Source: Amyelois transitella
Lineage: Eukaryota > Arthropoda > Insecta > Lepidoptera > Pyralidae
NCBI RefSeq assembly: GCF_032362555.1
Contig: NC_083534.1
Span: 3,333,001-3,397,000, forward strand
Direction of reading: 5' to 3'
DNA: 64,000 nt
Shown in pieces: positions 1-64,000 of this stretch. The first letter of the stretch is position 1; the number at the start of each line of letters is the position of its first letter. The notes beneath the pieces were generated by a model, which saw only the letters and a list, made by a program, of their open reading frames with translations, ran no database searches and was not told the origin of the DNA. The translations under genes and the position numbers were made by a program.

Positions 1-104
1 TACAGCTAAACGTGGCCTTTCAAGACTTGGCTCTGCTTATCCCGTAAAGGATAAATATATGATATATGTATGTAATAAATCACCACTATTTGTGTACTCC
101 TAAA

Positions 105-306
105 TCCTACTACTATTATAAAGGCGAAAGTTTGTATGGATGTATGGATGTTTGTTACTCTTTCACGCAAAAACTACTGAACCGATTACCATGAAATTTG
201 GTATGTAGGTAGCTGAAGACCCAGAATAACACATACTACTTTTTATCCCAGAGTTCCCGCGGGATTGATAGGGTTTCCATGCGGACGAAGTCGCGGGCGG
301 CCTCTA
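105..306 (+). mobile_element. Helitron-like non-autonomous element, family D
   Basis: Starts with TCCTACTACTATTATAA and ends with GCGGGCGGCCTCTAG followed by T. The same sequence recurs at 34982-35202 and, with a damaged end, at 57822-58047. The 5' TC, 3' CTAG, A/T flanks and the terminal stem-forming GCGGACGAAGTCGCG fit Helitron ends. No coding capacity. Confidence 0.6.
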
Positions 307-319
307 GTTTATACTAATT

Positions 320-560
320 TCATTTATTGTACCTTGTAACTAAATAACTCAAAGTAAGTTTGAGACATTTTTAAATGTGATACTTACTCAACAAAACTAT
401 ACCTTATAATTATTTCACATATAGATTAACCTCTAAGAATACCAGGCCAATCAGAAAAAGTTAATTTCCCATCATGCCCTAGCCAGGATTCGAACCCGGA
501 CCTCTTGTGTGTGTCATTGAAAAGCGCAGTAGGTATGATGTTTTGCGAATAGCCGACCCT
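320..560 (-). repeat. tRNA-derived SINE copy
   Basis: Reverse copy of the SINE seen best at 36268-36520. The B-box-like GGTTCGAATCC appears here as its complement at about 488-500. It lies in the intron just before the zinc-finger exon, so an open frame reading from here into the exon is partly SINE. Confidence 0.6.
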
Positions 561-608
561 CGGCTACTAGCTAAAACTAAAATAACAAATTCATCGTTTT
601 TGTTCCAG

Positions 609-1826
609 GTACACGACGAGCCACTTTGTCCACTCTGCATCTGCATTACTTGTGTCTCCAGCGCCCTCGCAGTCCAAGAGTTCAGGATTTTCGTGAAAAA
701 TTCCCAAAAAATATGGTCCAAAGCCCTAAATTCCCTCAATGACCTTCCAGAAGCGTCTCCTCCAGTCAAAACCCTTTGCGCATTTATCAAACCTGACACG
801 TTAACTTTACATACTTATAAAAATTATACTGGAGGTGATTCTAAGACGGTGTTGAATAAAATAAAAAGTCGTATAACTAAGAAAAAACGCGTGGTACGTA
901 CGGGTCCACCCTGTTTTTGTCCAGATTGTGGAAAGAACTTCCTCAGTCCACATTACCTCGGTATGCATTTAAGTAATAGCGGCCAAAAAGAAGTGTGCTC
1001 CATTTGTGGACAAGTGATTTTGAGAGGGAAACACATGATTGATCATATGACTGAGGCGCACGGACAAAATTGTATACTGTGTAAACACTGTCCACAAATT
1101 TTCAACAGTGTATTAGAAATGAAGAAACATGTGAAGAGTGCACACAGAGATGGTTGTTTAACTTGTGGGGATTGCGGGAGGTCTTTTCCGAGAAAAGCGT
1201 CTTTTGAAGCTCATTCTCAAATGCACACGGTGAGGACTTGTCGAGCGTGTGGAACGCAGTTCACAAATAGAGCGTGTTATAGGGAGCACAGGTCTAAATG
1301 CGAGCCAAATGCAAAACCAGACATAAAATCTATACCACGAAATAAACGCGGCAACGTGAGAGATCCGGCGTACTTCGTTTGTGATTATTGTGCAAAAGTT
1401 TACACATCCCGACCACAACTGAAGAATCACATACTTTGGATACATATGAATGTCCGACCTTACCAGTGCACTTATTGTGATAAGAGATTCTATACTTCGG
1501 CAAGAAGAGCTGAACACAGTGTCGTGCACACCCGCGAAAGAAATTTCGAATGTGATATTTGTGGCGCGAAATTAGTTTCCAAAATGGCCGCCGTGTACCA
1601 TAGGCGAAGGCATACAGGAGAAAAGCCTTACGAATGTAAAGATTGTGGTGAAAAGTTTTTATCTGCTTCGCGAAGATTAGAACATGCCAAACGAAGACAC
1701 GGGAAAGGAGAAAGGCATCAGTGTTCGCAATGCCCAGCCAATTTCGTCAGAAATTGTGAGCTACGGAAACATGTTGCTAAATATCACAGCGCGCCACAAA
1801 ATTATATGGTAGCGGTCGAAGGGTGA
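609..1826 (+). CDS. ZAD-type C2H2 zinc-finger protein, terminal exon (5' partial)
   Basis: Probable DNA-binding transcription regulator. The exon follows a TTGTTCCAG acceptor at 606-608 and runs 405 codons to a TGA. The first ~40 residues carry a C-x2-C pair followed by a helix with F and SQK, which looks like the second half of a ZAD (zinc-associated dimerisation) domain; the first half must be on an upstream exon outside the window. About ten C2H2 modules follow; the first lacks a clear second histidine and the fifth is C2HC. A TGEKPY linker is present before the ninth finger. The open frame could be extended 34 codons upstream, but that stretch is intron and SINE. An AATAAA lies 28 bp past the stop. 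Individual ZAD-ZNF orthology cannot be assigned by eye. Confidence 0.88.
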   Translation, partial: VHDEPLCPLCICITCVSSALAVQEFRIFVKNSQKIWSKALNSLNDLPEASPPVKTLCAFIKPDTLTLHTYKNYTGGDSKTVLNKIKSRITKKKRVVRTGPPCFCPDCGKNFLSPHYLGMHLSNSGQKEVCSICGQVILRGKHMIDHMTEAHGQNCILCKHCPQIFNSVLEMKKHVKSAHRDGCLTCGDCGRSFPRKASFEAHSQMHTVRTCRACGTQFTNRACYREHRSKCEPNAKPDIKSIPRNKRGNVRDPAYFVCDYCAKVYTSRPQLKNHILWIHMNVRPYQCTYCDKRFYTSARRAEHSVVHTRERNFECDICGAKLVSKMAAVYHRRRHTGEKPYECKDCGEKFLSASRRLEHAKRRHGKGERHQCSQCPANFVRNCELRKHVAKYHSAPQNYMVAVEG

Positions 1827-1853
1827 TCTTGTTTTTTTATATTTGACATTTTC

Positions 1854-1859
1854 AATAAA
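1854..1859 (+). promoter_or_regulatory. polyadenylation signal of the ZAD-C2H2 gene
   Basis: Perfect AATAAA 28 bp after the TGA stop, in an A/T-rich tract. Confidence 0.75.
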
Positions 1860-2321
1860 ATAATTTTTTGAATATTTTCTTTCATTATAAATTAAGTAAT
1901 TCATCATCATTATTCTCCTGTTAAAATTTAATCATCGCTTAGTAGGTACAAGAGAGTTTTTCATGTCGTAATGACCGTCTGACGTCCAGGTATAAATCTC
2001 TTCTCTAGAAATGAGCCCGATCATACTTCTGTAGCGAATAAGCCAGTCCAAACCGTTCCCTTACGACTGCGACACTACAGGAGAACCTAAGTTACGCAAC
2101 ATTGTTCTCCTATCCTAATTACTGCGGCATGTGGTATAAGTTTCAAAACACTTATATCTAGAGCAATATAAATGATTATTATAAAAATGTGATCGTCAAT
2201 CAATGTCATATCAGGGCAAATATCATGTCAGACCGTCACTGTCAGTTTACATTTGATTGAAGTAGTTCTGCAAGGTTTAATACAGTTTCGTTATGAAAAA
2301 ATAAAATTTTAATATTCAACA

Positions 2322-4599
2322 ATGAGTTTCATCAAAGATTTTCGTCAGTTACTAAAGCCATATTACTGGATTAATATACTCTTGAGCATTTCGTACGTTA
2401 CCTGCAAGCGTACAGCTGTAATATGCAATTTTTTGTTCCCGAACACCGATTGTGAATTGGACAGTCGTGAAACGGAAATATTGTTTTTCCTGATTATCGT
2501 CGTGATGTTGAGGACGAGAAAGGCGGGAAGTGTGACGATGGTCAATTATCTGTCGGCCTCATTCGTTTACACAAAGATTGCCAACCTGATCCTTTGGTTT
2601 TATGCAGATATAAGGTGAGTAATATCTCAGTTTCTATCAGCCAGGTTGTTGGTCTCAGGTTAGAAAAAAAATACATACAGAATTATCACATAGCTTCAAA
2701 ATTAATTAGCCATTTAAAAAACTAGAATTGATTCATGTTTGTTAAGAACAGAAAATAAATCATTACAAAATACCAATGGTTTGAAATGAGACCAAAAGCA
2801 GCCAGCTCAATTGGTTGTTTGTATAGAAATATATAGAAAATAATTATTCACTACAAAACACCAGTCATTTAGGTTAAAACTAAAGCTAACAACTAGATTC
2901 TTTTTAATTTAATTAACAACCCGCAGATACGGCCTCCCGTACGGGGCTCTGGTCATCTTGTGTGCGCTCACACTCCCCGAGCCGACGTACATCGGCCCTG
3001 AACACGTGACCTACTTCCGAGGACTGCAAACACTTGACGAGGAACTGAAACACCACAAGGGCACGACGTGGCTCGTCTGTTTGTACGCGGCGTGGCACCC
3101 TGCTTGTGTAAACTTTGCTCCGGTTTTCGCTGAGCTTTCCGCGAGTTACAGCTTGGACAACTTCAAGTTTGGGAAGCTCGATGTTGGGAGGTAAGGTAAT
3201 AGGATGTCATATGTTCTTTATCCCAAAATAATAAGCATAGCCCTTAGTCGCCTTTTACGACATCCACTACGATCTCAAGATCGACGATCTTCGATTCTCA
3301 AGTGCCGAAAACCATACGGCATTGCAAGGCACAAGAAGAATAAATAAAAAAAAAAAATTAAATTGCACTTTGACATTTTCAGGTATCCAGATGTCGCAGC
3401 CAAGTTCAGGATTCAGGACGGCCCCACGAGCCGCCAGCTGCCCACGCTGTTGCTCTTCACGGAGGGACAGGAGGAGATGAGGCGACCCCAGCCGGACAAT
3501 ACTGGGAAGCTGCAAAAGTTTGTGATAGCTATAAATTTTTCACATTCATTGTCTTTTCTTACATACATACATACATATTGTCACGTCTATATCCCTTGCG
3601 GGGTAGAGCTAACAGTCTTGAAGACTGAAAGGCCACGCTAAGCTGTTTGGCTTAGTGATGGAATTGAGATTCAAATAGTGACAGGTTGCTAGCCCTTCGC
3701 TTAAAAGAAGAATCCCAAGTTTATAAGCCTATTCCTCAGTCGCCTTTTACGACATCCATGGGAAAGAGATGGAGTGGTCCTATTCTTTTTTTTAATGGTG
3801 CCGGGAACCACACGGCACTGCCGATTACAATAGATAGATTGAATATTATTATTATAGATTTGATTTTTCACATTCATTGACACTCAGGTTTGTGATTATT
3901 GTTTGATTTTGATTTAAAAAAAAAGGACAGGTTTACAGAGATTGAGTTAGCCTTGAAGTTAGTTCGAATCTTGTGTTACGAGTTACTTACTCAACGATAC
4001 TATATTTTATAATAATTATTTGTATAGATAAACATCCAAAAACCAGGCCAATCAGAGGAAGTTCGTTTCTCCTCATCCCTTGCCCGGGATTCAAACCCGG
4101 GACAGACAAACGCGTTACCATTGCGCCATAGTAGGCGTTATATGTATTTTTTTTTGAATCTTTGTATCTAATTCCCCATTAATACATACATACTATAATC
4201 ATGTCTATATTATCCTTTGCCGGATAGACAGAGCCAACGGTCTTAAAAATCTGATAAAAATACTGATAGACCTCGTTTGGTTGTTCAGCTTGATGATAGA
4301 ATTGAGATTCAAATATTGACAGGTTGCTAGCCCATCCCAAGCCTATCCTTTAGTCGCCTTTTACGACATCCATGATAAAGATATGCAGTGGTTCTATTTT
4401 TTCCCCTATTGGTGCCAGGAACCACTTACATAATTCCCTATTAATAATAATAAAGTCATTTCTTGCTTTATTAAAATCTCTCTATGGTTTCAGGTTCCTC
4501 TTCTCAAAGGACAACGTAAAAGCCGCTTTTGACATTGACGGCATATACCAGAAGTGTAAGGAGAAGCTGGCTACGTCCAAAAACAAGAAGACAGATTAA
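2322..4599 (+). CDS. TMX2: TMX2, thioredoxin-related transmembrane protein 2
   Basis: Four exons join in frame to 265 aa: 2322-2614, 2927-3190, 3383-3517, 4494-4599. All introns are GT/AG; the third donor is the weaker GTTTGT. Residues 1-120 hold several hydrophobic segments. The rest is the lumenal or cytosolic thioredoxin-like fold with family landmarks GPE, TIDEEL-like, FAP, FGKLDVGR, QLPTL, MRRPQ. The usual CxxC active site is reduced to W-HPAC, keeping only the second cysteine; vertebrate TMX2 also lacks a full CxxC. The last four residues KKTD fit a KKxx ER-retrieval signal. Length is slightly below the ~296 aa of human TMX2. Introns 2 and 3 contain copies of the 255-bp repeat and a SINE. 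Role inferred from the family: ER redox and calcium homeostasis at ER-mitochondria contacts. Confidence 0.93.
3561..3824 (-). repeat. 255-bp TATG-tailed repeat (family A), near full length
   Basis: Reverse copy with tail (CATA)n at 3561 and head GGTGCCGGGAACCACACGGC at about 3800-3822. Family description is given at 51426-51685. Lies in TMX2 intron 3. Confidence 0.75.
3930..4138 (-). repeat. tRNA-derived SINE copy
   Basis: Reverse copy. Tail-side ACAGAGATTGAGTTAGCC and head-side GGGATTCAAACCCGGG match the copy at 36268-36520. A family A copy (about 4185-4435, -) follows directly. Confidence 0.65.
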
Positions 4600-7500
4600 A
4601 CACCCTCCTTTTTGTGTGTGAGTCTCTCTCTCTCTCTCTCATCTTCACGTGTCCACAGTTGCAGTCTCCGCCACAATGCTTGGGGGCCCGGGATCCGCTT
4701 TATTTATTTAAAACTTTATTGCATAACAAAAATATGTACCTACAAAAGGCGGACCTAATGGCATTATCTACCAGTCAACCAGCTGACCGAACAGATAAAC
4801 TTTAAGTTGGTGAAAAATACATACTTACATTAAAAATATACATACATACTTAAAATATCAGATTCGCTTTCCTACTTTTCTTTTTCCACCCATGAAAATA
4901 TGTAATAGTAATGATAGATTTTGTTAAAATGAGAACCGACTCCGATCGATATCCTTCGTTTTTGAAATCGGTTAAATTAATAAAACCATCTCCTAAGTGT
5001 AACATCGCCCAAGTGTAACAAACACAAACCCGAACACCGCATCAAAATCGGTTCAACGGAGCGCGAGATAATCGCCGACAATCATACATACAGGTCTAAC
5101 TGAGAACCACTAGTTATTTGACTTTAATTACTTCTAAAATAAACTTAGATACTTGCATTAAGGCGATATAAAGCATCTAAAGTACATGATATATAGTCAT
5201 GTCTTTATTCCTTACGGGGTAGACAGAGCCAAAAGTCTTGAAAAACTAAAACGTTCACCTAGAATATTTTTCTTTATTGATGATCTGAATTATGTATTTT
5301 TTAGATTAGGATTATGATAAATTGTTGCCATATTTTTTGTTTATATTTGATTGAAAAACGAAAACGCTTTTAATTAATCCTCTTCCTCCTGGTTATATCC
5401 TCAACTCTTAGGAGGAGCACGGGTGCGCCGTTTTGACCATGAACCAGGATTGGTTGTGTCGGGTTTATACACGAAGCGATTCCCTCATATGACCTCAGCA
5501 ACTTTTTCAAGGGAACCTAACCAGTATTGGATCATGGTCACTCATTCAGTTGCCTGAATGTGCAGGTTTCCTCACGATGTTTTGCCCTCACCGTAAGAGC
5601 GTCAGTTACCACTCAAACTAATATACATAACTCATAAAATGTCATTGGTACACAAATGGACGAGGTGGGATTTGAAGCTGTGCCTATATAAGTATGTATG
5701 TGTATTAAGTAGAATAGATTTATTTTCAAAATTGGATACAAGGTATCACTTATTGACGTCACAACACTTAAATCTAATTATATCTACTACCGGTTCCAAA
5801 GCGCATGTGTAGAAGAAGCGGCAGAACAAACAACACTGCAGCATTTTCACCGGATGCCAATTTACAAATATAGATCTCTTAAATCTAAATCGTCACATTG
5901 TCTACTTACATTAAAAAAATGTGAATGAGTGTAAAACTAATGATTTCAATGTGAATATTATAGCAAATAGTTATTGATAATATAATACTTTACAAATTAT
6001 GTCAATACCATACCTTATCGACCATCTACGCTTCTTAACCTTGAAAAGTTACTGACGCTACGGTAAGAGACATTCAGACAACTGGATATGAAACCCTGAT
6101 CCAATATAAGCCAAGTTCCCCTGAAAAAGTTACGGAGGTCAGAAGGAAGTCGTTTCGTGTAAAAACTTGACTTACTCATCAACGATCCATCCTGGTCACA
6201 GGATTAGGCTGCATGTATCAGAAATAACAGCGGTAACTAAACGATACCAAAGAGTTGTATGTTTATTTAATTAGGATTTTAACGTGAAATTTGAATTAAC
6301 GACATGATGTATTTAATCTTGGTAACTTGGTAGTAGTTACCTATATCGTAGGTATTAAGAAAATGCGCAATAAACAGCACTTTATTTTGTGTCCAACATT
6401 ATTTGTATTTTAATTATTTATTATGCGAATAAAATAGAGTTAAAATTTTATTTTGTTTTATTACATAGATACATATCACCCTACGAAATCACTCTTGGGG
6501 GGTAGACAAAGCCATCAGTCTTAAAAAGACTGATAGGCCACCTTCAGCTGTTTGGCTTAATGATAGTTTTGTGATTCAAATAGTGACAGGTTGCTAGCCC
6601 ATCGCCTAAAAGAAGAATCCCAAGTTTAATGTAAGTACTATTTTAAGTGTTCACCGTTAACGTATGAGTTGAAGATAGAAGAAAGATAAAAACATTTTTA
6701 TATCTACCTAAGCTTAGAATTGAAAAGAATAGGTTGCGGAACTCGGATGGGGGTCGCTTGGTGTAAAAACCTGACTCACCCAATCCAGGATCCATGGTCA
6801 AAGACATACCCCGCTCTCCTCTCCAGAGTGGTGAGGATGCAACTGGGACTAAAGCCGTGAGGAAGAAGACCTATTATCCACGAACAGTGGCCACATTGCG
6901 CGTCCTAGTAAATAAAATAAATAAATATATACGGGACAAAAAAAACAGATTGAGTTAGTCTCGAAGTAAGTCCGAGACTTGTGTTACGAGATACCAACTC
7001 AACGATACTATATTTTATAATAAATACTTATATAGATAAACATCCAAGACTCAGGCAAATCAGAAAAAGTTCTTTTCTCATCATGCCCTGGCCGAGATTC
7101 GAACCCGTTACCTCCGGTAACACAGACAAGCGCACTACCGCTGCGCCACAGAGGCTGTCAAACAGTAACAAGTCAAATAAGAACCTATGTGTTAATTATC
7201 TGACGCAGACTTCATTTAATGAAGTTACAGTGTGCCTGATTATTATTCTAATTTTCACATATGTTAGCGGACCTAAAAGACTAAATGATCTAAGTAGCGG
7301 TCACGTTCACCCATCCATCTAGTCTTGTGTCATATATTTTTAAGCTTGTGACTATTGACTCTGTCTACCCACTGAGAGATTAAGATATAAACACGTGGCT
7401 ATGCATATGATGTAAACAACTTTTTCCGCCCCCAAAAACATCCTTATCTTCTTGGAGAGGAGCCCGGGGTGCGCTTTTGACCATGGATATTGTAAGTCTG

Positions 7501-8183
7501 ATTCGACACAAAGCCACTCCTGACTGTCTCCGCGACTGTTTGCAGGGAAAACCTTAACCCATTTTGGATCTTGGTTACAAATCCACTTGCCTGACTGTGC
7601 AGATTTCCTCACGATGTTTTCCCTCACCGTAAGAGCATCGGTTAGTATCCAAACTAATGTACATAACTTCAAAAATAGTCATTGGTATAAGTAATGTGAT
7701 GATCTGTCGACGAAATAAAATCTGTTTTTCTTGTATATCGTAAGAGGCGACTAAAGTAGGCAATGATCTTGTGCAACATAAGGTTACCTTGTGGTCTGTC
7801 CTCATAAATGTACATACCTACATATAATCACGTCTAAACCCCTTGCGTGGTAGACAGGGCCAACAGTCCTGACAAGACTCATAGGCCACGTTCCGCTGTT
7901 TGGCTTGAGATTCAAATAGTGACAGGTTGACAGCCCATCGTCTTAAAGAATCCCAAGTTTTTATGTCTATCCCTTATATCTTTTTACGACATCCATGGCA
8001 AAGAGTGTTCCTATTATTTTTTCTGTTGTTACCAGGAACCACACGGCACAGCACTTGTGATTGTGTAAAATCTGCTGATGAAATAAAACCAAACTGAAAA
8101 CTTAATAGTATAATATTGACTAGATGATTAAACATTTTACACTGGTACATAATATTTATTTTTTTCTTTTTAAATTATATCAT

Positions 8184-8271
8184 AGCATTATAGTTGCAGG
8201 AGGTACCTGCTGCAACTATAATGCTGTATAAAAAACGGGAGCAGTACTGTACTATACTGCCCCCGTTTTTT
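8184..8271. repeat. Two adjacent palindromes (hairpin pair)
   Basis: 8184-8225 is a 42-bp palindrome centred on AGGTACCT with a single mismatched pair. It is followed at once by a 17-bp inverted repeat (8230-8246 and 8255-8271, AAAAAACGGG stem, one mismatch, 8-nt loop). A TATCGATA octamer follows at 8328-8335. No larger element could be delimited. Confidence 0.7.
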
Positions 8272-9445
8272 GGCGCGAAAGCTACGGTTTTCCCGTTTCA
8301 CGTCATAATAAAAAACGCGAACGTTTTTATCGATAGTTTCTCGCGCGTAAAAATGTCGTCGCGCGTGTCATGCTAAGGGGACTGTTTTCTTATAAATACC
8401 ATTAATAGCAAACTTTTTTTACCATGTCGTGAAACCCAAAAAAAATATCTACGAAAATTGCCATTTATTAAATAAATAACGATATTACAGAGATTGGGGT
8501 TAGCCTCAAAGTAAGTTAATTTTACCTAAAATAAACAAGAGAGCGCCCGCGGCTCCGCCAGTGTGAAACTAAAAATCTCGTATCTCCCGTTTCCGCGGGA
8601 ATTTGAAAATTCTTCCTTAGCGTACTTCCTACGTTACAATCTATCAAATTTCCTGCCAAATTTCATGTTCTTTAGCTCAGAAGTTTTTTACACTTCACAC
8701 AGTGTGTGAGTGTTTTTCTATTTTATATATTTTAGTGATACTTATAAAGATAAATAAATATAAAACGTGACAGATTACACAGATTGAACTAGCCTCGACA
8801 ACGATTACGTTAATAAAATTGTGAATACATCAAAAATCACTTAACCTATTTTGATATCAAACGAATTTAAAAATTCAGTTAACGAATCCCACATACATTC
8901 AAAATTTCATATAAATCAGGCAGTTTGATAGTTATCACGTTACATACATATGTACATACAAAATAATATTTTTCCGTGTGGCTCCCGGCGCTTATAAATA
9001 AAAGAGTAGGACCACTCAATCTCATTTCCATGGATGTCGTAAAAGGCGACTAAGGGATTTTCAAGACTGTTGGCTCTGTCTTCCCCGCAAGGGATATAGA
9101 CGTGATTATTTATATGTATGTTTACTAATCTGGAGACTTATTCATGAACGTTTAATAGGCAATATGACATAAAATTTCTTTCTAACTTTGAAACTAACTG
9201 GAGTGGTAGGTCTTACTGCCTTTTTATAAGGGGGCTTGGAAGATCATGACATAAAAATTGGCTGATGTCATCAAAATGTTTGCTATTTGTTAGACGTTTA
9301 TCACAGGACAAAAGCTTCGAATATCATGTCCAGAATGTTCAACAACTTTAAAAATCTCGGTTTGTCTTCATCTGCTTTTTTTGGCACGGCTTTCTCTCTT
9401 CTCTTGTCTGAATCTGAAAAAAAAATTGGAAAAATATTTATGACA

Positions 9446-10064
9446 AGCTGTGCCCGCGACTTCGTCTGCGTGGAATAGTAATTTTGAGCATCATTGAAGC
9501 CCTCAAGGATGAATAATTTTCCCCGTTTTTTTTTTTCACATTTCCATTATAATAATAGTTGTAGCGTGATGTTATATAGCCTTAAGCCTTCCTCTATAAA
9601 TGGTCTACTCAACACAAAAATATTTTTTCAATTCAAACCAGCAGTTCCTGAGATTAGCGCGTTCAAACAAACAGAAAAAAAATGGGGAAAATTATTAATC
9701 CAATTTCAAAGTGAAAAAATGGCGAAAATTATTCATCCTTGAGGGCTTCAATGATGCTCAAAATTACTATTCCACGCGGACGAAGATGCAACAAACTCAT
9801 CAGCTTTATAATATAAGCATAGATATATGTTTGTTTGTTTGAACACGCTAATCCCAGGAACAGCTGGTTTGAATTGAAAAAGAATATTTGTGTTTAATAG
9901 ACCGTTTATCGAGGAAGGCTTTAGGCTATATAACATCACCCTGCAACTATAAGGAGTCAAGAAATAATGGAAAATGTGAAAAAAATCAGGGAGAAATATT
10001 CATCCTTGAGGGCTTCAATGATGCCCAAAATAACTATTCCACGCAGACGGAGTCTAGCAGCTAG
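9446..10064. mobile_element. Two or more nested/inverted Helitron-like elements, family C
   Basis: A reverse copy starts at 9446 (GCTGTGCCCGCGACTTCG) and meets an inverted end at 9725-9780, so 9476-9530 and 9720-9775 are near-perfect inverted arms. A forward copy follows from about 9820 to CTAG at 10061-10064. Family C consensus features: TCTATACTAATATTATAAAG start, GAACGCGCTAATCTCAGGAA internal, CGCGGGCACAGCTAG end. Other copies: 23780-24010 (-), 39380-39648 (-), 45896-46156 (+), 47682-47930 (+), 60047-60312 (+), 61064-61331 (-). Confidence 0.6.
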
Positions 10065-10096
10065 TATGTTATATGTATTATGTTTATGGTATATTC

Positions 10097-10837
10097 TTAC
10101 ATACCAGGTCTCTCAGCACTGTTCATATGAGCCCGCTCTATAGCTAGGACCTGCTCCTCGCTCAGCACCGCTGTGGTGTCCAGAAACACCTGGATGCTGT
10201 ACTCTGACAGTATATGTGACCAGTGGCCAAAGACACCAATACCTGAAAAATCATGAATCAATAAATATGATTATCATTATCTGATCCTCAATTTCATCAT
10301 TAAGCCACACATCTGAACATAGCCTTAAAGTTACTGTTGGTTCTGTCTACCCCGTAAGGAATAAAGACGTGATTATAGGTATGTATGTGACATCCAAAGC
10401 TGTTCTTTGAAAACAAACACTTACCAACTGGCCTTGGGAAGTCAACAGGTATATTCACCATATCAGGTCCACATGTCGCCGAACTGAAGTTGTTCTTGTC
10501 CGTCTCAAAGCTAGGTCTTAAAAGAAAAACCTTCAATTAACATCATAACCTCACTTCACATAAAAGGGTATATAACAAAAACCACTGAGTATATTTGTAC
10601 AAACCTCACAGTATCTGATACGTAAAGGTCTGCATCACCAGATAGAGACGTGAGCTCAACCAGAAGAGGGCCCGTGTGCCCTAATTGCCAATAAGAAAAA
10701 TTTCCCGCTCCCACTGCGCCTACTACGGTATCTAGTAGCACTTTGTCGGTCTCGATTTGTGTATAACCATTCAATAATGACGACAATGTCGATATACAAA
10801 TTATTCCTAGGAAAACTATGATGAATTCCCTACGCAT
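10097..10837 (-). CDS. UPF0669 family protein (C6orf120-like), secreted
   Basis: Three exons on the minus strand: 10605-10837, 10425-10516, 10097-10242. Joined frame gives 156 aa. An N-terminal signal peptide (MRREFIIVFLGIICIST) supports the start at 10837; an in-frame ATG exists 27 codons upstream but would bury the signal. Family landmarks: GAVGAGNFSYW, LSGDADLYVS, SATCGPDMVNIP, DFPRPVGIGVFGH. Human C6orf120 is 191 aa and has a hydrophobic C-terminus that is missing here. The model ends GGT-ATG-TAA, but the same bases form a donor G|GTATGTAAG at 10104, so a further exon below 10,097 is likely. I did not find it in the repeat-filled DNA to the left. Function in insects is unknown. Confidence 0.88.
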
Positions 10838-13800
10838 CACTTTAAAATTGGTAACTTTGTTGATGAAAATAAAATATAGGTATGTATTTTTTGTTTTACT
10901 GTTGGACGTTTTTGACATTGACTAACAAAACTGACACTCACTGACATAATTATTTAAGGCAATGTTTTATGTCATGAAAGTCATCCCATGACAACAAAGT
11001 TATTTCCTTACAGTATAGATTTAATTATAATTAGTAACTGCGCTTAAGAAAAATAAAAATATTATACACGATGGATTGCAAAATAAAAATAATAAATAAA
11101 TGCAGCATTAATTTATTTTAAGTATTAGTACTTAATGTTTACAAAGTTACAAACTAAAACTACTAGTAACAAAAAGAGATACTAGACTAGAAACTAAAAT
11201 TAAATTTATAAAGTACAGTCCCTGCATAGCATCAATATGCGGGAGTGTGCCCAGAAGGCATGCACCATTGGCATTGTGAATGATAATTGACTCTCTGAGC
11301 CAGATAATTACCAGCCCTCCTCTCACGAGATAAAAAAATATTAAGATTTAAGTTGTATTCTATAGTACATACTGGAAAACCAACTCTGATTGATGCATGG
11401 TCCTAGATTGTCCAAAGACATTTACGTTTTTAAAATATCCTTGTCTGAAACTAAAAAAAATATTCGACATTACTGTTTCTCGTTATGGACCAGAGGGGTA
11501 GGTAGGGTAGTAAAGAAATATTTATTCAGGTAACACCAACAAAAAGAAAACAAAAATAAAAAATGTGAATACAGTACAAAATTGTAAAAAGAATGGTGTT
11601 CCCGAAAAGGTACCGCCCAGCATGATAGCTGGCTGTAAACAACCTGCGCTGATCTTCCAGGGGTGTCCGCGCTGACGTTTGACACTTATATGGTACGTAG
11701 GCTACCTTAAAAAAATAAAAGAAAAAACTGACACGAAATTACAAAAAAGGAATACATTACACATACCTACTACCTAAGTACTGAACTGAGATAAAGTACT
11801 TCATAGTTTACTAAGGCGTATTACACCCTTACGGCGTACGACGGCCCTACGAATCGTCACATTTGCGGCCACATAGAAGTAACGTAAATTACACACAAAC
11901 ATAAATAATCACGTCTATATCCCTTGCGGGGTAGACAGAGCCAACAGTCTTAAAAAGACTGAAAGGCCACGTTCAGCTGTTTGGCTTTATAATGGTACTA
12001 ATATTTAGATAGGCAAAATCTTATGGTGTTTATAAGGAGAGGGTGGTATGGTAAGTTTGTCAAACCCGGACCGTACCACGAGCGAAATCGTGGTCGGTTG
12101 CTAGTAAATATATTTCTAAATTTACATTGTGATATGTGGTTACCAGAACCGATAGAAAAACGAATAGGATCACTCTATCTCTCCTATAGAATTCGTAAAC
12201 GTTACTAAGGGATGGGCTTATAAACTTAGGACTCTTCTTTAAGGCGATGGGCTAGCTGTCACAATTAAGTTTTTACGAGACGGTTGGCCCTGTCTACCCG
12301 TAAAGGATATTAGGCGTGATTATACCTACATAAATATAGGTAATGTATAAACTCTCTACGAAAATCGTTTGAATAGAACACTCAGCTTTTTTTTTTCGAA
12401 ATTCCTGATCGTGTCCCGTTTACAAACAGCTTCCCTCGGACGGACTAACAGCCTCCAGTCATATCCTCGGACCTCTCATTCACTCGCGTGTTATAGAAAA
12501 AGACAGCACGCAAACAAAACATGGTGGCGGGCCGCGCCCATCCCGTCAGCTGTTTCTTGTTTTTTTCTTGAATACAGGTTCCTCAGACACACAGACAGCT
12601 GTGGGGTGGAATTCTTATTGGAATTTTTTTTGGGACTTCGGGATCACCAAAAAGGATGTATGCAAAGTATTGCAAAGTCAGAAACTAAATTGTAAAACTC
12701 AATAGGTAGGTATAATGTAAAACCTGCATAAGTTACAGAAAACGAAAATTTCGACCCATGTCTTTTTTTTTTAATACATAAGTATATACATATGTACTTA
12801 CTTATGTTACATAAAACCAGGCCTCTTCCTGAGGGGTAGGCAGAGGCTAAACGTTTCCACTTGCCACCATCCACATTTACATTATCCCTTAGATGATTCC
12901 AAAAAATATGGTACCTATGTAGTTTTTAATACAGCGTGATTTTCCACAGCAATACATAGTTATGTACCTAAATTTGTATCTATGGACTGTTTTTACCTAA
13001 ACTGTTATCGTATCGATTTTCACCCACATACATACGCAATACTGTAAATACCCACTTATATTTGTATGAGTGTTTTCGAGCTCCGAGCAAGGGCGTAGCT
13101 AGGATCTGCATCGAGGGGCGGAGATAATAGCATCCCCCCATCTCACACCGTATCACATTCCGCTCTGAGTTATTGCATTTCTATATTTTAAGTTTTTTAT
13201 ATTTTATTATTTATATATCATGTATTATTTTATTTTACAATAATTACAGACGTACTAACGTCACGCTTTTAACCCTTACGGGGTAGACAAAGCCTATTGT
13301 CTGGAGGACACGTTCAGATGAACAACTTAAATTCATTGCAACAAGAATTAAGAACGATATCTTTTTGTTAAAGATAAGACTAAGTTATATACGATGGTAT
13401 GCTCAATGTGTTGAGGTTTTGGGAAAGTGGAAAAATAGAATAAACTTTACTTGTCAAATTAAAGAACACAGTAGTTACAAAATATGTAAAAACATAAAAA
13501 CCAATACAAACAAAACAAAACTGTCGTGGGTCTGCTGGAAGATATTTCTCTAGAAATAAGTAGTGCCCTTGTACTGAATTTCTCTTTATTTTAGTTTTAT
13601 TCTTATTTTCCTTGATGTACTTACATAAATATATAGCAAATAGAACAATAGACAAAATACAGCTTATTTCGGTATTATTCCTGTTGACGATACAACTATG
13701 CATTGGAACTTATTATTATAACAGCGGCCGAAATCTTTTCTGGGGAGGGCAGCTGCTTCCCCCTGCTTGTATCTCGCTACGCCCATGGCTCCGAGCCACC

Positions 13801-16160
13801 CTTCTGGACCTGAATGTAGTCACCTGCGGCGTCCCCTATCCTGTCGTCCCTCACCCTTTTGAACACCAATATATCTACATTTACCCTTAAACTTCTTTTA
13901 CAATTATTATTAACAATTCATTTTTGTTAAAATTCCTACAATACTGCTGTTTCTTCAAATCTTACATTATGGGCCCGGTCAAACAATAAAGTCTTATTAC
14001 ATCTTTATTACCCGCGATTTCAGATAAAAAGTAGCCTATGTTACTCCCGAAGGTCTATTCTATATCTGTGCCAAATTTCGTGAAAATCAGACCAGTAGCA
14101 ATTTGTTTTTGAGTTTATTCTTTACGAACATTCAAATCTTTTCTCTTTAAATAATAATCGCAAGAATCACTCTGACCAGATTTAGCTGGATTCAATGGCT
14201 GGATTTGTCGTTTTAACGAAATTAGTAGGTAGGTAGGCTTAGTAAAGCTATGTTAAAGAACTGAAGGATTCACTACCGTGGCAATTTCGGTATAAAAAGC
14301 ACTTAACTTAGTTAGGTACCTAGGTTAGGTTATATTTCATCAAAATCCGTATAGGTATTGCGTAAAGGAGTAACAATCATAAACTTTCGCATTTATAACA
14401 TTAACTTGTATTATAACGTTCCCCTATCTTAACCTTTTGTGAATAAGTCCCTTTCTTCTCTTGAAGAAAGCCCTTCGATTGGGGTCAATACTCTATTCAT
14501 GTGACTTTTAAAAGTAGTAACTACCCAAACCTACGTCCTACTTAAGGTCTATGGTGTTTTCGTGGTATTTTCCTAACTGCCTTGCCTATTAGATGTTTTG
14601 AATCGAAAATTGTTGTCAGGCACTAACTGCGCAATAGCAGTTCATATCATGAAAACGAATAAATAGCCTGTGATAACTTCAATACGTAATATACCTACCT
14701 ATTTTTGATGAAAACAAACAGCGGCCATGTTGGAAATTGAAACATACCTACATGTAAACATCTTGCTATATGAAAACCATTTTGTATAATCCAGCCAAGT
14801 TTCACAGTAATAAGAACCTGACCAAACTCTTTGTATTTTCAGCCAACTTCATTTGGTCAGGTTGCATTCAACCTCCTTGTTTTCGATGTTTTTTTTTCGA
14901 CGTTGCTTGCCGATTGGTGCCCCTGTTATAATGGCTGGACATGCACGAGACGTTTTTTCCTACCATTATAATTTATTTAAATTGTGTATACTCGCGCACT
15001 CAATCGCAATCTCAATATCGAATTATAAATACCGAAGCTATGTCGTAACATACATAAAAAAACAGAACTTATTCTGTTTATTTTTAAGGTATTCCCTGGA
15101 ATATCTTCCACATTTTTACCATAACCTAACGTCCCAAGTCCTCTAAAAAATAAATTACATATTTTAATTTTTTGGAATCAGTGCCCTAAAATACAAATAT
15201 AATAATAATACAATAAATATAATACAATAATAATATTAAGGCCAACCCACCAATCGCCGAGGTAAGACATATTCTTAATATAATTTTTTAATTCTTTTTA
15301 ACTTTTTAGTGTTTTTAAAGTAGTTTTAATGTCTTTTTTTCATTATCAAGTACCTATTTGAAATCTCGTTGACATATTTAACTGCATATCTTAATATGCA
15401 TCTATTCTCTACGATTAAAAAAGAGAGTATACATATAAAAGATAATACTAAGTGCCGTGTGATTCTCGGCATTTTAGAAAAAGCCCACTCAATATCTTTC
15501 TATGGATATCATGTAAAAAGTAACAAAGAAAATAAGAATACATTCATTTAATGCGAGCTTTCACGCTGGTCAGGTACTGTGTGTAGGGTGGCATATTGTA
15601 AAAGTCAATCATGCACGGAAATGGTAAATTAACTTAAGGTTCTTCTTTTAAGCCATGGACTGTCAGTAATGAATCTCAATTTCATTATCAAACCTTATAG
15701 CTTACCGTTTCCTTTTAGTCTTTATAAGACTGTTGATTCTGTCTATCTCTTAAGGGATAAAGAAGTGATTTTATCTAGTTGTAATGCGTTTAATATATTT
15801 ATCAATGTATCCTTATCCATGTAAAAGGGTGATATAGCTGCGGCCTCGGACTCATCGGTAAAGGAAAGGAAAGGCACTTGTTTCTGGGCTATATAATTAG
15901 GGTTTGAAGTCATTGACATGAATTTGAAGAAGAACTGAATTATCGCTTTTGTTCTAAAATATCTAGATTTTCGAAAACCACGCCGCCATTATACAACCGT
16001 AAAAACCATGCCATGCCACATGGTAGCCCACGTGTGTTCATCATTATTTAGGGTCAGCACGTTAGTTTTTGTAGTTATGTATTCAATTAAAGATATATGT
16101 AATTACTATCTTTTAAACATGAGAAATCGCCACGAATAATCGCTTTACAATTATTTTAAA
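10838..16160. other. Intergenic DNA without a recognised gene
   Basis: Mostly A/T-rich unique-looking DNA with repeat fragments: family A pieces at 11900-11990 (-), 12190-12330 (+), 13255-13330 (-) and 15640-15780 (+). A fragment at about 13530-13620 resembles 33530-33640 (TGCTGGAAGA-ATTTCT). Open frames such as 12369-12695 (+) and 14853-15146 (+) show no family motif and no codon-like bias, and are not called. Confidence 0.5.
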
Positions 16161-16224
16161 GCTTCAAGAATAGACCGCTTTAGTTCCCCCACTGCGCAGC
16201 TTTATCGCGCAGCCGCCATTGCCG

Positions 16225-16232
16225 TATAAATA
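16225..16232 (+). promoter_or_regulatory. TATA box
   Basis: TATAAATA followed 20-30 bp downstream by GACGTCACG (CRE-like). Start of transcription is expected near 16252-16260. Supported by the GC-rich UTR-like sequence that follows. Confidence 0.5.
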
Positions 16233-16279
16233 CTTCGAGCGTTGCCGACGTCACGTAGTCCAAATCGAGAGGTGAAGGT

Positions 16280-16384
16280 ATGAATAATGGAGAGGTGGCG
16301 TCCTTATTACGTTTTAAAAATCAATTATCACCGGAGCTAGCAGCGCGTCCGCCGACAGTGTGTCGTGAAAGTGAAGCAGTGTAG
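16280..16384 (+). CDS. Possible upstream ORF, 34 codons
   Basis: First ATG after the TATA box; closes with TAG at 16382. If transcription starts near 16255 this would precede the main candidate ORF and could dampen its translation. No recognisable domain. Confidence 0.25.
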   Translation: MNNGEVASLLRFKNQLSPELAARPPTVCRESEAV

Positions 16385-16597
16385 TGTTTCGACGTGTCAT
16401 CTGTGTGATAGACAGCGGTTCGAGGCAGGATTCGGCGGATCGCGGAACAACACCGCGTGACCATCGGGCGACCATTTTGTTAACGCCGCGCTCGACTCCG
16501 TAACCACCGCTAAAGCGATAAGTGATAACTTGATAATTGTCGTCCGTAGCTTTATTTTACAAGATCTGTGAACCGTCGCGAGCCGAAAGGCTGCAAC

Positions 16598-16840
16598 ATG
16601 AACTGCCAGCAACAACTGCAAGGGCAGGCGCAAGGCCGGCGTCGTCGCTCGGTTCGAACGCCGCTGCCAGCACTGTGTCGCCGTGAGCGGCGCGAGGAGC
16701 GCTACGCTGGCAGCAAGTGGGGCGACGCACCCGCCGCGGCAGCATTACCGCCACCGCCTACGCACTGGCGTCGCGACGGCCGCTGCTGGCCGGAGCCTGA
16801 CCGAGCGATCTCACTTAAACTGCTCCTGAATGTGGCATAG
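16598..16840 (+). CDS. Hypothetical 80-aa basic protein in CpG-rich transcript
   Basis: Not recognised. ATG in a good insect context (CAACATGA), 80 codons to TAG. Starts MNCQQQLQGQAQGRRRR, then a strongly basic stretch, an alanine/proline run (AAAALPPPP) and a hydrophobic end (SLKLLLNVA). The composition may simply reflect GC-rich DNA, so coding status is uncertain. A second same-strand ORF at 17143-17355 (70 codons, proline/alanine-rich) is equally uncertain. An alternative is a non-coding exon. Confidence 0.3.
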   Translation: MNCQQQLQGQAQGRRRRSVRTPLPALCRRERREERYAGSKWGDAPAAAALPPPPTHWRRDGRCWPEPDRAISLKLLLNVA

Positions 16841-17600
16841 GCCGCCGCCGACGCGTACGGACTCTAAGTTTTAGTGTTAGTCTACAGGGGCGCAACCCGT
16901 TCTATCGAGATGCGCTCTCGACTCTATCGTGCTAAGTTTTTATTTTGTAACGCGACGTACGAACGCCGCGCGACCGGCGCGCTGCCGCAGCGTATACTAC
17001 GAGGCGACAGCGTCCCGGCGTTGACAAAATTCCGGCGTTAGGTATTATTTTGTGAAAATTTTAGTGTTAAGCGTTTCCGGGTATCACAGAGCCGCCGTCG
17101 TCGCCGAGAGCCCCCTGTAAAACACGAGAAAATCCAAAAAAAATGTGGGGACCCGGGGATGGTGGCAGTTCTGTGAGATCCGAAGTCGGCGCGCGCCTAT
17201 TCGGCTCGCCTCGCACCGCCAAGCGGCCGGTGAAGCCTCCACCGCCCGCGGCCGCCCCCACGTCTGCCGCGGCTGAAAGCCGTTCTCTCTTATTCTACTT
17301 ACGGACGGGGCTGCCGCGAGCGCCACGGCGTCGCCACAGAATTTATTATTGTTGAAAACAAAGGCCGACTCTTGCCGTTGCGATGCGCCAACGTTGCATT
17401 TCTTTTATAAAAATGACACGTTTATTATTATATTTTATATTGTAGGTCGGAGAGGCGCGCGCGGCCGGGGCGCCGCCCCTAGACGTATCGTTTTATTTAT
17501 CGAGACCAATGTATTTTTATTTGTAAGCCCGCTGGCAGCCTCCAGGCGAGAGGGACTAGCTGGCGCACTCCAAGCGCACAGACCTCGCCGTCCAGAGCTT

Positions 17601-18436
17601 TAAAAAAATTGAACAAGGTGGTTTCCCGGGTGTAGAGTAGAGTTTGAACGATACGCAGTGATAGGTGGAATATTGAAAAAAAATTGAATTATATATGTTT
17701 ATATTGAAAAAGAGAAAATAGTATATGATCTCAGCTGCGGGCCTCTGCCCGGTACAGTAGGAGCTTCTGTGATGTACAAAAACGAGTATATTTGTGAATT
17801 TACAAGTTTTTATATTAGTTTTGTAAAGTATACTTTTAAGTGAAGATGCGCGGCGGCGGCTAGCCGTCGAGTGTGGTCCGCAGCATTCCCAGTTTTCCCA
17901 CCCTTTCCCATCCTTGATCCTTCCCATCCCAGGGCTCTTCGGAGTCCGACAAATGTTTCAAAGTTTCTGGCAATGGTCAACCTTAGCTTGTCACTCTTCA
18001 CGAGTGGAGCATGTTTTCTTTTCAGTGAGAAATTACAAGACGGCAGAGCAAGAAAGGAAGAGGGTATTGAGAGTTAAAAAAGGTATTAATGTAATTTTAC
18101 CATTCAAGCTTTTTTGAGGTCACGTAAGGTTATTATCACAAAATAACACTGAATGAATGTGGATGAAGCGAAGGAAGTATGCACAGATCGTGGCAAGTGG
18201 AAGGATGTCTGCCTATCCCTCCGGGAAAAAGGCGTGATTTTATGTTATAATACAGAAATAGAACAAACATTTCGGATCGGATCGAACAACGGATCAATAG
18301 CTGCGCACCGGGGCTTTGTTTTATGGTTATTACGGGATACTAAGCGCATAGAAATTTTGAGATAAAGGACCCCAGGCCCCGAAGCACTTTGGTGGAGGGT
18401 GCAACCGCTTCTGTGCAAAAATCAGAGTGTGGCTAT
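17601..18436. other. Stretch right of the CpG block
   Basis: A/T content rises again. Possible 3' UTR or intron of the 16.2-kb transcript. No AATAAA of clear significance and no coding exon recognised. Confidence 0.35.
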
Positions 18437-20224
18437 GCTAGTGATGTGCCGCTAGGAATATTGGAAATTACCCATTGTAAATTTACAGGAATATCGCCAA
18501 TGTTTCTGTAACTTTCCCAAAGTTTTCTATTTGTTATATGTACAGAAAATTATATACCAATACAAGGACAAGGATAGTACAAAGGTGCTACTTATTTCAA
18601 TAGAAATCTCTTCCAGGAGTCTCCTGAGAGGAGAGATGAATATTGGAACAGTTGTTTATTACGAGAGGTTAGAAATATACATTCATTTAGTGTATAGTAT
18701 ACACTGAATGAATAAATATTTTCCACTAGCTTTTCTCCGCTCACTACTAACGCGTGAAATCTAGATTAAACCTTGGAGATTGACTTGTTTTTATCTACCA
18801 TGAAAATAGATAATTTTCTTTTTAGGACTCGTCATTATTGTCTTGCAGATTTTAAAAGTAATGGAAGGAAATTCTAATAAACTTTGGATTATTAGGATAT
18901 TTTTTTTATTAATATTCACTTATGTATGTTAACTATATTATGTCAGTGTATTAAGTAACCTTATATTCATTTTAGACTTATTTATTTATTTACAGTTATC
19001 CGCATCACCCGTACATCCATCTCAATTAAGTCCAAATGTTCGACTTACAGAAAATGCCTTGGGTATTATGTCCACCGGTTTTCCATTCTTGTCTTGTGGA
19101 CCTGTCTATCACGTAAGGGATAAATTCGTAATTATATTTATGTACGGGGACACAGTTCAATTATAAGTAAGTACATTATAACACGTCTTAATATATTTGT
19201 TTTGTCCTGCCTGAATATATCGTGAGGGATTCGCAGCTGTTCTCAGTAGGCAGTTTCGGGCAGTTTTAACTATTTTCGTTTGATGAGTAAAAGACTTTAT
19301 AATGCATTTCGTATGTATTTTATGTATCTTGTATGTATTTATGCAATTTGTAATGTATGTATTTTGCATTATGCACGTGCTTACCGCACCACCAATTTGA
19401 AAGTTTTTTTGTTTGGTCAGCTGGTGTAGAGAGAATGCAAAACGGTATTAAGTCCGCCCTTTGTATGTCTTTGTTGTGCAATAAAGTTTTAAATAAATAA
19501 AGACGTAACCGTGCAACACTGAGACCGAAAATTTAAATAAGGGACTTCTATCTTTAAGATGTCAGTCCCATTGTAACAGATCTTAAATTTAACACAAGGT
19601 GCTAATATGTTGGCCACTTTTAACTGCAATATCGTGAAAATGATTCCTACATTTAATATTATTAAATTAATTGTGTTAAGGGCCATATTTTTTCTGCATG
19701 GTTTGAGCAGTTAACTGATTCAGCTGATTCTTTTGTGTCAGAAAGAATAGCAGGTACAGACTGGATGTTCACTATATTTTTATTTATAGTCATACTTATG
19801 TATGTAAATTATTATATGTAAGTGTAGGTTTGGTAAGTATGAAGGAGATATAGAAAGAAGTGTGGCTGCTGAAAATAATGTGAATACAGAATTTATATGC
19901 CTTGCTTCAAGCTTATATAGTGGTAAAAGCCTTCGAGCAAGTATAAAAAACAGTAAGTTAAAGTTTGGTATGGACATAGTATGGCAGAAACGAAATAAAA
20001 GTAAAGTAAATGTAGCTAAAATGACATCCTCAAGGGGGTATGTGTGGGATCAATAAGATCAAATCGGTAATATTTAGAAAGTTCCGAAAAAAAATTAAAT
20101 ATTTGTGTTAAATTTTATTTCCATTTAGAAAAATTCCCTAACATTTCCTAAATTTGCCCAATGTTTAAAAACAAAGAAACATTCGTGATGTTTCCAATAT
20201 TTCCGGGAACGGCACATCACTAGC
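18437..20224. mobile_element. TIR-bounded DNA element (possibly hAT-like), 1.8 kb
   Basis: The 15-bp terminal repeat GCTAGTGATGTGCCG (18437-18451) is found as its exact complement at 20210-20224, with further shared bases inside (GGAATATTGGAAA and TTTCCAATATTTCC). A core starting TAGTGATG would suit a hAT element, but the 8-bp flanks do not match, so the class is open. A LINE-like 3' tail is inserted at about 19290-19500. No transposase frame survives. The right end stops 7 bp short of the BED-A stop codon. Confidence 0.5.
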
Positions 20225-20231
20225 TGAGGCC

Positions 20232-22538
20232 CTACGCATTGTCATTGCATTCGGTAATAAGAATTTCCCGCGTGGTACCATTCTCAGCAATAATAACTTC
20301 CGAAGCGGTATTGTTGTGAAGGTTCTGAGGTGACACTTCCGAAGTTTTGTCACTCGAGCAGCGGGCACAAGTGCTGTTTTCAAGATTCGCGTTTATCGCC
20401 ATATTGATCATGTTCATTTGCAATTTCTTGCAAACGTCTGGGGGTAATTCCTCCATCAAACTCATAATATACTCCCCGAATATCTTGAGTTTGTTATTAT
20501 TATTCCCCTCCTTTTTCTTCTTCTCCACAGGCTCGTCTTCTGAAGAAGTACTGACTCGTCTCCGCCTCTTCTTCCTCGGTTTCGTACTGGTCCTCGGACT
20601 GTCGGCTTGCCATTGTAATTTCTCCTTCTTATCCCTTTTAACATCAAAATCATCAAGGTACACTACTTCTGTATAGGTGTCTTGTTCCTCATCGTCATTT
20701 TGAGCGTCTAAATCCTGTAAGAAAAAGCCATTATCACTAAACTATAACGGGTTCACTATTAATAATGATACAAGTTTTTATTTACATACATATAGTTCCG
20801 TCTAGATACTTTGTGGGATAGACAGAGCACACAGTCTCGAAAAGACAAGCTACGTTCAGCTATATGACTTGTTGCTGAAGAATGAAGGTTGCTAGCCCAT
20901 CGACTACAAGAGGAACATACATACACATACAATCACGTCTATATCCTTTGCGGGGTAGACAGAGCCAACAGTCTTGAAAAGACTGATAGGCAACGTTCAG
21001 CTGTTTGGTTTAATGATAGAACTGAGATTCAAATAGTGACAGGTTGCTAGTCCATCGTCTCAAAAAGCACCCCAAGTTTATAAGCCTATCCCTTAGTCGT
21101 CTTTTGCGACAACCATGGGAAAGATCCAGTAATTCTGTTTTGAAGTGCCGGTAACCAGAGCTTTTTTTTAAGCAGATCGCCTCCAATACAACCCAAGTGG
21201 AAGACATTGAGAGAGTCGTCTGATATGATGATGACCTACCTGAACGCCTTTCAATAATTTCGGGTGCTTCTCAATATGTTTCATCAGGGCTTGTTCTCTG
21301 TTGGAGACGGTGGCTTTACAAATGCGACACATGGCCCATTCACTACTCTCCTGGTCGAAGAAGGAACTGACCTCGAAAACTTTCGTGTCGTCATCGGATT
21401 CAGCATCTGTGGACAAATTGAAATGTATTCATTTTGCCGTAGACAGAGTTAAGGTCTATCGTCCATTAAAAAACTGGCTAGTGTAGTCTAAATGTCAAAA
21501 TGGGTGTATATTTGCCCGAAGCAATGGATGAGTAGGCCAATTCATTCATATAATCATGTCTATTTCCCTTGCCGGGTAAACAGAGCCAGCGGTCTTGAAG
21601 ACTAATAGGCCACGTTCAGCTGATAGGCTTAATTATATAGAATTTAGATTCAAATAGTGACAGGTTGCTAGCCCATCGCCTAAAAGAGAATCACATGTTT
21701 ATAAATTTATCCCTTAGTCGCCTTATACGACATCCACGGGAAAATTATGGAGTGATCCTATTCTAAAGTGCTGGAAACACACACCACTTTGAAATGTGGC
21801 CTTTCAGTCTTTTCAACACTGCTGGCTCTGTGTACTCCGCAACGGATGTAGACGTGAATATAACTACTAACTATGTAGGTAGGTATAAGGATTTGTGAAC
21901 GCAACATTTTCATTACGATTTTCTATCGTCAAACTGACATATGTCATTCTCTCTGTGTGCCGCGCTTTTGAATACGTTTTTCACTTCGCAGGATTACATA
22001 CTTATTATTAATTTCTACAAGTATAGTCTTTGGTAAGACCTCGCGAAAACTTTTATTTTTTACTAAATGAACCTATTTGGATGTCCTACAAACTTGAAAA
22101 CTCTATTGACAGATCTTACAAACATTTTTAATTAAAAAAACTGAAAATTATTTATACTTAAGTAGCCAAGCGTTAAAAATAATAAAAATATTTTTTAATT
22201 TCTTATTCTTGACGTAGTAATTATAACAAAGCCCTGGCAATCCTCGCATCTTTTCGTTAGTTGAATTGTTTCACCTTACCTGATGATGTTACGGCTCCTG
22301 CTGTTGATTCTCTAGTAGCTGACTTCTCCAACTGAGCGTTAGAGCCGTCCAGCTCTAAGCTCCGCGCCATAAAATCAGCATATGCCCGTTTGTGTTTAAC
22401 TTTCAAATGTTGTTTTAAATTACTAATTGTAGTTTTGTAAGAAATGTTTTTTTGACAATAAAGGCATTCTGCAATTTTATTCTCTATATCTTTGGATTTA
22501 TCAAAATAGTCCCAATATTTACTATTTTTAGGCGGCAT
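20232..22538 (-). CDS. BED-A: BED zinc-finger / BESS-like protein
   Basis: Three exons, minus strand: 22280-22538, 21240-21406, 20232-20714; phases fit and give 302 aa. Exon 1: BED finger (WDYF, C-x2-C, SYKTTISNLKQH, H-x4-H). Exon 2: a second finger (SEWAMCRIC, then KHIEKH) in acidic surroundings. Exon 3: acidic start, basic KKRRRR patch (nuclear signal), then FGEYIMSLMEELPPDV, which resembles a BESS motif. Architecture is like Drosophila BEAF-32 (BED + BESS), a chromatin boundary factor; that function is inference only. Tandem paralogue of BED-B (26608-30653), in the same orientation. Exon 2 is almost identical to that of BED-B although exons 1 and 3 are not. A transposon ends within 8 bp of the stop. 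An AATAAA on this strand lies at 20114-20119, inside the transposon. Confidence 0.85.
20921..21160 (-). repeat. 255-bp TATG-tailed repeat (family A)
   Basis: Reverse copy in BED-A intron 2, preceded by a partial copy at about 20790-20900. Another reverse copy lies at 21545-21790 in intron 1. Confidence 0.7.
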
Positions 22539-23000
22539 TATGTTAGTTTTAAATAATATAAATGTAAGTTCGATATTATTTCACAAAATTTACGTACATT
22601 TACACCACCAACGTAAAATACACAATAATACAAAACAGCGAAGCTATAAACATAACACCCGATAACAGAAAAGCGCGACTTACAAAGCGATACACATTAG
22701 CTCGTTGACAAAATTAAGCGTACTGACTAGTTTTCCTGCTATTTTAAACGAACAACGCCCTCGGACCACGCGTAACGCGAATATAACATTGGGCGAAAAT
22801 TTGCGACGTTGCCGATCTTGTGTTGGTGTATAATAGCTTAACTTTGTATCTTTGTCTAACCCATGCCATCGTATTTATGAGTGAAAGAGAAAGTAGATGA
22901 AGGGACGCAACAGCGCATTGCCTGCCGTGTCAGTTTGTGTCCCCGATACGATATTCGATCAAAACTAACCGGCGCGGCGCGGCGGTGTTATAATTATTAG
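22539..23000 (-). promoter_or_regulatory. BED-A upstream region, duplicated upstream of BED-B
   Basis: 22690-22960 is alignable with 30775-30990 upstream of BED-B: TTAAGCGTAC, TTTAAACGAACAACGC, ATGAGTGAAAGAGAAAG and GACGCAACAGCGCATTGCC occur in the same order. This suggests the promoter or 5' UTR was duplicated with the gene. No TATA box is obvious. Confidence 0.5.
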
Positions 23001-24271
23001 GTAGCAGAGTAAATATTACTAATATTTTTTATTATCAATATATTCGAATATATTTAATTAATTAAATAGCTTTGTATTAATCTAATCTATTATTATGAAA
23101 ATAGAACAGCACTATCTATCATAGCTTGTGTAAACTAGTAACTAAGATTCTATGAAGTGATTTGTGGATGATGACACAAGATGTCTCTATCTAATCTTAA
23201 AATGAAATTGTGTTTTATGTCGAAGAACTTAGAGTACATATTAGTAGTTTAGTATGTTTTGTTAAAGTGTACCTATCAACTTTGGAACATAGCTAACATT
23301 TTTGATAATTATTATTATTGATAAGATTAAGTATTTAGATCTTTATTGTTAAAGATAATTTATTGTTTTATTTTAAGGTGTTAATATGTTTAGAAAAATA
23401 GGTACTGTGTAACACTCATTAGCGTAGGTACACCGTTATAAATGACACACGTTTATTGCAAAACTAGTTAAGGTACAGTTGTCTTGGCGTCGCCTTTTAC
23501 GACATCCAGGGGAAAGAGATAGAGTGGTCCTTTTCTTTTTTTCTATTGGTGCCGGAATCCGCACTCTAGTCGAGCTTATAAGACCCCTTCTTTTCGTCGG
23601 GGGTTAAACAGAAACCTTTTGGCGTAAAAGTTGTTTTTCTTATCAGAGGTGTTATGGTTGCACAGCTGAATTTTACGTAATTATTTATCGTAGATACGTG
23701 CGAACCGCAATAATAATTGAAAAGTGTTTTGTGTAATATAAAAATTACGACTACTGGCATACTACGTAATATGTATGTACTAGCTGTGCCCGCGACTTCG
23801 TTCGCGTAGAATAGTTACTTTGGGCATCAATGAAACCCTCAAGGATGAATAATTTTCCCCGTTTTTTTTTACATATTCCATTATTTATTCGCTCCTTGAT
23901 ATTATTAGTAAAGATTATAAAGCCGAAGAGTTTGTTTGTTTGAACGCGCTAATCTCAGGAACTACTGGTTCAAATTGAAAAATTCTTTTTCTGTTGAATA
24001 GCACACTTATTATAAAAAGCTTTGTTTGATTTTGGTTTGGTTGAAATAAAATAATAGTTTATTATGTAACTTATTTAATAAAATGAGTACACCTTGTGCT
24101 TCCTTGTTGAATTGATACTAGTCTGACACTATAAACATACTCCTCTTTTCACTAAGTCAAATCAAAGGAAATTATTATAAACTGAGAATTCTCCTTTTAC
24201 TCGATGGGCTAATAACCTGTCACTCAGCGAATCTTAATTTATTTTTAGTTGGCTCTAGGTACATACATATA

Positions 24272-25828
24272 CAGCCTTGGCCAAAAGTATTAGGCACCCC
24301 CAACTTTTATTAAAATAATGAAGTAAAACTACTTTTATTTTCTATATTTATTTATTTCTTAAAAATTAGGTTAATATAAACAAGAAAAGCTTAAAATCTA
24401 GTAGGTTCACCTTTAGATTTTATTACTGCACTGATTTGAGCCGGCACGCTGCGTACTAACTTTGAACACTCATTCCTAGAAATACTGATCCATTCTTAAA
24501 CTAATGCATTTTTAATGCACTTTTTGATGAAATACTATGCTCCTTGATCCTCTGCTTTAGAATACCCCAAAGATGCTCAATTGGGTTGAGGTCTAGAGAC
24601 TGCATCGGCCAATCCAGCACCTCAATATTATTTTCAACAAACCAACGCATCACAGTCCCTGACTTATGACACGGTGCGTTGTCTTGCTGAAAAATGACGC
24701 CGTCTAGGTTGGTGTCACCGTAAATGCTTATTAGCGATGGCATAAGAGCAGTTTCGAGTACTTGGATGTACTTTTCACTGTTCATACGACCTTCACAAAC
24801 AAACATTTCACCAACGCCATCGGCAGTCATGCAACCCCAGATCATAATGCTACTTCTGCCGTGCTTGCCAATATGTACAACGCAATCTGCATGATATTCT
24901 TCGCCCATACGTCGCCTCACAAAGGTCACAGCCGGTGTTACAAAAACCTGGTTGAGGAAAAAACAATACCTATTAGGAAATTAATTATAATTTGTAATAT
25001 TAGAGTGGAACTAAAAAGGAAACGTTCTTAATTATAAGAAAACTACTAGAATTGACTCACCTTAAAGTTAGATTCATCAGACCACACCACATTAACCCAA
25101 TCTTCCTCTGTGAAATGTTGGTACTGTAAAGCCCATTCTAGGCGCTTCTTTTAATTAGTTTCTGACAGCCAAGGCTTCTTCCTGGCTTTGCACCCTTTTA
25201 GGCCTGCTTCCCCGAGTCTTCTTCTGACGGTTCGCGAACTTATTGACTTTCCGGCATCATCTGACAAGGCAGCAGCTAGCTCGGATGAAGTTTTTTTCCT
25301 ATTTTTCAGTGACTCTCGAACCAATTTTCTACCTTCGCGTTCCGTAGTCACACGTTTTCGGCCTGCTCGTGGTTTGTCGTCGTGGGTACCGGTCTCAGTA
25401 AACCGTTTGATGGCAGACTGTACAGCGCAACGCGAACATTTCACCAACATGGCGATTTCTTTCTGGGATCGCCCTTGTTCGTGTAAAAGTTCAATTTTCA
25501 CTCGATTTTCAATAGTAATATTACTTTTTTTGGGCATTTTAGAATGATTATGATATCAATTTCTTGCTCAATAGAAAAAATAGCTTGTTTACTAGTTTAA
25601 GTCTAGAACACAACTGGTCAAATAATGACTGATGAGATTACAAGAAACCGAAATCTTTTGTTTTTGGTGATCAGGGTTTTTTTTTGACCTCAAAATATGC
25701 CGCCTACTGTGCCAGGTAACGTTTTATAACCCTGACAATACATTAAAGATAAGTATTTATTCATTGTTTCAATAGTAAACATGCATTGTGTATATTTATG
25801 GGGTGCCTAATACTTTTGGCCAAGGCTG
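24272..25828 (-). mobile_element. Tc1-like (DD34E) transposon
   Basis: Perfect ~29-bp terminal inverted repeats (CAGCCTTGGCCAAAAGTATT... at 24272 and its complement ending 25828), flanked by TA on each side. It is inserted into a family A repeat: that repeat is cut at 24270 and resumes at 25831. Encodes a damaged transposase on the minus strand. Confidence 0.92.
24391..25537 (-). pseudogene. Tc1-like transposase, disrupted
   Basis: N-terminal half (25151-25537) has the paired-type helix-turn-helix of Tc1 transposases. An in-frame TAA follows SETN, but the same frame goes on (KKRLEWALQYQ). The first catalytic D is in WSDES. A 113-bp intron-like gap (24948-25060, GTGAGT...CAG) interrupts FK|VF. 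The second D is in FQQDNAP and the E in NPIEHLW with 34 residues between, so DD34E. Near 24501-24530 the frame shifts before the C-terminus (IKSKGEPTRF then TAA at 24391). One nonsense codon and one frameshift make this copy inactive; its perfect TIRs suggest a fairly young insertion. Confidence 0.88.
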
Positions 25829-25829
25829 T

Positions 25830-26607
25830 ATATAATCACGTCTTTATCCCTCGCGGGGTAGACGGAGCCAACAGTCTTCAAAAGACTGATAGGCCACGTT
25901 CGGCTTAATGTTAGAATCGTCCTAAAAGTAGAACTTATAAACCTATCCTTAAGTCGCCTTTTACTACATCCATTGGAAAAAAAATGGAGTGATTCTTATC
26001 TTCTTTCTATTGGTGCCGGAAATCACACTCTCTTAGTTAATATTATTATTGTGGAAAGTGATGGACTTTTTACACGGGATAATTTTTGAAAACAGCTTCA
26101 ATGTGGGGCACGGACGTGACGTCACCAAGACGAGCCAAGCGATGCGCAAGAGTGCGTAAGGAGACCTAAAAAGGTCTCGTCATGTCGTACCTACATTTCT
26201 GCCGTGCGGTTCCCGGCACCAATAGAAAAAAGAATAAGACCACAATATCTCTTATATATATTCTATCATTAAGCCAAACAGCTGAACGTGGCCTATCATT
26301 CTTTTCAAGACTGTTGGCTCTGTCTACCCCGTAAGGGATAAAGACGAGATCATATGTATGTATGTATGTACCTATATCTCTTTCCCATGCATGTCGTAAA
26401 AGGTGACTATGGGATAGGCTTATAAACTCGAGATTTTTATTTTAGGCGACCGGCTAACAACCAGTCACTCTATATGAATCTCAATTCTATCATTAAGCCA
26501 AACAGCTCAACGTGGCCTATCAGTATTTTCAAGACTGTTCTCTGTATCCCCCGCAAGGGATATAGACGTGATAGTATGTATGTATATTTCTGCATGGTGC
26601 TGTGCTC
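25830..26607. other. Repeat stretch between Tc1 and BED-B
   Basis: Contains the other half of the family A copy split by Tc1 (25831-26040, -) and forward family A copies at 26205-26380 and 26385-26590. The last one ends 18 bp before the BED-B stop codon, so little native 3' UTR remains. Confidence 0.6.
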
Positions 26608-29600
26608 CTACGCGTTATCACTGCATTCATCAACTTGAATTTCCTGCACTACACCGTTCTCAGTTAGAATAACTTCCGGTGCAACATTGTCCTGCGTCAT
26701 CACTTCCGAAGCCTTATCACTGGAACTGCCGTTTTCAAGGTACGCGTTCATCACCACATTGATGATGTTCATTTGCGTTCTTTTGCACACGTCCGGTGGT
26801 AATTTTTCTATCAAACACATTATGTACTCTCCGAATATCGTGATCTCACTCTTCTTTTCACACTTCTTTTTCTTCTTCTCCACATGCTCGTCTTCCGATG
26901 AAGAACTGACTCGTCTCCGCCTCTTCTTCCATGGTTTCTTACTGGTCCTCGATGTGTCGGCTTGCCATTGTGATTTCTCCTTTTTGTCCCGTTTACCATC
27001 AAAGTCATCAAGGTACACCACTTCTGTGTAGGTCTCTTGTTCATCATCATCGTTTTGAGCGTCTGAATCCTGGAAGAAATTGTCGTCATTAACACGTCAC
27101 TATTGATAGTGATACTATTCCTGCAGCTTCACCCGTATTCAATATCCATCTTGTTCCCATGGATGTCGTAAAAGGCGACTAAGGGATAGACTCATAAACT
27201 TGGGACTCTTCTTTTAGGCGATGGGCTAGCAACCTGTCACTATTTGAATCTTAATTCTATCATTGAGCCAAAAAGCTGAACGTGGCCTGTTAGCCTTTTC
27301 AAGACTGTTGGCTCTGTCTACCCCGCAAGGTATATAGACGTGACTATATGTATGTATGTAGTGTCTAGGATAAAATGCCAACGATTGATCTGCGGTTAAT
27401 AAAAATTATACATATGTACAACTTATACATACGTCATGTCACATATAATAACGTTTATACCTATTGCAGGGTAGACAGAGCCAGCAGTCTTGAAAGACTG
27501 ACAGGCCACGTTCAGCTGTTAGGCTCAATGATAGAATTGAGATTCAAATAGTGACAGGTTCACAAGAAGAATACTAAGTTTATAAGCCCTTAGTCGCCTT
27601 TTACGATATCCATGGTAAAGAAATGGAGTGGACATAAACAACATTTCATCTAAATCGGTCTAGCTTAGACGTAAAAGCTTCTGATAGGCAACTGTTTGTG
27701 ATACACAGTATGTGGCAGTTACTACTCTTGCTTTGCAGACTGTTATAGTCAATGAAGGGAAATTCTTTAAAACCTCCAGGCGATGGGCTGCCAAATCGTC
27801 TTTCATACGAATACAACTCCTTCCGAGTCTTGTTACTAATGGCTCTGTCGATCTCGTAAAGGAAAAAAAGTGATATACAAGATGACTGGTAAATCGCGTT
27901 GCATATTGAAAGAGGGTACTCCGTACCTGATTCTTGTTCGAAATAATTAGAAAAAAATAATGGGTTTCCCTTTTCCCTACATTATCCGACAAAAACAATA
28001 AATTAAACAAAAAAAAATGAAGTATGGAAATTCACAAACTCAAAGGACGAGTCATTAACGCGGTGCCCAAATATTCTTAAACTTTGTGCAATGTCTTAAT
28101 AACTTTTTAAGTACATAGTGAGTAAAATACTGGCTAGTTTAATTTTTTTTTTTTGGAATGATTTATTTAAGAATTTTGGAAGATTTTCTTATAGGCGACG
28201 GGCTAGCAACCTGTCACTATTTGAATCTCAATTCTTCTTGTATCATCAAGCCAAAAAACTGAACGTGGCCTATCAGTCTATTCAAGACTGTTGGCTCTGT
28301 CTACCCCGCAAGGGATATAGACGTGACTATATGTATGTATATTTTATAAAGTTAAGCGTGTTCATGATTTACTATGTCCTTAAATATGAAACGCGATTCA
28401 CCAGTCGTGAGATAGCCAACTTACCTGTACGCCTTTCAATAATTTCGGGTGCTTCTCAATATGTTTCATCAGGGCTTGTTCTCTGTTGGAGACGGTGGCT
28501 TTACAAATGCGACACATGGCCCATTCACTACTCTCCTGGTCGAAGAAGGAACTGACCTCGAAAACTTTCGTGTCGTCATCGGAATCAGCATCTGTGGACA
28601 AATTAAAAAATTAAATGAAAAAGAATTTTTTTTAACGACCAATGGGCAAGCCAGGTAAAACAAACGGATTTGGTTTGAAAATTACTTTATTTTGCACAGA
28701 ATAGACTGATTAAACAATTAAAACTAACGCAGAGAAAAATTTTGGCGCGCTTAGTTCTTTACGCGCGGACCAATACAGAGTTCCAAAATTTAAAATTGGC
28801 GCGGGCGTGTTTACCACAGACAACTTCGGATACATTTTAAAACCTTATTCAATAGGCTATTTGACTGTAGTAAAAATATACATTTCTTTTATGTCATCAG
28901 TCTTAATATTATTTTTTTGGAGCGATTTGTAATAACGCGAGATAAAAATATTGCATTATTTAAACAAAAACCGTCTCAGAAAATTAGGTTTTTATATGCA
29001 GCTGTCACGTGACTAAAAACGAACGTGATTGGCTATTTCTATTATGACGTCAATTATCCATAAACATACTGTGGATCGTACCGTTCCTTAGTGTTCGCTA
29101 TTGTTTTTCAAGATTTTATAAGTGTTTGATCGCTCAGGTTTACTCAGATAACATAGGTATTTAATAATGGAAACCAATTCCGCGAAAGCTGACAGTCGAA
29201 ACCAACCAAAAGTGGACGCAATAATGGTTGAAAGAAGAAATCTGGATTGTCTTCTTCAAAGACAATCCAGATTTCTATGCTGCCGAACTGAGGAATGTGA
29301 AAACATCAATGTAAGTATATCTTGGTAACCACTGATCTTAGATCATGATCTGATACCACTTCTTGCGAATATTCAAATCCATCGGCATAGAAAAAAAATA
29401 AGTTCGTAGTTTCGTAGGAGATTTTATTTTTGTATTAGTGCATTGAGGAACTGCACAACATTTATAGGAACTCATTTTAATAATTTTCACACATATGACG
29501 TGGCACAAGTTAAATAAAACAAGAGGAAATCAAAACTTTTCGAAACACCAACAAGCTTTGTATGATATTTACACGAAATTTACGTCACTGCATGCTATGG

Positions 29601-30653
29601 CCGCCATATTGCTAAAAGTCGCGTTTTGGCGGCATATTTGAATATTTCATTTTCTTTTTCGATTTTTTAATGAAATAGCTGTAATAAAGGCAGAAAAGTA
29701 TTTTTGTAGGGCTCCTTATAAACAAATAAATACCCTTAGATAGTTTTTAGAACTTTGTCAAATAGCCTATTGCAAATCCATCCAAACGTCAACTCCATAA
29801 CTCATCATTTTTTTCCATATTTTGGTATAACTCCACCTCCTGCCGAGACCTGTTCTTGGACATATCACATCTATTCATATGCCCGGGAACGGGTTTTGGC
29901 AGGAGAACAATTATTATTTAACATCAACTTCTCCAAAGGGCCTCTATGTGTTGGATTTATATCCCCACGCAAGCCTCTCAATAACCCGTGAAATCAATTG
30001 CAAAACCCGTGATTGCAAAAATTTCTATACGCATAAACTTAGGTATCTATTTGTTTGGAAATAAATAATTTTTCAGACAGTTTAATAAATAAACATTTAT
30101 GATGTATACATATAATCCGGGTTAAAAATATACCTACTACATTATGGATCGTCGATTTTTAGGAAGAGGGTGGTGGGAGCCTATGTGGAACTTCCTTTAA
30201 CACTCATTCTCTTTGATGTAGGACACTGGATCACATTAAAAAAAAAAAAAACACGGAACAACGGGTTTATTCCTTTTCAAAAATTATTTAGAAAAATACG
30301 TGGTAAATGAAATCCTCGGCTCTTCATATTCGTCAATTTTTTTTATATCAATAAACCACCACCATCGCCACTGCTTTACCTGATGATGCTGATACTGCTC
30401 CGGCCGTTGATTTTCTAGTAGTTATAGCGCGCTTGTTCAACTCGGCGCTAGAACCGACCAACCCTGAGCTACGCGCCAAAAACTCATCATATACTCTTTT
30501 GTGTTTTATTTTCAAATGCTGTTTCAAATTAGTTATTGTAGTTTTGTAAGAAATGTATTTGTGACAAGAATTGCATTCTGCAATTCTATTCTCCAAATCT
30601 ATATTTTTATTAAAATAGTCCCACAATATATAATTACTATTTTTAGACGCCAT
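26608..30653 (-). CDS. BED-B: BED zinc-finger / BESS-like protein, paralogue of BED-A
   Basis: Three exons: 30380-30653, 28425-28591, 26608-27069; phases match BED-A exactly and give 300 aa. Exon 1 carries the BED finger (ILWDYFNKN, C-x2-C, SYKTTITNLKQH, H-x4-H), about two-thirds identical to BED-A. Exon 2 (167 nt) differs from BED-A at only two bases, one synonymous and one D/E change. Exon 3 has the acidic DSDAQNDDDEQ start, a KKRRRR basic patch and FGEYIMCLIEKLPPDV (BESS-like). The introns are filled with family A repeats and an inactivated 0.92-kb DNA element. BED-B is head-to-head with BED-C, with 1.77 kb between the start codons. A nuclear DNA-binding role is inferred from the domains. 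Confidence 0.85.
28850..29772 (+). mobile_element. 0.92-kb DNA transposon relic with AT target duplication (ISL2EU-like?)
   Basis: Terminal inverted repeats AGGCTATTTGAC (inside CAATAGGCTATTTGAC at 28850-28865 and its complement at 29757-29772), each flanked by AT. A central fragment has an ATG at 29167 and a short coding-like piece DFYAAELRNVKTSM before a donor-like GTAAGT at 29311. The element at 46264-47193 is of the same length and carries DFYFAEFSNVNTF at the equivalent place. Superfamily is inferred from the 2-bp AT duplication and this motif. Located in BED-B intron 1. Confidence 0.6.
29236..29276. repeat. Perfect 18-bp inverted repeat, 5-nt loop
   Basis: AGAAATCTGGATTGTCTT (29236-29253) and its exact complement (29259-29276) inside the transposon fragment. 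It breaks the transposase-like frame, so it looks like a local inverted duplication. Confidence 0.8.
29773..30130 (+). other. Unassigned stretch with open frames
   Basis: Two overlapping plus-strand frames (29755-29991 and 29879-30064) in BED-B intron 1. One contains PPPAETCSWTYHIYSY, the other YVLDLYPHASLSI. It has a coding feel but no family I recognise; possibly an old mobile element. Confidence 0.25.
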
Positions 30654-30774
30654 AAGTTACGTTTATTTAAACGTAAATTCAATAATACACAAATTTAACG
30701 TTTATTATACAACACCGCACCACCGCAAAATATACAACAAAAATAGCGCGGCTTACAAGCAACACGCGTTATCG

Positions 30775-30990
30775 TTGACAGAATTAAGCGTACCCACTGA
30801 CTAATGCTTTTTTAAACGAACAACGCTTCGACCGAGTATCAAATGCATGGAGTATTACGACGTTGCCGTTCTTGTGTCGCTATAAACACTTCAGTATCTT
30901 TGTCTACCTCATCTTATCTATCTATGAGTGAAAGAGAAAGAATACGAAGTGACGCAACAGCGCATTGCCGTGTCAGTCGGTGTCACCGAC
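30775..30990 (-). promoter_or_regulatory. BED-B upstream region, copy of the BED-A upstream region
   Basis: Shares ordered blocks with 22690-22960 (TTAAGCGTACC, TTTAAACGAACAACGC, CGACGTTGCCG, ATGAGTGAAAGAGAAAG, GACGCAACAGCGCATTGCC). Probably the duplicated promoter or 5' UTR of BED-B. Confidence 0.5.
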
Positions 30991-31479
30991 CGTTACTCGC
31001 TCAATATTAACGCGTAAAAACTTAACGTTATTTTTACGCGCCAATTTTGACCGAGCGCACTACATGGTGCACAACGTTTTTTTTTAAAGAAGCACGCTTA
31101 ATATAATGCTTTTTAATTAAACGATATCATCAAATCAAACGCTCTAGTTCTGTTGCTGTTTTTAACTTTAACTTATTCCGTGTGGTGGTAGAGAATAGGA
31201 TCTCTATATCTCTCCCCCAGATGTAATAAAAGGCGACTAAGGGATAGGCGTATGAACATGCGAGCTATCAACCGGTCACAATATGAATAAATTAATAAAG
31301 CAGAACTTTTAGCCTTTGCAAGACTGTTGGCTCTGTTTACCACGTAACGTATAAAGAAGTGATTATGTTATGCAACACTGAAATATACACAATACCGTAG
31401 GAATGTAACGATAAATGTATAACTACCAAAGCTAGAGCGCGCCTACTAGGCTAGTGCATACCATTGAAAATAAATAAAT

Positions 31480-31690
31480 ATACACGGGACAAACAATCTG
31501 TATTATTTGTTTTTGATTTGTAAATCTGTATTTAGCTACACATGGAGTGAGTTCAAGACTTGTGTTACGAGATACTAACTCAACGATACTTTATTTTATA
31601 ATAAATACTTACATAGATAAACATCCAAGACCCAGGCCATTCAGAAAAAGTTCATGTCTTATCATGCTCTGGCCGGGAGTCAGAGACAAA
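31480..31690 (-). repeat. tRNA-derived SINE copy
   Basis: Reverse copy with CAATCTGTATTATTTG tail side, TTGTGTTACGAGATACTAACTC, and a decayed head at about 31670. Separates the BED-B upstream region from the TATCGATA cluster. Confidence 0.55.
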
Positions 31691-31932
31691 CGTAGTACCT
31701 AAAAAAAATACGTATGTATGTAGTAGAAACATACATTATGAATATGTTGAGCAAAGACGGATTTATTGCTAAGCAATCTCTTCCAAAACACCAAAGAACA
31801 AAGAATTTAAATAAATACAGCACTAAAATTTTGTACACCACTGCAACCTCATATTTAGATAGATACTGGAAGAATAGAAAAATACTTTGTAGCGTTGCTG
31901 AACTTGAAATGGGCCTTGGAAATAAAATGCAA

Positions 31933-32359
31933 TATCGATAGCGGCAATAGAATCAATACAACCGATTGTGCTTTCGATATTGAGACTAAATACTATCGAT
32001 GAGTATCGTATTGTATACCATCGCAATAATAACCAGATAAGGCGATGATGGTAAATTAAGTCACAGTTCCGGTATAGTTAAATATTAAGGATGAATGAAT
32101 GGTTTATTACGTTACGAGTAATCAACAGCTCATAAACCGGTATATACTAAAGTAAATTATGAGAAATGGGAAAACCTCGCTGAGTATGTACTACGTGTTT
32201 TATGTGCAACATAGGTATTTCGGATACCGCAACAGTTGTCAATAGTATTGACGGTAACTGATCTATCGATACTATTTACACCTTGATCGACACTATTGAA
32301 ACTATCAATAGACCTATCGATACTATTGCTTTTACTCAACTATCGATAACCTATCGATA
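31933..32359. promoter_or_regulatory. Cluster of TATCGATA (DRE / BEAF-32 type) sites upstream of BED-C
   Basis: Five perfect TATCGATA octamers at 31933, 32264, 32315, 32341 and 32352, plus TATCGATG at 31993 and further CGATA-like sites, end 60 bp before the BED-C start codon. In Drosophila TATCGATA is the DREF site, and clustered CGATA is the BEAF-32 site. Two of the octamers sit in a longer repeated CTATCGATACTATT. Confidence 0.65.
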
Positions 32360-32418
32360 ATGGAATAGCGATGAGCAAAACGTTAGTGTTGCCAATTGCA
32401 CAGAGTATTAACTCTGTA

Positions 32419-35400
32419 ATGAAAATGGCGTCGACCGGGTACGTACTAGAATTGGTACTAGCTTTGAAATACAAATACCTGTTAGAAAACCTAATACTGT
32501 ACTAAATACTTATTCTACAATAACTTTGTTTACCGTGCCTTTCTGTCATATGATACTGAATTCCAAGTTTTTTGATTTAAGGAATCCAATTCTTACAATG
32601 TTTTATTATTAGTAATATCCCAGGCTTGCTTTTTGTTATTTAGTGAATAATAATAATGTGCTTTCTTTTGTGGTTTATTATGTGTAAACTGAATAAAATT
32701 GAATTAATTTGGGCAGAGGCGAGTCTGATAAGGAGAAAAGCAAAGAATTTAATGATGAGGAATCCAATAATGAGGAATATGTGGAATACCTGGATGAGAA
32801 ACCGTGAGTAATTTTTTCATTTATTACAATAACCTCAAGTAAGTCAAGACAATAACCTCAAAATTAATCATAAAGTTTGTTGTTTCATAAACTTATCATC
32901 GTACCTCCTTTTACGAAGCTTAATTTAACGACAAACTCTAAGTCGATTATTTACTTAGGTAAATGTATAAATTTCTACAATAAATTTATTTTTGGTACAA
33001 TGGACTTCACAAACAACAATACACAGGAAGGTTTCTGCATTACTTTTGTATTTATTTATTTATTGAAACTAGGTATGCACGTAAAATGTACAACAAGTGG
33101 ACTTAATGCCACAAGGCATTCTCTGCCATTCAAACCTTTGGAGCAAACTGAGGTGGATGTAGGGGTGGTGTGGTATTATAAATATACAAAGTACCTTTCT
33201 TAAAGGTATTTCTTTTTCTGGCCCACTGTAATTACAAACTTTTATAATTACTGATAAATTGCTTTATTGTATGTAAAAAAAGAAACTTGTTCAAATTGTA
33301 GAAATTTTCAAAGACGTGCAAATGTTAGTTTGGCATGGAAATATTTCGATCTGAAGGATCAAGAGCAGAAGATCGCCACATGCAAGATATGTGCAAACGA
33401 GCTATCATATCGTTCTGTGAGCAACCTGACTAAGCATGTACGAAGGAGGCATGGATTGGGCCTGTCAACGTCCACACAAGAGCAGTTAGTATTTCTTACA
33501 TATTTGAACATAATAAAGTTTATTTGAACAGCCATCTGGGCCTGCTGGAAGAGATTTCTTTTGATATAAGCTAAAATTTTGTTTCTTGTGTTTATCAGTC
33601 TTGATGTTTTCTGTGTACATATATCAGTAAATAAATAAATCCATCTGATTACATATATAAGTGTTAATTTTTATATAAACGGGACATGGCAAACAGGTTA
33701 AAATCTGACTGTGGTCATGTATGAATGACTTTTAAATAATTAATACATGCTATTTCGCTTGTCAGTAAAATGGAATACCTTATTTTAATCAGGTATTTTT
33801 GATACATAACCACAAAAAGTCAAAAACATCATGAATCCTCCAAATGAATTCCATTATAATATTAAATAAATTTTGACAGAGCCAATTCTGATACGGAGAA
33901 CATAAAGTTAGATGATGAGGAATCAAACAGCGAAGAATTTGTGGAATACCTGGAGGAGAAACCGTGAGTAATGTTGTACATATATCCCTTGGTTGAGGTT
34001 ATAATCTTGGTTCCAACAACAACGTGATGTTGCTCTGTATACCCCGCAAGGGATATAGACGTGACCATAAAACAGTCTTGAAAAGACTGAATGGCCACAT
34101 TCAGTTATTAGGCTTAATGATAGAATTGAGATTCAAATAGTGAGAGATTGCTAGCCCATTGCCAGAAGAATCCCAAGTTTGTAAGCCTATCCCTTAGACG
34201 ACTTTTACGACATCCATGGGAAAGAGATGGAGTGGTCCAATTCTTTTTTTATTGGTGCCGGAAACCACACGGCAATTTGTATAACTAAACTTTTTTAATA
34301 GATAGTGTGATTGTAGAGGTAGGTTTATACATATAAGTGCTACTTGTACAAAACTGGAGCGGGTTGCAAGTGATGTATCAAATGTTATGTGCAACAATAA
34401 AGAGTTTTAAAATAAACAAAAAAGTTATATTCACTTGTTCATCGCATTAGTTATATTGCAGAGAGGAGTCAAGACGTCCGAACGTAAGTTTGGCATGGAA
34501 ATATTTCGAAGTGAAGGACAGGGAGCTGAGGATAGCTACATGCAACATATGTTCAAGGGAGTTATCATACAGTTCTGTGAGCAACCTGACTAAGCACGTG
34601 CGAAGGAAGCACGGATTGGGCCTGTCAATGTCCACACAAGACCAGTTGGTATTTTTGTTTGAATCAAATCAAAATATATTTAATGAATAAGTGATTGAAC
34701 GGTTATGTGCCGTGTGGTTCCCGGCACCAATAGAGAAAAGGTCATCTCTTACCTATGGATGAAGTATAAGGCGACTCAGGGATAGGCTTGTGCACTTGGG
34801 ATTCTTCTTTTAGGCTACGGGCTAACAACCTGTCACTTTATATGTATTTCAATTCTATTGGTAAACTAAACAGCTGAACGTGGCCTATCAGTATTTTCAA
34901 GCCTGTTGGCTTTGTCTACCCCGTAAGGGATAAAGACGTGATTATATGTATGTATGGTTAAATTTTAATTATTTCAGCATATCCTACTAATATTATAATG
35001 CGAAAGTTTGTCAGGTGAGTATGTCAGGATGTCAGTATGGATGTTTATTACTCTTTCGCGCATAAACTACTGAACCGATTACGACGAAATTTGGTATGTA
35101 GGTAGCTGAAGACCCAGAATAACATATAGGCTACTTTTTATCCCGGAGTTCCCGCGGGATTGATAGGGTTTCCACGCGGACGAAGTCGCGGGCGGCCTCT
35201 AGTTTCCTATAATGAGTTACACATCCAGTTGAGCTTGAATATGCAGGTTTCTTCACAATGTTTATTAGGGTAAATTTTTATACAGGGTGACATTTAAAAC
35301 AACTGCATCCTTTTAAACATAGACTATACCCATGCTTCTGAGCCGTTTGAACCTAAACCTCATCATTTTCACATTTAAAAAACCCTCAAAAACTACGTCA

Positions 35401-37968
35401 CACGCTTTATTAAAGACCAATACTACAAAAAGAAATTAAAACTAAACATGTAAATAAATGTCTGAAAAATAAATTATTTTTCTAGTATCAAGATCAAGTA
35501 AAGTACAGAGTTGTTGAGATCGCTCAGCTCAATGAATTGTGTCGTTGACCTCTGAATCTTACGGCCGGGGTGATATTACGTATTTAGGATCGTGGATTTT
35601 TATTCGTACTTTCTGAAATATGAACCAATATTTTTCTTTCAACGTTTTTAAATATCCTTTAGATGAGTACACTTAACAGTTAAATTTATGCAGTTGAATT
35701 AAAAGTCACCCTGTATATGTACAATAATATGTTTACATCTTGTCAAAACTGTCATGTCAACTTTAGGCCAAGGAATCACACCCGGGAGGGTATGACCAGG
35801 TCGTCAATATGGCATTTCTGCAAAAAAATCGACCACATGAAAAAGATAGCTATGTGTCTTGTATGCAAGAAGAAGCTGTCTTACAAGACTATCAATAACC
35901 TACGGAGGCATGTGTTGAACCAGCATCCCGATTTAATTGATCATGTGAGTTTTCAATGTAAATTTTCATTATTATTTTTGTAAAAACAATAAACGCCGTG
36001 TGGTTCCCGGTACCAACTAAAAAAAAAAAAAAAAGAATAGGACCACTCCATCTCGTTCCCATGGATGTCGTAAAAGGCGACTAAGGGATAAGCTTATAAA
36101 CTTAGGATTCTTCTTTTAGGCGATGGGCTAGCAACCTGTCACTATTTGGGTCTCAATTCTATCACTAAGCCAAACTCTGAGCGTGGCCTATCAGTCTTTT
36201 CAAGACTGGTGGCTCTGTCTATCCCGCTAGGGATAAAGACGTGATTATATGTATGTACAATAAACGACGGCCTGTGTGGCGCAGCGTTAGTACGCTTGTC
36301 TGTGACACCGGAGGTCCCAGGTTCGAATCCCGGACAGGGAACTTTTTCTGATTGAACAAACTAACTTTTTCTAATTGGCCTGGGTTTTGGATGTTTATCT
36401 ATATAAGTATTTATTATATATAATAGTATCGTGTTGAGTTTGTATCTCGTAACACAAGTCTCGACCTTACTTACTCAATTTGTGTTATTTGTCCCGTATA
36501 AGGAATATTTATTAAAAAAAAAATTGTTTCCATAAATTGATATGTATCAATTACATATCAATTTATCGAAACAATTTTTTTTTAAATAGACAGTAACTAC
36601 TTAATGAAATATACATACATACATTGTATTTTGTTTGTAATGTGTGCACTTTTTCGCATCACAACATTAAAGTTTTTCTGTTTGGTCAGCTGGTAGACTG
36701 GTAGAGAATGCCATATACAGCTTTAAGTCCGCCCTTTTAACTTTGTGTTTTATTTTTTCGACCATGTATTGTGTGAATCGATCGATTCTCTCATTCAGTT
36801 TGATGTGAATTGAAGATGATTTTACAGGATAAAAGGCTGATGATCTCCAGTGACGGGAATCTGTACGAGATAGATGATAAAGTGGAACATCTCGTCAACG
36901 ATGATGAACAGGTATTATGGAATTATATAAAAAGAATTATTCACAAACAAATTAATAAATAAATCTTATAAGTGTGTAGAATGTAAAATTTGTTAGTAAC
37001 CAAAATGCGAATTATGTTTCTTTAATTAGTTTCAGACGCTTGCGCAATATTTATATCAGCCTCAAAATGGCGATTATTTTTAGCGGGAAAATTGCGGATA
37101 AGTCTATAGTCGAGTTGAATTAAAGAGATCTGTCTGCCCCGTAAGGGATGACCGTACATCTTTCCAGTTGCCATGATCTCTGCATATTTCTTTCGCTTCA
37201 TCCACATTCATAAGTCTTCACGCAAACGCGTCAGTTTCGCTTGACTTGACTTGACCTCCAGAATAAATAATAAAATTTTATCTTTTCTACATTATTTCGA
37301 GGATATGAACTTACTTCGAGGCTTACTCAATCAGTGTAATTTGTCCCGTATATATATTCGCGACAAATTACACAGATTGATTGAGTTGATATATAAATAC
37401 ATATATATATTATTTTACCCGAAACCGCCGAGCTTGCATGAAGAGAGTTATGAATGTGGATGAAGCAAAGGAAGTGTGCAGGGATCGTGGCAAGTGGAAA
37501 GAGGTAGTCTCTGCCTACCCCTCCGGGAAAGAGGCGTGATTTTATGTATGTATTATTTTACAGCCCGTTATAGATATCGACTCCGTGTATATAGAAGATG
37601 TGGACACCGAAGACGTATTAGAAAGCAAAGGGCTGAGGAACAAAAGAAGAAAAATAACATTACACGACACCAAGAACAGTGACGACACTAGTGCAGACGA
37701 GATCACGTATCGGGAGCGATACGCGCGTAAAAAGAGCGATACTTTGGATCAGTTCGGCAAATACCTGGTATCCATTATGAGGCAATTACCAGACAACATA
37801 TCGAATAAGTTGCAATTGGATTTTGTGAAGCAAGCCATGACCGCGCGATTGGCGAGCGATACGCAAACAATTGATACAGATAACAGTTATCAAATAACGA
37901 TAGCTAATAACGGGCCGCGGAATAACAGCGATCATCAGTACGTTGTAGAAGAACATGTTGTTGAGTAG
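32419..37968 (+). CDS. BED-C: three-finger BED / BESS-like protein
   Basis: Eight exons join in frame to 407 aa: 32419-32438, 32717-32803, 33302-33484, 33880-33963, 34462-34644, 35767-35944, 36828-36911, 37564-37968. The first exon encodes only MKMAST plus part of a Gly codon. BED fingers lie on exons 3, 5 and 6 (AWKYF...C-x2-C...SNLTKH-x4-H twice; IWHFC...NNLRRH-x4-H). Exons 2 and 4 encode acidic spacers ending EYLDEKP and EYLEEKP. Exons 2+3 and 4+5 are a tandem duplication with a 1160-bp period. The last exon has a basic NKRRK patch and FGKYLVSIMRQLPDNI, a BESS-like segment shared with BED-A and BED-B. AATAAA begins 3 bp after the stop. Donors of exons 3 and 5 are weak (GTTAGT, GTTGGT) but required by phase. 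Likely a nuclear chromatin or promoter-binding factor. Confidence 0.83.
34070..34273 (-). repeat. 255-bp TATG-tailed repeat (family A)
   Basis: Reverse copy in BED-C intron 4; the tail end is scrambled with a short forward fragment at 34030-34065. Confidence 0.65.
34707..35202 (+). repeat. Family A repeat followed by Helitron-like family D
   Basis: Family A forward copy 34707-34966, then Helitron-like element 34982-35202 (TCCTACTAATATTATAA to CTCTAG, flanked by A and T). BED-C intron 5. Confidence 0.7.
35995..36258 (+). repeat. 255-bp TATG-tailed repeat (family A), full length
   Basis: Runs from GCCGTGTGGTTCCCGG to GTGATTATATGTATG in BED-C intron 6. Confidence 0.75.
36268..36520 (+). repeat. 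tRNA-derived SINE, best copy
   Basis: The head GTGTGGCGCAGCGTTAGTAC with GGTTCGAATCC at about 36320 resembles tRNA A and B boxes (Pol III promoter). The body includes ATTGGCCTGGGTTTTGGATG and the end TTTGTCCCGTATAAGG. Other copies: 320-560, 3930-4138, 6925-7160, 31480-31690 and 38290-38475, all reversed. Confidence 0.75.
36515..36583. repeat. 32-bp inverted repeat (hairpin) in BED-C intron 6
   Basis: Arms 36515-36546 and 36552-36583 pair with one mismatch around a 5-nt loop (TCAAT); stem ends in A9/T9. Directly follows the SINE. Confidence 0.8.
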
Positions 37969-40900
37969 ATAATAAATTAATTTTATGCATATTTTGTTTT
38001 TTTATTATTACACAAACTAGTTATCTAGTTATAGGGGTACCAATTACCCAGTTTAACATACATACATATCACGTCTATATCCCTTGCGGGGTAGACAGAG
38101 CCAACAGTCTTGAAAAGATTAATAGGCCACATTGAGCTATTTGGCTTAATGATAGAATTGAGATTCAAATAGTGACAGGTTGCTAGCCCGTCGCCTAAAA
38201 GGAGAATCCCAAGTTTATAAGCCTATCCCTTAGTCGCCTTTTACAACATCCATGGGAAAGAGATGGAGTGGTCCTATAATTTTTTTGTTTGTGCCTAACT
38301 TAAACAGTTTAAGTTAGCCTCAATTATGTTCGAGACTTGTGTAATGAGAAATTTGTAATAAATGCTTATATAGGTAAACATGCAAAATCCAGGTCAATTA
38401 GAAAGAGTTCAGAGCTTCGAACTTGGGACCTCGTGTGTTACAGATAAGCGCTCTACCGTTGCGCCACGGAGGCACTATAACTCGACGGGAACCATCCATA
38501 CGGCATTTTATAATATGTAGTATCCAGCTGTAGGTGGTCTTTCAGTCTTGGGGACTGTAGTCTCTGGCTACCCCGAATGGGATAGATTCGTGACAATATG
38601 TATGTATGCAGATTCAACAATAATCGAAATTTGTTAACGGTACCTACAATATAATTTTGTGTAAATATTGGTTTAAGAAACACCATAGCCCCACTTAATT
38701 GTATTATTGCCCCCTCCACTTCTTCCCGCGCTGACAGATCGTTAAAGTAAATAAAGGAAAAAACTTTTTAATTCAAATCCTAGGATGTTCATTAGTGCCA
38801 TGTCTAGACCTTGTTTAAATAGCTTATAGAATTAGATTAATATAAAAAATAAAATAAAATACGTAATTATTTGATAACTAATTATCATTTTCTATTTGCT
38901 GTTTTTAGGTTTTTTTTTCTTTAGACAAGCTATTTAGATTTTTATATGTGAGAATATGAAATTACTCTTTAGATGTTTATTAGTTAACTTTTTGTTGTTG
39001 ACTGTATGTTCTCCGAAGAAAATAAACTAAAAAAATAAATGGATTCTTCTTTTATGTGATGGACTGGCAACCTGTCACTATGTCTTATTTCTTCTCGTCT
39101 TTTAAAAACTGATAGCTCTGTCTGCCCCGAAAGGGTTTGCTATTCAAGATAAAGTACTTCAATGCAACAAACCCAAATTGTTTTTCCTCCATATTTTTCC
39201 TTGGTATTGTATTCAGTAACTAACTATATAAATGTACGTATACTTAGGTAGATACGTGCGTACGTGACCACGCGCAGCATTGAGTTGATAAACAACATTG
39301 TATATAGTATACAGTAGACATAGCCGCGTAGGGATGCCAAGATTTTTTACATAAAATCTAAACTAATATTCTAAAGAGACTGTCGCTTTGCTCGCGACTT
39401 TGTCCGCGTGGAATAGTTATTTTGGGCATCATTGAAGCCCCCAATGACAAATAATTTTCCTCGTTTTTTTTTCACATTTTCTTTTATTTCTTCGCTCCTA
39501 ATAGTTGCAGCGTGATGTTATATAGCCTAAAGCCTTCCGCGATAAATGGTCTATTCAACACAAAAAGAATTTTCAATTCGAACCGTAGTTCCTGAGATTA
39601 GCGCGTTCAAACAAACAAACTCTTCAGCTTTATAATATTAATATAGATTATTTTGTAGGTATCCTACCGCAATTCTAAACGTGGCATAATTATGTTGTGT
39701 TTGAGAATATCGACTGAATTATGTAATGGTTTTGAGAGATAAAGTCGTCATATTAATATGTCTGTGCGCGTGAATAAAATAACGTACCTACTTCTGACAA
39801 CGTTTGATCTTTTGCACCCGTAACTCGCCGCCGTTATCGTAAACTAGTGCTAGTTTTGTGCGGGGCTTTTGCTTAATTGGCAATATCCAGCAATGAAGCC
39901 TGTCTCACTCCTCAGTTTTAAATTTGTCTCTGTGAAAAATATACTTTCCTTTTTATAATATTAATACGGATAATTTGTTAAAATTGCCATTACCAAGTGG
40001 CCATCCTAACGCCCTAATAAGAAAGTTTAATTCAAGACTCGTTAGCTCATCTCGAAATAATTCCATAAGTGTCCGCCCACCGAGATTAAAATATACCCGT
40101 GTTTACGTGGCTGGAAATAGTTCTCGTGACTCACTTCTCGTTTTAGAGTGCTTATGGAAAGTAAAACAGTATAAGTACTTACATAAAATTTTCATAGAAC
40201 GGTCATTCATATCTATCAAAACTTATAAGTACTCTTTTAACAATCTTTTGCATAGATTTTACAAAAAGAAAACCATTATTAATATTGATCACAGTTACTG
40301 TTAAAAATACGAAAAGAACACGTTTGTTGTATGTGGATCCCCCTTAACGTATTTTTTTAATGATTTTCAGTAATTGTTGTTATAGCAGCAACAGAAATAC
40401 CTACATGATAAGTGAAAATTTCAGCTTTTTAGCTATCACGTAAGTCAGGGTTTTACACAAAGAGAATCCCGTCACCCGTCTATGATTTGAATTGCATATT
40501 GGATCAATGGTTACACATTCAGTGGCCTGAATGTGCAGGTTTCCTCACGATATTTTCGCTCAGCAATGTTAACTGCGTAAATACTTAGGTACCTACATAT
40601 AAACTACTTAGTTATGATGAAAAATATTGTTGATAAAAATGAGGTGTTGATGAATCATTGCAAGATCATAGCTGACGTAAAATGATGAATCAAGTTGGGG
40701 ATTCGAGAATTTTCAAAGAAAAAAAATCTAACAGTCAGTTAAATATGTACCTACTACATATTTAATTCTACAATTCATATGGTAACAATCTGGTAACATA
40801 TTCAATTGATGGCTAAGCTCAGGTTTTGAGACATGTGCTCGAAATAAATTAGTGGGAACTGACAAGTCACACGTTTCTATCCTTAAACGTGTAGTCAGTG

Positions 40901-42643
40901 TAGTCTATACAGGTATTGAGAATGTCTGTCTTTTTAAATTTTGGACCGAATTACTTAAATAAAATAAAAAAAGTTATTATCCGGTGAAATTCCCACGGCC
41001 ACCACACCTACATATTAATTAAAAAAAAATATTATTGCTTCATTTGATGTATAATTAGATCTTATTAGGTATTCAATACAGTGCACAAATGAACTCTGTT
41101 ATAGCGTTACAAAAGAAAAATGATATGTCTTGAAAAGCAATATTATACCTCTTTTTGAATTTTAGCAAATTTTCTATATCCGTGTTTCGTTCTGCGCCAA
41201 ACAGCTGTCAAAAAAGTTTCAATTGATGGAAATGAAATTGAGGCGACCCCTTGATCTCAAATGCGTATGCAAAAATACAGATTTATGTCGTCTAATAAAA
41301 AAACATAAAATGTACATAATTTCATGCAATAAATGGAAAAAATATCAAAGTGTAAGTCAATTTTCTGTCAGGTTTTCTTCCACCCAAAGGTTGACTGGAA
41401 TGGAAGGGATTAAGTACTTACATAAGTCCGCCTTTGTACCATCTCTGTCTCTTTTGTGCCATTTTTTTTAATATTATGGTGCAATAAGGTGTTCTATCTA
41501 CCGATTAAGTTTCAAATAATAAATGTACTTAGCAATTTTAGAAATCTTATTCTTTTCTCAATGTCAGTAAAATAGGAATCCATAATTTTATTCCACGTTC
41601 AGACATGTGGTTCCTAATCGATCGGCTAAAAAATACCTAGTTAATGCCATTCCCTTGATGTTGAATTATTAAAATCTGTTGTTTATTTTAAAAAAATACA
41701 ATATCCTAATCTACGAAGTGAAAGTTGTTTATATAAATCAGCTGATTGAGTTTCTATGGCGGGGACGACCTACTAAACATAACCAAATTTTTGTACATAC
41801 CTAACTATTCTATAAAAATCTATCAGTTTTATTTAAGCGGTGTTATTATTTTGTTAGGTACCTATATAGGTTGGTTATTAAGGTTTTAATAACTACCATT
41901 TTGATCACAACTTGCGATACTAATACAGAATTAACATAGAAAGTTATTCTGCTCATGCGTTTGCGCTGTTGCCGCTCCGTGCGCGCGTGACGCAAGTTTG
42001 CGATGTGCGTGTGCGAATCGTCAGATCAAATAGGTTGTTTTGATTCGTAGCGTATAGTCCAGTGCGAGGATTGCGTTGAAATGCAAAAAATATGGATTCA
42101 CAAAGTCAGTTGAAATCCCTTTAAAAATAATTATACCTACTTATTCGTGAAAAAAATTGGTAGGAAGGGAGTATTTCCCTAAATAAAATGGGGGGTCTGT
42201 AAGGATCGTAGAAAGTGGAATTTCATAGTAACTATTAGACCGATTTAGATGATTTTCATTCAGATTCAGTTCATTTCACAAATTCTCATCTATAGAACCT
42301 AGGCAGTAAGTGAGATTTCTATAAGCTCTCCCCAAAGACAATATTATGGAATACCTGCTAACTCAGATATATTTTCAATGACTACCTAGTAAGGTATTTA
42401 CCCAATAAGTATAGATCAAGAGCAATAAAAAAAAACATAAGATTTTCATCATGCCCTGGGTAGCAATTATAATTCCCAAGTTTAAATCCTACTATTACTA
42501 GGATTAGGATTTATACTTCCCAAGTTTAAATCATGCCCCTTGTGTCTCAGAAACCAGAGTCCGAGAAAGTGTGAAAAATATTGAGTATCACTTATTTTTT
42601 TCTAATTGGATGTGTTTGTTTTGAAGGTTCATATATATATAAC

Positions 42644-42976
42644 GTGACCATTTTTTTTTGCGTCAGAGCTGGACGCTTTCTGAATTTTGTACATAAGTAA
42701 ATAAAAAAATATACTTTATACTTAATATATAAGTTAATTATGAATAATTATCTATACATATAATACTTAAAACAGTAAAAATATTTTGTCTGTAGGTACA
42801 TTTACTATTTTTGACTGACTGTTCTCGTCAGCGAGATTTGAGTGCAATGTTGATATAAAATAAGTATAAAAATTTAGTTTGTTTGCAAAAGTGGGACATT
42901 TTTGCTCTCGCTGGGGACAGCGGGACAGACAGCCTGAAAGCGGGACAATCCCGCCGAAAGCGGGACGTATGGTCAC
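42644..42976. mobile_element. MITE-like element with GTGACCAT termini
   Basis: GTGACCAT at 42644-42651 and ATGGTCAC at 42969-42976 are exact inverted ends, both flanked by TATATA-type sequence. The right end has clustered AGCGGGAC motifs (42905-42966). No coding capacity. Confidence 0.45.
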
Positions 42977-44074
42977 TTTATATATATACCATTGCTTAAT
43001 TTTTATTGGATAATTTATATGTCCGAAAGTTATATCAAGTCGAGTAGATATAGGTGGATATATAACAGCACTAGCGTCCGCATGCGGCGTGGCTTGCGTA
43101 GGTATAATTTACCACGTGTTTTTATTATTTACATTAAGATATTTCCAGTACATTTAGTAGTTTTTGCGTGATAAGAGTTTAAACACAAACACACAAAGGT
43201 ATACCATTATACCTATTAAGTAGTACGTGTCCGATTGTCGCGTAATTATAAAATAAAATTATGATTCATATCGAAACATTCTGGATAATTCGAGATAAAT
43301 TCTAGTTAGTTCGAGTCCAATATGTCTATTTTAAAAAGCATTTAATATCTAACGATATAATTTGAAAACATTACTAATAAATTTGCATATATTTCGCAAA
43401 AAGTACCTATGCGTCACAACATTACGTATTAATTTTGTATGTGGAAATCCAAATCATTGTTCAATCCCAAATTCATTATAAGAATACAGTATCGCCATCT
43501 ATGTTATGTTTTATGTACTACCGTCGTATCGGTTAATTCCATAAATACTACGTGGTTGGAACGCGTCTCAGAATATACTAAGTAGGTATTGTAGAACTAG
43601 GCGTACCTTTTGCTACTCGTTTTTTGTTTGCAGTGTTATCAATCCCAATTACTATAGACTAAAGTTTTAGTTCTGTACCAAAAAAAATGGAAAAAAGCTC
43701 GGGGGAAAAGTATAGAAACGACGGAATGAGAACCAGAAAAAAAAAAGATATTTTCGTTCAGATTTTTTATTATCTATTTAAATGTAAACTTAATTTGTAC
43801 TTTTCTTTATATGTATTATATACAATATAAAAATTAATTTACTTCTGTTAATATATGTCACTGGAAATGTATTCTCTGACAAAGATCTTCCGGAACTCGA
43901 TGAGAAGAATAAGAAAATATTATACAAAACGCAGCACAGAGGGTTTATTTATAACATGCATCATCCATAATAACAAGAGCCATAACAAAATTTTCAATAA
44001 AAAAAAACGTTCCTACTCGTATTAAACATATTTTTTAAATACCATTTATAACATTTCCAGTAACATATATATAA

Positions 44075-44413
44075 TACATACATATAATCACGTTCTACAT
44101 CCGTTGCGGGGTAGACAAAGCCAACAGTCTTGAACAGACTGATAGGCCACGTTCAGCTATTTGGCTTTATGATGGAATTGAGATTCAAATAGTGACAGGT
44201 TGATAGCCCATCGCCTATATATATATATATAGTAGGATAGGTTTATAAACTTGGGATTCTTCTTTTAGGCGATGGGCTAGCAACCCGTCACTATTTGAAT
44301 CTCATTTCTATCATTAAGCCAAACAGCTGAACGTGGCCTAGGCTATCAGTCTTTTCAAGACTTGACTCTGTCTACCCCGTAAGGGATAAAGACGTGATCA
44401 TATGTATGTAGGT
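44075..44413. repeat. Inverted pair of family A repeats
   Basis: Reverse copy 44075-44214, a short (TA)n spacer, then a forward copy 44225-44413. The arms can fold into a long stem. Lies just past the 3' end of the MADF-BESS gene. Confidence 0.7.
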
Positions 44414-44441
44414 ATATATATTTATACATATATCTTCCTGC

Positions 44442-47400
44442 TTAAACTACGTTCAGTCTTATCTTCAGGTCGTCAACAGCCGCTTCCAGACTAGCATTTC
44501 TTGTTTCTAGACTATGGTTCCTTGTCCTAAGCGCGTCCACTTCGTTCTTGAGAGCGACTATTTGGTCCTTCGCTTTATTTAATTCAACATCTTTCTCTTG
44601 GAGTTGCCTCAGTAGTTCTAGAATTTTCTGTTGAAGAAAATATGTGTTTAAGTGATTCTTAACTTTGGCGTAAAGTAAATATGCTATTCATTATATGTAT
44701 GTGGGAGAAGTTTTGTTTTTTGTTTTTATTTAAATCCTTTTTGTTAGCTGACCTCTTACTTATTTTTACGTTGATAACATTAAGAAATAGAATAGTGAGT
44801 CTATGGTACGATGTAAGACGTTATAAGATGTGTTTCTAAGAAGTCCAATAAAATAAGAAGATTTACGATATAATTCCGCACTGTTTTACTTTCATTCCCA
44901 CATGTATTTTATGTATATTGTATAATATGTATTTATGCATTTTTTTGTAAAGTATGTACTTTGCAGTACCTATGCATGTGCACTTTATCGCACCACAAAC
45001 TTAAAGTTTTTTCTGTTAAGTCAGCTGGTTGACTGGTAGAGAACGCCAAACGGCATTAACTCCGCCTTTTGTACATTTTTGATTTTGTGCAATAAAGTTT
45101 TTGCAAATAAATAAATAGCTCATAGCGCTCACAAAAGAGAGAAAACTCACTTCCTGATCAGCGCTGGTTGCTAAATTGGCTTCTGTTGTGTTATGTGCAA
45201 ACGGACCGTCTTCATGGTACTATAATAAAAACAAAAGCAATAATAAAAATATAGCCGTGTGGTTATAATAAGAAACAATAGATTTTTTATCAAACGTTAA
45301 AAATGTTGCCGTGTCGTTCCCGGCACCAATAAAAGTAAAGAATAGGACCACTCAATCTCTTTTCCATGGATGTCGTAAAAGGCGACTAAGGGATAGGCTT
45401 ATAAACTTGGGATTCTTCTTTAAGGTGATGGGCGAGCACCCTATCAGTCTTTTCAAGACAGTTGGCTCTGCCTACCCAGCAAGAGAAAAAGACGTGACTA
45501 TATGTATGTTTAAAATAAAATTCATGTTTTAAAGTCCATCATGAAAACTCGTTCATAGTTAGGATTTAGGACATTATTTGCGATTACAAGCTATGTTAAT
45601 TTAAAAAAAACAGCTAAAACAATAATATTTGATTATTCTTATATATTATTATTAGCTTACCAGTCTTGTCAAGACTGTTGGCTCTGTCAACCCCGCAGGT
45701 GATATAGACGTGATGTTACGTATGTAAGTACTTACAATATCAGTCCTATCCACTGGTTCTACCTTCACTTTAATTGATTGATTAATTATAGAGTCATCTG
45801 CCTGAAATATTAAAACAAATATCATGTACACATTATTTTGTACATAACCTTAGCATAAAGATATGATAAGATATAAGGTATTTATAATTTTTTTATCTAT
45901 ACTAATACTATAAAGCTGAAGAGTTTGTTTGTTTGTTTGTTTGAATGCGTTAATCTCAGTAACTATTAGTTCGAATTGAAAAATTCTTTTCGCGTTGAAT
46001 AGAAGATTTATCGAGGATGGCTTTAGACTATATAACATCACGCTGCAATTATAAGGAGCAAAGAAATAATGGAAAATGTGAAAAAAAGGGGAAAATTATT
46101 CATCAATGATGCCCAAAATAACTATTCCACGCGGACGAAGTCGCGGGCACAGCTAGTTTGCAATAAAGGGAATTCTATTCCATCTTTACAAACTTTTGCA
46201 TAATATTAAAAGGAACAGCATGATATTGTTAGCCGCATAGATACAATAACACCTTTGTACTAGAATAGGGTACCGGACAGTAATCGAAAAAAAATCTAAG
46301 TTGTGTTTTAAAATAAAGTTTGTTATACAAGAACATCACTTAATAAAGATTTTTAAGAAATAACAATGATTTATAATTTTAAATCAATAAATAAAGTTGC
46401 AAAAATCCAATATTTTTTATCTGTGCAGCGTAAGAACCCAAACACCAATCACACTGGGTGACGTCATACGTCATGAGTGATAAGTTAACACCACTGCTTT
46501 GTATGTTATTTCGAGTTATTCTACGACTTATTTGCATTTTTCTAAAAATATTTAATTGTAATTAGTTACGAATTGAAGGACTTTACTCATAACAGAAGTT
46601 GTCGCAAGTGCTTGAAGCCGCCTATCAAGCTTTTATCATGGAACAAGGTTGTAACCTTGTCGACAATAGAAATCTCCCAAAAGATTGATATTTTCATGGT
46701 CGGCAGTTTCTTTGCCATTAATACCGACTTTTATTTTGCTGAATTTAGCAATGTGAATACATTTGTGTAAGTATTTCAACCTCTTTTTGTTTATCTTAAC
46801 AACAGAAATGATTGAAGAAATAACAAACGAAAACATAACCTAAAACTAGTTTCATTGTTTACAAAGTTATTTTCACATATGTTTTTTTTCTATGATTTTA
46901 AAGGTTAGATATTTATGGGTTTTGCATGTTTCTAGATCTGCGAGAAAATACTAAAATTATCCAAGCACTGATCACTTGTAATAGGGCTTGTAGTTTGTTT
47001 TCCAAACATATGACGTCACGCGATCTGAATTGACGTAAAGTGCTGTTTTCGCGGCAATTTTAAATAAATTACGTTTTTGACGTTTTTAAATACTCCAAAA
47101 GATTTATTTATTTAAAATAATATTTTTTATGGATATATAAATAAATAAAGATTATTTTTAAACACAATCTGAAAAGTTGTCCGGTACCCTATTATTGTAA
47201 TAAATGCTCCTGTATATAATTTTGTGTACATAAATAAATAAATAAACATCATCTATAAAGCACAAGATTTTACCTTCAACGAACCCTGATCGTCAGTGCC
47301 CGACAAAATACACTGCCTCCTTTCCGTTTCCTCAATCAATTTCAGTTCTACATTCGAAAACAGCTCCGCTAGCTTCAATTTAAGCGCGATCTGCTCATGC

Positions 47401-49374
47401 GCAGGGAAACTTCTGAATGTTACCGCGTAGCTGGAAAAAAGATGGCCGACCGCGTCTTCGTTTCTCTTTTTTCTACTAAGAAAGTTCATTATTCTTGTTA
47501 AGTCATCATCGTCTTCTGGATTCTTCCGCTTGGCTGGTCTTATATCTGGTGCGGACGTATCTTCGGCCAATAATGGTTCCTCCAAAGGTATTTCTGCAAC
47601 TGTATTTACTGTAATAGAATAAAATACATTTATTTCCAAAATTGGATACAAAGTATTGACGTCAACATATCTTTAGTCTAATCTATACTTATATAATAAA
47701 GCTGAAGAGTTTGTTTGTTTGAACGCGCTAATCTCAAGAACTACTGGTTCGCATTGAAAAATTATTTTTGCGTTGAGTAGACCATTTATCGAGGAAAGCT
47801 TTAGGCTATATAACATCACGCTGCAACTACAAGGAGCAAAGAAATAATGGAATATGTGAAACAAAAAACGTGGAAAATTATTCATCCTTGAGGGCTTCAA
47901 CGATGCCCAAAATAACTATTCCACGCGGTCGGCGCATCCCAAGTTTGTAAGCCTATCCCTTACTTTTACGACATCCATGGGAAAGAGATGGAGTGGTCCT
48001 ATTCTTCATTTCATGTGCCACAAATTCGTGAACTCACCTTTACATTCAACAGGTGACGCTCGACTCTCATCACCAGCATTCGTATCCAAGTCCATACAGA
48101 ACGGAGTGGGTGACGACGTCGCATTCAATGCCGGCTGCCTTTGGAGGTGGTTCTCCAAGAACGCCAATTGAGGCGCCCAGAAGTATGTTTTCGATATGCC
48201 CTTCTCCTTCATCAGTTTTCTGTTCTTCGTGTACCCGTCGCGTAATGTCCGCCATTTGTTTTTCACAACTTCACCTGAAAATGGCGGGTAATTACTTGTA
48301 TTTTATTAGCTCAGTTAGGTAGTTATAATATAGTGCCGTGTGGTTCCCGGCACCAGTACAAAAAAAGAATAGGGCTACTGCATCTCTTTACCATGGATGT
48401 TGTTAACGCGACTAAGGGATAGGCTTACAAACTTGGGATTCTTTTCTTAGGCGATTGGCTAGCAACCTGTCACTGTTTGAATCTCAATTCTATCATCAAG
48501 CCAAACAGCTGAACGTGGCAATTCAGTCTTTTCAAGACTGTTGGCTCTGTCTACCCCGCAAGGGATATAGATAGACGTGACGATATGTATGTTACAATAT
48601 GTTGAAGTTCCGCGAATAAGCTTAAAAATAAGATCATTAAGTAATTTAATTTAGACTTGAATTTTGCAAGACTATATACTACTAAGAAAAAAAAATACTT
48701 GTGCACTACAAGTATTTTTTTTTGTAAATCACCAAAAATAATCTAGATAGCACGAGACAATTGCATAAAAAAATGTGTTATTACCCCCGACGAAAAAAGA
48801 GGGGTGTTTTAAGTGGAAGCGTTTGGAATGGATACCTACTATCACAACACAACCCAACTTGTAAGTACTATACATGCGAAAGTTAGTTTATATATTTGTT
48901 TGTTACTTCTTCACGGGTTACTGATATATCTTCTTCGAAATACCACGTATCTATATTTATAATTAAGAGTCGTGATATTTCGTAACCTTTCCGATCCCGG
49001 TAATAACTAAATTTCCCGTGGGATTTGCGATAAACCTGTATTCTTTCATAGGTGGCGCACAATACGTCGTTTTTTTTTTGTAGATGGCGTTATATTGTCA
49101 TTTTTTTTGTAGATGGCGTTATATCGTCATTTTTTTTTTGTAGATTGCGTTATATCGTAGTTTTTTTTAGATGGCCTTTAATTCGTCGCTTTTCGTAGAT
49201 GGCGCTAAAGAAACTAGTATTAATACAAAACTCACCAGTACAATTGAGCTCTTTGCCGATGGCCTCCCATATTTCGGTTTTGTTCGCAACGTTCTTGTAT
49301 TCCCTGTGAGACGAGTCGTACAAACATGGTTGTTGTTTGACAAACTCTATCAGTCTTTCCGTTATATTCGTCAT
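44442..49374 (-). CDS. MADF-BESS protein with C-terminal coiled coil
   Basis: Six coding exons: 49236-49374, 48038-48274, 47274-47608, 45736-45801, 45151-45219, 44442-44627; they join in frame to 343 aa. Exons 1-2 hold a MADF (Myb/SANT-like DNA-binding) domain: LIEFVKQQPCLYDSSHREYK, IWEAIGKEL, VKNKWRTLRDGY, FWAPQLAFLENHL. Exon 3 holds a basic KRKNPEDDDD region and a BESS-type protein-interaction helix pair (GHLFSSYAVTFRSF..HEQIALKLKLAELF). Exon 4 contains IKVKVEPVD, a SUMO-consensus-like site. Exon 6 is a ~60-residue heptad-rich coiled coil (LLRQLQEKD, LKNEVDALRTRN). An untranslated exon with a donor at 49951/49952 and a CpG-rich upstream region is likely. The family includes Adf-1 and Stonewall-like regulators; no specific orthologue is assigned. 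Introns carry a Helitron-like and a 0.93-kb DNA element. Confidence 0.87.
45896..46156 (+). mobile_element. Helitron-like family C, full length
   Basis: TCTATACTAATACTATAAAG to GCGGGCACAGCTAG followed by T. Best complete forward copy in the window. Confidence 0.6.
46264..47193 (+). mobile_element. 0.93-kb DNA transposon relic with AT target duplication (ISL2EU-like?)
   Basis: TIR AGGGTACCGGACA (in AATAGGGTACCGGACA 46264-46279) and its exact complement (47178-47193), each flanked by AT. The internal fragment at 46573-46770 encodes DFYFAEFSNVNTF before a GTAAGT, matching the fragment in the 28850-29772 element. In intron 3 of the MADF-BESS gene. Confidence 0.6.
47682..48010. mobile_element. 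Truncated Helitron-like family C joined to family A fragment
   Basis: Family C runs 47682-47930 and stops before its CTAG end. A reverse family A fragment (47935-48010) abuts it. Confidence 0.55.
48332..48594 (+). repeat. 255-bp TATG-tailed repeat (family A)
   Basis: Near full-length forward copy in intron 1 of the MADF-BESS gene. Confidence 0.75.
49081..49205 (+). repeat. Minisatellite, ~29-bp unit
   Basis: Four to five copies of TAGATGGCGTTATATCGTC followed by a T run, starting at 49081, 49110, 49141, 49168 and 49196. Ends 31 bp from the donor of coding exon 1 of the MADF-BESS gene. Confidence 0.75.
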
Positions 49375-49951
49375 TTTATCTAATTACCTTCGCCTGGAAA
49401 TTCCTGAAAAAAAAGAACTAAAATCATCAGTTCGTTGCCAAAAAAAAAAATAACTGTCAACATAATGCTGTAAGTTTGCTGTCCATGCTGGTCTGGTAGC
49501 AAAGAAAAGTCCTGGCAAAGAGTCAGGTCAAGGGTATCCGAAACCGACGAAAGGAAGTACGCAGAGATGGCAAGTGGAAAGATATAGTCTCTGCCTAAAC
49601 CAAATCTGTTCAGCAGATTTTGCGTGATAGAGTAAAGGAGTTTAGATAGAAATGATCGCATTTGCATGAAGTAGTTATGATAACAATTTATACGTTAATC
49701 ACTAACCGTCCAATATTCAGAAAGTTGCAAATCGTTGCGTTAAAATCTGACCACTGCATACGAGCGGTTCACATTGCAATGTGTGAACGCAGACTTCAAG
49801 TTGTTAACAAAAGAACGCAACACAACCGATCAAAAGGTTGTTGGTTCAAGAGATATCACATTTAAAAACACCCCACTACTTGTTAAACTTACCAAATAAT
49901 AAGCATGCAAAAGAATAAAAAAAAAACATAATGCAATACATAGGTACTTAC

Positions 49952-50175
49952 CGTTTTACATAAATCACAAATGTATGAAACTCCGTTGAACTAAGCGAAG
50001 CGTCGCGTCGCCGTCAGCGTGGATACTGAACAGAATTGACCCCCCCGCACGGCACGTCGCGCGCTCCGTCCCGCTGTGCGAGACGCGACGCGCCACGGAC
50101 AAAATGGCGGCGACGGCAGCGCGCGAAACCGCCCGTTCACTTGCACTGACAACTAATGACAATGACAACACAATG
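49952..50175 (-). promoter_or_regulatory. CpG-rich promoter and untranslated first exon of the MADF-BESS gene
   Basis: GC/CpG-rich block with many CGCG motifs. The minus strand ends in AAAACG|GTAAGTACC (donor at 49951), and a TTTTTTTTCAG acceptor lies about 28 bp upstream of the start codon at 49374. This fits a 5' UTR exon spliced to exon 1. Confidence 0.6.
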
Positions 50176-50679
50176 GAACGCACGTTCGCATGCTTTTGTT
50201 TTTTTTATTTTAAAACTCGAACCATAGAAATTGTTCGGACTTATTTTGAGGTTGGCCGATCTGTATGACTAGTAACTTAAAAAAAAATATATAGAACATA
50301 ATTTTTGGCCTATGCTTATTAATTTTTTTTTTTATGTTAATATGTACATGTATCCTTTTTGTACGAATACATGAATAAAAATATATCTTTATTTATATTA
50401 ATTAACTTTATTACAAATCATGTTATCGGAGGTTTTCTTTTTCTATCAGTCAAGTAGCGTCGCGTGACAGTGTCGAAACAGTGGGCATTTGCGAATTACT
50501 CTTTTCTGGGTTATCGAGATTGCTTACCGATGCACTACTGAAAAAAGGCACTAGTATCACATACTGGCAAAAGTATCACTTATTATTGTTTTATACAAAA
50601 ATTTATTGAAAAATTCCACCATCAATCTCATGATAACTAGGTGGGCATTAAGGGCTCTTCATCTAGGTAGGTAGGTGTG

Positions 50680-50955
50680 GTTCCCGTGGTTCCCGGCATC
50701 ATTAGAAAAAGCAATAGGACCACTCCATCTCTTTCCCGTGGATGTCGTAAAAGACGACTAAGGGATAGGCTTATATACTTGAGATTCTTATTTTAGGCGA
50801 CAGGCTAGCGATCTGTCACTATTTGAATTCATTTCTATCTATCTCAATTCTATCATTAAGCCAAACAGCTGAACGTGACCTATTAGGTTTTTCAAGACTC
50901 TTGGCTGTGTCTTCCCCGCAAGGGATATATAGATGTGATTATATGTATGTATGTG
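50680..50955 (+). repeat. 255-bp TATG-tailed repeat (family A)
   Basis: Forward copy with a duplicated TCTATCTCAATTC segment near 50830. Confidence 0.7.
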
Positions 50956-51425
50956 ATCTAGGCATTATGTTCTCTTACGATCGTTGCAAATGTCAATCGA
51001 GACGCTTTGTGTAAAAAAAAAATCATGAAAACAAACTAACTTACCCAAACCCAATCCGGGATCGTGTTTAAAAGCGTACCTGGCGGGATTATTAGCTATC
51101 TTGTAAGTACAAGCAAAGCGACAGCCTGACTGCTTTTAAATGGCAAAATCGTATTTCGTATCAACAAAACTTCTTGAAACACGGTGAGATTTTTAATAGG
51201 TATTTAAAACTTTTATCCATTACTATGGAACATTTCTACATCACTTAATAATTGTCATATCTTTTGATTTCACAACATTGGTTGATGTCAAACAAATTGT
51301 TTAAAACTAAGTTTACCGCCGCTTCCGAAGAGTCAGTGCAGAAGGGGCGTCAACAAACTGCACTGCAGAATTTTCTTCAACAACGTCAACTTCACGATTA
51401 TCCAAACTTAGAATAGAAACGTGTC

Positions 51426-51685
51426 TGCCGTGTGGTTTCCGGCACCAATACAAAAAAGAATAGGACCACTCCATCTCTTTCCCATGGATGTCGTAAAAGG
51501 CGACTAAGGGATAGGCTTACAAACTTGGGATTCTTTTTTAGGCGATGGGCTAGCAACCTGTCACTATTTGAATCTCAATTCTATCATTAAGCCAAATAGC
51601 TGAGCGTGGCCATTCAGTCTTTTCAGGACTGTTGGCTCTGTCTACCCCGCAAGGGATATAGACGTGATCATATGTATGTAGAATA
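51426..51685 (+). repeat. 255-bp TATG-tailed repeat (family A), reference copy
   Basis: Runs GCCGTGTGGTTTCCGGCACC ... AAGGCGACTAAGGGATAGGC ... GGCGATGGGCTAGCAACCTG ... TTTGAATCTCAATTC ... CAAGGGATATAGACGTGATC, then (ATGT)n. More than 40 full or partial copies lie in this window on both strands. GGGCTAGCAACCTG and TTTGAATCTC are weakly similar to Pol III A and B boxes, so it may be a SINE; the class is not certain. Ends abut TATG microsatellites. Confidence 0.7.
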
Positions 51686-52340
51686 GAAATGTGGATGGAT
51701 GGATTGGTGTTTGGATTTGCTGTCTATCACACATCGGCCAATCAAACCCACATACATACCTACTGATTGCAAAAATTTAGGTTATAAGCGGGCGGCCTCC
51801 TCTCCAGATAGGTACCTGAGGAGGATATCGCCAGGAGGAATAAAGATTCAAATAAAATTTTAACAATATCTACCTCCCATCCCATCCCAGTTCAGTCATG
51901 AAGGCGGAAGTCAAACATCAAAGAGATCCCTTCATGGGATAAGTCCGCCATTGCAAGTGATTTATTTCTTGCATATCTATGTAATATTTCTTGTTACTAT
52001 GTACATTTCTGTGCAATATTACAAAAAAAAAAAAACAAATTCTGTTAAAAGGTAGGCATAAAGAGTACGCCACTTGCTTTGTCAGCGTTAACGTAATTTG
52101 CCGATTTCGTCGGAATTTCCACAATTTAGGTTTCAAATGCAAAAGATGAAATACTCTTTTTGAAACAGGCCCACCCTAATGTCCGTTGGAAGGTAGATAA
52201 TATACCAACCTAGGTACCTAAGTAAACGGACTATTAGCTGTTAGGTATTGGGAGTTTGGGACAAGATAAATAGGCGATAAAAACAATAGAAATACATACA
52301 TCGCTTTCCTATACACATCATTAATATTCTATCATTGATT

Positions 52341-52380
52341 CATACAGCTAAATGAAAGTGGCCTTTCATTTAGCTGTATG
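52341..52380. repeat. 17-bp perfect inverted repeat
   Basis: CATACAGCTAAATGAAA (52341-52357), GTGGCC loop, exact complement 52364-52380. Seems derived from the CAGCTGAACGTGGCC segment of family A. Confidence 0.75.
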
Positions 52381-52842
52381 CTCAAATTCTTTCAAAGCTC
52401 TGTTTGAGCCCAAAAATCTTGACTGAAAGGCTTTAGATCATGTGTTTTATCCATATCTATAGCTAAAATAAAACACCTTCCTAAGGATAACTTCCGTTTT
52501 GAAAGCCCGCGTTGTTTTTTTATTTAAAATTTTATTGCACAAAGAAATGTACAAAATTCGGACTACCGTTTGGCATTCTCTACCTCTCTAAATGAGATTT
52601 TTGCAATATATGTATACCTATGGGTTTTGTACCTACCTACTCGCACCACGCGAAAACTATTTAGTACCTATCCGATTTGTTCAGGTTTGGTCGAACTTAA
52701 AACTAGTTTACAAAAAGTTTTTCCCCACCCCTCTATGGGCAAACGGGTGGTCAGATATTGAGATTGTCAGTTAATTATTACCGCAAACGAAGTCGCGGGC
52801 AACAGCTAGACCTAACTAAATTTAAAAATAAAATACACTTAC

Positions 52843-53296
52843 CATATAGAATAGACAGATCTGTTTCAGCGAGTTCCTCCTCTTCATCACGATCAGGAAA
52901 TAATTTTGCGAATACAGCCGGGTGTTTGCGAGACAAATGCGAGCTTAAATTACACGAAGTACTTTTATAAGAATAATCATTTCCGCAATAATTGCAGGTC
53001 GCCACTTTGTCGTCATCGTTGACGGTGAAATGATTGAATATTTTGGGTTTAAGACAACGCTTGGGCTTTGATGGTTTTTTATTTCTTCTTGAATCAGTTT
53101 CGTCCAGGGAGATTTTATGTACTTTTAATAAATGCGTTTTTAAGTTATGCGTAGTTGATATGTAACTGTAAACGTTATTACAAATAACACATTGAGCTCG
53201 CCTCCCGTTGTCATTACTAATGCATTTGTTGAAATAGTCCCACAAGGTCTTCTTCTCTGTGTTTTCACTTTTCTCGTCTTCCATACTTTCCTCCAT
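52843..53296 (-). CDS. BED-D: two BED fingers, first exon (3' partial)
   Basis: Open from MEESMEDEK (ATG at 53296; an in-frame ATG six codons upstream is possible) to a strong donor G|GTAAGTG at 52842. Two BED fingers: LWDYFNKC..C-x2-C..HNLKTH-x4-H and IFNHF..C-x2-C..CNLSSH-x4-H, separated by a basic RRNKKPSKPKRC linker. The end is acidic (DEEEELAETD). Related to BED-A/B/C. No downstream exon with phase 1 was found between 50.2 and 52.8 kb. The acceptor of MADF-BESS exon 2 (48274) has the right phase, but that would remove half the MADF domain, so I do not favour it. Read-through would add 22 codons, ending in repeat sequence. Confidence 0.65.
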
Positions 53297-54304
53297 AGCA
53301 CACACAAACCACAATAACGATAAAAGTTTATATTAATAAGAAAACGACCGAAACGATCTTATTTATATTATGTTATCGTTTTGTTAGGTTATAAAACGGA
53401 CGCGTAGAAACGAGCGAGGTTATTTAACTAAGAAGATGGCGACGGGCGACTTCACTAATGTTATTATGTTGCCAACTGTCTCTGGTAAAAATCCGCTGTA
53501 ATTTTATTATGACAAAGTGCTCTCAAAACTTGGAACAATAAAATAAAACCATTGCGACCTCTCCGTGTGAAGCTGGACCAGAAATATAGCAGACCTTTTC
53601 AATAACGGCGTAACACAAGGAAAGGAGTAAAAAACGATACTAACTACTTAATAGCGTTAGTATTAGCTTACTTTTTTTTAATGAATATTGTAAACTAAAA
53701 AACTAATATTGTAAAATTAATTAGCTAAGAAAGAAGAAAGTTCAAGAAGTGCCATATTGTAAACTGAATAATGGCATGGTTTGCTATAATCATATTATAA
53801 AATTTTTTGGATTTCATTTAGACGTAGGTGTTTTTTTTTTATTCTCAATTCAATCATTAAAACTCTTTTATTGTCAAATTCTCCTTATAATCGTTGGCGC
53901 TAGTTTTTGGCAATCTGGCGCCTTCTAAAAACAGATTTAGCGCTTTGTCATTTATGATAGTTGGCAATATGGTTTATGGGTCAACGAATGAAGACGCTCG
54001 CTACGCTAACGCCCAATAGAATGTAATCACTACGTTATACTAACGCCTAGTGCTGTGCAGTACATTGCTGTTTGGTCGCTCAAAATCAATACGATCACGG
54101 TAGCACCAAAGAGAAAAGACGACAAAAAAGAAGTTTCCCTGATAACGGAGGTCAGTTGGCAGTCACTCCACTTTGTTACCTTTTTACTAATTTGATGAAT
54201 CGTGATCAGTGTGTGTAAATACAGGACGCAACAAATAACGCAACGCAATAAAATAAAACAAATTCCATTAGTTAAGTAGATACAATATGTATTTAAAAAT
54301 AAGA
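53297..54304. other. Gap between BED-D and the transferrin gene
   Basis: 53300-53480 is probably the BED-D promoter or 5' UTR (GAGCGAGG, GATGGCGACGGGCGAC). The rest is A/T-rich, with no gene or strong repeat recognised. Confidence 0.45.
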
Positions 54305-54310
54305 TTTATT
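54305..54310 (-). promoter_or_regulatory. polyadenylation signal of the transferrin gene
   Basis: AATAAA on the minus strand, 47 bp past the stop codon at 54357. Confidence 0.65.
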
Positions 54311-54356
54311 CATTATTTTTACCTTCTTACCTACTACAATACAATTCTAAAATAAG

Positions 54357-57300
54357 TTATAACAGAAATGGGACTAGAGTGAAGAAAATTAAAGATAATG
54401 CCAGCGGCGTAGTTTTCGCGGCAAAATTTATGTCAAAGTTGTCACATGAGCTGTCTTTGAAAAGGCTGCGTTCGAAATTCAAAGGAATTTTATCATAGGG
54501 ATGGCTGTTAAGCATTTCGTCAGTTGCTAATATTCTCGTATTATTATGAAACAAAATATCTAACTGATGATTATATGGGCCGTACATGGAAAACATGGCG
54601 TTGTGGAAAGGATAATGTTTGCCAAACAGTTGGTCCAGTTTTGTAAATACGTTGATGACTTCTTGGCGCCTCATTGCTGTTATGTTCTTCGCGGCCAATA
54701 TGTGGCCTATGTTTGCCCAACTCAGGAAGCAGTACTTTGGGTTTTCTTTAGGACATATTGGCATCAACGTCTCGTAGACCTGAGGTTCTTGTGCTGAAAG
54801 TTAAAAAGCCACAATGAATGCATTTATTCATATGTGGATTTTTCTTAACTTTACATGTATCAATTCTATAATAAAGTCATACAGCTAAAGTGGCCTTTCA
54901 GTCTTTTTAAAGACTGTTGGCTCTATCTGCCCTGCAAAGGATATAGACGTGAATATATGTATGCGTAAAGTTTTTTATTTAACCTGCTGAAGGTACCTAC
55001 TAGAGAGTAAAGAAAAAGATTTTGAATATTGTTTAAGAGCACCTAATTCGTGTATACGATGACTGTTACTATCTGTGTTTTTTCTTGGCTATCTTGACTA
55101 TTCAAGAAAACTGGCACTAAATCAAATTGTCGTCTTTAACCACCAAGGTTTGCAACAGACGAAAGAAATAGAGTGGTCCTATTCTTACGTGCGTAATGGA
55201 ACGTTATTCAAATACTAATAATTCTTAATCCATAAGTGTGTTTGTCCGCCTTTCACATCAAACCCGATCTCCATGAAATTTTGTAAACATATAGTGGGAA
55301 GAAGGATCATAGGGGTACTTTTGAAGGGAAGCCGCGGGAAGTAAGTAATAATAATTCATCAATCAATCCAATTTAGCTTACCTCTCAGTAAATTGAACGT
55401 CGCCAAACTAACGAACGCCACATCACTTTTTCCCTCAACAACTGCTCTTAAGGCTTGTTCATCGCCGCTAACAATCTCATCCCCCTCTTTGAAACAATAA
55501 TTCGTGAACGCATCTTTAACGCTCTGGGTGTAGTTCCGTTTTTCAACGCCAGGGGCGCACACGTCGCTAAAGAAATTTTTGAATTGACAGTTTTGATTCT
55601 CGTTTCGATTGATGTATTTGAAAACGGAATGCCAAGCCAGGCCGTCGTAACTCGGGAAAGAGGCTCGTTTCCCGCGCAAAGAGGTTATGTCTGTGATCCC
55701 CGAAGATTTTTGGACAATGGCCGCCACGGTACTGGTGTGGTCGACTATTGGAGTTGCTTCGTGAAGGACTGGGGAGACGGAGTAGTCCCTGTAAGCATAA
55801 CAAAAAGCAATATTGATAAGATGGCAATGAATTACTACGACTAGGGTTTATGAACTTGGGATTCTTTCAGGCGATGGGCTAGCAACCTGTCACTAATTGA
55901 ATATCAATTCTGTCATTAAGTCTAACAACTGAACGTGGCCTATCAGACTTTCAAGACTGCTGGCGCTGTCTACCTTGCAAGGGTCCTGTTTTTTCTTTGG
56001 GGATGACCGAAGTGATAGAAAAAAAATAAAGCGGTTGTGAACGCGACACAGATTAAAAGCTAAGCGACGAACACCTAGAGAAACCACTTTGGCGTTCTTC
56101 TTCTTCTTAAATTTTCTTCTTGTCGGTAGAGCTAAGTGCAGCTTCGTCAATTCATCTCCTTCCTTGCGTCAAAGAGGGATAATAGAGATCGTTACGTCCC
56201 TTTCTTAAAAGTAATAAAGATCACTTTACCTCATAGCCCTGACCAGCCAATCGCTAGCAGCCACCACCAGCTCACTGCCATCCCTAGCCGCACGGAGGCA
56301 TTCCTCGACACTGGAGCGCAGTGAACATTGCAAAGGGGGCACTATCCCGTACACAGCCCCAGCTTCTGACAACCATTGGCATTTGTTCGACTCGATCAGG
56401 CTACTCGTGCAGAGGGTTATGTGCCTGTTAAGGAAGAAAGCAGTTATGCACGAACAGACACATTGTGACGTCACATTTGACTGAGAGATTGGCGAAAGTG
56501 TAAACTTTATTGATATCTTTAACACTGTTGTATATCTTAAACTGCATAAAATATCCGTGTGTGAAACCTGGACTTGACTCAGACAAATCTCAAAATCTGG
56601 AGGGTTGGCATCCAGGTTATGCGTCTCTCTGAAGCTTCTGGCCCTCGCCTAGTAGTCCAAAGGCACCACAAGAGACGCTAAAGCCTGAGATAGATCCTGG
56701 TCTAGCTCCAGCATGTAGAGAAGATGTCAGAGACCAGCATTCGGAACTTGAAATTAGGTTAAAGACTGCTCATGCCTAGTAAAGACGACTAAGGTACAGG
56801 AGTATACACATCTAGGTGCCACAAAAGCACAACTAAAGAGGGTTGATGTCAGGCAGGCTGTCGGTCTTAAAACTGAAGCCAGTGTGATGAGTGATAACTT
56901 GGGCAGCGATAGAACTACACATACCCAGAAGGTTGGCATCCCGTCTGGGGCTGTACGCCTCTCTGAAGCCTCTGGCCCTCGCCAAGTAGTCCAAAGGCGC
57001 CAGAGGAGGCGCCAAAGGCTGAGATAAATCCTGGTGTAGCTCCAGCTTGTAGAGAAGGTCTCAGAGACCAGCATTCTGGACTTGAAATTAGGTTAAGGAC
57101 AGCTCATACCTAGGCGGTTGGCATCCCGTCTGGCTATACGCCTCTCTGAAGCCTCTGGCCCTCGCCAAGTAGTCCAAAGGCACCAGAGGAGGCGCCAATG
57201 GCTGTGGTAGACCCTGGTGGAGCTCAAGCAACGCAGCTAAAGCGCCGTGCCAATTCTCGGACACTAAGATCGCTCCGTCACTTAGGCTGGAAGCCAGATT

Positions 57301-60300
57301 CGAGACTGCTTCTGATGCTTTTCTGGAAGACAAAAAAATTTAATGAATTAGTTCTTTATGTGCCGTGTGGTTCCCGGCACCAATAGAGAAAAGAATAGGA
57401 CCACTCTAACTCTCCATGTCGTAAAAGGCGACTAAGGGATTGGGTTATAAACTTGGGATTCTTCTTTTAGGCGATGGGCTAGCAACCTGTCACTATTCGA
57501 ATCTCAATTCTACCTTAAATCCAAATAGCTGAACGTGGCCTATCAGTCCGCTCAAGACTGTTGGCTCTGTCTACCCCGCAAGGGATATAGACGTGATTAT
57601 ATGTATGTATGTATGTTAAGGGTGGACAACCCTTATCACTAAGGGGTATGAAAAATAGATGTCGGCCGATTCTCAGAACTACTCAATATGCTCACAAAAT
57701 TTCATGAGAATCGGTCAAGCCGTTTCGGAGGAGTACGGGAACGAACATTGTGACACGAGAATTTTATATATAAGATTATTTATATGGCAAAACAACGATT
57801 GATGGGACAGCTAGTTTTATATCCTATCTATTTAAATGCGAAAGTTTGTATGTCAAGATGTCAGTATTTATTACTCTATATATATAGATATTTGTTACTC
57901 TTACACGCAAAAACTTCTGAACCGATTACGATGAAATTTTGTATGTAGGTAGCTGAAGACCCAGAATAACATATAGGCTACTTTTTATCCCGGAGTTCAC
58001 GCGGGATTGATAGGGTTTCCACGCGGACAAGGTCGCGGGCGGCCTCTATAGTATAAGATAAATAGCTCACCTCTTAGCAACGATGACAGGCCAGGGTCTA
58101 TGCAGCCAGATGCAAGGATTGGGTTCATCCAGGTCTTGGTAGCTTCCGTCTAGGCACAGATACGCGAAACGATCAGCTGACGCGTGCCCTTCTTTTGATG
58201 TAAGCTGTAACAATTTAACATACAGTCACATCTATATCCCTTACGGGGTAGACAGAGCTAATAGTCCCGAAAAGACTGAATGGCCACGTTCAGCTGCTCG
58301 GCTTAATGATGGAATTGAGATCCAAATAGTGACAGGTTGCTAGCCCATCGACTGAAAAAAGTATCGCAATTTTATAAGCCTATCCCTTAGTCGCCTTTTA
58401 CGACATCCATGGGAAAGAGATGCGAGTGGTCCTATTCTTTTTTGTATTGGTGCCGGGAACCACACGGCACTTTTAAGAATTCTTATATCAATAGAAATCT
58501 CTTCCAATAGACGCGTGAGAGGAGAGATGAATATTGGAGCAGTATGTTAAATCAAAAGATATTTTTAATATTGGCATGATAATAACTTATGTAATAACTT
58601 AAGGCAGAAAGTCCTTTAAGTAGAGACTAAATAGATTAACCGACTTGGTATTACATGGATCTCACAACTTTTTACGGTAGAAAGACTGAGCTGCGAGACT
58701 TGGGTTTTTTTACAGGATGTTTTTGATGGCATATACTATTACCACATAGGTAACCACAAAATGCAAAACAACGTTTGCCGGGACAGCTAGTAGGAACTAA
58801 TCTATTTCAATAGAATAAAATAGATTTATTTTGAAAATTTGATACGAGGTATAACTTGTTGACGTCACATGACCTAAATCTAATTACAACTGGCATATAT
58901 CAGTATGCATGTGCACTTTATCGCACCGCCAACTTAAAGTTTTTTCTGTTTGGTCAGTTGGTTGACTGGTAGAGAATGCCAAACGGCATTAAGTCCGCCT
59001 TTTGTACATTTTTGTGCAATAAAGTTTAAATAAATAAATATGTATAAATGACTTGATATATTTAATCAATCATCTGACTCACCCCAAAGTAAGCTCTGAC
59101 GTCATCGAGCTCGCCCCACGTGACGTCACCGTGGGACGCCAGACACGCCAACGCCCCAGAGTCGCCCCAGTACGGGTCATTGGTGTCGCAACGACCACTG
59201 CATGCGGCACACAACGTGGGGTAACGTCGTTCTGTTGATAAAAAAAAATAATGTCAAAACTGGCGTTAACAAGCGTGTCCCGCCAAAATGAACGCTGTCT
59301 AATAAACATTTAGCTCCTTTGCCGCAACTTAATCAGGAGAGCGAAGAAAGTGCTGATATGGAGCCAGATGCATAGGGAACTATAAATGACACTGTTGAAC
59401 CTGACGTGTCAAATGAAGAACGGACAGCAGAGTGTGGAGAACCTGTTCTACGCCGTTCCAATAGAGATCGCCGACCACCAGCTTTTTTAAGGGATTATTT
59501 AAGGGGTGGGGGGGGGGGGGAAATGACATGTTATCTATGATATTTTAAAAATAATCTTGTCTTTATTGTTACTGTCAAAGTTGTGTTTTAACTAGAATAA
59601 AACCAATACATTTGGTTTTGCGTTATTATTACACATACATACATAGTAGATACAGATACAGACAGATAGCTAGCAAGACTACGCAAGGGATATAGACGTG
59701 ACCATATATGTGTATGTTATTTCTAATCTTACTTAATTCAGCATCTCTGGCTTTGTCCAGAAGCCAGGGGCCAGCCTTACAGGAGTTGCCGAAGAACTGG
59801 GAGAGCGCCTTTATCCTGTTCTCAGTTAGGGAGAGCTCGGGGTCACACGCTCGTTCCAGGACTAGCGATTCCAGGTACTGTTGGAGGAAAATCAAGAACA
59901 TGTTATTAATTCAGACCCAACTCATGTTAATATCATTCTGTCATTAAGCATAACAGCTGAACTTGGCATGTCTGTCTTTGAAGACTGCTGGCTCGGTATA
60001 CTCCGCAAGGAATAAAGACGTGATTATATGCATGCACGCGTGCACATCTATACTTATATTATAAAGCTGAGGAGCTTTTTGTTGAACGCGCTAATCTCAG
60101 GAACTAATTGTCCGAATTGAAAAAAATATTTTTGCGTTAAATAGACGATTTATCGAGGAAGGCTTTAGGCTATATAACACCACGCCTCAACTATAAGGAG
60201 CGAAGAAATAATGGAAAATGTGAAAAAAAACGGGGAAAATTATTCATCCTTTAGGGCTTCAATGATGCCCAAAGTAACTACTCCACGCTGACGAAGTCGC

Positions 60301-63300
60301 GGGCACAGCTAGTTATCACTATAATAATATAAAGTCATCCTTTTATACGTGTCTGTATGTACGCACCAATCTCGGAAAGTTAATGACGGATTTTGTTCCC
60401 GTTTCAAATGTTGACAAGAGGGTTTTCTGAAAATGGTTTGTATCTGAAAATGGTACCAGTGAGATGCCGGGACGAGTCGCTAGTACTACATAGATAAACA
60501 CTAGGTTAATAAAACTTGTAGGGGTAAAGGTGTTTTGTGCTTAGGTAGCATAAAAATCTAGACAATAAGTTCCCACATGTAGCGATTCAGTCGCCCGGTT
60601 ACGTGCAGTTCTTGCGCAGTAAATAATACATACATACATACATATGCTCACGTCTATATCCCATGCGGGGTAGACAGAGCCAACAGTCTTGAAGACTAAA
60701 TGGCCACGTTCAGCTATTTGGCTTTATGATAGCATTGAGATTCAAATAGTGACAGGTCGCTAGCCCATCGCCTAAAAGACGAATCCCAGGTTTGTAAGCC
60801 TATCCCTTAGTCGCCTTTTACGACATCCATGGGAAAGAGATGGGGTGGTCCTATTCTTTTTGTATTGGTGCCGGGAACCACACGGCAGTAGTGAATAATA
60901 TTTCCTTTTTTATTCCCGATCTCCCAGTTAGCGCAGGACCCGCATTCTAAACACTTCAAACTCTTTATTGAACCATAAGAGTAAAACATACAAAGCAGAT
61001 AGAGATGGTACAAAGGCGGACTTATCGCTAATGCAATCCCTTCCAGTCAACCTTTAGTCAACACTAGCTGTGCCCGCGACTTCGTCCGCGTGAAATAGTT
61101 ATTTTGGGCATCATTGAATCCCTCAAGAATGAATAATTTTCCCAGTTTTTTTTTCACATTTTTCATTATTTCTCCGCTCCTCATAGTTGCAGCGTGATAC
61201 TATATAGCCTGATGCCTTCTTCGATAAATGGTCTATTCAACACAAAAAGAATTTTTCAATTTGAACCATTAGTTCCTGAGATTAGCGCGTTCAAACAGAC
61301 AAACTCTTCAGCTTTATAATATTAGTATAGATAATCACATACATACCCCTGACAGCGTATCGCTCAAGGGCCTGATATCATCAACTCCAACCCCTGGATG
61401 GCAAAGGGAGGCATTCCTCAGCACAGCTGCGAGATAAGTAGAACCATCTTGAAGAATACGACGGTTGGCGACAGCCACAATCGTGCGGGCGTACGGTCCT
61501 GGAAAGGGAGTATTGGAGAGTTTTATTTCTGCCGTGTGGTTCTCGTATCCTTCCCACTGATGTAGTAAAAAGCGACGACAGGGAAAGGCTAATAAACTTG
61601 GTATCTTATTTATTGGTGCCGTGTGGTTGCCGGCACCAATAAAAAAAGAATAGGACCACTTTTTTTTATTAATGAAGCGTGTTATCAAGTATAAAAAACA
61701 TTATACTTGATCGAAGGCATACATACACACGTAAGGTCACGTCTATATCCCTTGCGGGGCAGACACTGTGTCATATGATTAATTATCTATGAGTGTCAAT
61801 GTCATTGTCAAGAGAGATAGACTAACAGTTTGTAACGGAGATATAATAAAACAGTTTGTGATGGCGTCATCATGCGACTGAATCTCGAATGTGTTTTATT
61901 TCATAAATTACTATATGAAACAGACAGAGCCAAAAGTCTTGAAAAGACTACCATAAAGACAGCCACGTTCAGCTGTTTGGCTATCGCATTTGGACAGTCT
62001 TGAAAAGACTACCATAAAGACAGCCACGTTCAGCTGTTTGGCTATCGCATTTGGACAGTCATGAAAAGACTACCATAAAGACAGCCACGTTCAGCTGTTT
62101 GGCTATCGCATTTGGACAGTCATGAAAAGACTACCATAAAGACAGCCACGTTCAGCTGTTTGGCTATCGCATTTGGACAGTCATGAAAAGACTACCATAA
62201 AGACAGCCACGTTCAGCTGTTTGGCTATCGCATTTGGACAGTCTTGAAAAGACTACCATAAAGACAGCCACGTTCAGCTGTTTGGCTATCGCATTTGGAC
62301 AGTCTTGAAAAGACTACCATAAAGACAGCCACGTTCAGCTGTTTGGCTATCGCATTTGGACAGTCTTGAAAAGACAGCCACGTTCAGCTGTTTGGCTATC
62401 GCATTTGTAATATAAATAGGATTCGTACTCACTAGACCTGCTCCTCATTTCGTTTGTGACCAGCACGTCGATCTTCGCCCACTGGGCTGCCACCAGGTCT
62501 TCGGGGCTGAACACTCCGAAGTCTACTGAACCTTTGCTGATGCGACGAAGGCAGTCCAGTCTGGAAAGGATAGAATAGAATAGATTTGTTTTCAAAATTG
62601 GATACAAAGTATTAGTTATTGATGTCACATAGTCCATTCTGGAAAGGATAGAATAGAATAGATTTATTTTCAAAATTGGATACAAGGTATCACTTATTGA
62701 CGTCACATAACTTAAATCTAATTATAACTACTATCCCGCTTCTAAAGCACATGTGTAGAAGAAGCGGAGGAACAAACTACACTGCAGCATTTTTATCGGA
62801 CGTCAAGCCCATCGCCTAAAAAAGAATCCCAAGTTTGTAAGCCTATCTCTTAGTCGCCTTTTACGACATCCATGGGAAAGAGTTGGAGTGGTCCTATTCT
62901 TTTTTGTATTGGTGCCGGGAACCACACGGCAAATTTTAAATTTTTATTTATATTGTTAATTTAATTATGGATGACCATGGTCTCCAGCCCCCAAAACTGT
63001 TTAAGTGCTGGGAACCATACGGCACTATAAAAACAAATACCGTAAAAACCTTTCCTTTTTGCCATTTAATTTCTAGTTAAAAAAAAATGTTATGGGTGGA
63101 CAACCCTTATCACTAAGGGGTATGAAAAATAGATATAAGCCAATTCTCAGACCTACTCAAAATGCTCACATAACTTCACGAGAATCGGTCAAGCCGTTTC
63201 GGAGTAGTACCTACGGGAACGAACATTTACGAGAATTTTATATACATACAAAGATATTGTTGTGAAAAGGTGGACTGTATGATTAGATTAAATAAAATTA

Positions 63301-63559
63301 GATATTATAATGAAAAATGACAAAACTTGTGAACAGTCGAAATGGTACTTTTTATTGGACATTAGTGACAGACATAAAAAATTAAAGAAAACATAAGGGA
63401 AACAAAAAAGGTTGTCATAAAAATAGTTCACAACAGATATCAGTACTAACCTGTCTGTTCCAAGCACACACTCGATACCCGACTTCTCCCGATCTAAAAC
63501 AGGACAGTGCCGGGCCGCGCGCTTGTACGCCCCTCGCCCTTCGACCACGCATAGTCGCA
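54357..63559 (-). CDS. Transferrin-family protein, GPI-anchored, iron-ligand poor (5' partial)
   Basis: Ten exons: 63451-63559, 62433-62560, 61347-61498, 59733-59877, 59083-59231, 58071-58204, 57110-57322, 56230-56424, 55382-55788, 54357-54793. All phases agree; 689 codons in the window. Only the signal-peptide exon is missing. N-lobe: VRLCVVEGR, SGIECVLG, SLCHPGVG, FFGNSC, GALACLASHGDVTW, YLCLDG. C-lobe: ITLCTSS, CQWLSEAG, LRGKRASF, FFSDVCAPG, SDVAFVSLATF, YCFLSWANIGH. The C-terminus is hydrophobic after a small-residue site (INFAAKTTP...), a GPI-anchor signal as in insect Tsf2-4. The GYxGAF tyrosine is aspartate in both lobes and the anion-site Thr/Arg are absent, so iron binding is doubtful. 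Closer to the Tsf3/Tsf4 type than to iron-carrying Tsf1; septate-junction Tsf2 is an alternative. Confidence 0.9.
56570..57105 (-). pseudogene. Two decayed tandem copies of transferrin exon 57110-57322
   Basis: The segment GGTTGGCATCC...CTCTCTGAAGC(C/T)TCTGGCCCTCGCC...AGTAGTCCAAAGGC, present in the true exon, recurs at about 56925-57045 and 56600-56715. Its right flank (TCAGAGACCAGCATTC...CTTGAAATTAGGTTAA) recurs as well. The nearer copy has two extra bases that shift the QTGCQP end. The farther copy has a TAG within DY*AR. Only the exon at 57110-57322 splices in frame to the next exon. Confidence 0.75.
57358..57615 (+). repeat. 255-bp TATG-tailed repeat (family A)
   Basis: Near full-length copy in a transferrin intron, followed by an unrelated repeat (57619-57775) whose twin is at 63094-63250. 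Confidence 0.75.
57619..57775 (+). repeat. Interspersed repeat, pair with 63094-63250
   Basis: GGTGGACAACCCTTATCACTAAGGGG...GAGAATCGGTCAAGCCGTTTCGGAG. The same sequence at 63094-63250 places copies in two transferrin introns. Probably a LINE fragment. Confidence 0.6.
57822..58047 (+). mobile_element. Helitron-like family D, damaged 3' end
   Basis: Matches 105-306 and 34982-35202, but its last bases read CTAT, not CTAG. Ends 24 bp from a transferrin donor site. Confidence 0.55.
58222..58472 (-). repeat. 255-bp TATG-tailed repeat (family A)
   Basis: Near full-length reverse copy in a transferrin intron. Confidence 0.75.
59330..59620 (+). mobile_element. Retroelement fragment
   Basis: Coding-like piece ending LRRSNRDRRPPAFLRDYL, the kind of basic tail seen after the integrase of LTR retrotransposons, followed by a G run (59503-59520) and AT-rich sequence. 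Too short to classify. Confidence 0.4.
60047..60312 (+). mobile_element. Helitron-like family C
   Basis: From TCTATACTTATATTATAAAG to GCGGGCACAGCTAG, then T. Transferrin intron. Confidence 0.6.
60632..60890 (-). repeat. 255-bp TATG-tailed repeat (family A)
   Basis: Near full-length reverse copy in a transferrin intron. Confidence 0.75.
61064..61331 (-). mobile_element. Helitron-like family C
   Basis: Reverse copy from CTAGCTGTGCCCGCGACTTC to AATATTAGTATAGA, ending 16 bp from a transferrin donor. Confidence 0.6.
61934..62405 (+). repeat. 61-bp tandem repeat, seven full units and one short unit
   Basis: Unit CAGTCTTGAAAAGACTACCA..., period exactly 61 bp, with starts at 61995, 62056, 62117, 62178, 62239, 62300 and 62361 after a first divergent unit at 61934. 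The last unit is 45 bp. Units differ at one base (TCTTG/TCATG). The sequence comes from the family A segment around AAAGACTG...CACGTTCAGCTGTTTGGC. Ends 28 bp from a transferrin donor at 62432. Confidence 0.9.
62575..62940. repeat. Repeat cluster in transferrin intron 1
   Basis: GAATAGAATAGATTT..TTTTCAAAATTGGATAC occurs twice (62570-62635 and 62645-62800; same family as 5705-5900). A reverse family A fragment follows at 62805-62935. Confidence 0.6.
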
Positions 63560-64000
63560 CTGAAATTAAAAAAAAAAATAAAAAAAATCATAGGCAGGAG
63601 CTATTGATTAATTTGTATAGAAAAATAAAGTATTTTTGTTAGTTTGTTAGTAAAACTGTGGTCTGATAACTTTTATTATAATTATTAAATTTAATGAATT
63701 AATTAAAATAATGTTTATTGAAATGCTATAATTATTGGTTAATGATTAATAATTAATTAAAATTTAATAATTTTAATTAATTTATTTCGCGATTATCCAA
63801 TCGGTAGTTAATTATAAAGAGACAACAAACAAACAAATAACTTTTGCATTTATACTTATTAGTTAGGATTTATAATAGACACCTTTACCCCAAAGTGCGT
63901 TCGTCAAGGCCAAAAATATATTAAGTCAAAATTAATAATTATGTAGGCATTTAAGTAGGTATAGTATTTATATGAAAAAATTAATTAAAATTTGACCCAA
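63560..64000. other. A/T-rich intron or upstream DNA of the transferrin gene
   Basis: Follows the TTTAATTTCAG acceptor of the first exon in the window. Long AATTAAT runs, no coding exon; the signal-peptide exon must lie beyond 64,000. Confidence 0.6.

Follow-up and report, generated by a model that had tools for sequence, protein, structure and literature searches.

Near-identity of a single exon between diverged tandem BED genes of Amyelois transitella points to probable gene conversion

Two tandem BED genes of Amyelois transitella, here called A and B, share a second exon that is nearly identical between them, whereas their first and third exons have diverged to about two-thirds protein identity. 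We consider interlocus gene conversion between old tandem duplicates to be the probable cause of this similarity. All positions refer to the window, the whole stretch of 64,000 nucleotides of contig NC_083534.1 that was analysed.

Both genes are read from the minus strand; B runs from 30653 to 26608 and A, downstream of it, from 22538 to 20232. The three-exon models were predicted from sequence alone. The exons measure 259, 167 and 483 nt in A and 274, 167 and 462 nt in B, all introns are GT-AG, and the spliced frame is open throughout, giving 302 residues for A and 300 for B. Exon 1 (A, 22280-22538; B, 30380-30653) encodes the first BED finger; it is defined by splice sites, open frame and Pfam in A, where it also holds the start codon, and by Pfam zf-BED in B. 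Exon 2 (A, 21240-21406; B, 28425-28591) encodes a second, degenerate BED/C2H2-like finger, and exon 3 (A, 20232-20714; B, 26608-27069; both including the stop codon) encodes a charged linker and a BESS-like tail in A. Intron 1 spans 21407-22279 in A and 28592-30379 in B, and intron 2 spans 20715-21239 and 27070-28424, respectively. The two copies of exon 2 are 7.2 kb apart on the same strand. Between the genes lies a Tc1/mariner-like transposon (24270-25830), with inverted ends recognised by eye and minus-strand ORFs matching HTH_Tnp_Tc3_2 (25151-25555, 1.5e-16) and DDE_3 (24501-24980, 2.1e-16).

Pfam placed zf-BED at residues 6-50 of protein A (6.6e-17), the best stretch being in exon 1, and in gene B exon 1 (E 4.7e-11). 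The scores of whole protein A (61.7 bits) and gene B exon 1 (43 bits) exceeded the PF02892 cut-off of 20.6. By contrast, exon 2 alone stayed under the curated cut-offs (15.6 bits against 20.6 for zf-BED; 18.4 against 27 for zf-C2H2_4), and a second zf-BED stretch in whole protein A was counted only at the lax limit of E <= 10. The predicted product of exon 2 is thus only Cys2-His2 finger-like, below the Pfam family cut-offs. No PDB sequence matched exon 2 at E <= 10, and its structure predicted from the single sequence (mean pLDDT 72, pTM 0.35, helix at residues 27-46) was too weak for use. Gene A exon 3 matched no Pfam family at E <= 1, a BESS motif match included; its tail is one that we take to resemble the BESS motif. 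Proteins A and B probably act in the nucleus as DNA-binding factors, each carrying two zinc fingers and a BESS-like tail.

The sequence-only reading had reported two differences between the copies of exon 2, one of them synonymous, and the alignment confirmed this (2 of 167 nt). The silent difference is at 21243 (GTT in A, GTA in B) and the replacement at 21399 (GAA in A, GAT in B; Glu/Asp), so that 55 of the 56 encoded residues agree. These are the fourth nucleotide from the 3' end and the eighth from the 5' end of the exon, and the inner 155 nt (A, 21244-21398; B, 28429-28583) are identical. Two sites placed at random in the exon would rarely be so widely spaced (p 0.005). Across all 295 aligned codons the genes differ at 141 nucleotides, just 2 of them in exon 2. 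The 155-nt run is the longest in 885 aligned coding columns, and a run of 154 was reached in none of 100,000 permutations (largest, 86); identical runs outside exon 2 reach 26 nt at most.

The reported divergence of the outer exons was likewise confirmed, with protein identities of 68.6% in exon 1 (86 aligned codons) and 69.3% in exon 3 (153 codons). The proposed per-exon comparison of dS was borne out: NG86 estimates were 0.033 in exon 2 (dN 0.007, 56 codons) versus 0.38 in exon 1 (dN 0.17, 86 codons) and 0.60 in exon 3 (dN 0.17, 153 codons), with 0.51 for exons 1 and 3 combined. Among codons that keep their amino acid and are able to change silently, 1 of 52 differed in exon 2 and 37 of 160 elsewhere (Fisher p 1.1e-4). 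The contrast was weak at four-fold sites by themselves (1/17 versus 16/47, p 0.02). In a silent-only test (212 codons, 38 differing), the longest run without a difference was 53 codons, a length reached by 14 of 100,000 permutations. Furthermore, every one of the 109 overlapping 52-codon blocks outside exon 2 held at least 9 silent differences. When silent rates were allowed to vary strongly between blocks (sd 0.12), the p value of the exon 2 count became 0.024 instead of 2e-5. GC3 was 0.57 in exon 2, 0.30-0.34 in exon 1 and 0.50-0.51 in exon 3; exon 2 being little above exon 3, there is no clear signature of GC bias. We also observed that the first 36 codons of exon 1 (22431-22538 and 30540-30653) have a pS of 0.09, versus 0.40 in the rest of that exon (Fisher p 0.036 from rounded counts), which perhaps reflects an older conversion patch or chance.

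A control was provided by an apparent BED gene on the plus strand next to the pair (32700-37970), which contains a tandemly duplicated linker-plus-BED exon pair (33312-33485 and 34472-34645). These exons retain 78% protein identity, with a dS of 0.43, silent differences in 10 of 44 codons and identical runs of at most 25 nt. Because this pair of BED exons reached such a dS, protein constraint alone does not give the identity of exon 2. The tail of the same gene is similar to exon 3 of A. Elsewhere in the window, a minus-strand ORF (52778-53332) encodes two BED fingers within one exon.

The introns were said to diverge within a few bases of the splice sites. This holds at the donor, where agreement ends after 3 nt; at the acceptor it extends for 13 nt, slightly more than claimed, and intron 1 of A is homologous to that of B only in its last 13-17 nt. 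With the 13 nt included, the acceptor side was equalled by 1 of 500 shuffles over 60 nt and by 6 of 500 over 100 nt; once they were left out, 184 and 475 of 500 shuffles, respectively, were as good, and on the donor side past 3 nt the count was 147 of 500 at 60 nt. Beyond these 13 and 3 nt, local alignment detected no intron homology adjoining exon 2 apart from SINE-like repeats. The stronger matches between the introns of A and B are such repeats, and the remaining matches are weak (E 0.007 or more). The repeat, about 215 nt long, gave 55 blastn matches within the window (E <= 1e-5), many partial and in both orientations, and occurs in both introns of A and in intron 2 of B. Exchange mediated by SINEs was considered and rejected: the repeats nearest to exon 2 on the intron 2 side (A, 20916-21130; B, 28193-28340) are oppositely oriented, and intron 1 of B has no repeat match, leaving no collinear flank for exchange. 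Diverged homology is retained in the roughly 60 nt upstream of exon 3 (1 of 1000 shuffles as good). The 5' flanks (A, 22539-22969; B, 30654-31011; minus strand) also align: of 338 aligned columns, 278 match and 60 do not, and a further 113 columns contain gaps. They are better preserved than the introns and contain a perfect 19-nt block (22904-22922 and 30951-30969), of which the window has no further copy even when 3 mismatches are allowed. A and B are thus an old tandem duplicate with largely rebuilt introns.

No third copy of exon 2 that might have served as donor was found among the best-scoring candidates of DNA and protein searches (E <= 10) of the 327-Mb, 33-contig assembly. Each search gave two matches, A and B themselves. 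For exon 3, the best-scoring candidates yielded A, B and a single weak hit, located in the neighbouring gene. Of 168 BED candidates in the genome, the best 150 were scored and gave at least 66 matches. Exon 2 has one weak counterpart in the window, a BED exon of the next gene (35849-35947; 36%, E 0.068), which is so diverged that it could neither have been the donor nor serve to polarise the changes. One scan of viral contigs with protein A gave 5 pattern matches, and one scan of prokaryotic genome contigs with exon 2 gave 123; none of either was confirmed.

Conversion confined to the exon, as proposed earlier, agrees with the evidence from this single genome, namely the dS contrast, the silent run, the sharp edges, the lack of another copy among the candidates scored and the diverged control. 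"Confined" does not imply targeting, since the introns adjoining exon 2 are no longer detectably homologous. The identity stops at the exon edge because A/B homology stops there, and for the same reason the tract could hardly be extended. The core has sharp limits at the two differing sites, 21243 and 21399, with dS at 0.38 and 0.60 in the exons outside, and differences remaining at the exon edges are as expected for unconverted ends. A and B were duplicated in tandem long ago, dS being about 0.5 in their outer exons taken together. We propose that repeat insertions and indels then rebuilt the introns, leaving exon 2 as an island of homology. Conversion would have overwritten at least the inner 155 nt in one gene with the copy of the other, the two edge differences having either escaped the event or arisen after it. 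The exon may have stayed similar enough for recombination, perhaps repeatedly, with the help of purifying selection on the second finger. The template was presumably genomic; a cDNA template is not favoured, since the 13 intron nucleotides before the acceptor also match, although splice-site constraint could explain them.

One silent change in 31 exon 2 sites sets a 95% upper limit of 0.18 on the silent proportion (about 0.2 corrected). Compared with the dS of 0.51 for exons 1 and 3, this limit places the last event within roughly the most recent two fifths of the time since duplication; the point estimate is about 6%. In PMC3924818, experimental mean tract lengths are given as 200-300 bp, so the 155-nt core is somewhat below these means, yet of the same order. 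The same paper puts the segment for efficient recombination in yeast at about 200 bp and adds that shorter matches can convert. Runs outside exon 2 do not exceed 26 nt, far under that figure, and a single late event would therefore be inefficient on so diverged an island. Since perfect runs of only about 25 nt would make such an event hard to start, recurrent conversion would fit the data better, and it eases this difficulty because exon 2 never drifts far. We thus tentatively entertain, at rather long odds, that homogenisation of exon 2 has recurred for as long as the pair has existed, the exon being a conversion island of about 170 bp that sustains itself although its flanks are not homologous. 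The reason would be a need for both proteins to retain a common second finger even as the first finger and the tail diverge.

Nucleotide-level constraint, from a regulatory element, splicing signals or an overlapping transcript, could together with protein constraint have kept exon 2 identical since the duplication. The 55/56 protein identity and the 13 identical intron nucleotides at the acceptor are compatible with it, as is the fact that conversion is read here from the paralogues of a single genome. Read antisense, exon 2 has one frame that is open save for its first codon, which alone is no evidence of a gene. Such constraint would, however, have to hold nearly all 31 silent sites, when about 30% of silent sites differ in exon 1 and about 41% in exon 3, and both changes fall at the exon edges, where splicing constraint should peak. 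RNA secondary structure was rejected as its source, the fold being unremarkable (z +0.88; equalled or bettered by 163 of 200 shuffles). We therefore judge this explanation unlikely.

Less probable still is that exon 2 was lost or replaced in one gene and then re-inserted by a non-homologous template switch or exon transposition. Abrupt edges of identity and unalignable adjoining introns would follow naturally from such an event. Against it, the copy is found at the corresponding position and in the same phase in A and B; its splice sites work, yet the intron immediately beyond them is unshared, and a template switch would be expected to bring donor intron beyond the 13 and 3 nt. An artefact of assembly or polishing, in which one exon was corrected with reads of the other, seems very improbable: short near-identical exons mismap easily, but polishing would require them to be near-identical beforehand, two differences survive, and the window sits over 3.3 Mb inside its contig, in an assembly of 33 contigs and 327 Mb.

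Gene conversion between A and B, our preferred reading, resembles described cases. According to a review citing a personal communication (PMC3924837), concerted evolution of yeast whole-genome duplicates can be limited to coding sequence, with purifying selection that keeps the coding part convertible as the likely cause. As in those yeast duplicates, a coding stretch of A and B is homogenised where non-coding homology is gone; unlike them, A and B are an animal tandem pair in which one exon of three is affected and exons 1 and 3 have diverged. By analogy, the purifying-selection account would fit the pair. Mammalian TLR1/TLR6 (PMC2077338) are also tandem paralogues with one functional region homogenised by conversion and the remainder diverging, although that region covers 300 residues in nine species, compared with 155 nt in one genome here. 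Similarly, PMC2720389, on mosaic concerted evolution, describes concerted and divergent exons within single pairs (BMP8A/B, DDX19A/B and TUBG1/2); those tracts include introns, a shared intron being required by that search, whereas the introns of A and B are unshared. Literature searches, covering mainly titles and the starts of abstracts, returned no description of this pair, and the one directed at Lepidoptera paralogues gave no title or opening of an abstract on that subject.

Gene conversion of this kind is already known, and the pair would add another case. Dating from exon 2 alone would misdate the duplication of A and B. The pair offers a compact natural test of how short an isolated stretch of homology can be and still undergo ectopic conversion in insect DNA. 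It likewise lets one ask whether conversion holds a single protein module in common while the remainder of the two genes drifts apart.
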